53,083 bases of DNA. Origin: Candidatus Omnitrophota bacterium. GTDB taxonomy: Bacteria; Omnitrophota; Gorgyraeia; VGKH01. The stretch spans positions 1 through 53,083 of the forward strand of contig VGKH01000004.1 of NCBI GenBank assembly GCA_016867135.1. The letters run 5' to 3'. The position numbers and the translations under genes are program-made. The notes under the pieces are model-generated. The model did not search any database. It was given only the letters and a program-made list of their open reading frames with translations, and had not been told where the DNA came from. Shown here piece by piece: positions 1 through 53,083 of this stretch; position 1 is the first letter of the stretch; each line of letters begins with the position of its first letter.

Positions 1-1
1 T

Positions 2-1240
2 TTGAGCGAGGCGAATAAGAACCGCCCAATACATGAAGAAGATACCGCACTAATAATATACACTTCAGGAACAACCGGAGTAGCAAAGGGTGTTGAGCTT
101 ACTTATCGTAACTTAATGTTTCAGGTAAGGTCCCTGAGCGAAATAATCCATTATAAAATTCAAGATCAGTTTCTTTCTATTCTACCTTTGAATCATACTC
201 TTGAATTAACAGGCGGGCTTATTGCGCCGCTTTATGCCGGAGGCTGCATTACTTACTGTGATAGTTTGAAGCCGACCCGCATGCTTTCGTTGATGAAGGA
301 AACTGGCACAAGAATGATGATTTGCGTGCCATTGGTTATAAAGATGTTACATGACGGAATCATGGATAATGTGGCTAAAATGTCCACCCCTAAACAGAGA
401 GTATTTAGCAGGCTGTTGAATTTATCCAAATTGTTGCTTAAATACAATATAAGGCTAGGACATTTATTGTTTATGGGGTTACATAAGCAGTTCGGTGGAA
501 AATTGCGTGGGTTTGTAAGTGGAGGCGCACCATTAGATAAAGAAGTCGAGATAAATTTTAGTGCACTTGGATTTTGGATATTGCAAGGCTACGGGCTTAC
601 TGAAACATCTCCAGTTATAGCTGTAAATACTTATAAAACACATCGTTTCGGTTCAGTAGGAAAACCTTTGCCAGGCGTGGAGGTAAAGATATTAAAAGAA
701 AAAACCGATTCCAATGAAGGTGAGATTATTACTAGAGGCGACCATGTAATGAAAGGTTATTTTAATAATCCTGATAAAACAAACGAGATTGTTAAAGACG
801 GATGGCTACATACTGGTGATATAGGATCTTTGGATAAAGATGGATTTTTGTATATAACAGGCAGAATAAGAAATCTTATTGTGTTAGGGGCAGGAAAAAA
901 GGTGTTTCCTGAAGAAGTTGAGCAGGTAATGTCCAGGAGCCGATTTATAAGAGAAATCTGTGTTTTGGGTAAAACCGCAACAAAGGGTTTACGCAAAGGA
1001 TGCGAAGAAGTATTTGCGGTTATTGTTCCTAACTTGGATAATTTTGGAGTAGATGAACGTAAAGATAATCAGAAAATAAAAGAGAAGATTTCAAATGAAA
1101 TATCACAGTTGGGACAAAATCTGGCAGAATATAAGCGGATAGTGGATTTTGTGATTTTGGAGAATGAACTGCCTAAAACCGCTTCCAGAAAAATAAAGAG
1201 GCAGGTCTTGCTTGATATAATTAATAAGGTATCGGACTAG
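2..1240 (+). CDS. Long-chain acyl-CoA synthetase / AMP-dependent ligase, 5' truncated by window edge
   Basis: C-terminal part of an ANL-superfamily ligase that activates a fatty acid as acyl-AMP and transfers it to CoA (or to an ACP). Seen: the P-loop-like motif YTSGTTGVAKGVELT near residue 20, the GYGLTETSPV motif near 196, the adenylate-binding TGDIGSLDKDGFLYITGR near 272, and a C-terminal subdomain with the catalytic lysine region TASRKIKRQ. The reading frame is open to the first base and the P-loop lies unusually close to the start, so roughly 150-200 N-terminal residues are outside the window; the apparent TTG start is not real. The length and LGAGKKVFPEEVE motif fit the long-chain acyl-CoA ligase branch. 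Substrate cannot be told from sequence. Confidence 0.9.
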   Translation: MSEANKNRPIHEEDTALIIYTSGTTGVAKGVELTYRNLMFQVRSLSEIIHYKIQDQFLSILPLNHTLELTGGLIAPLYAGGCITYCDSLKPTRMLSLMKETGTRMMICVPLVIKMLHDGIMDNVAKMSTPKQRVFSRLLNLSKLLLKYNIRLGHLLFMGLHKQFGGKLRGFVSGGAPLDKEVEINFSALGFWILQGYGLTETSPVIAVNTYKTHRFGSVGKPLPGVEVKILKEKTDSNEGEIITRGDHVMKGYFNNPDKTNEIVKDGWLHTGDIGSLDKDGFLYITGRIRNLIVLGAGKKVFPEEVEQVMSRSRFIREICVLGKTATKGLRKGCEEVFAVIVPNLDNFGVDERKDNQKIKEKISNEISQLGQNLAEYKRIVDFVILENELPKTASRKIKRQVLLDIINKVSD

Positions 1241-1426
1241 CTATTTATGTTCGATATCTACCTTGATTAAGTCCGGTTAAAATTGATTAAGCTTAATTAA
1301 GATTAGAGCGATAAATACAAACAGGATTAAGTATTAGTTCGAGTCCTCGAGGGGGAGTTTTTTCCACAATGGCCGTAAACGCACCACGCTTACCGTCCAT
1401 TTTCACATTTGAAGAAAGGGGCACTT

Positions 1427-2101
1427 ATGAATCGTTATTCAAAGTTGCGCTTTGTTTTGGCATTGATTTTATGTCTTTGGGGGTTTCAATTTTTTAAGAT
1501 AGGTTTCTCTCTAATAGGGCTGAACTCTACTTTGTTGCCGTATATTCAGAGAGGCATGGATCAAAGAATGTCTCAGCTTGAAATTGAATATAAAAAGAAC
1601 GGGCTAAAAGATGGAGTCAGGGAGGAAGATTTTGAGCGGGAATTTGGTGTTTTGAAGACCGATATGGATAATTTTAAAGAAGGAGTTGCGCAGGGTAAGA
1701 ATTATTTCTTAGAAGCGGCTGTTGTAATATTGTGTTATCTGTTATGTTTTTTGTTTTGGATTAATACCTATCTTGTTCTTCGGAAGTCCACTCACTTTGA
1801 AAAATTGATGAAGACAGCACTTTTCACGGTTTGGGGGTTTGTTGGTTCTTTTTATGTATATATGCTGAATCAAATTTCTTTTGTTTTTTCTTCGACAGAG
1901 CGAATTATGCGTTTGGTTGAGATGCTGGCTGGTAGCAAAGAGATGCCGGTAGTTGAGTCTGGAAGGATGTTAAAGAATTTTCTTGTTTCGCCGGAAGGGA
2001 TTCTCTTCCCGGTTTTGTTTTTATTATTCTTTTGGGGCATCCCATTCGCAGTATATGTATGGCTTAAGAAGCGAGAGCGTTTGCTGTTCAGCTCGACTTA
2101 A
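1427..2101 (+). CDS. Hypothetical membrane protein, about 4 TM segments
   Basis: Unrecognised protein of 224 residues. The start was set at the ATG preceded by GAAAGGGG. A hydrophobic segment lies at about residues 5-30, followed by a charged, probably extracytoplasmic or coiled stretch (about 35-95), then three more hydrophobic segments at about 97-120, 130-150 and 192-215. No catalytic motif is visible. The gene follows a 186-base gap and its 3' end overlaps by 78 bases the minus-strand HTH gene that converges on it. Function unknown. Confidence 0.65.
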   Translation: MNRYSKLRFVLALILCLWGFQFFKIGFSLIGLNSTLLPYIQRGMDQRMSQLEIEYKKNGLKDGVREEDFEREFGVLKTDMDNFKEGVAQGKNYFLEAAVVILCYLLCFLFWINTYLVLRKSTHFEKLMKTALFTVWGFVGSFYVYMLNQISFVFSSTERIMRLVEMLAGSKEMPVVESGRMLKNFLVSPEGILFPVLFLLFFWGIPFAVYVWLKKRERLLFSST

Positions 2102-2476
2102 CGATGCTATTTTGAGAAGGTTTTTGCCAGAATATTTTTTGAGCAGTATTGGATTATCTGTTTCAGCAAGCTTTTTGAGGAATAGCTCGGGCAGGTTACT
2201 GGCGATCTTGAGAAGTTGGGAGATTCTGGGTCGTGTGACTTTGAAATGTTTGGCGGCATCTGAATGCGAGGCGCCCGGATTAGACGCCAAATAGGCTTTT
2301 ACACCAAGCGCAAAACGGGCAATGTTCTTTAGATGTTTGACTGGCTTTGGCGCTGGTTCGGGGAATGCTTCGCCGATCGATATTTCAACGCGTTTTCGTC
2401 TTCGCCGGTAGAAGGGGACGCGCAACCAGCACCATTTCTGACGTGCAAGCAGTTTCGAGTCCAACGTGAATCTCAT
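2024..2476 (-). CDS. Orphan HTH protein resembling recombinase-associated proteins
   Basis: Basic protein of about 150 residues. The N-terminal half has a run of Arg/Lys (PFYRRRRKRVEI), then a helix-turn-helix (SDAAKHFKVTRPRISQLLKI) and a leucine-rich C-terminal helix. This layout resembles small proteins commonly encoded beside large serine recombinases in phage-like or integrated elements; that link is from memory and no recombinase is visible here, so this may be a remnant. The frame can extend to a GTG at 2590, but that extension runs through terminator-like hairpins, so the ATG at 2476 is preferred; neither start has a clear ribosome-binding site. It overlaps the end of the convergent membrane protein gene. 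Confidence 0.55.
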   Translation of the reverse strand: MRFTLDSKLLARQKWCWLRVPFYRRRRKRVEISIGEAFPEPAPKPVKHLKNIARFALGVKAYLASNPGASHSDAAKHFKVTRPRISQLLKIASNLPELFLKKLAETDNPILLKKYSGKNLLKIASLSRAEQQTLSLLKPYIYCEWDAPKE

Positions 2477-2530
2477 TAAGGACTCGCACCCTGGGATGCG
2501 TCTTACGTCCAGTGTGGGGAGCCAATTAAA

Positions 2531-2587
2531 AATCCGAACTTTTTCGGATTGAAAGCCCCAGTTACTGGTTGTAGCCGGGGCTTTTTT
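2531..2587 (+). terminator. Tandem hairpins ending in a T tract
   Basis: First hairpin AATCCGAA/TTCGGATT (2531-2550), second hairpin AAAGCCCC/GGGGCTTT (2552-2559 with 2577-2584) followed by a T run. It lies upstream of the Fur promoter and would stop transcription arriving from the left. Confidence 0.65.
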
Positions 2588-2615
2588 CACAAGGATGGCA
2601 GGGTGAAAAAAGTTC

Positions 2616-2650
2616 TTGACAAATAGGAATGATTACTATATAGTAATTCT
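2616..2650 (+). promoter_or_regulatory. Promoter and palindromic operator of the Fur-family gene
   Basis: TTGACA (2616-2621), 17-base spacer, TATAGT (2639-2644). A perfect 16-bp palindrome ATTACTATATAGTAAT (2632-2647) covers the -10 box, and AATGATTAC (2628-2636) matches the motif upstream of the next gene. The location suggests autorepression. The -10 box ends 6 bases before the ATG, so the transcript would be leaderless. Confidence 0.7.
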
Positions 2651-3088
2651 ATGAAAATTGAGCATGAAGAAATAAGAAAGATGTTCTACGATAAGTGCGC
2701 GGATAAAAGACTTAAAATTACCCCGCAACGTTCGCTTATTTTTGATGAGCTTTCCAAAGCCACGGATCATCCTACCGCTGACGCTATATACAAACGTGTG
2801 CGAAAGACCTTATCGAATATTTCTTTTGATACCGTTTACCGGACGTTGTTGTCATTTACTGAGATAGGCATAGTTAATCTAGTTGAAGGAACGGGCGAAC
2901 AGAAACGTTTTGAGCCCAACCTGCACCAGCATCATCATTTTAGATGCATCAAGTGCCATACCATTTACGATTTCGAAAATGATGCCTATAACGATATTGC
3001 CGTGCCGAAGGCTGTGCAGAAACAAGGAGTCATTATCAATAAGAGGGTAGTGTTAGAAGGTATTTGTTCAAAGTGTAAGGGCAAATAA
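2651..3088 (+). CDS. Fur/PerR-family metal or peroxide regulator
   Basis: Winged-helix repressor of 145 residues, usual family length. N-terminal DNA-binding domain with TPQRSLIFDEL (about 24-34) and recognition helix region ISFDTVYRTL (about 57-66). The dimerisation domain carries the His-rich metal site HQHHHFRC (about 92-99) and two CxxC pairs, CIKC and CSKC, the usual structural zinc site. The sequence does not separate Fur from PerR or Zur. An operator sits on its own promoter, and a related motif precedes the next gene, so that gene is a likely target. No Shine-Dalgarno is visible, consistent with a leaderless start. Confidence 0.92.
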   Translation: MKIEHEEIRKMFYDKCADKRLKITPQRSLIFDELSKATDHPTADAIYKRVRKTLSNISFDTVYRTLLSFTEIGIVNLVEGTGEQKRFEPNLHQHHHFRCIKCHTIYDFENDAYNDIAVPKAVQKQGVIINKRVVLEGICSKCKGK

Positions 3089-3109
3089 ATATTTTTTTGC
3101 CTATTGAGT

Positions 3110-3122
3110 CGTAATGATTACG
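3110..3122 (+). promoter_or_regulatory. Fur-box-like palindrome upstream of the QueD-like gene
   Basis: Palindrome CGTAATGATTACG shares the 9-mer AATGATTAC with the operator on the Fur gene promoter at 2628-2636. It lies in the 150-base gap before the QueD-like gene. Inferred to be a second site for the same regulator. Confidence 0.55.
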
Positions 3123-3238
3123 ATTTAGTAAGCTAACATAAATTAAAGGAGGTGGTTGATTTAGAAAATAAAGTGTGATTAGCGGCATGCAGTAAATAAT
3201 ATAAAAACATGGATATCAACCAAAAGGAGGAAGCTATC

Positions 3239-3733
3239 ATGTCAAACGACAAATATACATCAATAGTAAAACTTGATTTCCAGTACGCGCATAGGTTTAT
3301 GAAATGGCCCAGAGAAGCAAAACACCTTCACGGGCACTCAGGCCTTTTAGAAATTGAGCTTGAAGATACCGTAGACCCGGTAACTGGATTTGCACACGCT
3401 TGTAAAGAGGGATTCAAAAAAGCATGGGAAGTTTGTGACCATTTCCACCACGCATCATTGTTTCAAGAAGGCGACCCGCTTCTTGAGGCGGTTATTGCTG
3501 TGTACAAAAAGGAAGGCATTAATAACGACCCAAAGAATTGTGTCCCTCTTAAAAAGATAGATCACGCACTTGCTTGGTCATACCCGGAATACAGAATAGT
3601 TGTGACCAAAAAAGTTTCAACTTGTGAGAATCTTTGTGAGCTTTTCTACGAGCTTCTTAAAGACAAGATGCCAATTAAGAAGATTACTTTCCGCTCGTCT
3701 TCTATTAACGCAGCATCGAAAACGTTTAAGTAA
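3239..3733 (+). CDS. 6-pyruvoyl-tetrahydropterin synthase / QueD-like protein, catalytic Cys missing
   Basis: T-fold pterin-binding protein of 164 residues. The start was chosen at the ATG after AAAGGAGGAAG; an ATG 30 bases upstream lacks such a site. Zinc ligands match the family: His18 (QYAHRF), His31 and His33 (HLHGHSG). The Asp-His pair is in CDHFHH and the pterin-anchoring Glu in STCENL. The nucleophilic cysteine that E. coli QueD has at position 27 is Ala here, so the standard QueD reaction is doubtful. No queuosine genes are nearby. The neighbouring Fur-type gene and operator suggest regulation by metal or oxidative state; substrate unknown. Confidence 0.8.
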   Translation: MSNDKYTSIVKLDFQYAHRFMKWPREAKHLHGHSGLLEIELEDTVDPVTGFAHACKEGFKKAWEVCDHFHHASLFQEGDPLLEAVIAVYKKEGINNDPKNCVPLKKIDHALAWSYPEYRIVVTKKVSTCENLCELFYELLKDKMPIKKITFRSSSINAASKTFK

Positions 3734-3755
3734 GAAAATAACCCGTATTAGCAAA

Positions 3756-3786
3756 CATCCACCGGCTTAGCCGGTGGATGTTCTTT
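3756..3786 (+). terminator. Intrinsic terminator after the QueD-like gene
   Basis: Perfect 11-bp stem CATCCACCGGC/GCCGGTGGATG with a TTA loop (3756-3780), then TTCTTTTCT. Confidence 0.9.
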
Positions 3787-4105
3787 TCTATTGCGAGCAG
3801 AAGTGCCCCGAAGGCAACCGAATTCAATTACTGAGAGTTGGCATCAGTAAGCGCCAATAAGTTTTTCCCGGAGTAGTAAATAGGGGACGTTTCCCCTCGT
3901 TTTACTCCGACGATATCGAGGTTCATTTCTGGGCATTATATAAGAATTCGGCAGAATATCTCTCTGGTTTATTGGGCAGGTTTATGTTAAACTATCGGGA
4001 ATGGGAAATTGTGTCATGGTACGGTAGGATATGGGCGAGGGCTATGAAAAAAATATTTTAAAGGAACGTTTCGATATGCATCATACTAATGGTCGTTAAT
4101 TTTTA
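3787..4105. other. Noncoding gap with one nested hairpin
   Basis: No convincing gene on either strand. The only clear structure is a two-tier inverted repeat: CGGAGTA/TACTCCG (3869-3875 with 3903-3909) enclosing AGGGGA/TCCCCT (3882-3887 with 3892-3897). It resembles dispersed palindromes seen in related genomes, but only one copy is in the window. Confidence 0.5.
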
Positions 4106-4241
4106 TTTACTTTTTATTTCTAAGTGGTACACTGAATATAGAAAATTCGGGAAAAAGAGTGGGTCCGGGATAATACCCCGGAGGTAAAATATTTGATGGT
4201 CGGGCCGCCATCTTGCTAAATATGCAGGATGGCGGTTTTTT
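4106..4241 (+). promoter_or_regulatory. Promoter with structured leader and attenuator-like terminator ahead of the cell-wall operon
   Basis: Possible promoter TTTACT (4106-4111), 16 bases, TACACT (4128-4133). The predicted leader contains hairpin TCCGGG/CCCGGA (4164-4169 with 4177-4182) and then CCGCCATC/GATGGCGG (4205-4212 with 4228-4235) followed by six Ts. The terminator lies between the promoter and the first gene at 4273, so this is either an attenuator or riboswitch expression platform, or a separate small RNA. It matches no riboswitch class I know. Confidence 0.5.
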
Positions 4242-4272
4242 AGTATCTTGGGAGAAATCTTAATTATTATCC

Positions 4273-4923
4273 ATGCTTAAAGTCTGCGGATTTTTTATTA
4301 CGGTATTTATTCTGGCGGTGATGTTTGTTGCTCCTGTGCGAAACTACATGAATAATCTTTTCCTGAAAGATAAGGCTCAGTTGAAAGAGGAACAGATTAT
4401 TGGAATGGCTTCAGAATACAATCCGCGCGTGGAAGAAATGCAGAGGATTTTAAAAGACGCGCATTTTGATCCCGGCCCTGCGGATGGAGTAATGGGAAGC
4501 CAGACCCGAATAGCAATAAGGGAATTCCAGAAAGAAAAGGGCCTATGGCCTAGCGGCAAAATAGATTCAAAGACTTGGCTTGAGTTAAGCCGGGCAAAAG
4601 AAGCGCTCAAGAATGAAGCAATTGTTCAGCCTTTGATTTTGCCTTCCGGAGAGTATCCGCGCGACGTAAAATCTGAGGAAGAAATCGCAAGGATTAGAGA
4701 ACCTCAGGAAAAACTCACAAAAGCAAAGCTTCCCAAAGATAGAAAGAAGCAAATTCAAATTGCCTTACAAAAAGCCGGATTTTATAAAGGAAAGATTGAC
4801 GGTAAAATAGGCCCGCAGACAAAAGAGGCGATTAAAGCATTTCAAAAAGCCAGAGGTTTAAAAACAGACGGTGCTGTAGGTGCCCAAACGTGGACTGAGT
4901 TAAATAAGTATTTGAAAGAGTGA
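4273..4923 (+). CDS. Membrane-anchored protein with two peptidoglycan-binding domains
   Basis: 216 residues. An N-terminal signal anchor (about 4-25) is followed by two PG_binding_1 domains, about residues 50-110 (with DGVMGSQTRIAIREFQ) and about 155-215 (with DGKIGPQTKEAIKAFQKARG). The linker is charged. These domains bind peptidoglycan stem or glycan parts; no catalytic domain is present. It is first in a tightly packed run with four more envelope genes, and its stop codon is followed at once by the next start. The second domain closely resembles the domain of the lipoprotein at 5730-6128, suggesting duplication. Confidence 0.88.
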   Translation: MLKVCGFFITVFILAVMFVAPVRNYMNNLFLKDKAQLKEEQIIGMASEYNPRVEEMQRILKDAHFDPGPADGVMGSQTRIAIREFQKEKGLWPSGKIDSKTWLELSRAKEALKNEAIVQPLILPSGEYPRDVKSEEEIARIREPQEKLTKAKLPKDRKKQIQIALQKAGFYKGKIDGKIGPQTKEAIKAFQKARGLKTDGAVGAQTWTELNKYLKE

Positions 4924-4926
4924 GTG

Positions 4927-5745
4927 ATGCAAAAGGCAATGCTATTGTCAGCTCTATTTTTGCTTTTTTTGACGGATGCAACCGCGCAAAAGATATCGTT
5001 ATCCCAGCAGGAGATTCAGCAGATTGGCGAGAGAGTTTTTGAGAATGAATGCGCCTCGAAAGATGAAAATTTGATTGTATGGAATGAGGGCGAAGATTTT
5101 ATGTCGCTTGGTATAGGGCATTTTATTTGGTATCCGGAGAATGGAAAAGATTCTTTTGAAGAAAGCTTTGTAAAATTCCTTAAATATGCCAAAGCTTCCG
5201 GGGAGCAAATCCCGGGTTGGCTTGATACTACTCCATTTCCTGCTTGTTCGTGGAGTTCCCGCGAACATTTCCTAAGCGCACAAAGCGACAGCCGGTTAAT
5301 AGAACTAAAAGATTTTTTAATTAAGACAAAATCTTTACAGGCTGCATTTATTATGAGACGGTTAGAGGATGCTTTGCCTCTTATATTCAAAAGCACTCCA
5401 GAAGGGGTTCGCGAGAAGATAGCTTCGCAGTTTTACCGTGTCGCCTCTGCGCCTTCAGGAGTTTATGCTTTGGCGGATTACGTTAATTTCAAGGGGCTAG
5501 GGATAGCACCGTTTGAAAATTATCAAGGTAAAGGCTGGGGATTGCTTCAAGTCTTGGAAGGGATGAGAGAGGAGAACGAGGCCCCGGATGCTGTTGGAGA
5601 ATTTGCCCGATCGGCAAATGCTGTGCTTGAAGAGCGCGTGAAAAATTCTCCTTCAGGCCGCAATGAACAGAAATGGCTGCCGGGTTGGAAGAAAAGGGTT
5701 AATTCGTACATTAAGCAGGAGGAGGTAACATGTTTACAAGAATGA
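4927..5745 (+). CDS. Secreted protein of unknown family, possibly lysozyme-like
   Basis: About 272 residues with a signal peptide (cleavage near DATA-QKI). A GTG at 4924 is an alternative start. I do not recognise a named family. The stretch from ENEC through WNEGEDF to SLGIGHF (about 38-65) recalls the Glu...TIGYGH active-site pattern of phage-type lysozymes; with peptidoglycan-binding proteins on both sides, a glycan-strand hydrolase role is a reasonable guess but not shown. It overlaps the next gene by 16 bases, which implies translational coupling. Confidence 0.7.
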   Translation: MQKAMLLSALFLLFLTDATAQKISLSQQEIQQIGERVFENECASKDENLIVWNEGEDFMSLGIGHFIWYPENGKDSFEESFVKFLKYAKASGEQIPGWLDTTPFPACSWSSREHFLSAQSDSRLIELKDFLIKTKSLQAAFIMRRLEDALPLIFKSTPEGVREKIASQFYRVASAPSGVYALADYVNFKGLGIAPFENYQGKGWGLLQVLEGMREENEAPDAVGEFARSANAVLEERVKNSPSGRNEQKWLPGWKKRVNSYIKQEEVTCLQE

Positions 5746-6128
5746 TTTTGTCTGTTTTTCTTGTTTTTGCTTTAGCTGGATGCGCTACAGGCGCAAAAAA
5801 ACAAGCCACGCAAACATCGCCAGCAAGTTACGAAAAATATCAGCAAGAGGCTTATTCCCAAAGTTATGACTATGACGACACCCTGCCATCCGATACATAT
5901 CAAAAACCAGTTAAGAAAATATATTCCGAACCAATGATAAAATTAAGCGCAAAGCAAATTCAAAAAGCCTTAAAGAACGCTGGTTTTTATCAAGGCACAA
6001 TTGATGGTAAAATCGGCCCCAAAACAAAAGCAGCTATTTTAAAATTCCAGAAAGCCAAAGGCCTTAAGGTTGACGGAATTGTTGGAAAAAGGACGTCGGC
6101 CGCGTTAAATAAATATCTATCCCAATAA
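5730..6128 (+). CDS. Lipoprotein with one peptidoglycan-binding domain
   Basis: 132 residues. Lipoprotein signal peptide with lipobox LAGC (Cys near 18), a Gln/Ser/Tyr-rich linker, and a C-terminal PG_binding_1 domain (about 72-131; DGKIGPKTKAAILKFQKAKG). A strong ribosome site AGGAGGAGG precedes the ATG, inside the end of the preceding gene. Likely links the outer membrane to the wall or targets a partner to peptidoglycan. Confidence 0.87.
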   Translation: MFTRMILSVFLVFALAGCATGAKKQATQTSPASYEKYQQEAYSQSYDYDDTLPSDTYQKPVKKIYSEPMIKLSAKQIQKALKNAGFYQGTIDGKIGPKTKAAILKFQKAKGLKVDGIVGKRTSAALNKYLSQ

Positions 6129-6134
6129 AGAAAA

Positions 6135-7058
6135 ATGAAAGCAAAGAAGATATTTCTTTCTATATCAGTTATTGTTGTTTTGGGTGTTGGAGTATATTTT
6201 GGTCAGCAGTATTACGCTAGATTCCAAAAGGCTAAACAAGAGCGGCTTCTATACGAGGCAAGGAAAACCGCATGGCAGAAGTTGCAGCGACGCATTGAGG
6301 TTGAAATAAGCCAGTTTAAGGGCGAGACTGGAATAGTGATTAAGGATTTAGAAACCGGGTGGGAACTCTCATATGAAAAGACTAAATTGTTCCCTTCGGC
6401 AAGCTTGGCCAAAATTCCCCTCATGGCGGCATGTTTTCTTGCGGCTGATCAAAGAAGAATTAAGCTTGACCGCAATATCGCGCTTAAATCAGCGGATAAA
6501 CTTACAGGATCAGGGGTATTGAAAGATATGCCCGCAGGCACCACTTTTAGCGTAGAGAGGCTCATCGGGCTTATGATTTATGACAGCGATAATACTGCCA
6601 CCAACATTGTTACTAACTTAGTAGGTATTGATTACTTAAATAGCGCATTTAAGGGCTTTGGGTTAAAGAATACAGATCTCTCTCGCAAGATAGCCGATTA
6701 TCAATCGCGTAGCAAGGGTATTGAGAATTACACTACCGCCGAGGATATGTCTCTACTGTTAGAAAAAATCTACCGAAAGACCCTTGGCAATAAAAACATT
6801 TCCGATAAGTGCATAAGCATGTTAAAATTAGCGCGTATGAACGACCGCATCCCTAAATATTTACCGGCCGAGATAACTATTGCGCACAAAACCGGCCTCG
6901 AGAGAAATGTTTGTCATGATGCCGGTATAGTGTTTACGCGCAAAGGCGATTTTATTATTGTCGTGTTAACGAAACACGCGAATTCGAATAGCGCGCCTTC
7001 CAAGGAATTTATCGCGAAAGTATCTTTGCATGCGTATAAATATTTTGATCAGTTATAA
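6135..7058 (+). CDS. Class A beta-lactamase-fold serine hydrolase, probably not a true beta-lactamase
   Basis: 307 residues. An N-terminal membrane anchor (about 5-25) precedes a beta-lactamase/D-Ala-D-Ala peptidase fold. Catalytic motifs: SxxK as SLAK near 95, SDN in YDSDNTATN near 150, and KTG in AHKTGLE near 255. The omega-loop Glu (ExxLN) that deacylates penicillin in class A enzymes has no clear equivalent; the matching stretch reads LSRKIADYQ. Its place in a cell-wall gene run supports a peptidoglycan-directed or regulatory role over drug resistance; this is inference. Confidence 0.8.
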   Translation: MKAKKIFLSISVIVVLGVGVYFGQQYYARFQKAKQERLLYEARKTAWQKLQRRIEVEISQFKGETGIVIKDLETGWELSYEKTKLFPSASLAKIPLMAACFLAADQRRIKLDRNIALKSADKLTGSGVLKDMPAGTTFSVERLIGLMIYDSDNTATNIVTNLVGIDYLNSAFKGFGLKNTDLSRKIADYQSRSKGIENYTTAEDMSLLLEKIYRKTLGNKNISDKCISMLKLARMNDRIPKYLPAEITIAHKTGLERNVCHDAGIVFTRKGDFIIVVLTKHANSNSAPSKEFIAKVSLHAYKYFDQL

Positions 7059-7072
7059 AAGGAGGTTTTTCT

Positions 7073-7744
7073 ATGGTAGCTAAGTTTGCTGTTATTATGT
7101 TTTTGGCGATATTTACCATGTCGGGGTGCGCTTTTGTTCAAAAGGCGAAAAGGACTGATGAGTTGGAGATCGAGAACCAGAATTTACGGGCCCGAATTAC
7201 TCAGCTCCAGCAAGAGAAAGCAAAAGAAGTTGAACATGTAGTCAAGCAAAAGGATAGGGAGCTTTCTGAGCTTGAAAAAGCGAAGCTTGAATTGGAGGAC
7301 GTCCTGAAAAGAGAAATCGGAAATTACAAAGCCAAGCTGGAGATGACTGAACGCGGGCTTGTGATTACTTTTTTATCCGAGGTATTTTTTGATTCCGGGA
7401 AAGATGTAATCCGTGAAGACGGAAAAGATTCTATTCGAAGAGTAGCCGAAGTTTTAAACAGGGATGTCCCTGATTCCAATGTTGCCATTGAAGGCCACAC
7501 AGATAACCAGCCGATAAAGTATTCCGGATGGAAAACTAACTGGGAGCTTTCCTCGGCGCGGGCGCTTGCGGTATTGCATTATCTTATTGATGATTGCGGA
7601 GTAAAGCCGACAAGGCTTTCTGCTAACGGTTATGGAGAATTTCGTTCTGTCGCAGAAAATGATACAAAGGAAAATATGCAGAAAAACCGCAGGGTTGAAA
7701 TTGTTATATTGCCTTCAAAAATAAGCAAGGTGAAGGCGCAATAA
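7073..7744 (+). CDS. OmpA-family lipoprotein with coiled coil
   Basis: 223 residues. Lipobox MSGC (Cys near 19), a long coiled coil rich in Glu/Lys/Gln (about 25-85), then an OmpA-like peptidoglycan-binding domain (about 95-218) with the signature EGHTDN, the NWELSSARA helix and NRRVEIVI. The OmpA domain binds diaminopimelate in peptidoglycan. A ribosome site AAAGGAGG precedes the start. It closes the envelope gene run; the glucan phosphorylase starts 4 bases later, so they may share a transcript. Confidence 0.92.
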   Translation: MVAKFAVIMFLAIFTMSGCAFVQKAKRTDELEIENQNLRARITQLQQEKAKEVEHVVKQKDRELSELEKAKLELEDVLKREIGNYKAKLEMTERGLVITFLSEVFFDSGKDVIREDGKDSIRRVAEVLNRDVPDSNVAIEGHTDNQPIKYSGWKTNWELSSARALAVLHYLIDDCGVKPTRLSANGYGEFRSVAENDTKENMQKNRRVEIVILPSKISKVKAQ

Positions 7745-7748
7745 ATCT

Positions 7749-9443
7749 ATGAATAAACAAGACTTAGGGAAAAGAAAAATTGCCTATTTTACCATGGAAG
7801 TGGGTTTTGATCCTAAAATGGCCACATATAGCGGCGGATTAGGGGTCCTGGCAGGAGATACTTTAAAATCCTGCGCGGATTTAGGAGTGTCGCTTATTGC
7901 CGTAACTCTACTTAATGAAAAAGGCTATTTTGCGCAAAAACTGGGCGCAGAAGGCGCCCAAGCAGAGGTTCCTGTAGACTGGCCCAAAGAGGAGTTTTTA
8001 ACGCTTTTGCCGGTACAGGTAAGCGTGAATATTGAAGATAGAGAAGTTAGAATCCGTGTTTGGGAATATATTGTAAAAGGAATCACCGGCGCAACTATCC
8101 CAGTTCATTTTCTGGATACTAACTTGCAGGAAAACTCCGAATACGACCGCGGCCTAACCAGTTTTCTTTACGGAGGCGACCAATGGTATCGCCTTTGTCA
8201 GGAGATAATCCTTGGCATAGGCGGCGTAAGAGCAATTGAGGCCATTGGCTATAAAAATATTGAAAAATACCATATGAACGAAGGCCATGCCAGCCTCTTG
8301 GCTCTGGAATTATTAGAGAGGACAAAAAAAGACGGCGAGCAAGACGTACATAAAAAATATGACCTTGAGTCTGTAAGAAATAAATGCATCTTTACCACGC
8401 ATACTCCCGTAGCTGCCGGGCATGACCGTTTTCCTCTTGATTTTGTAAAGAGAGCCCTGCGCAGCAACTTGCCTTTTGAAATGCCTGATATATTCATCCG
8501 GGATAACGAAATAAACATGACGTGGATTGCTTTGAATCTAAGCAAATATATAAACGGAGTAGCTAAGAAACACGGCGAAGTAACGCGGGAGATGTTTCCC
8601 GGTTATACCATAGATTCCATTACCAACGGTATTCATTTGTTGACCTGGGTGGCTACTTCGTTCAAAAAGCTTTACGATAAATATATCCCCGGATGGCAAT
8701 CAGATTATTTTTCCTTGCGTTACGCCTTGGGTATTCCTAAAGAGGAGATATTTCAGGCGCACTTTGAGGCAAAAAAAGAGCTCATTGATTATGTAAATGC
8801 CCGCGCAGGCGCTGGTATGGACTATGATACTTTTACCATAGGTTTTGCCCGGCGCGTTACGCCTTACAAAAGAGCGGACCTTTTGTTAACTGATATAAAC
8901 CGTTTAGTTGAAATTAATGATAAAGCAGGCAGGATACAAATCGTTTATGCGGGAAAGGCGCATCCTAGGGATGGCGGCGGGAAAGAGTTGATAAAAAAGA
9001 TATTTTCAAGGATTAAAGAGCTTAAACCCAAGATCAAGATCGCGTATCTTGAAAATTATGATATGACACAGGGGAAATTAATTACCAGCGGCGTTGACCT
9101 CTGGTTGAATAATCCCCTCCCGCCGCAGGAGGCATCAGGCACAAGCGGGATGAAGGCCTGTCTTAACGGCGTGCCGAACTTAAGCGTTCTTGATGGTTGG
9201 TGGATAGAGGGGTGTATTGAGAATGTCACCGGCTGGGCGATTGGCACTCTGCAAACTCAGGGCAGAGATAGCGCGCAGGATGCCCGGGATTTATACCAGA
9301 AATTAGAGAAGATAATTCTCCCGATGTTCTATAATGAGAAAGATAAATGGTTTGATATTATGCGGCATGCAATTGCCTTGAACGCCTCATTTTTTAATAC
9401 CCAGAGAATGGTTCAGGAGTATGTGTTAAATGCTTATTTATAA
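7749..9443 (+). CDS. glgP: Alpha-glucan (glycogen/maltodextrin) phosphorylase, short GT35 form
   Basis: Releases glucose 1-phosphate from alpha-1,4-glucan using pyridoxal phosphate. 564 residues, much shorter than the roughly 800 of the rabbit/E. coli type and typical of the short branch. Seen: N-terminal YFTMEVGFDPKMATYSGGLG, the MNEGHASL motif near 175, the phosphate-site region RRVTPYKRADL, and the PLP-lysine motif ASGTSGMKACLNG near 461-473. With the pyruvate kinase next door it forms a glycogen-to-pyruvate pair. Confidence 0.93.
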   Translation: MNKQDLGKRKIAYFTMEVGFDPKMATYSGGLGVLAGDTLKSCADLGVSLIAVTLLNEKGYFAQKLGAEGAQAEVPVDWPKEEFLTLLPVQVSVNIEDREVRIRVWEYIVKGITGATIPVHFLDTNLQENSEYDRGLTSFLYGGDQWYRLCQEIILGIGGVRAIEAIGYKNIEKYHMNEGHASLLALELLERTKKDGEQDVHKKYDLESVRNKCIFTTHTPVAAGHDRFPLDFVKRALRSNLPFEMPDIFIRDNEINMTWIALNLSKYINGVAKKHGEVTREMFPGYTIDSITNGIHLLTWVATSFKKLYDKYIPGWQSDYFSLRYALGIPKEEIFQAHFEAKKELIDYVNARAGAGMDYDTFTIGFARRVTPYKRADLLLTDINRLVEINDKAGRIQIVYAGKAHPRDGGGKELIKKIFSRIKELKPKIKIAYLENYDMTQGKLITSGVDLWLNNPLPPQEASGTSGMKACLNGVPNLSVLDGWWIEGCIENVTGWAIGTLQTQGRDSAQDARDLYQKLEKIILPMFYNEKDKWFDIMRHAIALNASFFNTQRMVQEYVLNAYL

Positions 9444-9513
9444 ACCCAGTTAGAAATAGTCCCGACGGCTGTCGGGATGTTAATATTGAAACTGGAGAGA
9501 TTTCTGACGGGGT
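9444..9513. repeat. Imperfect inverted repeat with inner hairpin
   Basis: Outer arms ACCCAGTTAGAAAT (9444-9457) and ATTTCTGACGGGGT (9500-9513) pair at 12 of 14 positions and enclose a perfect hairpin CCCGAC/GTCGGG (9461-9476). The shape suggests a small palindromic repeat inserted between glgP and pyk. Confidence 0.5.
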
Positions 9514-9542
9514 AAATAAGCTAGGCGCTTTGAAAGGATTAT

Positions 9543-10562
9543 GTGGTTAAGACTAAGATAATCTGCACGCTTGGGCCCGCGTCATCAAGCGAGACTATAA
9601 TTAGGAAAATGATGCTTGCGGGCATGGATGTCGCCCGCCTGAACTTCTCTCACGGTAAACTGCAGGAACTGGTTCATAGAATAGGCCTTATCCGGATTTT
9701 GAACGCCAAATACCGCAGGCGCATCAATCTTCTTGGCGATCTTCAAGGCCATCGAATAAGGATAGGCGAACTCGCCGCTCCATTAGAGATTAGAAAGCGC
9801 CAGATAGTTTGGCTCATCCAGCAAAAGATAAAAGGCGAAGATGGAAATATACCTTTTGATTACCGGGGATCGTTGCGCAGTATTAAGAACGGCCATCAAA
9901 TATTCATAGACGATGGCAATATCGCTTTAGAGGTAATTGGTCGGTCTAGGCACAGCCTGAAGACCAGAGTTATAGCCGGCGGCCTATTAAAGAAACACAA
10001 GGGCGTAAATATCCCGCAGGCAAGGCTTGAATTCGGCGGTATCAGCCTGAAGGATATACAGGATATATCTTTTTGCGAAGAGCATGGCGTGGAATACATC
10101 GCTCAGTCCTTTGTGCGCACGAAAAAGGATATTTTAGATGTAAGAAAATTGCTAAAGCCAGGCTCGCAGTGCCGTGTTATCGCTAAGATCGAGTGCAGAG
10201 AAGGAATAAAGAATATCGATGAGATAATTAGGGTTTCCGACGGTATTATGATCGCGCGCGGGGATATGGGAGTGTCGCTGCCAATCTATGAAATTCCCAT
10301 TATTCAGAAGATGGTCATAAAAAAATGTAACCGCGCCAAGAAATTTGTGGTTACCGCGACGCAGATGCTTGAGAGTATGGTTGAAAACCTTCGTCCTAAT
10401 CGCGCAGAGGTAACAGACGTAGCTAACGCCATAATTGACGGCACTGATTTTGTCATGCTTTCGGCAGAATCAGCCGCGGGAAAATACCCCGTTGAGGCGG
10501 TTACCATGATGAATAATATAATAAAGTTTACGGAGAGATATCTAAACAAATCAGTTTTATAA
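9543..10562 (+). CDS. pyk: Pyruvate kinase lacking the C-terminal regulatory domain
   Basis: Makes pyruvate and ATP from phosphoenolpyruvate. 339 residues against about 470 in the full enzyme: the A domain ([20 protein letters not shown]), B domain (about 70-155) and the active-site motif [11 protein letters not shown] are present, as is [10 protein letters not shown], but the sequence stops at FTERYL, just where the C-terminal allosteric domain should begin. GTG start at 9543 with AAAGGA upstream; the ATG at 9541 is in another frame. The Lys/Arg/Asp catalytic set looks intact, so it is probably active without allosteric control by sugar phosphates. Confidence 0.9.
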
Positions 10563-10591
10563 CCTTCAGATTTAACTATGGACAGGGAAAA

Positions 10592-13306
10592 ATGATAAAA
10601 TTAGAATGGTATCAGCAAACAATAGAAGAAGTTTTTTCGCATCTTCAAACGAGTAGAGCCGGGCTTGCCGATCAAGAGGCGAAGGCAAGGCTGGATAAAT
10701 ATGGTTTGAATCAGTTGTTGTCAAAAAAGAAGGAAAGCAGGCTGTTAATTTTTATTAAGCAATTCAAAAGCCCGCTTATATATATTCTTTTATTCGCCGC
10801 TTTGGTTTCATTGTTTGTCGGTAAGACCACCAATGCCTTAGTTATACTTTTTGTGTTGGGCTCTAACGCGGTAATGGGTTTTATACAGGAATCAAGGGCG
10901 CAAAGCACCATGGATTCACTTAAGGAGTTATCATCGCCAAAGGCTAAAATAATTCGTTCGGGCGAGATAAAGGAGATACCCACAAAGGAAATTGTCCCGG
11001 GAGATATAGTTTTAGTGGAGTCGGGGAGCAAGGTTCCAGCGGATGCGCGGGTTATTGAATCTGTAAGACTGCAGGTTGATGAATCCGCTCTTACCGGTGA
11101 ATCACAGTCGGTATATAAGGTTGTCGATTCAATTAAGCTGGAAACCACGGTCGCCGATAGATTAAATATGCTTTTTGCCGGGACGGTTATTGCTTCAGGC
11201 CGGGGCAAAGCCGTGGTTGTCTCTACTGGGATGGACACGGAGATCGGCAAAATAGCCACCATTATTCAATCGGCGCCGGAAGTCAAAACTCCATTTCAAC
11301 TTCGCATGGAGGCTTTTGGCAAGATTATCATTTTTATAGTGTTGGCGCAGGTGACTTTTGCGTTTTTAGTAGGTTGGTTTATCAGGCGCCTACCGTTTTA
11401 TGAAATATTCATGGTTGTTTTAAGCCAGACCGTTTCTTCTATTCCTGAAGGCCTGCCCGTGGCAGTAACAGTGGCTTTGGCTGTGGGTATGCAGAGAATG
11501 GCAAAAAGAAAAGCATTCGTTAGAAAACTTGCGGCGGTGGAGGGGCTGGGCAGCGCTACTTTTATCTGTAGCGATAAAACCGGGACCCTCACGCAGAATG
11601 AGATGACCTCCCGACGCATAGCCACGATGGACCAAATAATAGAAATAACCGGAGCAGGATATGATACCCAAGGTGAATTCTTAATTGACGGCAATAAGAT
11701 AGAGCCGCTCAAGAATAGAGAGATAGAGTTGCTGCTTACGGTAGCCTCTCTTTGCAATAATGCTCAATGGAAAACGAGCAGGGATAATAACAGTAGGTTA
11801 GAAACTTCAGGAGATCCCACTGAAATTGCGTATCTGGCGGCGGCAGTTAAATCAGGGATTAATTTAGAAGAACTTAACGCGCGATTTCCTCGGATTGACG
11901 AGATTCCTTTTGAATCCCATATCCAGATGATGGCAACTAAGCATAAGGGCGGCGATAATAAAAAGATGATATGCGTTAAGGGCGCTCCGGAAAAGATTGT
12001 AGAAATATGCGGTTATTATCTTAAAGACGGCAAAGTAACGGAATTAACAGATCCTTTGCGCGAAGAAATATTATTAAGCTCGGAGAGAATGGCAAAGGAT
12101 GCGCTCAGGGTTTTGGTTTTCGGTTTTAGCGAAGATGATAATGCACAGAGCGGTAAATTTGATTGGGATTTTTTAAAAAGAAAAATAATTTTTACTGGTT
12201 TAATCGGGAATATTGACCCGCCGCGGCAGGAAGCCAAAAAGGCAATTGGGATATGTAAAAACGCAGGCATCAAGATAATTATGATTACCGGAGACCATTT
12301 ATCCACCGCTGAAGCGGTGGCGCTCGAATTGGGAATAAGAGAAAAAGGAGACGAAGGCATTGTCGGAGATTTATTAAACCATATGACCGACGAGGAATTA
12401 GATGGCGCGGTAAAGAATTTTACGGTCTTTGCCAGAATCGAGCCAAAACATAAGTATCGGATTGTCAAGGCGCTGCAGAGGCAGAATGAAGTAGTGGCAA
12501 TGACTGGCGACGGAGTAAACGACGCTCCGGCTTTAGCGGCGGCAGATATCGGCGTGGCGATGGGTATTACAGGTACGGACGTGGCTAAGGAATCGAGCAG
12601 CATGGTTATTGCCGATGATAATTTTGCCACTATTGTGGATGCGATTGAAGAAGGCCGAGGCATAACCGCTAATATGCGTAAGACAATACTCTATCTACTT
12701 TGTTCCAGCACCACTGAGATTTTGGTTTTAATAAGTACCTTGGCAATAGGTGCGCCTTTGCCGTTATTTGCCTTACAGATTTTATGGATAAATCTTATTA
12801 CGGATGGGGCTCTTACGGTTAACTTAATTATGGAGCCAAAAGAAGATGTAATGAGTCATCCTCCGGACAAGAAAAAAGAGCCTTTATTAACTAAGAGACT
12901 AATAAAATTGCTGTTGTTCCGCGCCCCCATTATGGCGGCGGGAATAGTCGGTCTTTTTATTTATGAAATAAACAGAGGTATGCCTTTAGTCTATTGCCGT
13001 AGCGTTGCCTTTACAACCCTAGCAGTCACGCAATGGCTAAACGGGGTTAACTGCCGTTCCGATACAAAGTCTATCTTTAAAATTCCGTTTTTAGGCAATA
13101 AATATTTACTTTTCGGCCTGGCATTGGCAATAATCCTGCAACTAGCGGTTCTTTATATGCCTTTTCTTCAGAATATCTTTTCTACTGTTATGCTTAGCCT
13201 GACAGACTGGGTTAAAATTATAATAGTGGGCAGCATCGTATTCTGGTTAGAAGAGATAAGGAAATTTATAGCTAATGTCCGTCTCTCTACGGCGGACAAA
13301 AAGTAA
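10592..13306 (+). CDS. P2A-type cation-transporting ATPase (Ca2+ pump-like)
   Basis: 904 residues, full length. Order: cation ATPase N-terminal domain (1-75), TM pair, actuator domain with DESALTGES (near 170), TM3-4 with the PEGL ion-binding motif (SSIPEGLPVAV), phosphorylation site DKTGTLT (Asp near 329), nucleotide-binding domain with KGAPE, hinge TGDGVNDAPAL, and six C-terminal TM segments. Matches SERCA/PMCA-like bacterial pumps; Mn2+ or Na+/K+ transport cannot be excluded. The ribosome site AGGGA lies before the ATG. Confidence 0.92.
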   Translation: MIKLEWYQQTIEEVFSHLQTSRAGLADQEAKARLDKYGLNQLLSKKKESRLLIFIKQFKSPLIYILLFAALVSLFVGKTTNALVILFVLGSNAVMGFIQESRAQSTMDSLKELSSPKAKIIRSGEIKEIPTKEIVPGDIVLVESGSKVPADARVIESVRLQVDESALTGESQSVYKVVDSIKLETTVADRLNMLFAGTVIASGRGKAVVVSTGMDTEIGKIATIIQSAPEVKTPFQLRMEAFGKIIIFIVLAQVTFAFLVGWFIRRLPFYEIFMVVLSQTVSSIPEGLPVAVTVALAVGMQRMAKRKAFVRKLAAVEGLGSATFICSDKTGTLTQNEMTSRRIATMDQIIEITGAGYDTQGEFLIDGNKIEPLKNREIELLLTVASLCNNAQWKTSRDNNSRLETSGDPTEIAYLAAAVKSGINLEELNARFPRIDEIPFESHIQMMATKHKGGDNKKMICVKGAPEKIVEICGYYLKDGKVTELTDPLREEILLSSERMAKDALRVLVFGFSEDDNAQSGKFDWDFLKRKIIFTGLIGNIDPPRQEAKKAIGICKNAGIKIIMITGDHLSTAEAVALELGIREKGDEGIVGDLLNHMTDEELDGAVKNFTVFARIEPKHKYRIVKALQRQNEVVAMTGDGVNDAPALAAADIGVAMGITGTDVAKESSSMVIADDNFATIVDAIEEGRGITANMRKTILYLLCSSTTEILVLISTLAIGAPLPLFALQILWINLITDGALTVNLIMEPKEDVMSHPPDKKKEPLLTKRLIKLLLFRAPIMAAGIVGLFIYEINRGMPLVYCRSVAFTTLAVTQWLNGVNCRSDTKSIFKIPFLGNKYLLFGLALAIILQLAVLYMPFLQNIFSTVMLSLTDWVKIIIVGSIVFWLEEIRKFIANVRLSTADKK

Positions 13307-13680
13307 CGTTTTATTTCTCCAATAGTTACACAATTCCCGGCCAAGAAATAAGGGACAAATAAGACACTTCGATCCTTCAATTTCACTTCCCTCGCTTTGC
13401 TCGGGATGGTTCGACTTCGCTCACCATTGTCCTGAGCAAACTAAGTGCGTCGAAGGACAATTTTTGCGCCTTTACGTCGCTGATATCTGCCAGAAATTGC
13501 CGATCTAAATCTCAATAATTATTGTAATAGGGCTAATATTCGGTATAATTTACTTAGCAATTTTAGATGGCTTTACTTTTCTCAGCGTTGATAGGGGAGT
13601 GGTTCGACTTGGTTCGAACCATCCTGAGCGAGCGAGGTGAGTCAATTTATTTATAACCGAGCGAGTCGAAGGACCAATTA
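13307..13680. repeat. Noncoding gap with dispersed TCGAAGGA-type palindromes
   Basis: No gene seen. The stretch holds fragments of a dispersed repeat: TTCCCTCGCTTTGCTCGGGA (13387-13406, also at 46748-46767), GTCGAAGGAC near 13450 and GTCGAAGGACC near 13667, with CCTGAGC next to each. A related copy (CCTGAGCGAAGTCGAAGGA) is in the gdhA leader near 26501. Such repeats form hairpins and probably move or spread. Confidence 0.65.
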
Positions 13681-13747
13681 ATCCTATCTCTTTGGCAAAT
13701 TAGATAGGATAAAAGCCCTGATTAGAACAGCTAATCAGGGCTTTTTT
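13681..13747 (+). terminator. Double hairpin intrinsic terminator
   Basis: ATCCTATCT/AGATAGGAT (13681-13689 with 13702-13710), then a perfect 15-bp stem (13711-13725 with 13731-13745, loop AACAG) ending in a T tract. Confidence 0.88.
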
Positions 13748-13791
13748 ATGTGTTTAGGTTTTTTGTATATTCCGCCAAAAGGACATTTCAT

Positions 13792-13897
13792 TTGACAGGA
13801 AGCCAAAGTATGATATAATAAAACTGGAGTTAGCAAAGAAAAGAGATTAGAAGTCATATGCCGGAAGGTTAAGATTCCTAACCTTGCGGCTTTTTTT
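13792..13897 (+). promoter_or_regulatory. Strong promoter followed by a leader terminator (attenuator candidate)
   Basis: TTGACA (13792-13797), 16 bases, TATAAT (13814-13819). About 35 bases past the likely start is hairpin GCCGGAAGGTTA/TAACCTTGCGGC (13860-13871 with 13879-13890, one G-G mismatch) and seven Ts. The gene begins 31 bases later, so the terminator sits in its leader. Either an attenuator or a short independent RNA. Confidence 0.6.
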
Positions 13898-13928
13898 GGG
13901 TCTAAAGAAGGTTTCCCACTCCAAAACT

Positions 13929-15245
13929 ATGAAAATAATACTTATTGAACCCAGGGCAACAGAGGCAAATGTATATAGTAAAATGCATATGCCGCTTTTG
14001 GGCCCGGTATATTTAGGGACTATCCTCAAGAACGCAGGGCACTCGGTTCGTATCTACAATGAGAATATATACACACCGGATTATTCTAAGTTGGATGTTG
14101 ACCTTGTTGGTATTTCGATTTTGACCAATACAGCCAAAAGGGGATACGATATAGCCAGGAAATTTCCCAAGGAAAAGGTAATTATGGGTGGAGTTCATGC
14201 CAGTCTTCTGCCGGAAGAGTCATTGGATTTTGCTAGGCAGGTGGTTGTGGGCGAAGCCGAAGAAGTCATTGTTGATATCGCCGAAGGCAGGATCAAAGAT
14301 GCTATTGTCTACGGTAAGCGAGTCGAGGATTTAGATACTTTGCCGCATCCGGATTTTTCTTTAATCCAAAGATATAAATTTCCCGCTTCCGTCACTCCGA
14401 TATCTACTTCGCGAGGTTGTCCATTTGATTGCAGTTTTTGTTCAGTGACTAAACTATTTGGCCGCGAATACCGCTTCCGTAGTCCGGAAAAGATATTAGA
14501 AGAGCTGCATTCCCGCGATACAAAGAATTTTTTCTTCTGCGACGATAATTTTACCGCTCATCCAAAGAGGACGCGGGATCTTTTGGGTCTAATGCTAAAG
14601 AATAGAATCAGCAAGTGGACATGCCAGGTGCGTACCGATGCGGCAAAAGACGAAGAACTGCTTAATCTTATGGCAAAGGCCGGTTGCGGTGTTGTCTGCG
14701 TGGGTTTTGAATCTGTTAATAGCAAAACGCTTCAGGCCTATCAAAAGAGACAGACTGTTAGCGATATCATTAATGCCATCCGTTCTTTTCACAAAAAGAA
14801 GATTAAAATTCATGGGATGTTTGTTTTGGGTGGCGATGACGATAATAAAAGTACTATATGGGAGACGGTTAAGTTTGCGATTAAACAGAGGATAGATACC
14901 ATTCAGATGATGATTCTTACACCGCTCCCCGGCACAAAGGTATACGATGAGCTGCAGAAGCAAAAAAGGATTTTTAGCAGGGATTGGAATCTTTATGATG
15001 GCCAGCATATTGTTTTTTCCCCGAAATTATTGTCAGCCAGAGAACTGCAGGTAAATGTAATGAAAGCCTACGAGAGATTTTACTCTTTGTACAGATCGTT
15101 TTTTCTGCTTTTGCGTTTTCGTTTCAGAAATGGGGCTTTTCGCCTCATGGGTCATTACTTGATAAAAAAATGGTTAGAGCGTAATCATAAAATGTCTTGG
15201 TTGCCGCATCCTCAAATAGTTCCAGGGCAAGAGAGGCTCGCATGA
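13929..15245 (+). CDS. B12-binding radical SAM protein
   Basis: About 438 residues. N-terminal Rossmann-like cobalamin-binding domain (about 1-130, with GPVYLGTILKNAGH) then a radical SAM core with the CX3CX2C cluster motif CPFDCSFC (near 163-170), FCDDNF and a TIM-barrel body. Family members do methylations, ring closures and other radical reactions; substrate unknown. The start at 13929 was chosen because the upstream in-frame ATG (13884) lies within the terminator hairpin. Stop and next start overlap as ATGA, so the small Cys-rich protein downstream is translationally coupled. Confidence 0.9.
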   Translation: MKIILIEPRATEANVYSKMHMPLLGPVYLGTILKNAGHSVRIYNENIYTPDYSKLDVDLVGISILTNTAKRGYDIARKFPKEKVIMGGVHASLLPEESLDFARQVVVGEAEEVIVDIAEGRIKDAIVYGKRVEDLDTLPHPDFSLIQRYKFPASVTPISTSRGCPFDCSFCSVTKLFGREYRFRSPEKILEELHSRDTKNFFFCDDNFTAHPKRTRDLLGLMLKNRISKWTCQVRTDAAKDEELLNLMAKAGCGVVCVGFESVNSKTLQAYQKRQTVSDIINAIRSFHKKKIKIHGMFVLGGDDDNKSTIWETVKFAIKQRIDTIQMMILTPLPGTKVYDELQKQKRIFSRDWNLYDGQHIVFSPKLLSARELQVNVMKAYERFYSLYRSFFLLLRFRFRNGAFRLMGHYLIKKWLERNHKMSWLPHPQIVPGQERLA

Positions 15246-15385
15246 AGAAAGTAAAGACTTCCTGCAAGGGGAGAAAATGTAAATATCCATTTTGTAAAGC
15301 ACTCCTTAGTATTTATAACCACGGCCTATATTGCCATATACATACCGGAATGTTATTGGAAAAAGGCAAATTAAAACCAGCGTAA
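15242..15385 (+). CDS. Small Cys/His-rich, probably zinc-binding protein
   Basis: 47 residues, basic, unrecognised. Cys8, Cys13, Cys18 and Cys31 with His27, His32 and His34 suggest a small zinc knuckle. The ATG overlaps the radical SAM stop (ATGA) and has GAGAGG upstream, so the two are co-translated. A terminator follows 20 bases after the stop. It may be a partner of the radical SAM protein; no direct evidence. Confidence 0.7.
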   Translation: MKKVKTSCKGRKCKYPFCKALLSIYNHGLYCHIHTGMLLEKGKLKPA

Positions 15386-15404
15386 TTGCAAGATAGGATA
15401 ATTT

Positions 15405-15451
15405 ACCCTCCGTAACAAAATGTTGCGGAGGGTTTTTGTTTAGGGTAGAAT
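15405..15451 (+). promoter_or_regulatory. Fused terminator-promoter module upstream of the COG0701 permease
   Basis: Terminator stem ACCCTCCGTAAC/GTTGCGGAGGGT (15405-15416 with 15422-15433, one G-T pair), then TTTTTG. The -35 box TTGCGG (15423-15428) is inside the 3' arm, the T tract is in the spacer, and -10 TAGAAT (15446-15451) follows at 17 bases. The ATG is only 10 bases past the -10 box. Confidence 0.7.
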
Positions 15452-15461
15452 ATAAAAACAT

Positions 15462-16433
15462 ATGAACGTTTTTTATCCGATTCAAATACTTTCAGATTGG
15501 TTAACATTTCAAGTTTTCTCCATTCCTCAGGATACATTGCTTGCTACTGCGGTGAACTTCTTTATATTTGATACGATAAAGATTTTTCTTTTACTTATCG
15601 TGATAATCTTTTGCGTATCGATTATCCGTTCATTCTTACCCCCGGTGAAAATAAAAAACATGCTTTCCCATAAAACAACTTATATTGGCAATATCTTGGC
15701 AGGATTATTTGGTATCATTACGCCATTTTGTACCTGTAGCGCCATTCCGTTATTCCTGGGTTTTCTGGAGGCAGGCGTGCCTTTAGGCGTGACATTTTCT
15801 TTCCTGGTTTCTTCTCCTATGATTAACGAAGTGGCATTGATTTTACTCTTTGGAATATTCGGCTTAAAAATAGCATTATTGTATATTATAAGCGGGCTTA
15901 TCATTGCAATAGTATCGGGGATGATCATCGGGAAGTTAAAAATGGAAGGCTTAGTTGAACATATTGCTTATAGCAAGTCATTTACGGCTTCACAGTCCTT
16001 AAATGTTGTGTGGAGCTGGCCATACAGGATTAGATATGCTAGAGAATATACCGCGACAATAATCAAAAATATTTGGCTCTATATCATTATCGCTATCGGA
16101 ATAGGCGCCTGGATTCACGGTTACGTGCCCAGCGATTTTCTAGCCAGATACGCCGGTGCAGATAAATGGTATGCTGTGCCAGTGGCTACTCTTATCGGTA
16201 TTCCACTTTATTCTAATGCTGCAGGCGTTATTCCTCTGGTAAGCGTTTTGACTGAAAAAGGCGTTAGTTTGGGTACAACTTTAGCTTTTATGATGGCAGT
16301 AACCGCGCTTTCCCTCCCGGAATTTATGATTTTAAGAAAAGTCATGAAAATAAGATTGCTGGCGATATTCGCCAGCATCGTGGGAGCCGGGATTATTTTT
16401 ACTGGCTATTTGTTTAATTATATTATAAAATAG
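15462..16433 (+). CDS. Predicted permease, COG0701/ArsP-like
   Basis: 323 residues, 8 or so TM segments in two inverted halves. The first half carries the family hallmark PFCTCSAIP and the second GIPLYSNAAGVIPL. Relatives export arsenicals, other metal(loid)s or thiol compounds. No ars regulator or ArsC is nearby. It appears to start at, or a few bases from, the mRNA 5' end. A second family member with a YHS domain lies at 24303-25469. Confidence 0.88.
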   Translation: MNVFYPIQILSDWLTFQVFSIPQDTLLATAVNFFIFDTIKIFLLLIVIIFCVSIIRSFLPPVKIKNMLSHKTTYIGNILAGLFGIITPFCTCSAIPLFLGFLEAGVPLGVTFSFLVSSPMINEVALILLFGIFGLKIALLYIISGLIIAIVSGMIIGKLKMEGLVEHIAYSKSFTASQSLNVVWSWPYRIRYAREYTATIIKNIWLYIIIAIGIGAWIHGYVPSDFLARYAGADKWYAVPVATLIGIPLYSNAAGVIPLVSVLTEKGVSLGTTLAFMMAVTALSLPEFMILRKVMKIRLLAIFASIVGAGIIFTGYLFNYIIK

Positions 16434-16454
16434 AATTGTAGAAAGGAGGTTCTT

Positions 16455-16736
16455 ATGAAGAAGAGGGGTATATATATTTTATGGATAATCTTGCTGATAG
16501 TATTTTTGCTTCTAATGATAAAGATAATGCCGGGTTGTAATCAAAAGACTTCCTGCGTAAGAGAAGGGTTCGAAGTAATTCATGTCCCTACAATTGTTCC
16601 GCAACAGAAGCCATCAAAAACCCGGATCATAGAAAGAAGAATTAATAGCGGCAACGCGGGTTATTTTGTCCTCGACAAAGAATATGTATATTTTGGAATA
16701 AGCAAAACTATTAGCGAGGAAATACCTGTAAGATAA
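16455..16736 (+). CDS. Small membrane-anchored protein, unknown
   Basis: 93 residues. A single N-terminal TM segment (about 5-25) ends at PGC, followed by a basic polar tail with two further Cys in its first half (CNQKTSC). Could be a lipoprotein but the charge and spacing are not typical. Strong AAAGGAGG ribosome site. It follows the permease by 21 bases and is probably co-transcribed. Confidence 0.6.
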   Translation: MKKRGIYILWIILLIVFLLLMIKIMPGCNQKTSCVREGFEVIHVPTIVPQQKPSKTRIIERRINSGNAGYFVLDKEYVYFGISKTISEEIPVR

Positions 16737-16773
16737 CGTAGTAGCTAATTTATAAACGAAAGAGGAGGTGGAT

Positions 16774-17097
16774 GTGTCAATTATCAAAGAATTCAAGGAG
16801 TTCGCGGTAAAGGGTAATGCGGTAGATATGGCAGTAGGTATTATCATCGGAGCTTCATTCGGTAAAATTGTCAGCTCCATGGTAAACGACGTAATTATGC
16901 CGCCGATAGGATTGTTGCTCGGAGGTGTCGATTTTAAGAATCTAAAAGTTATTCTTAAGGCAGCGACCGTTGACGCGCCAGCAGTTACACTAAATTACGG
17001 CCAATTCATCAACACCGTGCTTGATTTTCTTATTGTGGCATTCTCGATTTTTCTAGTGGTAAAAGGTATTAACACTTTAAAGAAGGCAAAGACATAA
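16774..17097 (+). CDS. mscL: Large-conductance mechanosensitive channel MscL, short C-terminus
   Basis: Opens under membrane tension to release solutes during hypo-osmotic shock. 108 residues from the GTG at 16774, which sits 5 bases after GAGGAGG and matches the usual [11 protein letters not shown]-terminus; a GTG two codons earlier overlaps the ribosome site. TM1 ([20 protein letters not shown]) and TM2 are intact. The C-terminal helix bundle found in most MscL proteins is absent, the protein ending after INTLKKAKT. Such truncated channels are generally still functional. Confidence 0.93.
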
Positions 17098-17120
17098 ATA
17101 GTTTTTTAAGCATTTTCTTA

Positions 17121-17170
17121 AACCCCTTGTAACAAAATAGGTTGCAAGGGGTTTTTATTTCAAGTATAAT
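17121..17170 (+). promoter_or_regulatory. Fused terminator-promoter module after mscL
   Basis: Stem AACCCCTTG/CAAGGGGTT (17121-17129 with 17145-17153) plus TAAC/GTTG, then TTTTTATTT. -35 TTGCAA (17142-17147) overlaps the 3' arm, 17-base spacer, -10 TATAAT (17165-17170). Same loop (AACAAAAT) and same plan as 15405-15451. Confidence 0.75.
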
Positions 17171-17226
17171 AAACCAAGGTAGTTAGAGAATCTAAGTCAA
17201 GTTCGATTTTATTAACAGGAGGGATA

Positions 17227-17691
17227 ATGGAAAATCTTGAACCGATTCTAAGGCAGCACTCGTTTTTTAAAGACTTGCCAGAAGAATATTTTAATTTCAT
17301 TTTAGGTTGCACTTCTCATGTATTCTTTAAGGCAGGAGAAGTTATGTTGAAAGAGAATACGTCCGCAGATAAATTCTATTTGGTAAGAAGCGGCCATGTC
17401 GCGTTATATATAGCTGAACCCAGAGAGATTACCATTCAGACCATCGGCGAAAACGATATCCTGGGATGGTCGTGGCTTGTCCCACCGTATCGTTACCGAT
17501 TTAGTGCTAAGGCCTTGGAAAATTCCCGTTTGCTGGCACTGGATGGCAAATGCCTAAGAGAAAAATGCGAGAAGAATGCCGATTTAGGCTATGAGCTGAT
17601 GAAAAGGCTGGTTAAAATTTTCGCAGAGCGATTAGAGGCAGCCAGGCTACAGCTTATAGATATCTACAATATCAATGTTGAGGGAAAATAG
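17227..17691 (+). CDS. Cyclic-nucleotide-binding-domain protein without HTH
   Basis: 154 residues. Crp/Fnr-type sensor domain (about 5-125) with ADKFYLVRSGHVALYI and GENDILGWSWL, followed by a helical segment, but no C-terminal DNA-binding domain. So it senses a ligand and probably acts on a partner protein rather than DNA. Its own promoter is at 17142-17170 with GGAGGG before the ATG. The histidine kinase and receiver just downstream are candidate partners. Confidence 0.85.
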   Translation: MENLEPILRQHSFFKDLPEEYFNFILGCTSHVFFKAGEVMLKENTSADKFYLVRSGHVALYIAEPREITIQTIGENDILGWSWLVPPYRYRFSAKALENSRLLALDGKCLREKCEKNADLGYELMKRLVKIFAERLEAARLQLIDIYNINVEGK

Positions 17692-17724
17692 CTTTGTTCA
17701 CCAAATTAGTATAATTAAGTAAAT

Positions 17725-19497
17725 ATGAGTTTAAAGAAGAAATTCATAATTCTATCTGTAGTAATGTTCGCTGTTCTAATCTCGGGTTTTTTTACTCAGG
17801 CTTTTCTTGAATATAGAAAAGCCTCTCTAATTTACGAAGCCGAAACCAAAGAAAATAGCATAGCTATCGAAGGGATTCTTAAATTAAAGAGTTCGTCGCT
17901 TGAAGGCTACGCGTATGATTATACTTATTGGGATGAAATGGTTGATTTAATTAATAAAAAGGATGAAAATTGGGCAAAAAATAACTTGGATGCCAGCCTC
18001 GATACATACGATGCTAACGCTGATTGGGTATATAGCACTGATTTGGATTTGATTTACTCTGTGAATAATTTAGGCAGCGAAGGCGCATTAAAAGAAATCC
18101 CGATTGATAAAACATCCGTTAAACAACTATTCGCCAAAAACAAATTTTGCCATTTTTTTGTTAAGACTGAAAGCGGTTTTATGGAAATCTATGGCGCAAC
18201 TGTGCATCCCAGTAATGACCACGAGAGAAAAACTGCTCCGAGAGGTTACTTCTTTACGGGAAGGCTTTGGGACGAGGATTTTATTAAGGAAATTAGTGAA
18301 TTTATAGGTGTATCTGTTAAGGATATAGCATTTAATACCGCAGCAGAGACCCAGAAGATAACTCAAAAGTTTAACGAGCTAAAAAACAAAACATTATTTT
18401 CCTATGCTTTCGAAGGGTGGGATGGAAACACTTTGGCGTTCTTTAATATTACAAAGCCGCTCGAGAGCTATCTTGTGTATACTAAGCTTATCCATCAAAA
18501 TTTTATTTTTATAGTTATCGCATCTAGCTTATTTTTTGTTGGTTGGTTGTGTGTTTTATTATGGTTTTTTGGGCCTTTGCATGCATTATCTTTGGCATTA
18601 GCCCAACAAAATACCTCTTATATAAATAAGTTTCGTAAAGATATCTCAGAGTTCGGCAATATCACCCGCTTGATCTTCGATTTTTTTGAGCAAAGGCTAG
18701 TTTTGGTAAATCAGATTAAAGAGCGCCAGAAGGCAGAAGAGGGGCTTAAAAAAGCATACGAAGAATTAAAAAAGACACAGAATGAATTAGTCCAAACCGA
18801 GAAAATATCTGCATTGGGTAGGTTCTCTCTGGGCGCAGCGCATGAAATAAAAAATCCGCTGGCGATTATTTTATCCGGGGCTGAATTCTTGGAATCACAA
18901 AACAAGTGTTCCCAAGATGAGGATATTAAAACGGCGGTTGCCAAGATTAAAGATTCTGTATCTAGGGCAGATAGAATATTGCAGTCACTTTTGAAGTTCG
19001 CCCGTCCATCTGAGCTCAAAATCGAAACCGTAAAACCCGAAACCTTTATAAATGAAACTATATTTATGTTGGCATATAAAATTAATCAAGCCGGCATAAA
19101 ACTTGTTACCGATTTTAGCCAGGGATCTTTCTATATCGCGATTGATAAAAACCAGATGCAACAGGTGATACTTAATGCGATGTTTAACGCCATGGAAGCA
19201 ATGCCTAGCGGCGGGGTCTTAAATATTAGAGTATATCAATTGGTAATTCCGGGAGTTTTTGATGATAAGCCAGCTTGCGTGATTGAAATTACCGATAGTG
19301 GCATGGGAATGTCCCCAGAGGTTTTGGCAAGAGTATTCGAGCCATTTTTTACTAGCAAAAGAGACCGGGCAGGCACGGGGCTGGGGCTGTCTATTTCCAA
19401 GTCAATTGTAAAAAACCATAGCGGCGATTTGTTAGTCGATAGTAAATTAGGCAAGGGCACAACCGTCAAAATCGTGCTTCCAATCGCCAAAAGCTAA
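17725..19497 (+). CDS. Sensor histidine kinase with CHASE4 domain
   Basis: 590 residues. TM1 about 8-28, extracytoplasmic CHASE4 domain (about 40-230; YTYWDEMVDL, NADWVY), TM2 about 258-283, a linker coiled coil, HisKA with AHEIKNPLAI (phospho-His near 373), and HATPase_c with NAMEAMPSGG, DSGMGMS, FEPFFTSK and GTGLGLSI. The ligand of CHASE4 is not known in general. Paired with the single-domain receiver 14 bases downstream. TATAAT (17710-17715) ends 9 bases before the ATG and no ribosome site is seen, suggesting a leaderless mRNA. Confidence 0.93.
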   Translation: MSLKKKFIILSVVMFAVLISGFFTQAFLEYRKASLIYEAETKENSIAIEGILKLKSSSLEGYAYDYTYWDEMVDLINKKDENWAKNNLDASLDTYDANADWVYSTDLDLIYSVNNLGSEGALKEIPIDKTSVKQLFAKNKFCHFFVKTESGFMEIYGATVHPSNDHERKTAPRGYFFTGRLWDEDFIKEISEFIGVSVKDIAFNTAAETQKITQKFNELKNKTLFSYAFEGWDGNTLAFFNITKPLESYLVYTKLIHQNFIFIVIASSLFFVGWLCVLLWFFGPLHALSLALAQQNTSYINKFRKDISEFGNITRLIFDFFEQRLVLVNQIKERQKAEEGLKKAYEELKKTQNELVQTEKISALGRFSLGAAHEIKNPLAIILSGAEFLESQNKCSQDEDIKTAVAKIKDSVSRADRILQSLLKFARPSELKIETVKPETFINETIFMLAYKINQAGIKLVTDFSQGSFYIAIDKNQMQQVILNAMFNAMEAMPSGGVLNIRVYQLVIPGVFDDKPACVIEITDSGMGMSPEVLARVFEPFFTSKRDRAGTGLGLSISKSIVKNHSGDLLVDSKLGKGTTVKIVLPIAKS

Positions 19498-19511
19498 AAG
19501 GAGGTAGTAAA

Positions 19512-19892
19512 ATGAAACAAAAGATCTTGCTTATTGATGACGAAAAAGACTTTTGTTTTTTTCTAAAGAAGAATTTAGAATCAAAGGCAGAGTTAGAGGT
19601 AACGTTTTGCCATTCGGGAGAGGAAGGAATAAGATTAGCGGAAGAATTGAGGCCCGATTTAATTTTGCTTGATATAATTATGCCCGGTATGGATGGTTCA
19701 GAAGTGGCTGCGCAATTAAAAAGTAGCAGCCTAGCTTCAAACATACCAGTGGTTTTTTTAACCGCAGTGCTCACGGGAAAAGAGTCGGAAGAAAGAGACC
19801 GTTTTATCGGCGGCTGGCATTATATCGGTAAGCCTGTCGATACCAATAAACTTATAGATTTGATCAACAAATTAACTTCAAGTCAGAAATAA
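19512..19892 (+). CDS. Single-domain response regulator (receiver only)
   Basis: 126 residues, CheY-like. Acidic pair DDE near 9-11, phospho-acceptor Asp in LLDIIMPGMDG near 55, Thr in FLTA, Lys in IGKPVD. No output domain, so it acts by protein contact or as a phosphorelay step. Strong AAAAGGAGG ribosome site; in operon with the CHASE4 kinase. Confidence 0.93.
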   Translation: MKQKILLIDDEKDFCFFLKKNLESKAELEVTFCHSGEEGIRLAEELRPDLILLDIIMPGMDGSEVAAQLKSSSLASNIPVVFLTAVLTGKESEERDRFIGGWHYIGKPVDTNKLIDLINKLTSSQK

Positions 19893-19930
19893 TTATAGAG
19901 TAAGCGTATTTTTAATCATTTTGTAATGAT

Positions 19931-20362
19931 ATGCAGATACTTATCATAATAAATAGTTATTTATTCAAATTACTAAATTTCGTTCTTGGTAAAACCAAAA
20001 TATTTATTGTTATTCTGGGTTGGTTTTTGGTTGTTAGTGGTGCCATTATGCTTATCTGGCCTGAACGCGCCCGCAGAAAATTAGTCAGAATGGGGTTTCG
20101 CCAGGTAAAATGGATTTTACTTATAGGAGCTCTTTATCTAGTATCTCTGCTATCCTCAATTAGCGATAATTTCGGTCCAGTAATATTTATAGTTGGGATT
20201 ATAGCGATAATATTCGCTTATTTATTTTTAAAAAAGAAGACCTTTCGCAAAATTCAAGAGCAATTCGCTAAGATTCCTGTCAAAGCTTTGAAGGTGTTTG
20301 CTGTAATCCAGATTATTTTAGGCTTTTTTATGATTTTCTTTCTTAAGCGAATTTGGTTTTAA
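19931..20362 (+). CDS. Hypothetical membrane protein, 4 TM
   Basis: 143 residues, four hydrophobic segments (about 1-12, 20-42, 55-90, 112-138) with basic loops (RARRKLVRMGFR). No recognised family. No ribosome site; TGTAATGATATG just before the start may contain a -10 box. Next to other small stress-type membrane proteins. Confidence 0.6.
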   Translation: MQILIIINSYLFKLLNFVLGKTKIFIVILGWFLVVSGAIMLIWPERARRKLVRMGFRQVKWILLIGALYLVSLLSSISDNFGPVIFIVGIIAIIFAYLFLKKKTFRKIQEQFAKIPVKALKVFAVIQIILGFFMIFFLKRIWF

Positions 20363-20411
20363 TATTTATTTTCTAATTGAAACAAAAAATAGGGAGGGGG
20401 GTGGACAAATA

Positions 20412-20579
20412 ATGAAGATCGTAAAAATAATCTTGGCAATAATTTTGCCTCCGGTCGCAGCTTTCATGCAGGTAGGGCTTACGACTAATTTCTGGATAAA
20501 TTTAGTTTTGACTTTGATTTTCTTCGTGCCTGGAATAATTCATGCTCTCTGGCTCGTCTTAACAGACAAAAAAGCCTAA
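20412..20579 (+). CDS. Pmp3/YqaE-family small membrane protein
   Basis: 55 residues, short enough to be missed by many gene callers. Reads MKIVKIILAIILPPVAAFMQ, then a second TM with FFVPGIIHALWLVL, the two-TM proteolipid signature of Pmp3/YqaE (UPF0057). Family members affect membrane potential and salt or stress tolerance. GGGAGGGGGG lies upstream of the ATG. Sits between osmotic or stress genes and the NSS transporter. Confidence 0.88.
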   Translation: MKIVKIILAIILPPVAAFMQVGLTTNFWINLVLTLIFFVPGIIHALWLVLTDKKA

Positions 20580-20617
20580 TATTTGTGTTTACCAATATAT
20601 TTTGAGGTGGATATTAA

Positions 20618-22183
20618 ATGTCAGTAATTAAATCCGCCAGGGATAGGTGGTCTTCGCGCCTGGGGATTATTATGGCAGTGGCGGGTTCTGCTGTTGGTCT
20701 AGGGAATTTTTTGCGTTTTCCTGCCAAGGTTGCAGCTAATGGCGGCGGAGCCTTTATGGTTCCGTATTTTGTTTCACTCCTTTTATTAGGCATCCCTTTA
20801 ATGTGGATTGAATGGACTCTTGGCCGTTACGGCGGAGGTTTTGGCCATGGAACAGCGCCCGGGATATTTCATAGCGTCTGGCAGAAGAGCCGTTTCATTA
20901 AGTATTTCGGTGTCATTGGTATATTCGGTCCATTAGTTATTTTTATTTATTACACCTACATCGAATCCTGGACTCTCGCCTATAGTTTTTTCGCCATTAC
21001 CGGAAAGTATGCCCAAGCCGTTGATCAGGCTGGCATGAAAAGTTTTTTAAGTGCTTACCAGGGCTTGGAGCATAATCAATATTTTAGCGGGATAAGTACT
21101 GCCTACCTATTTTTTCTGCTTACTTTTATCGCCAATATAGTTATCATTTTTCATGGAATAAAAGGAGGGATAGAGAAATTCTGTAAATGGGCGATGCCGT
21201 GTTTATTTTTATTCGCCCTTGTGCTTTTTTTGCGCGTTCTTACGTTAGGCACTCCCGATGCTGCTAATCAGAATTGGAATGTTAGCAGCGGGCTAGGTTT
21301 TATCTGGAATCCCGATTTTTCCGCCTTGAAATCTGCCAGGGTTTGGCTTGAGGCAGCAGGACAAATATTTTTTACTCTAAGCGTAGGAATCGGCGTTATC
21401 CTTACTTATGCCAGTTATCTTTCTAAGGGCGATGATATAGTCCTGTCCGGGACAACAGCGGTTAGCATAAATGAATTTGCGGAGGTAATCTTAGGCGGCA
21501 GTATTATTCTTACTGCTGCCTTTGTATTTTTTGGTCCGGTAGATATAAAATCCATTAGCCAATCGGGGATTTTTAACTTGAGTTTTGTTACTATGCCGCT
21601 TATATTGAATAAATTGCCTCTGGAGCATTTGTTTGGTTTTTTCTGGTTTTTTCTTTTGTTTTTGGCCGGAGTTACATCGTCGGTGTCGCTTGCCCAGCCG
21701 GCAGTTGCATTTCTGGAAGATGAGTTTAATATCAAGCGCAATAAGGCAGTTTTTATTTTTGGTTTGGTAGCATTTGTCCTTTGCCATATCCCGATATTTT
21801 TCTTAAAAAACGGGGTGGTAGATGAGCTGGATTTCTGGGGCGGGACATTTTTCCTGGTGGTATTTGCCACAATTGAAGTGATTCTTTTTAGCTGGGTTTT
21901 TGGCATGGAGAATGCCTGGAAAGAGATCCATCACGGCGCCGACATGGAGGTTCCACGCATCTATAAATTCATTATCAAATATATTACGCCGTTGTTTTTG
22001 ATTGCCATTCTTACAATGTGGTTAATCCAGGATTGGATTCCTGTTATTTTTATGAAAAATGTGCCGGTTGAGAACCGAATGTATATTTTGGCAACGAGGA
22101 TTTTGTTGGTAATTATTTTTGTGACATTGGCTTTCTTGGTGCGTATTGCCTGGAAGCGTAAGCTAACGAAGAGGCAGGATTAA
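20618..22183 (+). CDS. Sodium:neurotransmitter symporter (NSS) family transporter
   Basis: 521 residues, about 12 TM segments, LeuT fold. TM1 has the Na+/substrate-site signature AVGLGNFLRFP with the usual unwound Gly-rich stretch, and WIEWTLGRYG follows TM2. Bacterial members take up amino acids such as leucine, tryptophan, methionine or alanine with Na+. The very small protein immediately downstream is like MetS, which pairs with MetP-type importers, so Met or Ala is a fair guess for substrate. GAGGTGG precedes the ATG. Confidence 0.92.
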   Translation: MSVIKSARDRWSSRLGIIMAVAGSAVGLGNFLRFPAKVAANGGGAFMVPYFVSLLLLGIPLMWIEWTLGRYGGGFGHGTAPGIFHSVWQKSRFIKYFGVIGIFGPLVIFIYYTYIESWTLAYSFFAITGKYAQAVDQAGMKSFLSAYQGLEHNQYFSGISTAYLFFLLTFIANIVIIFHGIKGGIEKFCKWAMPCLFLFALVLFLRVLTLGTPDAANQNWNVSSGLGFIWNPDFSALKSARVWLEAAGQIFFTLSVGIGVILTYASYLSKGDDIVLSGTTAVSINEFAEVILGGSIILTAAFVFFGPVDIKSISQSGIFNLSFVTMPLILNKLPLEHLFGFFWFFLLFLAGVTSSVSLAQPAVAFLEDEFNIKRNKAVFIFGLVAFVLCHIPIFFLKNGVVDELDFWGGTFFLVVFATIEVILFSWVFGMENAWKEIHHGADMEVPRIYKFIIKYITPLFLIAILTMWLIQDWIPVIFMKNVPVENRMYILATRILLVIIFVTLAFLVRIAWKRKLTKRQD

Positions 22184-22288
22184 ATGAAGCCAAGCGGTTG
22201 GATATTTTTAGTTGTATCCTGGGGATTCATTTTAGGATTTACGGTTTTTTGTTTCGTGCGTGTTATATCCAGAAGGCGATTTAAATAA
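22184..22288 (+). CDS. MetS-like small subunit of the NSS transporter
   Basis: 34 residues: MKPSGWIFLVVSWGFILGF, then the rest of one TM and a basic end (ISRRRFK). The ATG follows the transporter stop with no gap (TAAATG), so the two are translationally coupled. Length, single TM and position match the MetS-type NSS subunits; in Corynebacterium MetS is needed for MetP transport. Confidence 0.8.
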   Translation: MKPSGWIFLVVSWGFILGFTVFCFVRVISRRRFK

Positions 22289-22316
22289 TATTTTCAGGCT
22301 TTTAAGGAGGTGTAGT

Positions 22317-22736
22317 ATGAATAGACGTATAGTTTTGTTTATGGTGGTAATTTTTTCTATGGTTATACCTGTAGTTTGTTTTTCCGAGGGGCAAGCCGCG
22401 AAAGAATCTCAGAAGTCCGAGATGCGTACCGGTGTGGTGCGTAAGGGCGTGATGATGCAAAAGGAAGGCATGCGTCCCATGCCGTCAATGATGATGAAAT
22501 CGATGATGGAAAAATCAATCGTAGCAACTCAAGATGGCGGAGTAGTTGTTTTAGTCGGAAATAAGCTCTTGAAATACGATAAGAATCTTAATTTACAGAA
22601 AGAAGTCGAGATTAAAATTGATCCTTCTGGCATGAAGGATAAAATGATGCCAATGCAAGAAAAACAGAAGGGTTGCGGCGGCATGATGCAGCAAGAAAAT
22701 AAGCAAGAAGTTCCTGCTGAAATTCAAGAGAGGTAA
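22317..22736 (+). CDS. Secreted methionine-rich protein
   Basis: 139 residues. Signal peptide (about 1-24, VVCFSEG). The middle is Met-rich (MRPMPSMMMKSMMEKS near 52-67), then a short segment GGVVVLVGNKLLKYDKNLNL that looks like a beta-strand pair, and a Met/Gln-rich end with KGCGGMMQQ. Met clusters often bind Cu(I) or Ag(I), so periplasmic copper binding is possible; no copper gene is adjacent except the permease at 24303. Strong AAGGAGGTG site. Confidence 0.65.
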   Translation: MNRRIVLFMVVIFSMVIPVVCFSEGQAAKESQKSEMRTGVVRKGVMMQKEGMRPMPSMMMKSMMEKSIVATQDGGVVVLVGNKLLKYDKNLNLQKEVEIKIDPSGMKDKMMPMQEKQKGCGGMMQQENKQEVPAEIQER

Positions 22737-22744
22737 ATTCTGGG

Positions 22745-23071
22745 ATGGATAAATTTCATATTGTTATTAATGCCGTAAGTTTAGCGCTGAATATTATCGG
22801 CGCATTGATTACGGTCTGGGGCATAGTTATCTCTCTTTTTGATTTCTTAAAGAAAGAAATCCTGCGTAAAAAAGACGTAGTCCAGCTAAACGAATCTATC
22901 CGCATCAAATTGGGCAGCTATCTTGTTTTGGCCCTGGAGTTCTTTATCGCCAGCGACATTGTAAGGATGATTATTGCTCCCAGCTGGCAGAGTCTGGGGA
23001 TATTGGGCGCGATTGTGGTTATTAGGACTGTCTTGAGCTATTTCTTGACTAAAGATTTAAAGAAGATATAA
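22745..23071 (+). CDS. DUF1622 membrane protein
   Basis: 108 residues with three TM segments; the pattern NAVSLALNIIGALITVWG, IRIKLGSYLVLALEFFIASD and IVVIRTVLSYFL is that of DUF1622. Function unknown. It follows the Met-rich protein by 8 bases. Confidence 0.85.
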   Translation: MDKFHIVINAVSLALNIIGALITVWGIVISLFDFLKKEILRKKDVVQLNESIRIKLGSYLVLALEFFIASDIVRMIIAPSWQSLGILGAIVVIRTVLSYFLTKDLKKI

Positions 23072-23158
23072 CAGGCAGTGGCCACTAGATAGAATTTAGT
23101 ATAAATAGAGATTTTCTCTGTGGCAATTTTGTATCAAGGATTTTTTGAAGGAGGTCTT

Positions 23159-23431
23159 ATGGATTGGAAAGTATTCTTAGCGACCTTTAGCGCAATATTT
23201 TTCGCAGAGTTGGCAGACAAGACCCAATTAGTCGGTATCGGCATGACAGCAAAATCAGGAAAACCTTTAGTTGTATGGTTAGGTTCGGTTGCTGCTTATA
23301 TAGTGGTTACGGCAATTACCGTTTTGATTGGAGCAACATTAGGAAAATTTATTAAGCCGGAAATGATAAGGTATGCCAGTGCTTTTTTGTTTGTTATAAT
23401 CGGAGTGCTTATATTCGTTGGGAAAATATAA
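23159..23431 (+). CDS. UPF0016/GDT1-family half-size cation transporter
   Basis: 90 residues. The family motif E-x-G-D-K-T-x appears as ELADKTQ (near 17-23) with three TM segments. Full-length GDT1/TMEM165 proteins have two such halves and move Mn2+ or Ca2+; single-motif bacterial versions are thought to pair. Start set at the ATG after GAAGGAGG rather than the upstream TTG or GTG codons. Confidence 0.85.
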   Translation: MDWKVFLATFSAIFFAELADKTQLVGIGMTAKSGKPLVVWLGSVAAYIVVTAITVLIGATLGKFIKPEMIRYASAFLFVIIGVLIFVGKI

Positions 23432-23436
23432 TTAGC

Positions 23437-23479
23437 TCTTAACAAAACCATTGAAGATAGTTTTTGTTTGGAGTAGAAT
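23437..23479 (+). promoter_or_regulatory. Degenerate terminator-promoter module
   Basis: TTAACAAAACCATTG matches the loop of the two better modules, then -35 TTGAAG (23451-23456), a 17-base spacer with TTTTTGTTT, and -10 TAGAAT (23474-23479). The terminator stem is weak here. Confidence 0.55.
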
Positions 23480-23523
23480 AAAAAGACCAAGTTTATAGAT
23501 GCTAGATTTTAAAGGAGGTTTTT

Positions 23524-23862
23524 ATGCAATTAAAGGATCTGCAGGGCAAACTAGTTCTTTTTAAATTTTCGGAAGATATCAGGCCGAGTTTGCCGCTCTT
23601 TCAAATTTATACCGATGAGTTATGGGCGGTTGTTACGGGGATTGACGATGTGGGTATCTGGGTAGAAAATCCCAAATACGATTTGGGTATTTGGTGGGAC
23701 AAAAATGGGGAATTAATCCCCCAGCAAAAACAAAAACAGGAGAAATTTAAAACCAATATCCTTATCCCTTGGCGTTATATAAAGGCTTTGATGAGCGTTG
23801 ATGATGAGCGTTTTCAGAAAGTCAAAAGCGATAGCATGCCCGGTTTTCAAACGTATAGATAA
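23524..23862 (+). CDS. Conserved-looking hypothetical cytoplasmic protein
   Basis: 112 residues, no signal or TM, unrecognised. Reads as a small beta-rich domain (QGKLVLFKF, LWAVVTGIDDVGIWVENP, IWWDKNG, ILIPWRYIKALM), perhaps SH3- or Sm-like, but this is a guess. AAAGGAGG ribosome site. Confidence 0.65.
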   Translation: MQLKDLQGKLVLFKFSEDIRPSLPLFQIYTDELWAVVTGIDDVGIWVENPKYDLGIWWDKNGELIPQQKQKQEKFKTNILIPWRYIKALMSVDDERFQKVKSDSMPGFQTYR

Positions 23863-23889
23863 ATAATTCATTTAAAAAAGGAGACAGGA

Positions 23890-24276
23890 ATGTTTAAAAA
23901 ATTAGTAATTTTTGTTATTTTATTGGCTTTAGTTCCTTGTCTTTGCGGTTGCTTTGTATTACTAGCAGGAGCTGCGGGAGGAGCAGGCACAGCAGCCTGG
24001 CTTTCCAATAAATTAACCCAGGAAGTTAATGCGCCATTTGAGAAATCTATAGAAGCGACTAAATCAGCTTTGAAGTCTTTGAAGCTTTATGTTGAGAAAG
24101 AGATAAGAAAAGATAATGTCGCGCAGATAATGAGCAATTACTCTGACGGCAAGACCATCTGGATCGATATCCATAGATTAACTACTAAAACATCTCGGAT
24201 CGAAGTACGCGTAGGAGTGGCGGGCGATGAAGAGGCGGCGCGCAAGATCATGGATAAAATACTAAGGTATTTATAG
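23890..24276 (+). CDS. DUF3568-family lipoprotein
   Basis: 128 residues. Signal peptide with Cys-rich lipobox region (LCGC), Gly/Ala-rich segment AGAAGGAGTAAWLSN, then a region typical of DUF3568 (KSALKSLKLYVEKE, then IDIHRLTTKTSRIEVRVG). Function unknown. Confidence 0.8.
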   Translation: MFKKLVIFVILLALVPCLCGCFVLLAGAAGGAGTAAWLSNKLTQEVNAPFEKSIEATKSALKSLKLYVEKEIRKDNVAQIMSNYSDGKTIWIDIHRLTTKTSRIEVRVGVAGDEEAARKIMDKILRYL

Positions 24277-24302
24277 TCTCGCCCAATAAAATCTCAAAGA
24301 TT

Positions 24303-25469
24303 ATGGCAAAAGATCCGATTTGCGGAATGACTATAAGCGAGTCTACCGGCTTAAAATTAAATTTTAAAGGCCAGGAATATTTTTTCTGCAGTCAGCGCTG
24401 CCTTGAGAAATTCGCCAAGGATAATACTATATCCGGCGACATCATGAGCGCTTGTGTAGTCTCGGGGAAAGTCCCTTTATACAAAAACAAGACTTTTATC
24501 GTTGCTTTAGCATTATTGATTTTATGCTTCTTGTCTTTAGCCTTGCCTTTTTTAGTTCCTTTTAAAGATACATTGCTTAGCTATTTTCAGAGGATCTGGT
24601 GGGCGATTATATTAGGTATTTTTCTTGGAGGAATAATCGATCATTATGTGCCGCGTGAATACTTTTCGCACATCTTAGCCAGGCCAAAAAAGCGCACAAT
24701 TTTTTATTCTGTTATCTTAGGATTTTTTATGAGTGTTTGTTCGCATGGGATTTTGGCATTATCAATCCAGCTGCATAAAAAAGGCGCATCTAACCCGGCG
24801 GTAGTTTCATTTTTGCTTGCTAGCCCATGGGCGAATATGACCTTGACGATTATGCTTCTAAGTTTTTTCGGCCTCAAGGCTCTATTTATCATTCTTTCCG
24901 CGATAGTAATTGCTATAAATACAGGATTTATTTTCCAGTTTTTAGAAAGTAAAAATCTGATTGAAAAGAATACCAATACCGCTATTCTCGAGGACAATTT
25001 TTCCATTAGGGATGATATAAGGAAAAGATTGAAAGAATACAAGTTATCCCTTAAGACTTTAAAGTCTGATTTTAAAGGAATTCTAAAAGGAATATTTGCT
25101 TTGTCGGATATGGTCTTATGGTGGGTTTTAGTTGGCGTGGGGCTTGCTAGTTTTGCCGGTGCATATATACCGACTCATGTTTTTACCACTTATCTAGGAG
25201 CAAGTTTTGTCGGGCTTTTATTGACGCTTTTATTGGCTACTATAATTGAGGTTTGTTCTGAGGGGTCATCTCCTATGGCTTTTGAGATCTATAGGCAGAC
25301 AGGAGCCTTCGGGAATAGTTTTGTGTTTTTGATGGCAGGAGTAGTTACCGATTACACTGAAATAGGACTTCTTTGGCATAATGTGGGTAGAAAAACTGCG
25401 ATTTGGCTTCCTATAGTAGCTGTCCCGCAGGCAGTATTCCTGGGCTGGATAGCAAATAAAATCTTTTAG
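24303..25469 (+). CDS. COG0701 permease with N-terminal YHS metal-binding domain
   Basis: 388 residues. Residues 1-45 form a YHS/TRASH-type domain (DPICGMTI...YFFCSQRCLEKF) that binds heavy metals; after a linker come about 8-9 TM segments of the COG0701 family, with VCSHGILALSIQLHKKG and CSEGSSPMAFEIYR in the two half-repeats. The domain order implies metal delivery to an exporter (Cu, Zn or As class), as in SO_0444-like transporters. No metal regulator is adjacent. Confidence 0.87.
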   Translation: MAKDPICGMTISESTGLKLNFKGQEYFFCSQRCLEKFAKDNTISGDIMSACVVSGKVPLYKNKTFIVALALLILCFLSLALPFLVPFKDTLLSYFQRIWWAIILGIFLGGIIDHYVPREYFSHILARPKKRTIFYSVILGFFMSVCSHGILALSIQLHKKGASNPAVVSFLLASPWANMTLTIMLLSFFGLKALFIILSAIVIAINTGFIFQFLESKNLIEKNTNTAILEDNFSIRDDIRKRLKEYKLSLKTLKSDFKGILKGIFALSDMVLWWVLVGVGLASFAGAYIPTHVFTTYLGASFVGLLLTLLLATIIEVCSEGSSPMAFEIYRQTGAFGNSFVFLMAGVVTDYTEIGLLWHNVGRKTAIWLPIVAVPQAVFLGWIANKIF

Positions 25470-25508
25470 CTGGACAAAAGAGCAGTAATTGATTAAGATA
25501 ATTTAACC

Positions 25509-26219
25509 ATGGAAAGAAAAATAGTTTCTTGGATTAAGAAGCAGGTGAAGTTAGCTAATGCAAAAGGCATTGTTATGGGCATTAGCGGAGGCGTTGATTC
25601 CAGCGTGGTCGCGGCGCTATCCCAAAAGGCTGTTGGCAAGAATCTTTTATGCCTTATTTTACCTTGCCATAGTTTGAAAGAAGACTTAGAAGACGCCGAG
25701 TTATTAGCAAGGCAATTTAGACTAAATACAATTACAGTCGATCTTACGAGTATGTATGATAATTTTATTAAGATTTTACCAAAAGCCGATACTAAAGCCA
25801 AGGGTAACATAAAAGCTAGGTTGCGTATGATAACGCTTTACTACTTTGCCAATAAATTGAATTATTTGGTCGCTGGTACAGGCAACAAGTCCGAACTTTA
25901 TGCCGGATACTTTACTAAATATGGCGATGCCGGGGTAGATATTTTGCCCATAGCCGACCTATTTAAAACGGAAGTGAGAAAATTGGCGCGTTCTTTAGAT
26001 ATCCCGGAAAGAATTATTATCAAACCGCCCTCAGCTGGTCTTTGGCAGGGGCAAACCGATGAGGGAGAAATGGGTATAACCTATAATGACCTGGATTGCG
26101 CGCTTCAATGCATTTTAGAGAAAAAGAAGATAAAAAATATCAAGGATATCAGCAAAGTAAAAGATATTGTTGCTAAAACCGAGCATAAAAGAAAACCAGC
26201 TGCGATTTGCTATCTTTAA
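25509..26219 (+). CDS. nadE: NH3-dependent NAD+ synthetase
   Basis: Amidates nicotinic acid adenine dinucleotide to NAD+ with ATP and ammonia. 236 residues with no glutaminase domain, so ammonia is the direct nitrogen donor. PP-loop GISGGVDSSVVAAL near 23-36, KARLRMITLYYFAN, TGNKSELYAGYFTKYGD and the LWQGQTDEGEMG motif. Possible promoter TGGACA-17-TAAGAT ending 9 bases before the ATG, and no ribosome site. Confidence 0.93.
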   Translation: MERKIVSWIKKQVKLANAKGIVMGISGGVDSSVVAALSQKAVGKNLLCLILPCHSLKEDLEDAELLARQFRLNTITVDLTSMYDNFIKILPKADTKAKGNIKARLRMITLYYFANKLNYLVAGTGNKSELYAGYFTKYGDAGVDILPIADLFKTEVRKLARSLDIPERIIIKPPSAGLWQGQTDEGEMGITYNDLDCALQCILEKKKIKNIKDISKVKDIVAKTEHKRKPAAICYL

Positions 26220-27944
<1,725 letters not shown>

Positions 27945-28061
27945 TTATATAACAACTTGATAGACAACAGATTTTGATGTTCATTTTGAATTTAAATCCA
28001 AGCCAGATAAAGCTCATCCTTTATTCAGGGATTTTATCCGAGCTTCACTCGGTAAAGCTCG

Positions 28062-29633
28062 CTAAAGTAGCGGCAGGTATTTCTTGATTTCATGCTGCGA
28101 AATCTGAATTCTGTATTCTTCCCATTCTTTTTTCTTATTAAATAAGAACCTGCTAAATATATGTTCTCCTAGCGCATCTTTTACGAACTTACTTTTCTCG
28201 GTCTCTAAAATAGCCTCAAAGAGGTTTCCGGGAAGGGGAGTAAGCTTGCGTCTTTCTCTTTCTTCCATCGCCATATGATAGATGTTCGGCTCGACCGGTT
28301 CCGGGATTTTGTATCTACTTTCTACGCCTTCAAGCCCGGCTGCTAGCATCACAGCAAAAGCTAAATATGGGTTGCAGGCAGGATCGGGGCAGCGTAGTTC
28401 TACTCTGGTAGCCTTTTCATTTCCCGGTCTATATACAGGAACCCTGATTAATGCTGTTCTGTTTTTTTGTGCCCAAGAGATATAAACCGGCGCTTCATAT
28501 CCGGCAACTAATCTTTTATAAGAGTTTACCCACTGCGCGACAAGAGAGGAGATTTCTCTGGCGTGCTTGAGCTGTCCGGCGATAAATTGTTTTGCAGTTG
28601 TCGAAAGATGATATTTATCTTTGGGATCAAAGAAAGCATTTTTATGTCCATGTCTGCCGGCGGCAGATCCGCCTCTGGCGGAAAACAGCGACTGATGTAC
28701 ATGCATGCCAGAACCGTTGACCCCAAAAAGCGGCTTAGGCATAAAAGTGGCATAAACACCGTGCTGCTGGGCTACTTCCTTGATAACGTATTTAGAGGTT
28801 ATGACGTTATCGGCGGCTGTTAAAGCATCAGTGTATTTAGGGTCGATTTCATGCTGGCTGGGCGCAACTTCATGGTGAGTTGCTTCCATGGTAATGCCCA
28901 TATCTTCTAAGATTCTTACGGTTTGATTCCTTAAAGTATTGGCGAGATCATTGGGGATCAATTCAAAATAGGATCCTTCGTCAATAATCTCAGGTTTTTT
29001 ATCGCCTTTAAAATAAAAATACTCAATTTCTGGGCCGACATTAAAAACAAACCCAAGTTTTTTAGCCCGGCTGATAGCGCGTTTCAACACATGCCTGGTG
29101 TCGCCATCGTAAGGGGATCGGTCAGGATTTAAGATATCACAGAACATCCTAGCTGTTGGATTGGTTTCTTTGGTCCAAGGTAGGATTTTAAAGGTAGTAG
29201 GATCAGGTTTAGCGATTATATCACTTTCCTCGGCTTCGGCAAAACCTGCGACTGAAGAGCCGTCAAATCCTTTTCCGTGAGCCAACGCTTCTTTTAGCTC
29301 GCCTTCGGTTATTGAGACGCATTTTAATATACCTAAGATATCCACAAACCAAAGCTGGATAGTTTTTATGCCATGTTTTTCAACGCTTGTCAAAACCTCT
29401 TTTGCGTCTTGAGTAATTTCTTCTTTTGGCTCTATAGTAGAAGGGGAGGTAGGTATTTTTATTCTTTTGGCCCTGGCCTTTTTATCTAATTTTATCAGGT
29501 CTTTAGGGATAATATACTGCCTTCCCGCTTTTTCAGCAGAGATGGCGCCATGTTTTATGCGGTCGATGACCGCTTGTCGGCTTATGCCCAGTATTTTAGC
29601 TGCCTCGGTGGGGCTTAAGTATTCTTTCTTCAT
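28062..29633 (-). CDS. glnA: Type I glutamine synthetase with N-terminal HTH DNA-binding domain
   Basis: ATP-dependent ligation of ammonia to glutamate. 523 residues, about 75-80 more than a standard GSI-alpha. Residues about 5-50 read as an excisionase/MerR-like helix-turn-helix (SPTEAAKILGISRQAVIDRI, then AGRQYIIPKDLIKL), followed by a Lys/Pro linker and the full GS: beta-grasp with KTIQLWFVDILG, KGFDGSSVAGF, PEIEYFYF, HHEVAPSQHEID, NGSGMHVHQS, and EPNIYHM at the place of the adenylylation loop. Adenylylation seems unlikely. Ribosome site GAGG. Its promoter lies inside a 49-bp palindrome, so the fused HTH may bind there. Confidence 0.93.
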   Translation of the reverse strand: MKKEYLSPTEAAKILGISRQAVIDRIKHGAISAEKAGRQYIIPKDLIKLDKKARAKRIKIPTSPSTIEPKEEITQDAKEVLTSVEKHGIKTIQLWFVDILGILKCVSITEGELKEALAHGKGFDGSSVAGFAEAEESDIIAKPDPTTFKILPWTKETNPTARMFCDILNPDRSPYDGDTRHVLKRAISRAKKLGFVFNVGPEIEYFYFKGDKKPEIIDEGSYFELIPNDLANTLRNQTVRILEDMGITMEATHHEVAPSQHEIDPKYTDALTAADNVITSKYVIKEVAQQHGVYATFMPKPLFGVNGSGMHVHQSLFSARGGSAAGRHGHKNAFFDPKDKYHLSTTAKQFIAGQLKHAREISSLVAQWVNSYKRLVAGYEAPVYISWAQKNRTALIRVPVYRPGNEKATRVELRCPDPACNPYLAFAVMLAAGLEGVESRYKIPEPVEPNIYHMAMEERERRKLTPLPGNLFEAILETEKSKFVKDALGEHIFSRFLFNKKKEWEEYRIQISQHEIKKYLPLL

Positions 29634-29664
29634 TTTTTAACCTCGCTTTCGTTAAATCAATTAA

Positions 29665-29713
29665 TTACTTGTCAATTGTAAAGTATAACATTTACTTTAC
29701 AATTGTCAAGTAA
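29665..29713 (-). promoter_or_regulatory. glnA promoter embedded in a 21-bp inverted repeat
   Basis: Arms 29665-29685 and 29693-29713 are inverted copies with one mismatch and a 7-base spacer. On the minus strand -35 TTGACA (29704-29709) and -10 TATACT (29682-29687) with a 16-base spacer lie wholly inside. Each arm is itself an imperfect palindrome around CAATTG. This is a strong operator candidate; the binder is unknown. Confidence 0.8.
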
Positions 29714-29730
29714 AATTTTAAAGTTTTTTA

Positions 29731-29758
29731 TTGCAATTATTTTTAGTTATTATAGAAT
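29731..29758 (+). promoter_or_regulatory. Promoter of the GAF-ANTAR gene
   Basis: TTGCAA (29731-29736), 16 bases, TAGAAT (29753-29758). It diverges from the glnA promoter, whose operator ends 17 bases away. Confidence 0.65.
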
Positions 29759-29785
29759 AGCTTTGTCTATTGAAGGCGAAAAACC

Positions 29786-30490
29786 ATGGCAAAGGCTTCC
29801 TATAAATCCTATATCGATGCGTTAAATAAGATTAGTAAGGCTATCACCTCAGATTTGTACTTAGAGGATATGCTTAAACTTATCGTCACTTTGACTGCCA
29901 ACGTGATGAAAGCCAAGATCTGCGCGCTATGGCTTTTGGATGAAGCCTCGCAGCAGTTAAAGATAAGGGCAACTCAGGCAATGAGCCAGGAATATCTTAA
30001 GGAAAGAAGTCTAAAGGTCGGTGAGGGAATTGTGGGTTTGGTTGCTAAGGAAAAAAAACCCGTAGTTATATTGGATGTTTTAAATGACTCCCGCTATAAA
30101 GAGAAGAAGCTTGCCCAAAAAGAAGGCTTGGTTTCCATGATTAGTGTTCCGATGGTAGAGAAAAACAGAGTCATTGGGGTAATAAATTGTTATACTACCG
30201 CCGCCTATAAATTTACCAAAGGCGATATTGACCTTTTGAGCGCGGTAGCCAATCAGGCAGCAGTAGCTATTGAGAATACAGAACTGATAGTCAAGACTAA
30301 GGTTATCCAGGAAGAATTGGAGACGCGCAAAAAGGTTGAGAAGGCTAAAGGCATTTTGATGAGAGAGCAGAATATCCTAGAAGATGACGCCTATAATTTA
30401 ATAAGGAGATCCAGCATGGATAAACGCGTGCCGATGAAAGAAATTGCCGAAGCAATCATCTTGTCTTATGAAATCAAGAAAGGCCGTTAG
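29786..30490 (+). CDS. GAF-ANTAR transcription antitermination regulator
   Basis: 234 residues. GAF sensor domain (about 15-165; LKVGEGIVGLVAKEKKPVVI, SVPMVEKNRVIGVINCY) and C-terminal ANTAR domain (about 175-230; KVEKAKGILM, then VPMKEIAEAII). ANTAR domains bind paired hairpins in nascent RNA and prevent termination, mainly in nitrogen metabolism (NasR, AmiR, EutV). Its place divergent from glnA fits that role. The GAF ligand is unknown and no phosphorylation domain is present. Confidence 0.92.
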   Translation: MAKASYKSYIDALNKISKAITSDLYLEDMLKLIVTLTANVMKAKICALWLLDEASQQLKIRATQAMSQEYLKERSLKVGEGIVGLVAKEKKPVVILDVLNDSRYKEKKLAQKEGLVSMISVPMVEKNRVIGVINCYTTAAYKFTKGDIDLLSAVANQAAVAIENTELIVKTKVIQEELETRKKVEKAKGILMREQNILEDDAYNLIRRSSMDKRVPMKEIAEAIILSYEIKKGR

Positions 30491-30542
30491 ATATTAGTGC
30501 CCGCCGAATTTAACCAAGTTCCTCAAGCCACAATCCGGTAAT

Positions 30543-31415
30543 ATGAAAAGTTATAAAGACTGCATACCATGTTTTTACAAACAGGCCAGGGAATCGGCTA
30601 GGATTGCAGGCGCTAAGGAATCCCAGCAAAAAAAGATTAGGGATGAGCTTGCGGAAATCCTGAAGCGATATCCTATGGAAGAATGCCCGCCGTATATGGG
30701 AAGAATCCTTTATAAAATCGTCAGTAAGGTCACGGGTAAAAAAGATCCGTATGAGAAGATAAAAAGACAGAGTAATAAAATGGCGCTTAGCTTGTATCCA
30801 GAATTAAAAAGGAAGATACAGGATTCGCCTGACAGGCTTCTTACGGCAGTAATCCTGGCAATTGTTGGGAATATTATCGATTACGGAGCCAAACATTCAT
30901 TTGATATTGACAAAGAGATAAACGATCTTTGGAATCCGGATTTTGATATCCATAATGCCCATAAAAAAGCTCTTTTTGATTATGTTTCTTTTAAAAAAGC
31001 TTTAGCTAAGACCGATTCAATCCTATACCTTGCCGATAATGCCGGAGAGGTTGTTTTTGACAGGGTCCTTATAGAGGAAATGGATAAAAAAGTTACTTAT
31101 GTAGTTAGAGAAAATCCTATAATTAATGATGCTTTAAAAGAAGACGCCATTACTTGTGGCATAGGCAAGATTGCCAAAATCATTTCCAGCGGTTGCGATG
31201 GTCCGGGGGTGATGTTGAAATATTGTAATAAAAAATTTTTAAAGCTATTCAATTCAGCCAAGATGATTATATCTAAAGGACAAGGAAACTTTGAGGCCTT
31301 GAATAATGTTAAATCCCGCCCGATATTCTTCTTTTTCAGAGTCAAGTGCGATGTTGTAGGAAGGCGTCTGGGCTTTGAAATCGGCGATATGATTTTAAAA
31401 AGCAATATCCGTTAG
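30543..31415 (+). CDS. DUF89/ARMT1-like metal-dependent phosphatase
   Basis: 290 residues. CIPCF near the N-terminus, the core motif LADNAGEVVFDR near 162, GCDGPG near 219 and SKGQGNFE near 240 are DUF89 signatures. Family members remove phosphate from damaged or surplus sugar-phosphate metabolites. No strong ribosome site before the ATG. Confidence 0.88.
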   Translation: MKSYKDCIPCFYKQARESARIAGAKESQQKKIRDELAEILKRYPMEECPPYMGRILYKIVSKVTGKKDPYEKIKRQSNKMALSLYPELKRKIQDSPDRLLTAVILAIVGNIIDYGAKHSFDIDKEINDLWNPDFDIHNAHKKALFDYVSFKKALAKTDSILYLADNAGEVVFDRVLIEEMDKKVTYVVRENPIINDALKEDAITCGIGKIAKIISSGCDGPGVMLKYCNKKFLKLFNSAKMIISKGQGNFEALNNVKSRPIFFFFRVKCDVVGRRLGFEIGDMILKSNIR

Positions 31416-31450
31416 CCGTAGCTCGCCGCCAATATTTCTAAAACTTTCTA

Positions 31451-31479
31451 TTGAAATCAAAATGCCTTCGGTATACAAT
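31451..31479 (+). promoter_or_regulatory. Promoter of the MscS-type helix-repeat protein
   Basis: TTGAAA (31451-31456), 17 bases, TACAAT (31474-31479), followed by AAAGGAGG before the ATG at 31503. Confidence 0.7.
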
Positions 31480-31502
31480 AAGCGTAAGAAAGGAGGTAAG
31501 GT

Positions 31503-32177
31503 ATGGATTGGAATTTAATCTTAGCCGAACCTATTAAAGAAATGCTGTCGCAGGCAGCAACTTTTGTTCCTAACCTGTTGGGAGCTTTGATTATTCTTCT
31601 TGTTGGCTGGATTTTTGCCAAGGTCTTAAAAGACCTTATGGGCAAGATACTGAGTGCGATAAGATTTGATGTTTTGGCCAGAAAGGCAGGCATTGCTGAG
31701 ATCTTGACGAAAGGCGGAGTGAGGCTTACTTTTAGCGAGATCTTGAGTGCTTTAGTCTATTGGTTAGTTATGGTCATAGTTTTGGTATTGGTGACAAACG
31801 TATTTGGTTTGACCATAGCCTCAAGGCTAATCGAGGGGGTAATTTCTTATATACCTCGGGTTATCGCGGCATTGTTTGTTCTGGTCATTGCTATGTTTTT
31901 GGGAACATTTGTTTCCGGTATCGTCCGCACCACTTCTTTGAATGCAAATCTGCCAAACCCTGAATTCTTGAGCGGGTTGGGATACTGGGCAATTGTAATT
32001 TTTGGAGCCACTATTGCAATAGGGCAATTAGGAATTGCAACTGTCTTAGTGAGTACAACTTTTAATATCTTCTTTGGCGCAGTTTGTCTTGCGCTTGCCT
32101 TGGCCTTTGGTTTGGGCGGAAGAGAAGCAGCGGGACGTTTTATAGATGAGATGGTGAAAAAATATTCACGTAGATAA
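31503..32177 (+). CDS. MscS-like conserved TM-helix-repeat membrane protein
   Basis: 224 residues, five hydrophobic segments. The repeat pattern VPNLLGALIILLVGWIFAK and IPRVIAALFVLVIAMFLG is the PF05552 TM-helix repeat seen in CmpX and small MscS-type proteins, and the end has GLGGREAAGRFID typical of the MscS pore-like region. No cytoplasmic vestibule. Possibly an osmotic or pressure response protein. Confidence 0.82.
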   Translation: MDWNLILAEPIKEMLSQAATFVPNLLGALIILLVGWIFAKVLKDLMGKILSAIRFDVLARKAGIAEILTKGGVRLTFSEILSALVYWLVMVIVLVLVTNVFGLTIASRLIEGVISYIPRVIAALFVLVIAMFLGTFVSGIVRTTSLNANLPNPEFLSGLGYWAIVIFGATIAIGQLGIATVLVSTTFNIFFGAVCLALALAFGLGGREAAGRFIDEMVKKYSRR

Positions 32178-32188
32178 GATTGTTTTTA

Positions 32189-32230
32189 GGGGGGGGCGAT
32201 GAAATTTATTTCATCGCCCCCCCATTTTTT
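32189..32230 (+). terminator. Strong intrinsic terminator
   Basis: Stem GGGGGGGCGATGAAAT/ATTTCATCGCCCCCCC (32190-32223), followed by ATTTTTTG. Confidence 0.9.
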
Positions 32231-32428
32231 GTCTATTAGTGTCATAATGTTGTATCGCGATTTTTTTATAGCGCAATATATAGTATTCTTAATGCGTAGA
32301 ATTTGTCATTTTTTTTAAATATAAGTAAGTTTAAGTAAATTTGCGAAACCGGTCGATCTTTAATAATAAAAACATAATTCTTTTTTCAGTAACTCTTAAT
32401 TCAGCAGTTTTATGATATAATTAAAAAA

Positions 32429-33139
32429 ATGGGAACAAAAATGATATCAAAGAATAATAGATTGGGTTTTCTGGTGTTAGTTTTGTTTTTCTTTTTAACG
32501 TGGTTATTGGGTAAGCTATTGCCTGTCGATTGGCATTATTTTAAAGGTTTCTTGTCAAGGTTTCCGATTGTCTACTCCGGGTTAATATTTATTGTTTTGT
32601 ACGTTGCCGTTACCTTTTTCGTTTGGTTGGTTAAAGATGTTTTTAAGGTCATTGGCGCCGTTTTGTTTGGGCCCATATTTAGTAGTCTTCTTATTTTTGT
32701 TTCAGAGATAATAAACGCCAGTATTCTTTTTAATTTGAGTAGGGTTCTCGGCAGGGATTTTGTAAAGGACAAATTGAAAGGCAGTTTTGATAAATTAGAT
32801 AAGAACATTGTTCGTTTTGGTTTTTGGGGTATTTTTGTTTTGAGGATTGTCCCGCTTGTCCCTTACAGGTTTCTAGATATTGCGGCAGGGCTGACAAAAA
32901 TTAGTTTTTCACAGTATTTATTAGCTGTCATTTTGGGTTCTCCGGTAAGGATTTTCTGGTTGCAATTTATCCTTTCGGTTCTGGGAGAAGGCGTTTTTAA
33001 AGATCCCGGATTAATTACCGATTATTTTCTTCAGCATCCGGGAGTATTAATCTTTAGTTTCTTCTACGCGATAGCAAGTTTAGTCTTAGCGATATTTATA
33101 AGAAGAATATCCAATAATTCTAAGCTTGTCTCTGGGTGA
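32429..33139 (+). CDS. VTT-domain (TVP38/TMEM64, DedA-like) membrane protein
   Basis: 236 residues, about six TM segments. VTT core with VIGAVLFGPIFSSLLIF, FNLSRVLGRDFV and the conserved FGFWGIFVLRIVPLVPYRFL, then LAVILGSPVRIF. Family members act as lipid scramblases or flippases. TATAAT (32416-32421) ends 7 bases before the ATG with no ribosome site, so the mRNA is probably leaderless. Confidence 0.87.
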   Translation: MGTKMISKNNRLGFLVLVLFFFLTWLLGKLLPVDWHYFKGFLSRFPIVYSGLIFIVLYVAVTFFVWLVKDVFKVIGAVLFGPIFSSLLIFVSEIINASILFNLSRVLGRDFVKDKLKGSFDKLDKNIVRFGFWGIFVLRIVPLVPYRFLDIAAGLTKISFSQYLLAVILGSPVRIFWLQFILSVLGEGVFKDPGLITDYFLQHPGVLIFSFFYAIASLVLAIFIRRISNNSKLVSG

Positions 33140-33194
33140 ATTAGCCAACGGCCTGGATTGAGCGCGTCATTACTATGATATTTTCATTTTGTGG

Positions 33195-33224
33195 TTGATA
33201 TTTTAGCGCTTTGTGATTTATAAT
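33195..33224 (+). promoter_or_regulatory. Promoter of the small membrane protein gene
   Basis: TTGATA (33195-33200), 18 bases, TATAAT (33219-33224), then AAAGGAGGTG before the ATG at 33256. Confidence 0.65.
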
Positions 33225-33255
33225 AGTATTGATAAAAAAAGGAGGTGTAGGTCAA

Positions 33256-33426
33256 ATGTCAAAGATTCTAATTATAGTAGGAATTGTCTTGGTAGCTTAT
33301 GCAATTTTTTCTAGATTCTACGGCTTGCCTTCAGTTGCACTGATGCGTTTTAAATCGATAAGTTTTTTAGTTTTAGCAAATACTGCTTTCTTGCTTTCTT
33401 TGGTCCTGAAAGACAGCGGTAAGTAA
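33256..33426 (+). CDS. Small two-TM membrane protein
   Basis: 56 residues, two hydrophobic segments (about 2-20 and 33-51). Start set at the ATG after AAAAAGGAGGTG. Unrecognised. It lies 47 bases before the frameshifted TrkA-C gene and may be co-transcribed with it. Confidence 0.65.
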   Translation: MSKILIIVGIVLVAYAIFSRFYGLPSVALMRFKSISFLVLANTAFLLSLVLKDSGK

Positions 33427-33473
33427 TCTTTATAAACGTAAATTCTGACTTTTTATAGGAAGATAAATTAATT

Positions 33474-34140
33474 ATGCTAGGCGTAATTATTTCTGGTTGT
33501 ATGGTTATTCTGCTTGCAATTCTAATGGAGGTTGCAGCTTCAGCATTGAGATTGACTGGGCTTGTTATACAAGCCGCGAGATTCCAGGCGCTTTCCGCTT
33601 TGACTGGTACTGGGTTTACAACGAAAGAAGCCGAGCTGATTATGACCAATAGACAGCGTCGCAGGATTGTAATGTTTCTTATGATTCTTGGCACCGTAGG
33701 GTTTATTACGATCCTTGGTTCAAGTTGTGTTTGTTTTTCAGTAGTCCATTATTGTTAGACAGCTATTGGTTATAATTTTGGTTTTTCTTGTAATTTTATT
33801 GATAACACGCAGCAAGAGATTGTTGGCGTTTTTTCATCGCAATATTGAAAGGCAGCTCAAAAAGAGAAGGTATCCTCGCAGGGTTGCTCTGGAACAGGCG
33901 CTGCAGTTAAATAAGGATTATGGGGTATGCGAGGTCAAGATTGATAAACGTTCCAGATACGTGGACAGACAATTATCCGATACAGATTTCAAGGAGAAGG
34001 GTTTTGTTGTCTTGGCTATGGGAAGATCCGGCTGCTTGATTACGGTTCCAAAGGGTTCTGATAGCCTTAAAGATGAAGACATAATTATAGTTTTCGGTAA
34101 TTTGCAGAGCCTGAAAGATATTACAAAGCACGCCGCCTAG
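33474..34140 (+). pseudogene. Membrane protein with TrkA-C domain, frameshifted
   Basis: The first frame (33474-33758) gives two TM regions and RLTGLVIQAARFQALSALTG...GFTTKEAE; the second (33745-34140, no good start codon) gives one more TM and a cytoplasmic TrkA-C-like domain (SDTDFKEKGFVVLAMGR, KDEDIIIVFG). Together they match a known family of about 220 residues with this same order. The first frame ends at TAG 33756-33758, while the second frame has a TAG at 33742-33744, so a one-base shift must lie at about 33745-33755. Real pseudogene, assembly error or rarely a programmed shift. Confidence 0.8.
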
Positions 34141-34208
34141 AGCAAATTCTGTTAATTCCGCTAAGTTAAAAGTCGTTGTAATTAAAGTAAATAAGCGCAA
34201 AAAAATAC

Positions 34209-34367
34209 TTGACAAAAAAGTTTTTGTTGTTATACTTAAGCAGAATCAAAATTTAAGGAAGTGGTCCATATTATAACTGTGAAAATGTTTTTGCAGTTTG
34301 ACAATACTGGATGATTCTTTAATAAAAGAGGATGAAGTTTAAAAGGCATCGTCTTGATGCCTTTTTT
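34209..34367 (+). promoter_or_regulatory. rRNA operon promoters and a terminator-like hairpin in the leader
   Basis: P1: TTGACA (34209-34214), 16 bases, TATACT (34231-34236). P2: TTGACA (34298-34303), 16 bases, TAATAA (34320-34325). Hairpin AAAAGGCATC/GATGCCTTTT (34341-34350 with 34356-34365) and Ts follow before the 16S gene, so transcripts must pass it, perhaps by the usual rRNA antitermination. Past it, AACCAC...GTGGTT may begin the 16S processing stem. Confidence 0.6.
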
Positions 34368-34493
34368 ATTTTTGCAACCACAGAAACACAGAAGAAACAG
34401 AGTCTCTGAAGGTTAAAATAGGTTCTTCTGTGAAATCTGTGAATTCTGTGATTCAGTGGTTCTGTTCTTTGTAAAGAAATCTATAGCCAAGTT

Positions 34494-36081
<1,588 letters not shown>

Positions 36082-36270
36082 CTAATTTTTTTAACAAGAA
36101 AATTAGGAACAATGGAACAAATCCAAGTGACAAAGTAATAACGAGAGCTAATTTTAACTCTCGGAAATACTTGGCTATTTTTCTTTTTTTAGGGAGTTCA
36201 CTATTTTGCTCCCATTAATTATTTGGAGAGCTGAAGGGCTCCCATTCTTTGTATATCAAAACTAAGAGTT

Positions 36271-36343
36271 GGGCCCATAGCTCATCTGGCAGAGCACCGT
36301 GCTGATAACGCGGGGGTGAGTGGTTCGAGTCCACTTGGGCCCA
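36271..36343 (+). tRNA. tRNA-Ile (GAT)
   Basis: Full cloverleaf: acceptor GGGCCCA/TGGGCCC, anticodon loop CTGATAA, T arm AGTGG-TTCGAGT-CCACT. Genome-encoded CCA not present. In the 16S-23S spacer, its usual place. Confidence 0.97.
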
Positions 36344-36483
36344 TTTTTGCCGTAGTTTAAAACTCAGGCAAAAATGGCACTGAGTAGATTTAGTTCTGAT
36401 GAAATTGATGAAGTGCCTTTCAAAGGTCCTTCGGCCACTAGCCTCAGGACCAAAAATTTTTTCATTAATGAAAAAATTTTTGG
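36341..36483. repeat. Two processing-type palindromes between the spacer tRNAs
   Basis: CCATTTTTGCC/GGCAAAAATGG (36341-36351 with 36367-36377) starts in the last bases of tRNA-Ile. A perfect 34-base palindrome at 36450-36483, arms of 17 around CATTAATG, ends on the first two bases of tRNA-Ala. Likely RNase III-like processing or a repeat insertion. Confidence 0.65.
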
Positions 36484-36557
36484 GGCAGTAGCTCAGCTGG
36501 GAGAGCACCTGGTTTGCAACCAGGGGGTCGGCGGTTCAAACCCGCTCTGCTCCACCA
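36482..36557 (+). tRNA. tRNA-Ala (TGC)
   Basis: Acceptor GGGGCAG/CTGCTCC, anticodon loop TTTGCAA, T arm with GGTTCAAACC, encoded CCA end (36555-36557). Follows tRNA-Ile in the rRNA spacer. Confidence 0.97.
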
Positions 36558-36684
36558 AAATTTAATACAAAAAATTTTAAATTAGAATTTATTCGCAGAA
36601 ATTTCCGCCTTTGGCGGATCAGCCTTTGGCTGATGCGATTGGTTCTTTGATAACTACATAGCGGAAAAAGACGGTTTTTTGTGT

Positions 36685-39667
<2,983 letters not shown>

Positions 39668-39719
39668 ACTTTAATTGTCTTTTATTCGCAATGTAGTTAT
39701 TGAAATTCTAGATGTAGAT

Positions 39720-39837
39720 TTGGAGTGTCTATTCCGAGGAGGAAACACCCGTTCCCATTCCGAATACGGTAGTTAAGCTCCTCAGGGCCCATGGTACTGA
39801 TGTCGCGAGGCTTCGGGAGAGTCGGTCGATGCTCCTT
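39720..39837 (+). rRNA. rrf: 5S ribosomal RNA
   Basis: Terminal stem GGAGTGTC/GATGCTCC (39722-39729 with 39828-39835), CCCATTCCGAATACGG and GTTAAGCTC loop. About 118 bases. Confidence 0.93.
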
Positions 39838-39845
39838 TAATTTGA

Positions 39846-39886
39846 GGCCGGCTTAAGACTAAATCTTAAGCCGGCCTTTTCTTTTT
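39846..39886 (+). terminator. rRNA operon terminator
   Basis: Perfect 13-bp stem GGCCGGCTTAAGA/TCTTAAGCCGGCC with loop CTAAA, then TTTTCTTTTT. Confidence 0.95.
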
Positions 39887-39928
39887 AATGGGAAATTTTG
39901 TCACTTTAAAATAATTACCAAGCATTTC

Positions 39929-39983
39929 TTGACAATCTTAGTTTAGTATGTTAATATTTAATATAGCTAAGTAAATAGTTAGC
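39929..39983 (+). promoter_or_regulatory. Promoter and operator of the MarR-RND efflux operon
   Basis: TTGACA (39929-39934), 17 bases, TAATAT (39952-39957). Inverted repeat GCTAA...TTAGC (39966-39970 with 39979-39983) lies over the likely start of transcription and is a candidate MarR site; further TTAG copies sit in the spacer. Confidence 0.65.
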
Positions 39984-40009
39984 CTTGTTAATTAAAAGGG
40001 GGAATTAAA

Positions 40010-40447
40010 ATGGATAGGGTAGGGCAGATTGTACAAGAAATTTCTATGCTCATGCCAAAGATGATAAGAAAAATGCACCGTGGTTACATTGCCTATAGTG
40101 ATATCCCGATTTCTCAATTGGCAATAATGTTGGCGGTAGCTGAACAAGGGACAACCCAAGCAACAAAATTGAGCAGGGAAATGAAGGTTTCAGCTCCTAG
40201 CATCACCGGGATTGTAGATAGGCTGGTAAGAACAAACTATATCAAGAGAATACCCGACAAAAAGGATCGGCGAGTAATTAATTTAATGCTTACAGAAAAA
40301 GGGCAGAAGGAAATTAATGTTCTCCGCGATAGGATGCGCAACAGATGGAAATCGATTTTATCAGAACTGGAACCTCAAGACAGGGAAATGTACCTATCGT
40401 TAATGAAAAAGATCTTGGTAATTTTGGAAAAAGAGAATGGCGGATAA
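40010..40447 (+). CDS. MarR-family repressor
   Basis: 145 residues. Winged helix (about 35-110) with TQATKLSREMKVSAPSITG recognition region and the wing DKKDRRVINLMLTEKG. First gene of the efflux operon; GGGGGA site before the ATG. Likely represses the operon and is released by a ligand that the pump exports. Confidence 0.93.
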   Translation: MDRVGQIVQEISMLMPKMIRKMHRGYIAYSDIPISQLAIMLAVAEQGTTQATKLSREMKVSAPSITGIVDRLVRTNYIKRIPDKKDRRVINLMLTEKGQKEINVLRDRMRNRWKSILSELEPQDREMYLSLMKKILVILEKENGG

Positions 40448-40466
40448 TCTATTTAAAAGGCAAGAA

Positions 40467-41732
40467 ATGAAGAAAGTTTTGATGATTTTAATTATAGGTA
40501 TTTTGATGTTTGCCAATTTTGCTATAGCAGAGGAAGCCATCCCTTTGTCTTTGGAAGAGGCGGTTGCCATTGCTTTAAGAGACAATCGCGATATCCTGCT
40601 TAGCACTGAAAGCGCCAGAAAAGCAAAGTTAAAGATTTCTGAAGCCAGGGCATCATTATTCCCATCGCTTACTTTTACTTCAAACCTTACTTCAACTAAT
40701 GGTTTATATTCGGATACCTCAAATCAAACTGCAAACCAAGCTACTTTAAAGCAATATCTTTACAAAGGCGGCAAGACCATCAATACCATAAAATACAATC
40801 AATACAATTTTGAAGTTTCGCAGGCGCTTTTAGATAAAACTAAGTTAGATACAATTTTCGATGTCATCAAAACATTTTATACGCTTTTATTAGCTGAAGA
40901 CTTCGCTAAAATCAACCAACAGATCCTTGAAAATACAAAAGAACATTTATCGGTTATAGAGGCGCGTTTTCAGAATGGCCAGGCATCAGAATCAGATATT
41001 TTAGCAATTAAGGAATCGCTAGCTAATATCGAACAAGTCTACGAGGCATCGCAAAACGCAGTTGAAACAGCTGAAGTATTATTAAAGAATTTGCTATATC
41101 TTGATAATGAGACGAAGGTACAATGCCAAGGGCAGTTTGCCTACGAGCCAAGGGAGGTCGCTATAGAAGATGCTTTGTTGACAGCAATGAAGATCAGGCC
41201 TGAAATAAGACAATATGAAGCCCAAGAGAAAGCTAGCAAGGCAGCTGTAGAAATGGCTAAAGCAGACAATAGGCCATCAATATACGCTTCCTGGGATTAT
41301 TACAGCCGTTCTCATGCAGCCGGAACAAATAACAAAAGCTGGAATGATTATAACATCATCGGCCTGACTGTATCTTGGCCGATTTTTGACGGCTGGGCGA
41401 CAAAATCCAAGGTTGAGCAAGCTATAGTAGATTTAAGGCAGACACAATTGACCAAAGAAAAAATCATCAAAGATATTGCCTTAGAAATAAAAACTGCTTA
41501 TATTGATTTAAAGGATTCTATTTCAAAGATTAGGGCAACCGAATCGGAATTCGCTGTTTATCAAGATAATTTATCGGTTATTGAAGAAAAGTATGAATCT
41601 GGCATTGCTAGTTCGTTGGATTTAGATGATGCGAGCCTAAAATACAGCTTAACCGAGTTTAACAAAAAACAGGCAATATACGATTATATAATTGCCAGAG
41701 AGACTTTAGACAAAGCCAAAGGAGAAATATAA
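40467..41732 (+). CDS. TolC-family outer membrane efflux protein
   Basis: About 421 residues, from the ATG at 40467 that gives a clean signal peptide (cleaved near AIAEEA). Two OEP repeats with long coiled helices, each with the RPEIRQYEAQEKA-type motif. Forms the outer membrane channel for the RND pump; the next gene's ATG overlaps its TAA stop. Confidence 0.9.
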   Translation: MKKVLMILIIGILMFANFAIAEEAIPLSLEEAVAIALRDNRDILLSTESARKAKLKISEARASLFPSLTFTSNLTSTNGLYSDTSNQTANQATLKQYLYKGGKTINTIKYNQYNFEVSQALLDKTKLDTIFDVIKTFYTLLLAEDFAKINQQILENTKEHLSVIEARFQNGQASESDILAIKESLANIEQVYEASQNAVETAEVLLKNLLYLDNETKVQCQGQFAYEPREVAIEDALLTAMKIRPEIRQYEAQEKASKAAVEMAKADNRPSIYASWDYYSRSHAAGTNNKSWNDYNIIGLTVSWPIFDGWATKSKVEQAIVDLRQTQLTKEKIIKDIALEIKTAYIDLKDSISKIRATESEFAVYQDNLSVIEEKYESGIASSLDLDDASLKYSLTEFNKKQAIYDYIIARETLDKAKGEI

Positions 41733-42610
41733 TGTTTACGCCAAGACGATTTCCTGCTTTTCTGATGCTTTTGTTATTGTTTGCAGCCATCGGTTGCGAA
41801 AAGATGGCCGCGGTCAAAAACAATGACCAGAATATTCCAGTTAAAGTAAAAAAAGTCGAACTTACGGATTTAGCCAAGACTCTTGAGTATGTAGGAAGTA
41901 TCAAAGCCCAGGATGAAGCAAAGGTTTATCCTAAGGTTAGCGGGAAGATTATTGAGAAACTAAAGGAGGATGGTAGCATCATAGAAAAAGGCGAGGCTAT
42001 TGCCTTAATCGATAGAGACGAAGTTGGTCTAAAGTTTAAAAAGGCGCCCGTAGAAAGTCCTATATCGGGAATCATCGGTAGGGTTTATGTTGATATCGGA
42101 GCAAGCGTAACCTCTCAGACCGCTATCGCATTGGTAATAAAAATGGACAAGGTAAAAATAAACTTAGATATACCGGAAAAGTATCTTCCCAGGGTTTCTT
42201 TGGGGCAAGAGGCCAATATTAGCGTTGATGCATATCCGCAAGAAAAATTTATTGGTTTAGTTACCAAGATAAGTCCGGTATTGAATTTAGAGAATCGGGC
42301 AGCGCCAATTGAAATTACAATTGAGAATACGGATCATCGCCTACAATCTGGGATGTTTGCCAAAGTTGAATTAGTCATCGAAGAATTTAAGAATGTCCTT
42401 ACGATTTTAAAAGAATCCATTATCGGTAAATACCCAGATACCTATGTTTATGTGATTGAAAATAATAAAGCGGCCTTGAAGAAAATCGTATTAGGGAATA
42501 GACAGGGCTCCAATTATGAAGTTAAGGAAGGGTTAAAAGAAGGAGAGCCGGTAGTTATTATCGGCCAGCAAAGGCTTTTTGAAGGTGCCCAAGTAAAGGC
42601 AGAAGAGTAA
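41732..42610 (+). CDS. RND efflux periplasmic adaptor (membrane fusion) lipoprotein
   Basis: 292 residues. Lipoprotein signal (AAIGC), HlyD-type barrel-sandwich with EAKVYPKVSGKIIEKLKEDG and a second lipoyl half (APVESPISGIIGRVYVDIG), then beta-barrel (IPEKYLPRVSLGQEANISV) and membrane-proximal domain. Lacks the long alpha-hairpin, so it is a compact version. Confidence 0.9.
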   Translation: MFTPRRFPAFLMLLLLFAAIGCEKMAAVKNNDQNIPVKVKKVELTDLAKTLEYVGSIKAQDEAKVYPKVSGKIIEKLKEDGSIIEKGEAIALIDRDEVGLKFKKAPVESPISGIIGRVYVDIGASVTSQTAIALVIKMDKVKINLDIPEKYLPRVSLGQEANISVDAYPQEKFIGLVTKISPVLNLENRAAPIEITIENTDHRLQSGMFAKVELVIEEFKNVLTILKESIIGKYPDTYVYVIENNKAALKKIVLGNRQGSNYEVKEGLKEGEPVVIIGQQRLFEGAQVKAEE

Positions 42611-42626
42611 TGAAAGGTTTAACGGG

Positions 42627-45600
42627 ATGAATCTTCCAGAATTTGGCGTTAGAAGGCCGGTAACAAACTTAATGATATTTTTTGCCATTATCGTTTTGGC
42701 CGCCTATAGCCTTACGCGTTTAGGCATTGATATGATGCCGAAAATTGAACCGCCATCAATAACTGTAATTTCGTCTTATCCCGGAGCTAGCCCTGAAGAT
42801 GTCGAGGCTAATGTTACCGAGCCCCTGGAGAACCAGCTTGCCACTACGCCTGGAATCGAGAAAATTACTTCCAGTTCGTCCGAAGGTGTCTCAATGATCA
42901 GGCTTAAATTTGTCTGGGGAACAAATTTAGATGCCGCCTCCAATGATATACGCGACCGCATCGAATTGGCAAAACGCCAGCTTCCCGATATCCCCGACGA
43001 GATGGATAACCCTTACATCTTTAAATTTAATACCGCCAGTATCCCGATTATGTTTTTTGGTATAACCGCCAAGGAATCATATTCTGATTTATACGATTTG
43101 GTTGATAAACGGGTTGCCGATGCTATCAGGCAACTACCAGGAGTCGGGACAGTTAATCTGTTTGGCGGTTTAAAACGCCAGATTAATATCTGGATAGACC
43201 GTCAACGTTTGGAAGGATACGGCCTTTCCATTTTGGATATTCAGAATGCCTTAAGCCTGGAAAATATTCAACAACCATTAGGAAAAATCAAGACGGGATT
43301 AACCGACTATCTCATTCGTCTGCCGGGAGAATTTGCTTCTCCTGATGAGATTAATCTAGTTATAATTGGAAAAAGTAACGGAAATTTTATCTATCTGAAG
43401 GATGTTGCCAGGGTTGAAGATAGTTTTAAAGAAGTCACATTAAATGTGCGCATCAATAAACAGCCTGGCCTTATGATGATGGTACAAAAGCAAAGCGACA
43501 CCAACAGCGTTCAGGTCGCTGAAAGAATCAAAGCTAAACTTAAGGAGTTGGAAAAAGTCCTGCCTAGCGATATAAAGATTAATACCATATTTGATACTTC
43601 TGAAGATATAATTACTTCGCTCAATTCACTTAAATCTACGCTTTGGCTGGGTATTGTCTTGGTTATTTTTGTGGTTTGGTTCTTCTTAAGACATATTACC
43701 CCTAGTTTCATTATTGCTTTAACTATACCTTTCTCGCTTTTGATTGCTTTTATCTATCTATTTTTAAGCGGCCGTACCATTAACGTTATCAGTCTTTCTT
43801 CGTTGGTAATTGTAGCCGGTATGGTTGTAGATAACGCTATTGTGGTCGTCGACAATATCTATAGAAAACTGGAAAGAGGGAACCGTCCGGTTGAGGCAGC
43901 TTTGTTTGGAACCCGAGAAATGTTTTTGTCTATCGCCGCAGCCACATTTACTACCATTGTTGTATTTCTACCGATGTTATTTCTGCCTGGCGTAATCGGC
44001 ATTATGTTTGGGGAAATGGCAGTAATTGTTACCGCAACGCTTATAGGTTCTTTGTTTACCGCTTCTACATTCAGTCCGATGCTTTGTTCGAAAATAATGA
44101 AGAAGCCGTATGGGATAGAAAAACGGTCCAAGTTTTTTACCAGGTTTTATAATTTAGCCGAAAAGATGTTTAAAACTTGGGAAGAATTCTATTCCCGGCA
44201 GTTAGCTTGGTGCCTGGGGCATAAGAAATTAGTGGTCGGCGGTTTCTTGGTTGCTTTTGTCACCAGTTTATTCTTGACTCCTTTTGTCGGCAATGAGTTT
44301 GCTCCCGAGGAAGATACCGGAGATTTGCGTTTGACTATTAGCCTTCCTTTGGGTACACGGCTGGAAGAATCGGAGAAGGTTTCTAACCGGATCGAAGATA
44401 TTTTAGCTAATAACATTCCCGAGGCTAAATTCTATTATGCTCGTACCGGAGAAGTCCCAGGGCAAGGAAGAGGTATGGGCAAGGCATCCGGAACGCATAT
44501 AATTACGGCTGGGGCTAAGCTTGTAGCTAAGGATATAAGAAAACGTTCTGTTTTTGATGTTGGTCAGGATTTAAGAGAAAGGATTAAGCAGGTTCCGGGG
44601 GTATTAAAGATTGATATTTCATCTGGTAACCCTATTGGCCGTGTTATCACCGGCATGGGAGGCAAGGCAGTCCAAATTGATATTATCGGCAACTCTTTTG
44701 ACGAAACCGATCAGGTCGCTTCGCAGATTAAGCAGATAATGGAGAAAATACCAGGGGCGGTTGATGTTACCGTTTCTCGCGAATTTCGTCGACCAGAAAT
44801 AAAAATTGAAGTAGACCGCGAAAAATCCGCCAGCCTTGGCCTTAACATGAATACCATTGCTAGCAGTCTTAGGACTTACATTGCCGGAAGCACCGCTACT
44901 AAATATCGCGAGAAAGGCGAAACTTACGATATTTATGTGAGGCTTGAAGAATCTTCCCGTTCAAAAATTGAGGATATTGAGAATATGTCTATCGTCTCGC
45001 CAGTTACTAAAAAACAAATTAGGCTTTCCAATATTGCAAAGATTTATGAAGGTTATGGGCCTGTAGATATCGAACGCAAGAACCGCGAAAGAGTTGTTAC
45101 GGTTGAATGCAATACCTATAAACGTTCCTCGGGAAAGGTTATTGAAGATATCAAAAAAGAATTAAGAAATATGACTTTTCCTTCCGATGTCATGATAAAT
45201 TTTGGCGGTGAGGCTGAAGAGCAAGCCAAGGCTTTCAGGGATCTGGGGCTTTTATTATTATTGGGTATTGTTTTGGTCTATATGATTATGGCTGCGCAGT
45301 TTGAATCACTGCTAGACCCATTTATCGTCATGTTTTCTATACCTTTTACCTTTGTCGGCGTTATAGTCGCATTTATAATTACCAGAACTACATTAAGCAT
45401 AGTAAGCTATTTGGGAATTATTATGTTGATGGGAATCGTGGTTAATAATGCTATTGTTTTAATAAGCTATATTATTATTTTGCGTTCTAGGGGTTTGTCA
45501 ATGTATGATGCAGTCACTAATGCCGGTAGGGATAGGTTGAGGCCGGTAATGATGACTACCATCACGACATTGGTAAGTTTATTGCCTTTGGCTCTTTCCA

Positions 45601-45743
45601 GGGGCCAAGGTTCTGAGACCTGGAACCCTTTGGGTATCACCATGTTTGGCGGATTATTGGTTTCGACTTTGATTACCATGCTTTTTGTGCCCACACTTTA
45701 TGCCATCTTCCATAGAAAAGCGACGATAAAGGAGGTCAAATGA
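42627..45743 (+). CDS. RND multidrug/solute efflux pump (AcrB/HAE-1 like)
   Basis: 1038 residues, full length, 12 TM segments and two large periplasmic loops. N-terminal FGVRRPVTNLMIFF, TM4 with proton-relay pair in GMVVDNAIVVVDN, and C-terminal QFESLLDPFIVMFSIPF and RPVMMTTITTLVSLLPLAL. Drives export by proton antiport together with the adaptor and TolC-like protein encoded upstream. Its stop lies inside the first structured element. Confidence 0.95.
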   Translation: MNLPEFGVRRPVTNLMIFFAIIVLAAYSLTRLGIDMMPKIEPPSITVISSYPGASPEDVEANVTEPLENQLATTPGIEKITSSSSEGVSMIRLKFVWGTNLDAASNDIRDRIELAKRQLPDIPDEMDNPYIFKFNTASIPIMFFGITAKESYSDLYDLVDKRVADAIRQLPGVGTVNLFGGLKRQINIWIDRQRLEGYGLSILDIQNALSLENIQQPLGKIKTGLTDYLIRLPGEFASPDEINLVIIGKSNGNFIYLKDVARVEDSFKEVTLNVRINKQPGLMMMVQKQSDTNSVQVAERIKAKLKELEKVLPSDIKINTIFDTSEDIITSLNSLKSTLWLGIVLVIFVVWFFLRHITPSFIIALTIPFSLLIAFIYLFLSGRTINVISLSSLVIVAGMVVDNAIVVVDNIYRKLERGNRPVEAALFGTREMFLSIAAATFTTIVVFLPMLFLPGVIGIMFGEMAVIVTATLIGSLFTASTFSPMLCSKIMKKPYGIEKRSKFFTRFYNLAEKMFKTWEEFYSRQLAWCLGHKKLVVGGFLVAFVTSLFLTPFVGNEFAPEEDTGDLRLTISLPLGTRLEESEKVSNRIEDILANNIPEAKFYYARTGEVPGQGRGMGKASGTHIITAGAKLVAKDIRKRSVFDVGQDLRERIKQVPGVLKIDISSGNPIGRVITGMGGKAVQIDIIGNSFDETDQVASQIKQIMEKIPGAVDVTVSREFRRPEIKIEVDREKSASLGLNMNTIASSLRTYIAGSTATKYREKGETYDIYVRLEESSRSKIEDIENMSIVSPVTKKQIRLSNIAKIYEGYGPVDIERKNRERVVTVECNTYKRSSGKVIEDIKKELRNMTFPSDVMINFGGEAEEQAKAFRDLGLLLLLGIVLVYMIMAAQFESLLDPFIVMFSIPFTFVGVIVAFIITRTTLSIVSYLGIIMLMGIVVNNAIVLISYIIILRSRGLSMYDAVTNAGRDRLRPVMMTTITTLVSLLPLALSRGQGSETWNPLGITMFGGLLVSTLITMLFVPTLYAIFHRKATIKEVK

Positions 45744-45916
45744 AGACGCAATTTACGGAACAAAGTGACGTAAATTGCTGGTCTGAATTTGACCCCCACA
45801 CCAATTGACTTAGAGACAAAACTAAATTTCCAATTGGTGTGGGGGTTTACTTCGCGCATATAACTTACTCGTCCAGCAATCTCTGGACTCGTAAGTTATG
45901 CGCTCATTAAAGGGGG
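45735..45916 (+). repeat. Structured intergenic element, copy 1
   Basis: Three hairpins. A: GTCAAAT/ATTTGAC (45735-45741 with 45787-45793), GA/GA, AGAC/GTCT, GCAATTTACG/CGTAAATTGC (45748-45757 with 45769-45778). B: 15-bp CCCCCACACCAATTG/inverse (45793-45807 with 45831-45845). C: GCGCAT/ATGCGC and AACTTAC/GTAAGTT (45854-45868 with 45891-45903). Then CTCATTAAAGGGGG serves as ribosome site of the next gene. ATG at 45740 after AAAGGAGG also opens a 22-codon frame (to 45808) of doubtful meaning. Confidence 0.8.
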
Positions 45917-45925
45917 CAAAATAGT

Positions 45926-46219
45926 ATGAATCGAATGGTTATGATTGTCTATAACGAAGCTATTGATATGGAAGTTATGGAAATTATGGCAAAATGCCCG
46001 ATGAAGAACTATACCAAGATTAATAGCGTATATGGTTCAGGGGAAACTTCCGGAACGCATATGGGAGACGATATCTGGCCAGGGAGAAATAATATTTTAT
46101 ATATTGCCTGCAATGAAACCGAGGCAAAAAATTTAGTCAGTTGTGTGAAAAGCCTGCGTGGCAGCTTAGGTAAAGAAGGCGTGAAGGCCTTTGTTTGGGA
46201 ATTAAAAGAGGTAACGTAG
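45926..46219 (+). CDS. PII-like protein linked to RND efflux
   Basis: 97 residues with a ferredoxin-like, PII/CutA-type pattern: MVMIVYNEAIDMEVMEIMAK, KNYTKINSVYGSGE, HMGDDIWPGRNNILYIA, VKAFVWELKEVT. Such genes sit next to RND pump operons and may control the pump or its substrates. The canonical PII T-loop uridylylation Tyr is not clear. It is the fifth gene of the efflux run, separated by element copy 1, which supplies its ribosome site. Confidence 0.7.
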   Translation: MNRMVMIVYNEAIDMEVMEIMAKCPMKNYTKINSVYGSGETSGTHMGDDIWPGRNNILYIACNETEAKNLVSCVKSLRGSLGKEGVKAFVWELKEVT

Positions 46220-46243
46220 TTTATTAAATTAGATTTCGATTCA

Positions 46244-46281
46244 GGGGCGTCCCGACGAAACGTCGGGACGCCCCATTTTTT
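46244..46281 (+). terminator. Intrinsic terminator of the efflux operon
   Basis: Perfect 14-bp stem GGGGCGTCCCGACG/CGTCGGGACGCCCC, AAA loop, then ATTTTTTT. Confidence 0.92.
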
Positions 46282-46439
46282 TATTCCAATACCATGCCTT
46301 TGCCCATTAGCAAATAAAGCTTGACAGTTGAGAATATATTAATAAAATAATTATAGGTGTGTAATTATCCTACATACCGAAATAAGATTTTGTTTCAATT
46401 TAAATCCAGCAATATTTTTATAGAAACCAATCCATAAAA

Positions 46440-46655
46440 ATGATAGAGAAGAATATTAATAGCGAAAATATTAATCAGTGTTGGGAGTTTTGGAAATGCC
46501 CCAAGCCAAAAAGGGAGCAGTGTAAAGCTTTTCAATTACACATGGGCGATCAATGTTATAATGTTAGCCATGATTTCCGGCCCCAGAGACAACGGGAATT
46601 TGATGATTGTTTTGATTGCCCTTGGTTCCGTATATCGAAACCGCAGTTAAAGTAG
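46440..46655 (+). CDS. Small Cys-rich protein with two-CW type motif
   Basis: 71 residues. CWEFWKCP (near 14-21), C28 and C39, DDCFDCPWF near the end: the Cys/Trp spacing of the two-CW domain found alone or at the N-terminus of sensors. Probably metal-binding; function unknown. No ribosome site before the ATG. Confidence 0.7.
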   Translation: MIEKNINSENINQCWEFWKCPKPKREQCKAFQLHMGDQCYNVSHDFRPQRQREFDDCFDCPWFRISKPQLK

Positions 46656-46737
46656 ATTTATGCTCTGGCTGAGAGCTTAAATTAATCCTACCCATTCGTC
46701 CTTGATACATTCGGCGACCCTTTGATAAGATTGTCCA

Positions 46738-46800
46738 GGGTCGCTCTTCCCTCGCTTTGCTCGGGACTGTTCGAGGGACACTGAGCGAAGCGAACGTGCA
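46738..46800. repeat. Dispersed palindrome fragment
   Basis: Holds TTCCCTCGCTTTGCTCGGGA (46748-46767), also found at 13387-13406, followed by GTTCGAGGGACACTGAGCGA. Same family as the repeats in 13307-13680. Confidence 0.65.
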
Positions 46801-46895
46801 GTATCAACACTGAAGTATACCTTTGATAAATTTAGAAGACAAATCCCGATGTCTGTCTTGTGCTATCAGGTTTGCCATCGGGGTATACGAATGTG

Positions 46896-46924
46896 TTGAT
46901 TTCTAACCTAACTTAAGATATCAT
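46896..46924 (+). promoter_or_regulatory. Promoter of the nitroreductase gene
   Basis: TTGATT (46896-46901), 17 bases, TATCAT (46919-46924). The ATG is 8 bases past the -10 box, with no ribosome site: probable leaderless mRNA. Confidence 0.6.
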
Positions 46925-46932
46925 ATTGACTA

Positions 46933-47454
46933 ATGAAATCGCCAAGAAAACAAGCTTTTTTAGATACAATTCGCAGCCGAAGAAGCATCCGCCAGTATCT
47001 TAAAGATTCTCCGAAAGATAATGAGATTGAGGAGATTTTAGAGGCTGGACGTTGGGCGCCTTCGGGATTGAATAATCAGCCTTGGCGGTTTGTGGTAGTC
47101 AAAAATAAAGTTATCAAGAGCAAGCTGGCGCTATTGACTAAATATGCGCGGGTCATAAACGGGGCGCCGATTGCCATTTGCATTTTTTTGGATTCAGGTT
47201 CAAGTTATAACCGGGATAAGGATATTCTGGCAATCGGCGCCTGCATCCAAAACATGCTACTTTGCGCCCACGCGCAGGGATTGGCTACCTGCTGGCTGGG
47301 AGAAATCCTTAACAAAAAAGATGAGGTTAGCGCTCTTTTGGATGTAGGCTTGGATTACGAGCTAATGGCAGTTATTACGCTGGGATATTCAGATGAGCAG
47401 CTAACAAAAAGTTGCCGAAAATCACTAAAGAGCTTAATTTTAGGAGAGTATTAA
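46933..47454 (+). CDS. Nitroreductase-family flavoprotein
   Basis: 173 residues. FMN-binding RSRRSIRQY near 15-23, RWAPSGLNNQPWRFV near 48-62 and the C-terminal glycine-rich segment ACIQNMLLCAHAQGLATCWLG. NAD(P)H-dependent reduction of nitro or quinone compounds, or a specialised flavin role. Starts a run with the MazG-like gene 1 base downstream. Confidence 0.9.
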   Translation: MKSPRKQAFLDTIRSRRSIRQYLKDSPKDNEIEEILEAGRWAPSGLNNQPWRFVVVKNKVIKSKLALLTKYARVINGAPIAICIFLDSGSSYNRDKDILAIGACIQNMLLCAHAQGLATCWLGEILNKKDEVSALLDVGLDYELMAVITLGYSDEQLTKSCRKSLKSLILGEY

Positions 47455-47455
47455 A

Positions 47456-47767
47456 ATGAAAAAAGCGAAGTTAAGGTCTGATTTAAAAGGTTTGTCTAAA
47501 TTATGCCATAAGATTGCCCGCCAAAAAGGTTTCTGGGACAGCAAAAGAAATATCGGCGAGATGCTAATGCTTGTTGTCACCGAGCTTTCCGAGGCGATGG
47601 AGGCCCATAGAACCCAGGATAAAGCCAATTTTAACGAAGAGATTGCAGACACCTTTATCCGGCTTTTTGATTTATGCGGAGGCATGAAAATCGATATATT
47701 AAAAGAAATAGAAAAGAAAATGCATAAGAATCAAAAGCGCCCTTACAAGCACGGTAAGGTTTGTTAG
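47456..47767 (+). CDS. MazG-like NTP pyrophosphohydrolase
   Basis: 103 residues. Mg2+-binding ExxE and ExxD motifs: VVTELSEAMEAHR (near 36-50) and NEEIADTFIRLFD. Single MazG domain; hydrolyses non-canonical NTPs or the like. Overlaps closely with the nitroreductase (1-base gap). Confidence 0.87.
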   Translation: MKKAKLRSDLKGLSKLCHKIARQKGFWDSKRNIGEMLMLVVTELSEAMEAHRTQDKANFNEEIADTFIRLFDLCGGMKIDILKEIEKKMHKNQKRPYKHGKVC

Positions 47768-47784
47768 GATAAAAAGGTATTTTA

Positions 47785-48204
47785 ATGAAAGAAGATTTTT
47801 TTAGCAAAATTGAAGAGATCGTGACCAAAGACCCCCGCTACAAAGAAGAGGCCTATGAATTTGTAATGAGGGCATTAGCTTTTACCCAGAAGAATTTCAG
47901 GCGACAAGGCCATGTTACGGGCAAAGAGCTTCTGGAGGGTATTAAGGAATATTGTTTTGAGGAATTCGGAACCATGGCAAAATCCGTCCTTGAGCATTGG
48001 GGTATAAGCAAGACCGAGGATTTCGGCCATATAGTTTTTAACATGGTTAATAACGGCTTATTAAAAAAGACCGATGAAGATAAAATAGAAGATTTTAGAA
48101 ACATCTACGATTTTAATGATGTTTTTGAACATGGCTATAGACAGAGATTCCAGGAAGAAATCAAGAAGCATTTAAAAGATAAGTCAAATGAAGCCACGAC
48201 TTAG
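47785..48204 (+). CDS. Minf_1886-family protein
   Basis: 139 residues. Matches the family pattern AYEFVMRALAFTQKN, GHVTGKELLEGIKEYCFEEFG, VLEHWGISKTEDFG, IVFNMVNNGLL. Function unknown; seen mostly in PVC bacteria. Its last codons (SNEATT) are made by element copy 2, so the protein tail may be acquired. Confidence 0.85.
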   Translation: MKEDFFSKIEEIVTKDPRYKEEAYEFVMRALAFTQKNFRRQGHVTGKELLEGIKEYCFEEFGTMAKSVLEHWGISKTEDFGHIVFNMVNNGLLKKTDEDKIEDFRNIYDFNDVFEHGYRQRFQEEIKKHLKDKSNEATT

Positions 48205-48378
48205 CGAACCTGCCTGTCTGCCGGCAGGCGAAAGTGAAGCTAAGTCGTCTGGCTGAATTTGACCCCCACACCAATTGACTTAGAGACAAAACTAAATTTC
48301 CAATTGGTGTGGGGGTTTAATCCGCGCGCACAATTTACGTTCACTAACGTTCCGTAAATTGTGCGCTCATTAAAGGAG
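48183..48378 (+). repeat. Structured intergenic element, copy 2
   Basis: Same three-hairpin plan as copy 1. A: GTCAAAT/ATTTGAC, GA/GA, AGCC/GGCT, ACGACTTAGC/GCTAAGTCGT (48183-48263); the loop GAAC...AAAGTGAA contains an extra palindrome with CCGGCAGGC. B: CCCCCACACCAATTG pair (48263-48277 with 48301-48315). C: perfect 14-bp GCGCACAATTTACG/CGTAAATTGTGCGC (48326-48339 with 48353-48366). Ends TCATTAAAGGAG. Confidence 0.85.
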
Positions 48379-48383
48379 TAGTT

Positions 48384-48803
48384 ATGACTGCATTTCATTG
48401 GGCATTGTTGACGGCATTTTTCTGGGGCGCAGCCCCTTTATTTGAGAAATTCGGGATTTCTAAGATTGAACCTTTTTCCGGTTTGATATTGAGATGCCTA
48501 GGAGTAGTATTGGGGTTAATCCTTGTTATTATATTCAGAACCCAGTCGATAAAAGAGGCTTTGGCAGCTAAGCCGCAAACAGTCATATTTATTATGCTCG
48601 GGGGGATATTGGCAAGCGTCGTGGGGCAGATGTTTTTTTATCGCGCTTTAAAGCTAGGCGAGTTGTCCAAAGTGGTCCCTGTGGCAGCGGGCTATCCGAT
48701 TATTTCCTTTATTTTGGGAGTAATTTTTTTGTCGGAAAAAGTTACGCTTGCTAAAATTTCCGGGGTAAGCTTGGTAATCTTAGGCGTAGTCCTTCTCAGG
48801 TGA
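48384..48803 (+). CDS. EamA-family half-size DMT transporter
   Basis: 139 residues, five TM segments, one EamA unit (AFFWGAAPLFEKFGISK; VVPVAAGYPIISFILGVIFL; LVILGVVLL). Works as dimer by family precedent. Its ribosome site AAAGGAG is the end of element copy 2. Confidence 0.87.
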   Translation: MTAFHWALLTAFFWGAAPLFEKFGISKIEPFSGLILRCLGVVLGLILVIIFRTQSIKEALAAKPQTVIFIMLGGILASVVGQMFFYRALKLGELSKVVPVAAGYPIISFILGVIFLSEKVTLAKISGVSLVILGVVLLR

Positions 48804-48852
48804 AGCTTTAAGATTACAATCCGCAATAAACCTTCATTCACAAAGAATATTT

Positions 48853-50949
48853 ATGTCTCAAGAAAACAAACTCAATAGTCCGATTCAGTATTTAAAGGGC
48901 GTGGGTCCTAAAAGATCAAAAATCCTAAAAAACTTTGGGATAGAGACCATTGAGGATCTGTTTTACTATTTCCCCAGAAGATACGAAGACAGGACCAATT
49001 TTGTTTCTATAAGCCAACTCAAAGAGAAAGAATACCAGACGATTAAGGGCGAAGTTTTTATTAAAGGCGAAAGAAAGTCTTGGAGGCGACGCGGCTTTAG
49101 CATTTTTCAGCTTATGGTACGAGATAAAACGGGCAAGATATCAGCAGTCTGGTTTAACCAGCCTTATTTAAAGAAACTTTTCAAAAACGGACAAAGCGTA
49201 ATTTTCTACGGACGCATAGAAAGATACGAAGGGGCTTTGCAGATTAATTCTCCGGAATTTGAAATCCTAGATGAAAAAGATAAAGAGGAGGAAAGTTTAA
49301 ATCTTGGTCGGATGGTCCCGGTTTATTCTCTGTCTGAAGGGATAAGCCAGAGGTATTTTAGAAAATTGATCAAGCATACTTTAGATGATTTTATCTCTAA
49401 AATTCAAGAGCCCCTGCCTTATGATATCCGTAAACGCCAGGACCTGCTTAATCTAGCTCAGAGTATCATCAATATTCATTTCCCGGAAGATAAAGCAATC
49501 CAGCAAAAGGCCTACCAGCGTCTCGCCTTTGAAGAATTTTTCTTTTATTCTATTCCCGTTGCCTTAAGAAAGCTTAATACCAAGCAAAAACAGGGCATAG
49601 CCCATAAAATTGATGAAATTTTCTTAACGCAGTTTATCCAAAGTTTAAACTTCAGACTTACATCGGCGCAAGAAAGGGTCTTGGCAGAAATCAAAAAGGA
49701 TATGCAATCGCCACAGCCGATGCATCGATTATTGCAGGGCGATGTGGGTTCGGGAAAGACGGTTGTCGCAGTGATTTCTGCGATTATCGCTTCCTCCGGA
49801 GGCTGGCAGGTTGCGTTTATGGTTCCGACGGAAATATTGGCAAATCAGCATTATGAAAATATCCAGAAGCAGATTAAAAGGCTTTCTAAAAAAATAAATC
49901 TGGCTTTGTTGACCAGTAGCCTAGAAGACAAAGACAAGCAAAAGCTTTATAGAGAAATTCGGGAAGGAAAGATCGATCTGGTTATCGGGACGCACGCCTT
50001 AATCCAGGAAGAATTGAAATTCAAGAAATTAGGCTTGGTGGTGATTGATGAGCAACATAAGTTCGGAGTTTCCCAGCGTGCGCTTCTGCCCAAGAAAGGA
50101 ACTAATCCCGACGTTTTGATTATGACCGCAACTCCGATTCCCCGGACACTTTCCATGACCATTTACGGAGATTTAGATATTTCTGTGATTGACCAGCTTC
50201 CGCCGGGAAGAGTTCCGGTTGAGACTCAAGTTTTTCCCGAAGAGAGAATCCCGGAGGTCCATGATTTTATCAAAGAGAAGATTAAAGAAGGCCGCCAGGC
50301 TTATATTGTTTATCCCATTATTGAAGAATCTGACTTTTTAGAATTGAAGGCAGCGCAAAAGATGTATGATGAATTAAGAAAAGGGACATTTAAGGATTTT
50401 CGTCTGGGCATGGTCCACGGAAGATTAAGCCGCCAAAAGCAAGATAAGACTATGATGGATTTTAAGAATGGCAAACTTGATATTTTGGTTGCTACAACTG
50501 TCCTGGAGGTAGGGATCGATGTGGCAAATGCCTCGGTATTGGTGATTGAGCATGCGGAAAGATTTGGCCTGGCGCAGTTGCATCAATTGCGCGGCCGTAT
50601 CGGACGAGGACAATATCAATCTTATTGTATTTTGATTGCCAATCCTCAAAGTCCCGATGCAATCTCCCGGATCAATGCAATTTCCAGCATGAGCGATGGT
50701 TTTCAGATTGCCGAGGAGGATTTAAAGATCAGGGGGCCGGGAGAATTTTTCGGCCAGCGCCAGCACGGGCTTTCCGAGTTAAAAATAGCCAATCCTATCA
50801 CCCAGCTCAATATCTTGCAAAAGGCAAGGGAAGAAGCGATGAAATTGATCGAGCAGGATCGCAATTTATCTTCAAGGACTAATTTGGTTATAAGAGAGAA
50901 ACTTAATAAAACCTTCCCTGAGTTTCAGGATCTGATGTTGGTAGGCTAA
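48853..50949 (+). CDS. recG: ATP-dependent DNA helicase RecG
   Basis: 698 residues. Reverses stalled replication forks. Wedge domain (KGVGPKRSKILKNFGI, FPRRYEDRT), Walker A GDVGSGKTVV near 298, DEQH box, TATPIPRTL, helicase C-terminal with LHQLRGRIGRG, and the TRG-like GFQIAEEDLKIRGPGEFFG. Full length. Confidence 0.97.
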   Translation: MSQENKLNSPIQYLKGVGPKRSKILKNFGIETIEDLFYYFPRRYEDRTNFVSISQLKEKEYQTIKGEVFIKGERKSWRRRGFSIFQLMVRDKTGKISAVWFNQPYLKKLFKNGQSVIFYGRIERYEGALQINSPEFEILDEKDKEEESLNLGRMVPVYSLSEGISQRYFRKLIKHTLDDFISKIQEPLPYDIRKRQDLLNLAQSIINIHFPEDKAIQQKAYQRLAFEEFFFYSIPVALRKLNTKQKQGIAHKIDEIFLTQFIQSLNFRLTSAQERVLAEIKKDMQSPQPMHRLLQGDVGSGKTVVAVISAIIASSGGWQVAFMVPTEILANQHYENIQKQIKRLSKKINLALLTSSLEDKDKQKLYREIREGKIDLVIGTHALIQEELKFKKLGLVVIDEQHKFGVSQRALLPKKGTNPDVLIMTATPIPRTLSMTIYGDLDISVIDQLPPGRVPVETQVFPEERIPEVHDFIKEKIKEGRQAYIVYPIIEESDFLELKAAQKMYDELRKGTFKDFRLGMVHGRLSRQKQDKTMMDFKNGKLDILVATTVLEVGIDVANASVLVIEHAERFGLAQLHQLRGRIGRGQYQSYCILIANPQSPDAISRINAISSMSDGFQIAEEDLKIRGPGEFFGQRQHGLSELKIANPITQLNILQKAREEAMKLIEQDRNLSSRTNLVIREKLNKTFPEFQDLMLVG

Positions 50950-50951
50950 AA

Positions 50952-51515
50952 ATGAGAGTACTTACAGGAAAACTAAAAGGGCGCCCCTTAAAAATGTCTA
51001 AGCCGGATCTTCGTCCCACACAGGACAAGACCAGAAAGGCGATTTTTGATATTTTGGGAGAGGCTGTCGCGGGGGCCCAGTTTCTGGAGTTGTTTGCCGG
51101 CTCTGGCGCAGTGGGTATTGAGGCATTGTCTTGCGGGGCAGGCATGGTTTGGTTCGTGGAAAACGACAGGGAGGCAATTGCTGCCTTAAGAGATAACCTT
51201 TCCGGCTTGGGGATTTCTAATTACGAGGTTATACCTAAGGATGCATTCTCGGTTATCGAACAAATGGCCGGGCAAAAAAGAAAGTTTGACATTATTTTTC
51301 TTGATCCGCCTTATTACCAAGATTTAGCGAAAAAATCCTTGCTAAGTTTGGCCTCTTGTGATATATTAAGTCCCTCTGGTTTGGTAATAATCCAGCATTT
51401 TAAGAAAGATATAATTCCTGACAAGACAGACAGTTTAGAGCTTTTTAAGCAAAAGAAATACGGAGACACGCTAGTGTCTTTTTATCAAATGAGACCAAAA
51501 CTTACGGAACGATAG
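50952..51515 (+). CDS. rsmD: 16S rRNA (guanine966-N2)-methyltransferase
   Basis: 187 residues. N-terminal RPTQDKTRKAIFDIL, SAM site FLELFAGSGAVGIEALS, catalytic DPPY in IIFLDPPYYQD. Two bases after recG. The family usually ends near YGDTLVSFY; the extra QMRPKLTER tail comes from element copy 3. Confidence 0.95.
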   Translation: MRVLTGKLKGRPLKMSKPDLRPTQDKTRKAIFDILGEAVAGAQFLELFAGSGAVGIEALSCGAGMVWFVENDREAIAALRDNLSGLGISNYEVIPKDAFSVIEQMAGQKRKFDIIFLDPPYYQDLAKKSLLSLASCDILSPSGLVIIQHFKKDIIPDKTDSLELFKQKKYGDTLVSFYQMRPKLTER

Positions 51516-51675
51516 TGAACGTAAGTTTGTTGGTCGAATTCGACCCCCACACCAATTGATAATTTAGCTTTGTCTATAAGCCAATTGGTGTGGGGGTCAA
51601 TTCCGACATATAATTTACGTCGTCATTCATTTAAACAAAGGGGAACTCCGTAAATTATGTCGTCATTGAAGGGGG
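51485..51675 (+). repeat. Structured intergenic element, copy 3 (hairpin B inverted)
   Basis: A: TCAAAT/ATTCGA (one mismatch), GA/GA, GACC/GGTC, AAACTTACG/CGTAAGTTT (51485-51543). B: same 15-bp arms (51544-51558 with 51582-51596), but the loop is close to the reverse complement of that in copies 1 and 2. C: CGACAT/ATGTCG and AATTTACG/CGTAAATT (51604-51619 with 51649-51662). Ends TCATTGAAGGGGG before coaD. Confidence 0.83.
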
Positions 51676-51682
51676 AAATTTA

Positions 51683-52165
51683 ATGTGCCAGAAGGCAATC
51701 TATCCTGGAAGCTTTGATCCGGTCACTTATGGCCATATTGATTTGATTAAGCGGGCGAGCGGGATTTTTGAAGAAGTAGTTGTAGCAGTCGCTCATAATC
51801 CGGCCAAAAATCCGATTTTCTCTGTTAAGGAAAGAGTAGCAATGCTTAAAGAAGCCGTCAAGGGCATGAATAATATTACCGTGGAAGATTTTGACGGCTT
51901 GGTTATTGATTTTGCCAGAAAGAAAAAGATAAGCGTTATTATCCGCGGAGTAAGAATGATTTCCGATTTTGAATATGAATTCCAGATGGCGCTTACCAAC
52001 AGAAGGCTGGCGGCTGATATTGAGACGATATTTCTCATGCCTTCTGAACAGTATTCATTTTTATCATCCAGGCTTCTAAAAGAAGCAGCAGGCCTGGGAG
52101 CAGATCTATCCAGTTTTGTTCCCGCTTCTGTGGAGAAAGAGCTTAAGAAGAAACTGAAGAAATGA
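51683..52165 (+). CDS. coaD: Phosphopantetheine adenylyltransferase
   Basis: 160 residues, complete. Penultimate step of CoA synthesis. Nucleotidyltransferase HxGH-type motif YPGSFDPVTYGHIDLIKRA near 7-25, NPxKxP loop HNPAKNPIF, RGVRMISDFEYE, SEQYSFLSSRL. Its ribosome site is the end of element copy 3. The last four bases overlap the next gene. Confidence 0.97.
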   Translation: MCQKAIYPGSFDPVTYGHIDLIKRASGIFEEVVVAVAHNPAKNPIFSVKERVAMLKEAVKGMNNITVEDFDGLVIDFARKKKISVIIRGVRMISDFEYEFQMALTNRRLAADIETIFLMPSEQYSFLSSRLLKEAAGLGADLSSFVPASVEKELKKKLKK

Positions 52166-52572
52166 AAATAAATTTGCTGAAAATCCCCCAAGGGGGATTA
52201 GAGTTAAGCGAAAGCTTGGCTCCTTCAGATTTAGATATTGATTCAAAAGAGATTATTTTCAAAAAGCCGATTGAAATCAAGGCTTTTATCGAAAAGGGCA
52301 TTAACGCCGTTACGGTTAATGCCAGGCTAAATAGCGTAGCAGAGGTTTTCTGTTCCAGGTGCCTAACCCCTTTTGAAACAAAAATAGACAAGAAATACCG
52401 TTTTGTTTACGAGGTCGGACAGGACGACGCAAATGTGGATATTTCGCAAGACCTGCGTGAGGAATTGATCCTGGATTTTCCTGTTAAACCATTATGCAAG
52501 CCCGATTGCAAAGGCTTGTGTTATAAATGCGGAAAGAATTTAAACGTAGAGAAATGTAGCTGTAAAAGATAA
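52162..52572 (+). CDS. DUF177/YceD-family protein
   Basis: 136 residues. The C-terminal Cys cluster CSRCLTPFE, KPLCKPDCKGLC, CGKNL.. and ECSC-like end is that of DUF177, usually found just upstream of rpmF, as here. Linked with ribosome or rRNA function in plants and bacteria. ATGA overlap with coaD. Confidence 0.9.
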   Translation: MKINLLKIPQGGLELSESLAPSDLDIDSKEIIFKKPIEIKAFIEKGINAVTVNARLNSVAEVFCSRCLTPFETKIDKKYRFVYEVGQDDANVDISQDLREELILDFPVKPLCKPDCKGLCYKCGKNLNVEKCSCKR

Positions 52573-52576
52573 TTTG

Positions 52577-52735
52577 TCCCGCCCTTTTGGCGAGGACTGG
52601 CATATAAAGTAATCCGCCAAAAGGGCGGGATTAATTCGCAGACGCTCCGACGTAACTTCGGAGCTATAATTTACGTCGCTGGCACTCCCTGCCTGCCGGC
52701 AGGCAGGCGTAAATTGTCTGCTCATTAAAAAGGAG
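52577..52735 (+). repeat. Structured intergenic element, copy 4 (partial, different hairpin B)
   Basis: No hairpin A. In place of B there is another 16-bp stem, TCCCGCCCTTTTGGCG with CGCCAAAAGGGCGGGA (52577-52592 with 52615-52630). C: GCAGAC/GTCTGC (52638-52643 with 52716-52721), AATTTACG/CGTAAATT (52668-52675 with 52708-52715), with an extra GCTCCG/CGGAGC hairpin in the 5' arm and a CCTGCCTGCCGGCAGGCAGG palindrome in the loop. Ends TCATTAAAAAGGAG before rpmF. Confidence 0.75.
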
Positions 52736-52744
52736 AAGGAAGAA

Positions 52745-52948
52745 ATGCCGTTACCGAAAAGAAGACATTCCAAGCAACGCGGAAGAAAACGCAGGACCCA
52801 TTGGAAGCTTGAGGCGCCAAATTTAGTAGTTTGCCCTCAATGCAAGACCTTAAAACACCCGCATCAGATTTGTCAGGTATGCGGATTTTATAAAGATAGA
52901 GTCGTAGTAGAAATCAAAGTTAAAAAAGACAAAAAGAAAAAGGAATAA
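52745..52948 (+). CDS. rpmF: Ribosomal protein L32
   Basis: 67 residues. LPKRRHSKQRGRKRRTHWKL start and the zinc ribbon CPQC...HQICQVCGFYKDR. In the usual DUF177-rpmF-plsX order. GGAGAAGGAAG precedes the ATG. Confidence 0.97.
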   Translation: MPLPKRRHSKQRGRKRRTHWKLEAPNLVVCPQCKTLKHPHQICQVCGFYKDRVVVEIKVKKDKKKKE

Positions 52949-52951
52949 GAT

Positions 52952-53083
52952 ATGCGCATTGCAGTAGATGCTATGGGGGGAGATTATGCTCCTCGTGCCA
53001 TTGTAGAGGGCGCGGTTGCTGCTGCCAAAGAATATGATGTAGACGTCATCTTGGTCGGCAAGAAGCAGGCGATAGAAACTGAA
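52952..53083 (+). CDS. plsX: Phosphate acyltransferase PlsX, start only
   Basis: First 44 residues ([20 protein letters not shown]...), cut by the window end. Makes acyl-phosphate from acyl-ACP for phospholipid synthesis. Three bases after rpmF. Confidence 0.95.

Follow-up and report, generated by a model that had tools for sequence, protein, structure and literature searches.

The glnA locus and its promoter

The DNA considered here is a stretch of 53,083 nucleotides (the window) from the 1.41-Mb assembly of a Candidatus Omnitrophota bacterium. Its minus strand carries HTH-glnA, which encodes a glutamine synthetase (GS) with an N-terminal winged HTH, hereafter HTH-GS, and the gene lies divergent from one for a GAF-ANTAR protein, likely an RNA-binding antiterminator (Table 1). 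Elsewhere on the plus strand are an nhaA-I riboswitch (4161-4213; 47.8 bits in Rfam, above the gathering score) and a complete rRNA operon (34494-39837) composed of 16S, tRNA-Ile, tRNA-Ala, 23S and 5S.

Table 1. Features of the HTH-glnA locus, in coordinates of the window
Feature	Position	Strand	Basis
HTH-glnA, type I glutamine synthetase with N-terminal winged HTH, 523 aa	28062..29633	-	HTH_17 and GSI profiles
GS beta-grasp and catalytic domains, residues 89-519	28077..29369	-	PF03951 and PF00120
Predicted disordered linker between HTH and GS, residues 50-69	29427..29486	-	pLDDT < 50 in the full-length model
HTH_17 / excisionase-like MerR-type winged HTH, residues 5-45	29499..29621	-	Pfam profile; AF2 model
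Near-perfect inverted repeat, two 21-bp arms (29665-29685 and 29693-29713), 7-bp spacer	29665..29713		Repeat search and shuffle estimate
Operator O2, TTTACAATTGACAA, one mismatch to consensus	29669..29682	-	Comparison with relatives
glnA -10 hexamer TATACT, preceded by TG (extended -10)	29682..29687	-	Promoter scoring
Operator O1, TTGACAATTGTAAA, holds the -35 hexamer	29696..29709	-	Exact match to the conserved palindrome TTKACRNNYGTMAA
glnA -35 hexamer TTGACA	29704..29709	-	Promoter scoring
Divergent GAF-ANTAR gene	29786..30490	+	Domain profiles; beside HTH-glnA in 8/25 loci

The glnA promoter is of sigma-70 type, with 11 of 12 consensus matches and hexamers separated by 16 bp, and it coincides with an inverted repeat whose arms are complementary at 20 of 21 positions. 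The coordinates, pairing and 7-nt spacer of this repeat are as a preliminary description of the sequence had given them, as is the palindromic character of each arm around CAATTG (ACTTGACAATTGTAAAGT). The same description had placed both promoter boxes inside the arms, which is true of the -35; the -10 lies across the junction between the spacer and the beginning of the other arm. The window has no second inverted repeat of such quality (arm of 21, at most one mismatch, spacer of at most 20), and no equal repeat appeared in 20 dinucleotide shuffles of the whole window or in 2000 shuffles of the 152-bp intergenic region.

Two operators at variable spacing

Relatives were gathered from genome contigs and from 384 genomes of the same phylum, which gave 25 distinct GS genes with an N-terminal HTH, and 65 HTH-less GS genes were taken as controls. 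The unit conserved upstream of HTH-glnA is a pair of 14-bp palindromes, TTKACRNNYGTMAA. The first of them, O1, overlaps the -35 TTGACA, and the other copy, O2, falls on the -10 or slightly beyond it. In the window, for example, O2 starts on the final base of the -10 and spans the predicted transcription start, with 27 bp between the centres of the two sites. Among the relatives this distance is 21, 26, 27, 28, 32 or 33 bp, with no phase-locking to the DNA helix, and the second site is not always inverted relative to the first.

The large repeat is imperfect or missing in most relatives, which nonetheless keep both operators. Hence the operators, and not the 21-bp inverted repeat, are to be regarded as the functional unit, and the repeat of the window is near-perfect because O1 and O2 chance to be mirror images there. 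The preliminary description had proposed a search for the palindrome upstream of HTH-glnA in relatives, and this search strongly bears it out across many Omnitrophota genera and families, in the form of the 14-bp palindromes and not of the repeat itself. The dimer-of-dimers geometry that had been read from the repeat fares less well: since the spacings are not phased with the helix, the repeat alone does not prove such an arrangement, and given their spread of 21-33 bp, cooperative binding by a single oligomer cannot be taken from the sites.

At one locus (L010:3860-4000) the leader from the operators to the ATG is long and carries a 10-bp perfect hairpin (ACGACTTAGT...ACTAAGTCGT). Another operator-like site, the third at this locus, overlaps O2. 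A leader RNA element was considered and rejected, as Rfam gave no match around glnA, whether in the window or at L010, L011, L104 and L014.

Co-occurrence with the HTH, and joint gain and loss

Both operators lie upstream of 23 of the 25 distinct HTH-GS genes. Of the other two, L026 has O1 alone, and the 5' flank of L023 stops at a contig end. A pair with the 28-bp spacing of the L023 family is found in the same genome, behind lpxB where contig C51 ends (lpxB and, below, dnaA are named by sequence recognition); lpxB synteny links this pair, by inference, to the L023 glnA, which was thus rejected as a true exception. The operator pair is upstream of none of the 65 HTH-less GS genes, some of which come from Omnitrophota and are 65-72% identical, and the best pair scores of the 65 are those of shuffled sequence. 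The absence of the palindrome from the upstream regions of HTH-less glnA fits HTH-GS as the regulator. This part of the preliminary description, that the palindrome belongs to a GS with HTH arms, is supported, with the unit and its geometry corrected.

Circularity was checked across clades, with a symmetric matrix trained on one deep clade and used to scan the whole loci of the other. With the matrix of clade A, the best-scoring single site and the best-scoring pair both fell at glnA in 16 of 16 clade-B loci of 4.5-9.5 kb. Likewise, with the matrix of clade B, glnA held the top single site in all eight loci of clade A and the top pair in seven. The strict co-occurrence of the operator pair with the HTH, and its placement on the promoter, can be considered established by comparison.

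The evolutionary history of the HTH points the same way. In a maximum-likelihood tree built on the GS part without the HTH, two changes are needed for the HTH; these are taken as a single gain and a nested loss, that of L106 in genome G189 (support of the enclosing group, 100/100). L106 stands after lpxB, as in its relatives, and retains a TTGACA-17-TACACT promoter from which the operators are absent; the G189 genome has no exact motif match anywhere and yields only very weak HTH matches in a profile search. The tree, together with this promoter without operators, indicates that HTH and operators arrived together and disappeared together, the pattern predicted when one of them reads the other. 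All 25 HTH-GS loci descend from the single gain and are therefore not 25 independent origins; the strict coupling rests on one gain, one loss and the independent turnover of spacing and context.

Motif targets and genomic neighbours

The exact motif matches HTH-glnA in all 19 HTH-GS genomes (in G352, at a probable split-off promoter). The remaining exact sites in these genomes, about 21, are all single, 19 of them within coding sequences and two, in G001, outside; a reversed control pattern gave about as many. No second convincing target was found in the 19 genomes and a wider regulon was rejected, so that the operator pair is seen, at the level of motif matches, to be confined to one gene, HTH-glnA.

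The neighbours of HTH-glnA vary by lineage and include the GAF-ANTAR gene (8 of 25 loci, the window among them), a dnaA-like gene (three), lpxB upstream (seven) and a second GS gene (one), and the operators are retained beside each of these. As it accompanies HTH-glnA in eight of the 25 loci, the GAF-ANTAR gene is not an essential part of the system. A repressor encoded next door was similarly rejected, there being no constant neighbouring regulator gene across the 25 loci. The second GS gene, at L013 (genome G162, contig C40), is HTH-less and divergent from HTH-glnA, with the operators between the two.

The HTH-GS protein

The GS part is of type I (alpha-like), with PF03951, PF00120 and TIGR00653 all above cut-off. 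Its catalytic motifs are conserved in the alignment, and the enzyme is therefore probably active. The HTH scores 31.7 bits with PF12728 (cut-off 27) and also matches the NCBIfam excisionase HTH. The AF2 model gives it, with good confidence, a winged alpha-alpha-beta-beta fold (H8-15, H19-28, E34-36, E39-43). The closest solved folds to this model are DNA-bound BldC (TM-score up to 0.85), phage Xis, RdfS, DNA-bound RacA and SoxR; a sequence search of the PDB with the HTH profile returned nothing significant. The recognition helix SRQAVI and the wing G..YII are invariant or nearly so among the 25 proteins, with R19, Q20 and A21 of the helix and G37, Y40, I41 and I42 of the wing invariant in all. 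HTH-GS holds a DNA-binding domain that is conserved along with its candidate operator. Between wing and GS core, the HTH-GS proteins differ in length by 16 residues, and a disordered tether of variable length, as modelled, could explain the freedom of operator spacing.

In Bacillus GS, Arg62 contacts the regulator GlnR and stabilises the glutamine-bound state (PMC9249791). The corresponding residue 133 is Glu in all 25 HTH-GS and in 15 close HTH-less GS, and Arg in nearly all distant GS; the region reads GF-x-R-IEES in Bacillus GS versus GFAEAEES in HTH-GS and their closest HTH-less relatives (L028-L036 among the loci noted). As those HTH-less relatives share the Glu, the loss of the arginine predates the HTH, and with the arginine missing the feedback switch or signal of Bacillus cannot be assumed for HTH-GS.

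The genome of the window also encodes, on contig C28 (L171:240-917), a standalone HTH protein of 85 aa that is about 45% identical to the GS HTH. Its gene adjoins one of Fic/Doc-like type (HPFQNGNKRIAM), an arrangement like that of a toxin-antitoxin pair, and the GS arm may have derived from a small HTH of this kind.

Probable autorepression and its alternatives

These observations are best explained if HTH-GS binds its own promoter and represses its own gene, a reading that may be given a probability of about 0.8. HTH-GS would then be a trigger enzyme, that is, enzyme and transcription regulator in a single polypeptide. Its MerR-like winged HTHs, each tethered by a flexible linker some 20-30 residues long, would bind O1 and O2 as pairs. 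Since these sites overlie the -35 and the -10/start of the gene's own promoter, bound HTH-GS would block RNA polymerase, and the level of HTH-GS would be held down by negative autoregulation. Type I GS is generally a dodecamer; the HTHs would pair through this oligomer, and the flexible linker would let any of the observed operator spacings be used. From the comparisons above, we infer the HTH of GS as the binder of O1 and O2, repression as the result of binding, and the oligomer as the means of HTH pairing. A nitrogen-excess signal is a natural guess for what gates the binding, though the canonical glutamine-feedback arginine is absent.

It is unlikely that a separate repressor encoded elsewhere binds O1 and O2, the HTH of GS serving otherwise, for example in tethering or at another DNA target. 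The TACANNTGTA core (TTTACAATTGTAAA) does resemble the BlaI/MecI/CopY box, and a standalone HTH paralogue of 86-112 aa occurs in 6 of the 19 HTH-GS genomes. However, a BlaI/MecI repressor was rejected, as a PF03965 protein is present in none of 20 genomes and the profile scores in 7 of 14 control genomes. Close standalone paralogues are missing from the other 13 genomes; the HTH of GS is the sole HTH of its profile found in all 19. The lack of a constantly adjacent regulator gene and of a second convincing motif target likewise speaks against such a repressor, and the operators vanish exactly where the HTH was lost, in L106.

HTH-GS may instead be imagined at O1 and O2 as an activator, or with a mixed effect through MerR-like remodelling of the promoter, given its MerR-like fold. 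MerR activators bind between the -35 and the -10 of long-spacer promoters, but the promoters here have normal spacers of 16-17 bp and near-consensus hexamers and hence need no remodelling. The sites over the -35 and the -10/start are classic repressor positions, and a predicted disordered linker follows the HTH in place of the MerR coiled coil, all of which makes activation or a mixed effect very improbable. That the repeat is only a strong promoter with chance symmetry, TTGACA and TATAAT generating the apparent sites, is scarcely credible: the -35 TTGACA makes up half of O1, so that part of the conservation is promoter conservation, but the remaining half of O1 (GTMAA) and the whole of O2 are non-promoter sequence and yet conserved at differing spacings, the promoters of HTH-less GS genes, L106 included, are without operators, and the shuffles gave no equal repeat.

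Autorepression by HTH-GS may be extended to a one-protein nitrogen sensor and repressor, in which the assembly or ligand state of the oligomer decides whether the HTH arms pair on O1 and O2. This extension is tentative and is held at somewhat below even odds.

Relation to known systems and significance

Bacterial nitrogen metabolism has in GS one of its central switches, and the route by which the state of the enzyme reaches the promoter is a classic question (NtrBC, GlnR/TnrA). The nearest parallel is the GlnR-GS pair of Bacillus, where a MerR-like winged HTH governs the glnA promoter and has its activity coupled to the GSI-alpha enzyme, with long flexible linkers joining two DNA-binding domains on a palindrome (PMC9249791). 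GlnR, however, is a separate protein whose C-tail touches feedback-inhibited GS (PMC9249791), whereas HTH-GS bears the HTH as an N-terminal fusion. The GlnR box is TGTNA-N7-TNACA (PMC3412718, PMC9249791), in contrast to the HTH-GS operator TTKACRNNYGTMAA, and GlnR is linked also to amtB and other genes, whereas glnA is the only target seen for HTH-GS. With its HTH fused, its operator different and the equivalent of Arg62 missing, HTH-GS falls outside the GlnR family.

Other likenesses are partial. The closest solved folds, BldC, the Xis/RdfS excisionases and RacA, share the MerR-like single winged HTH, but they are small or otherwise unrelated proteins and not enzymes, with 16-26% identity to the GS HTH. 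The DNA-binding part of PutA is a ribbon-helix-helix and that of BirA a different HTH, and both are different enzymes from GS. HTH-GS would nevertheless resemble them as trigger enzymes, since PutA and BirA, metabolic enzymes, act as repressors of the operon for their own pathway (PMC6978683). HTH-GS would work as though GlnR and GS of Bacillus were joined in one protein, and may be grouped in concept with PutA and BirA. No description of an HTH-fused GS of such design was found in the open-access literature, and reports outside that scope are possible.

The host phylum has almost no known regulators, and the present case, with its operator sequence, its separable domains and a relative from which both parts have been lost naturally, is directly testable in vitro. 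A GS that carries its own DNA-binding arm, if true, would be nitrogen readout in its minimal form, with one protein, two short sites and one promoter. If HTH-GS is also the sensor, then the two proteins of Bacillus, enzyme and repressor, would be merged in one, and a lineage from which the canonical feedback arginine had already gone must sense something else, or sense it differently.
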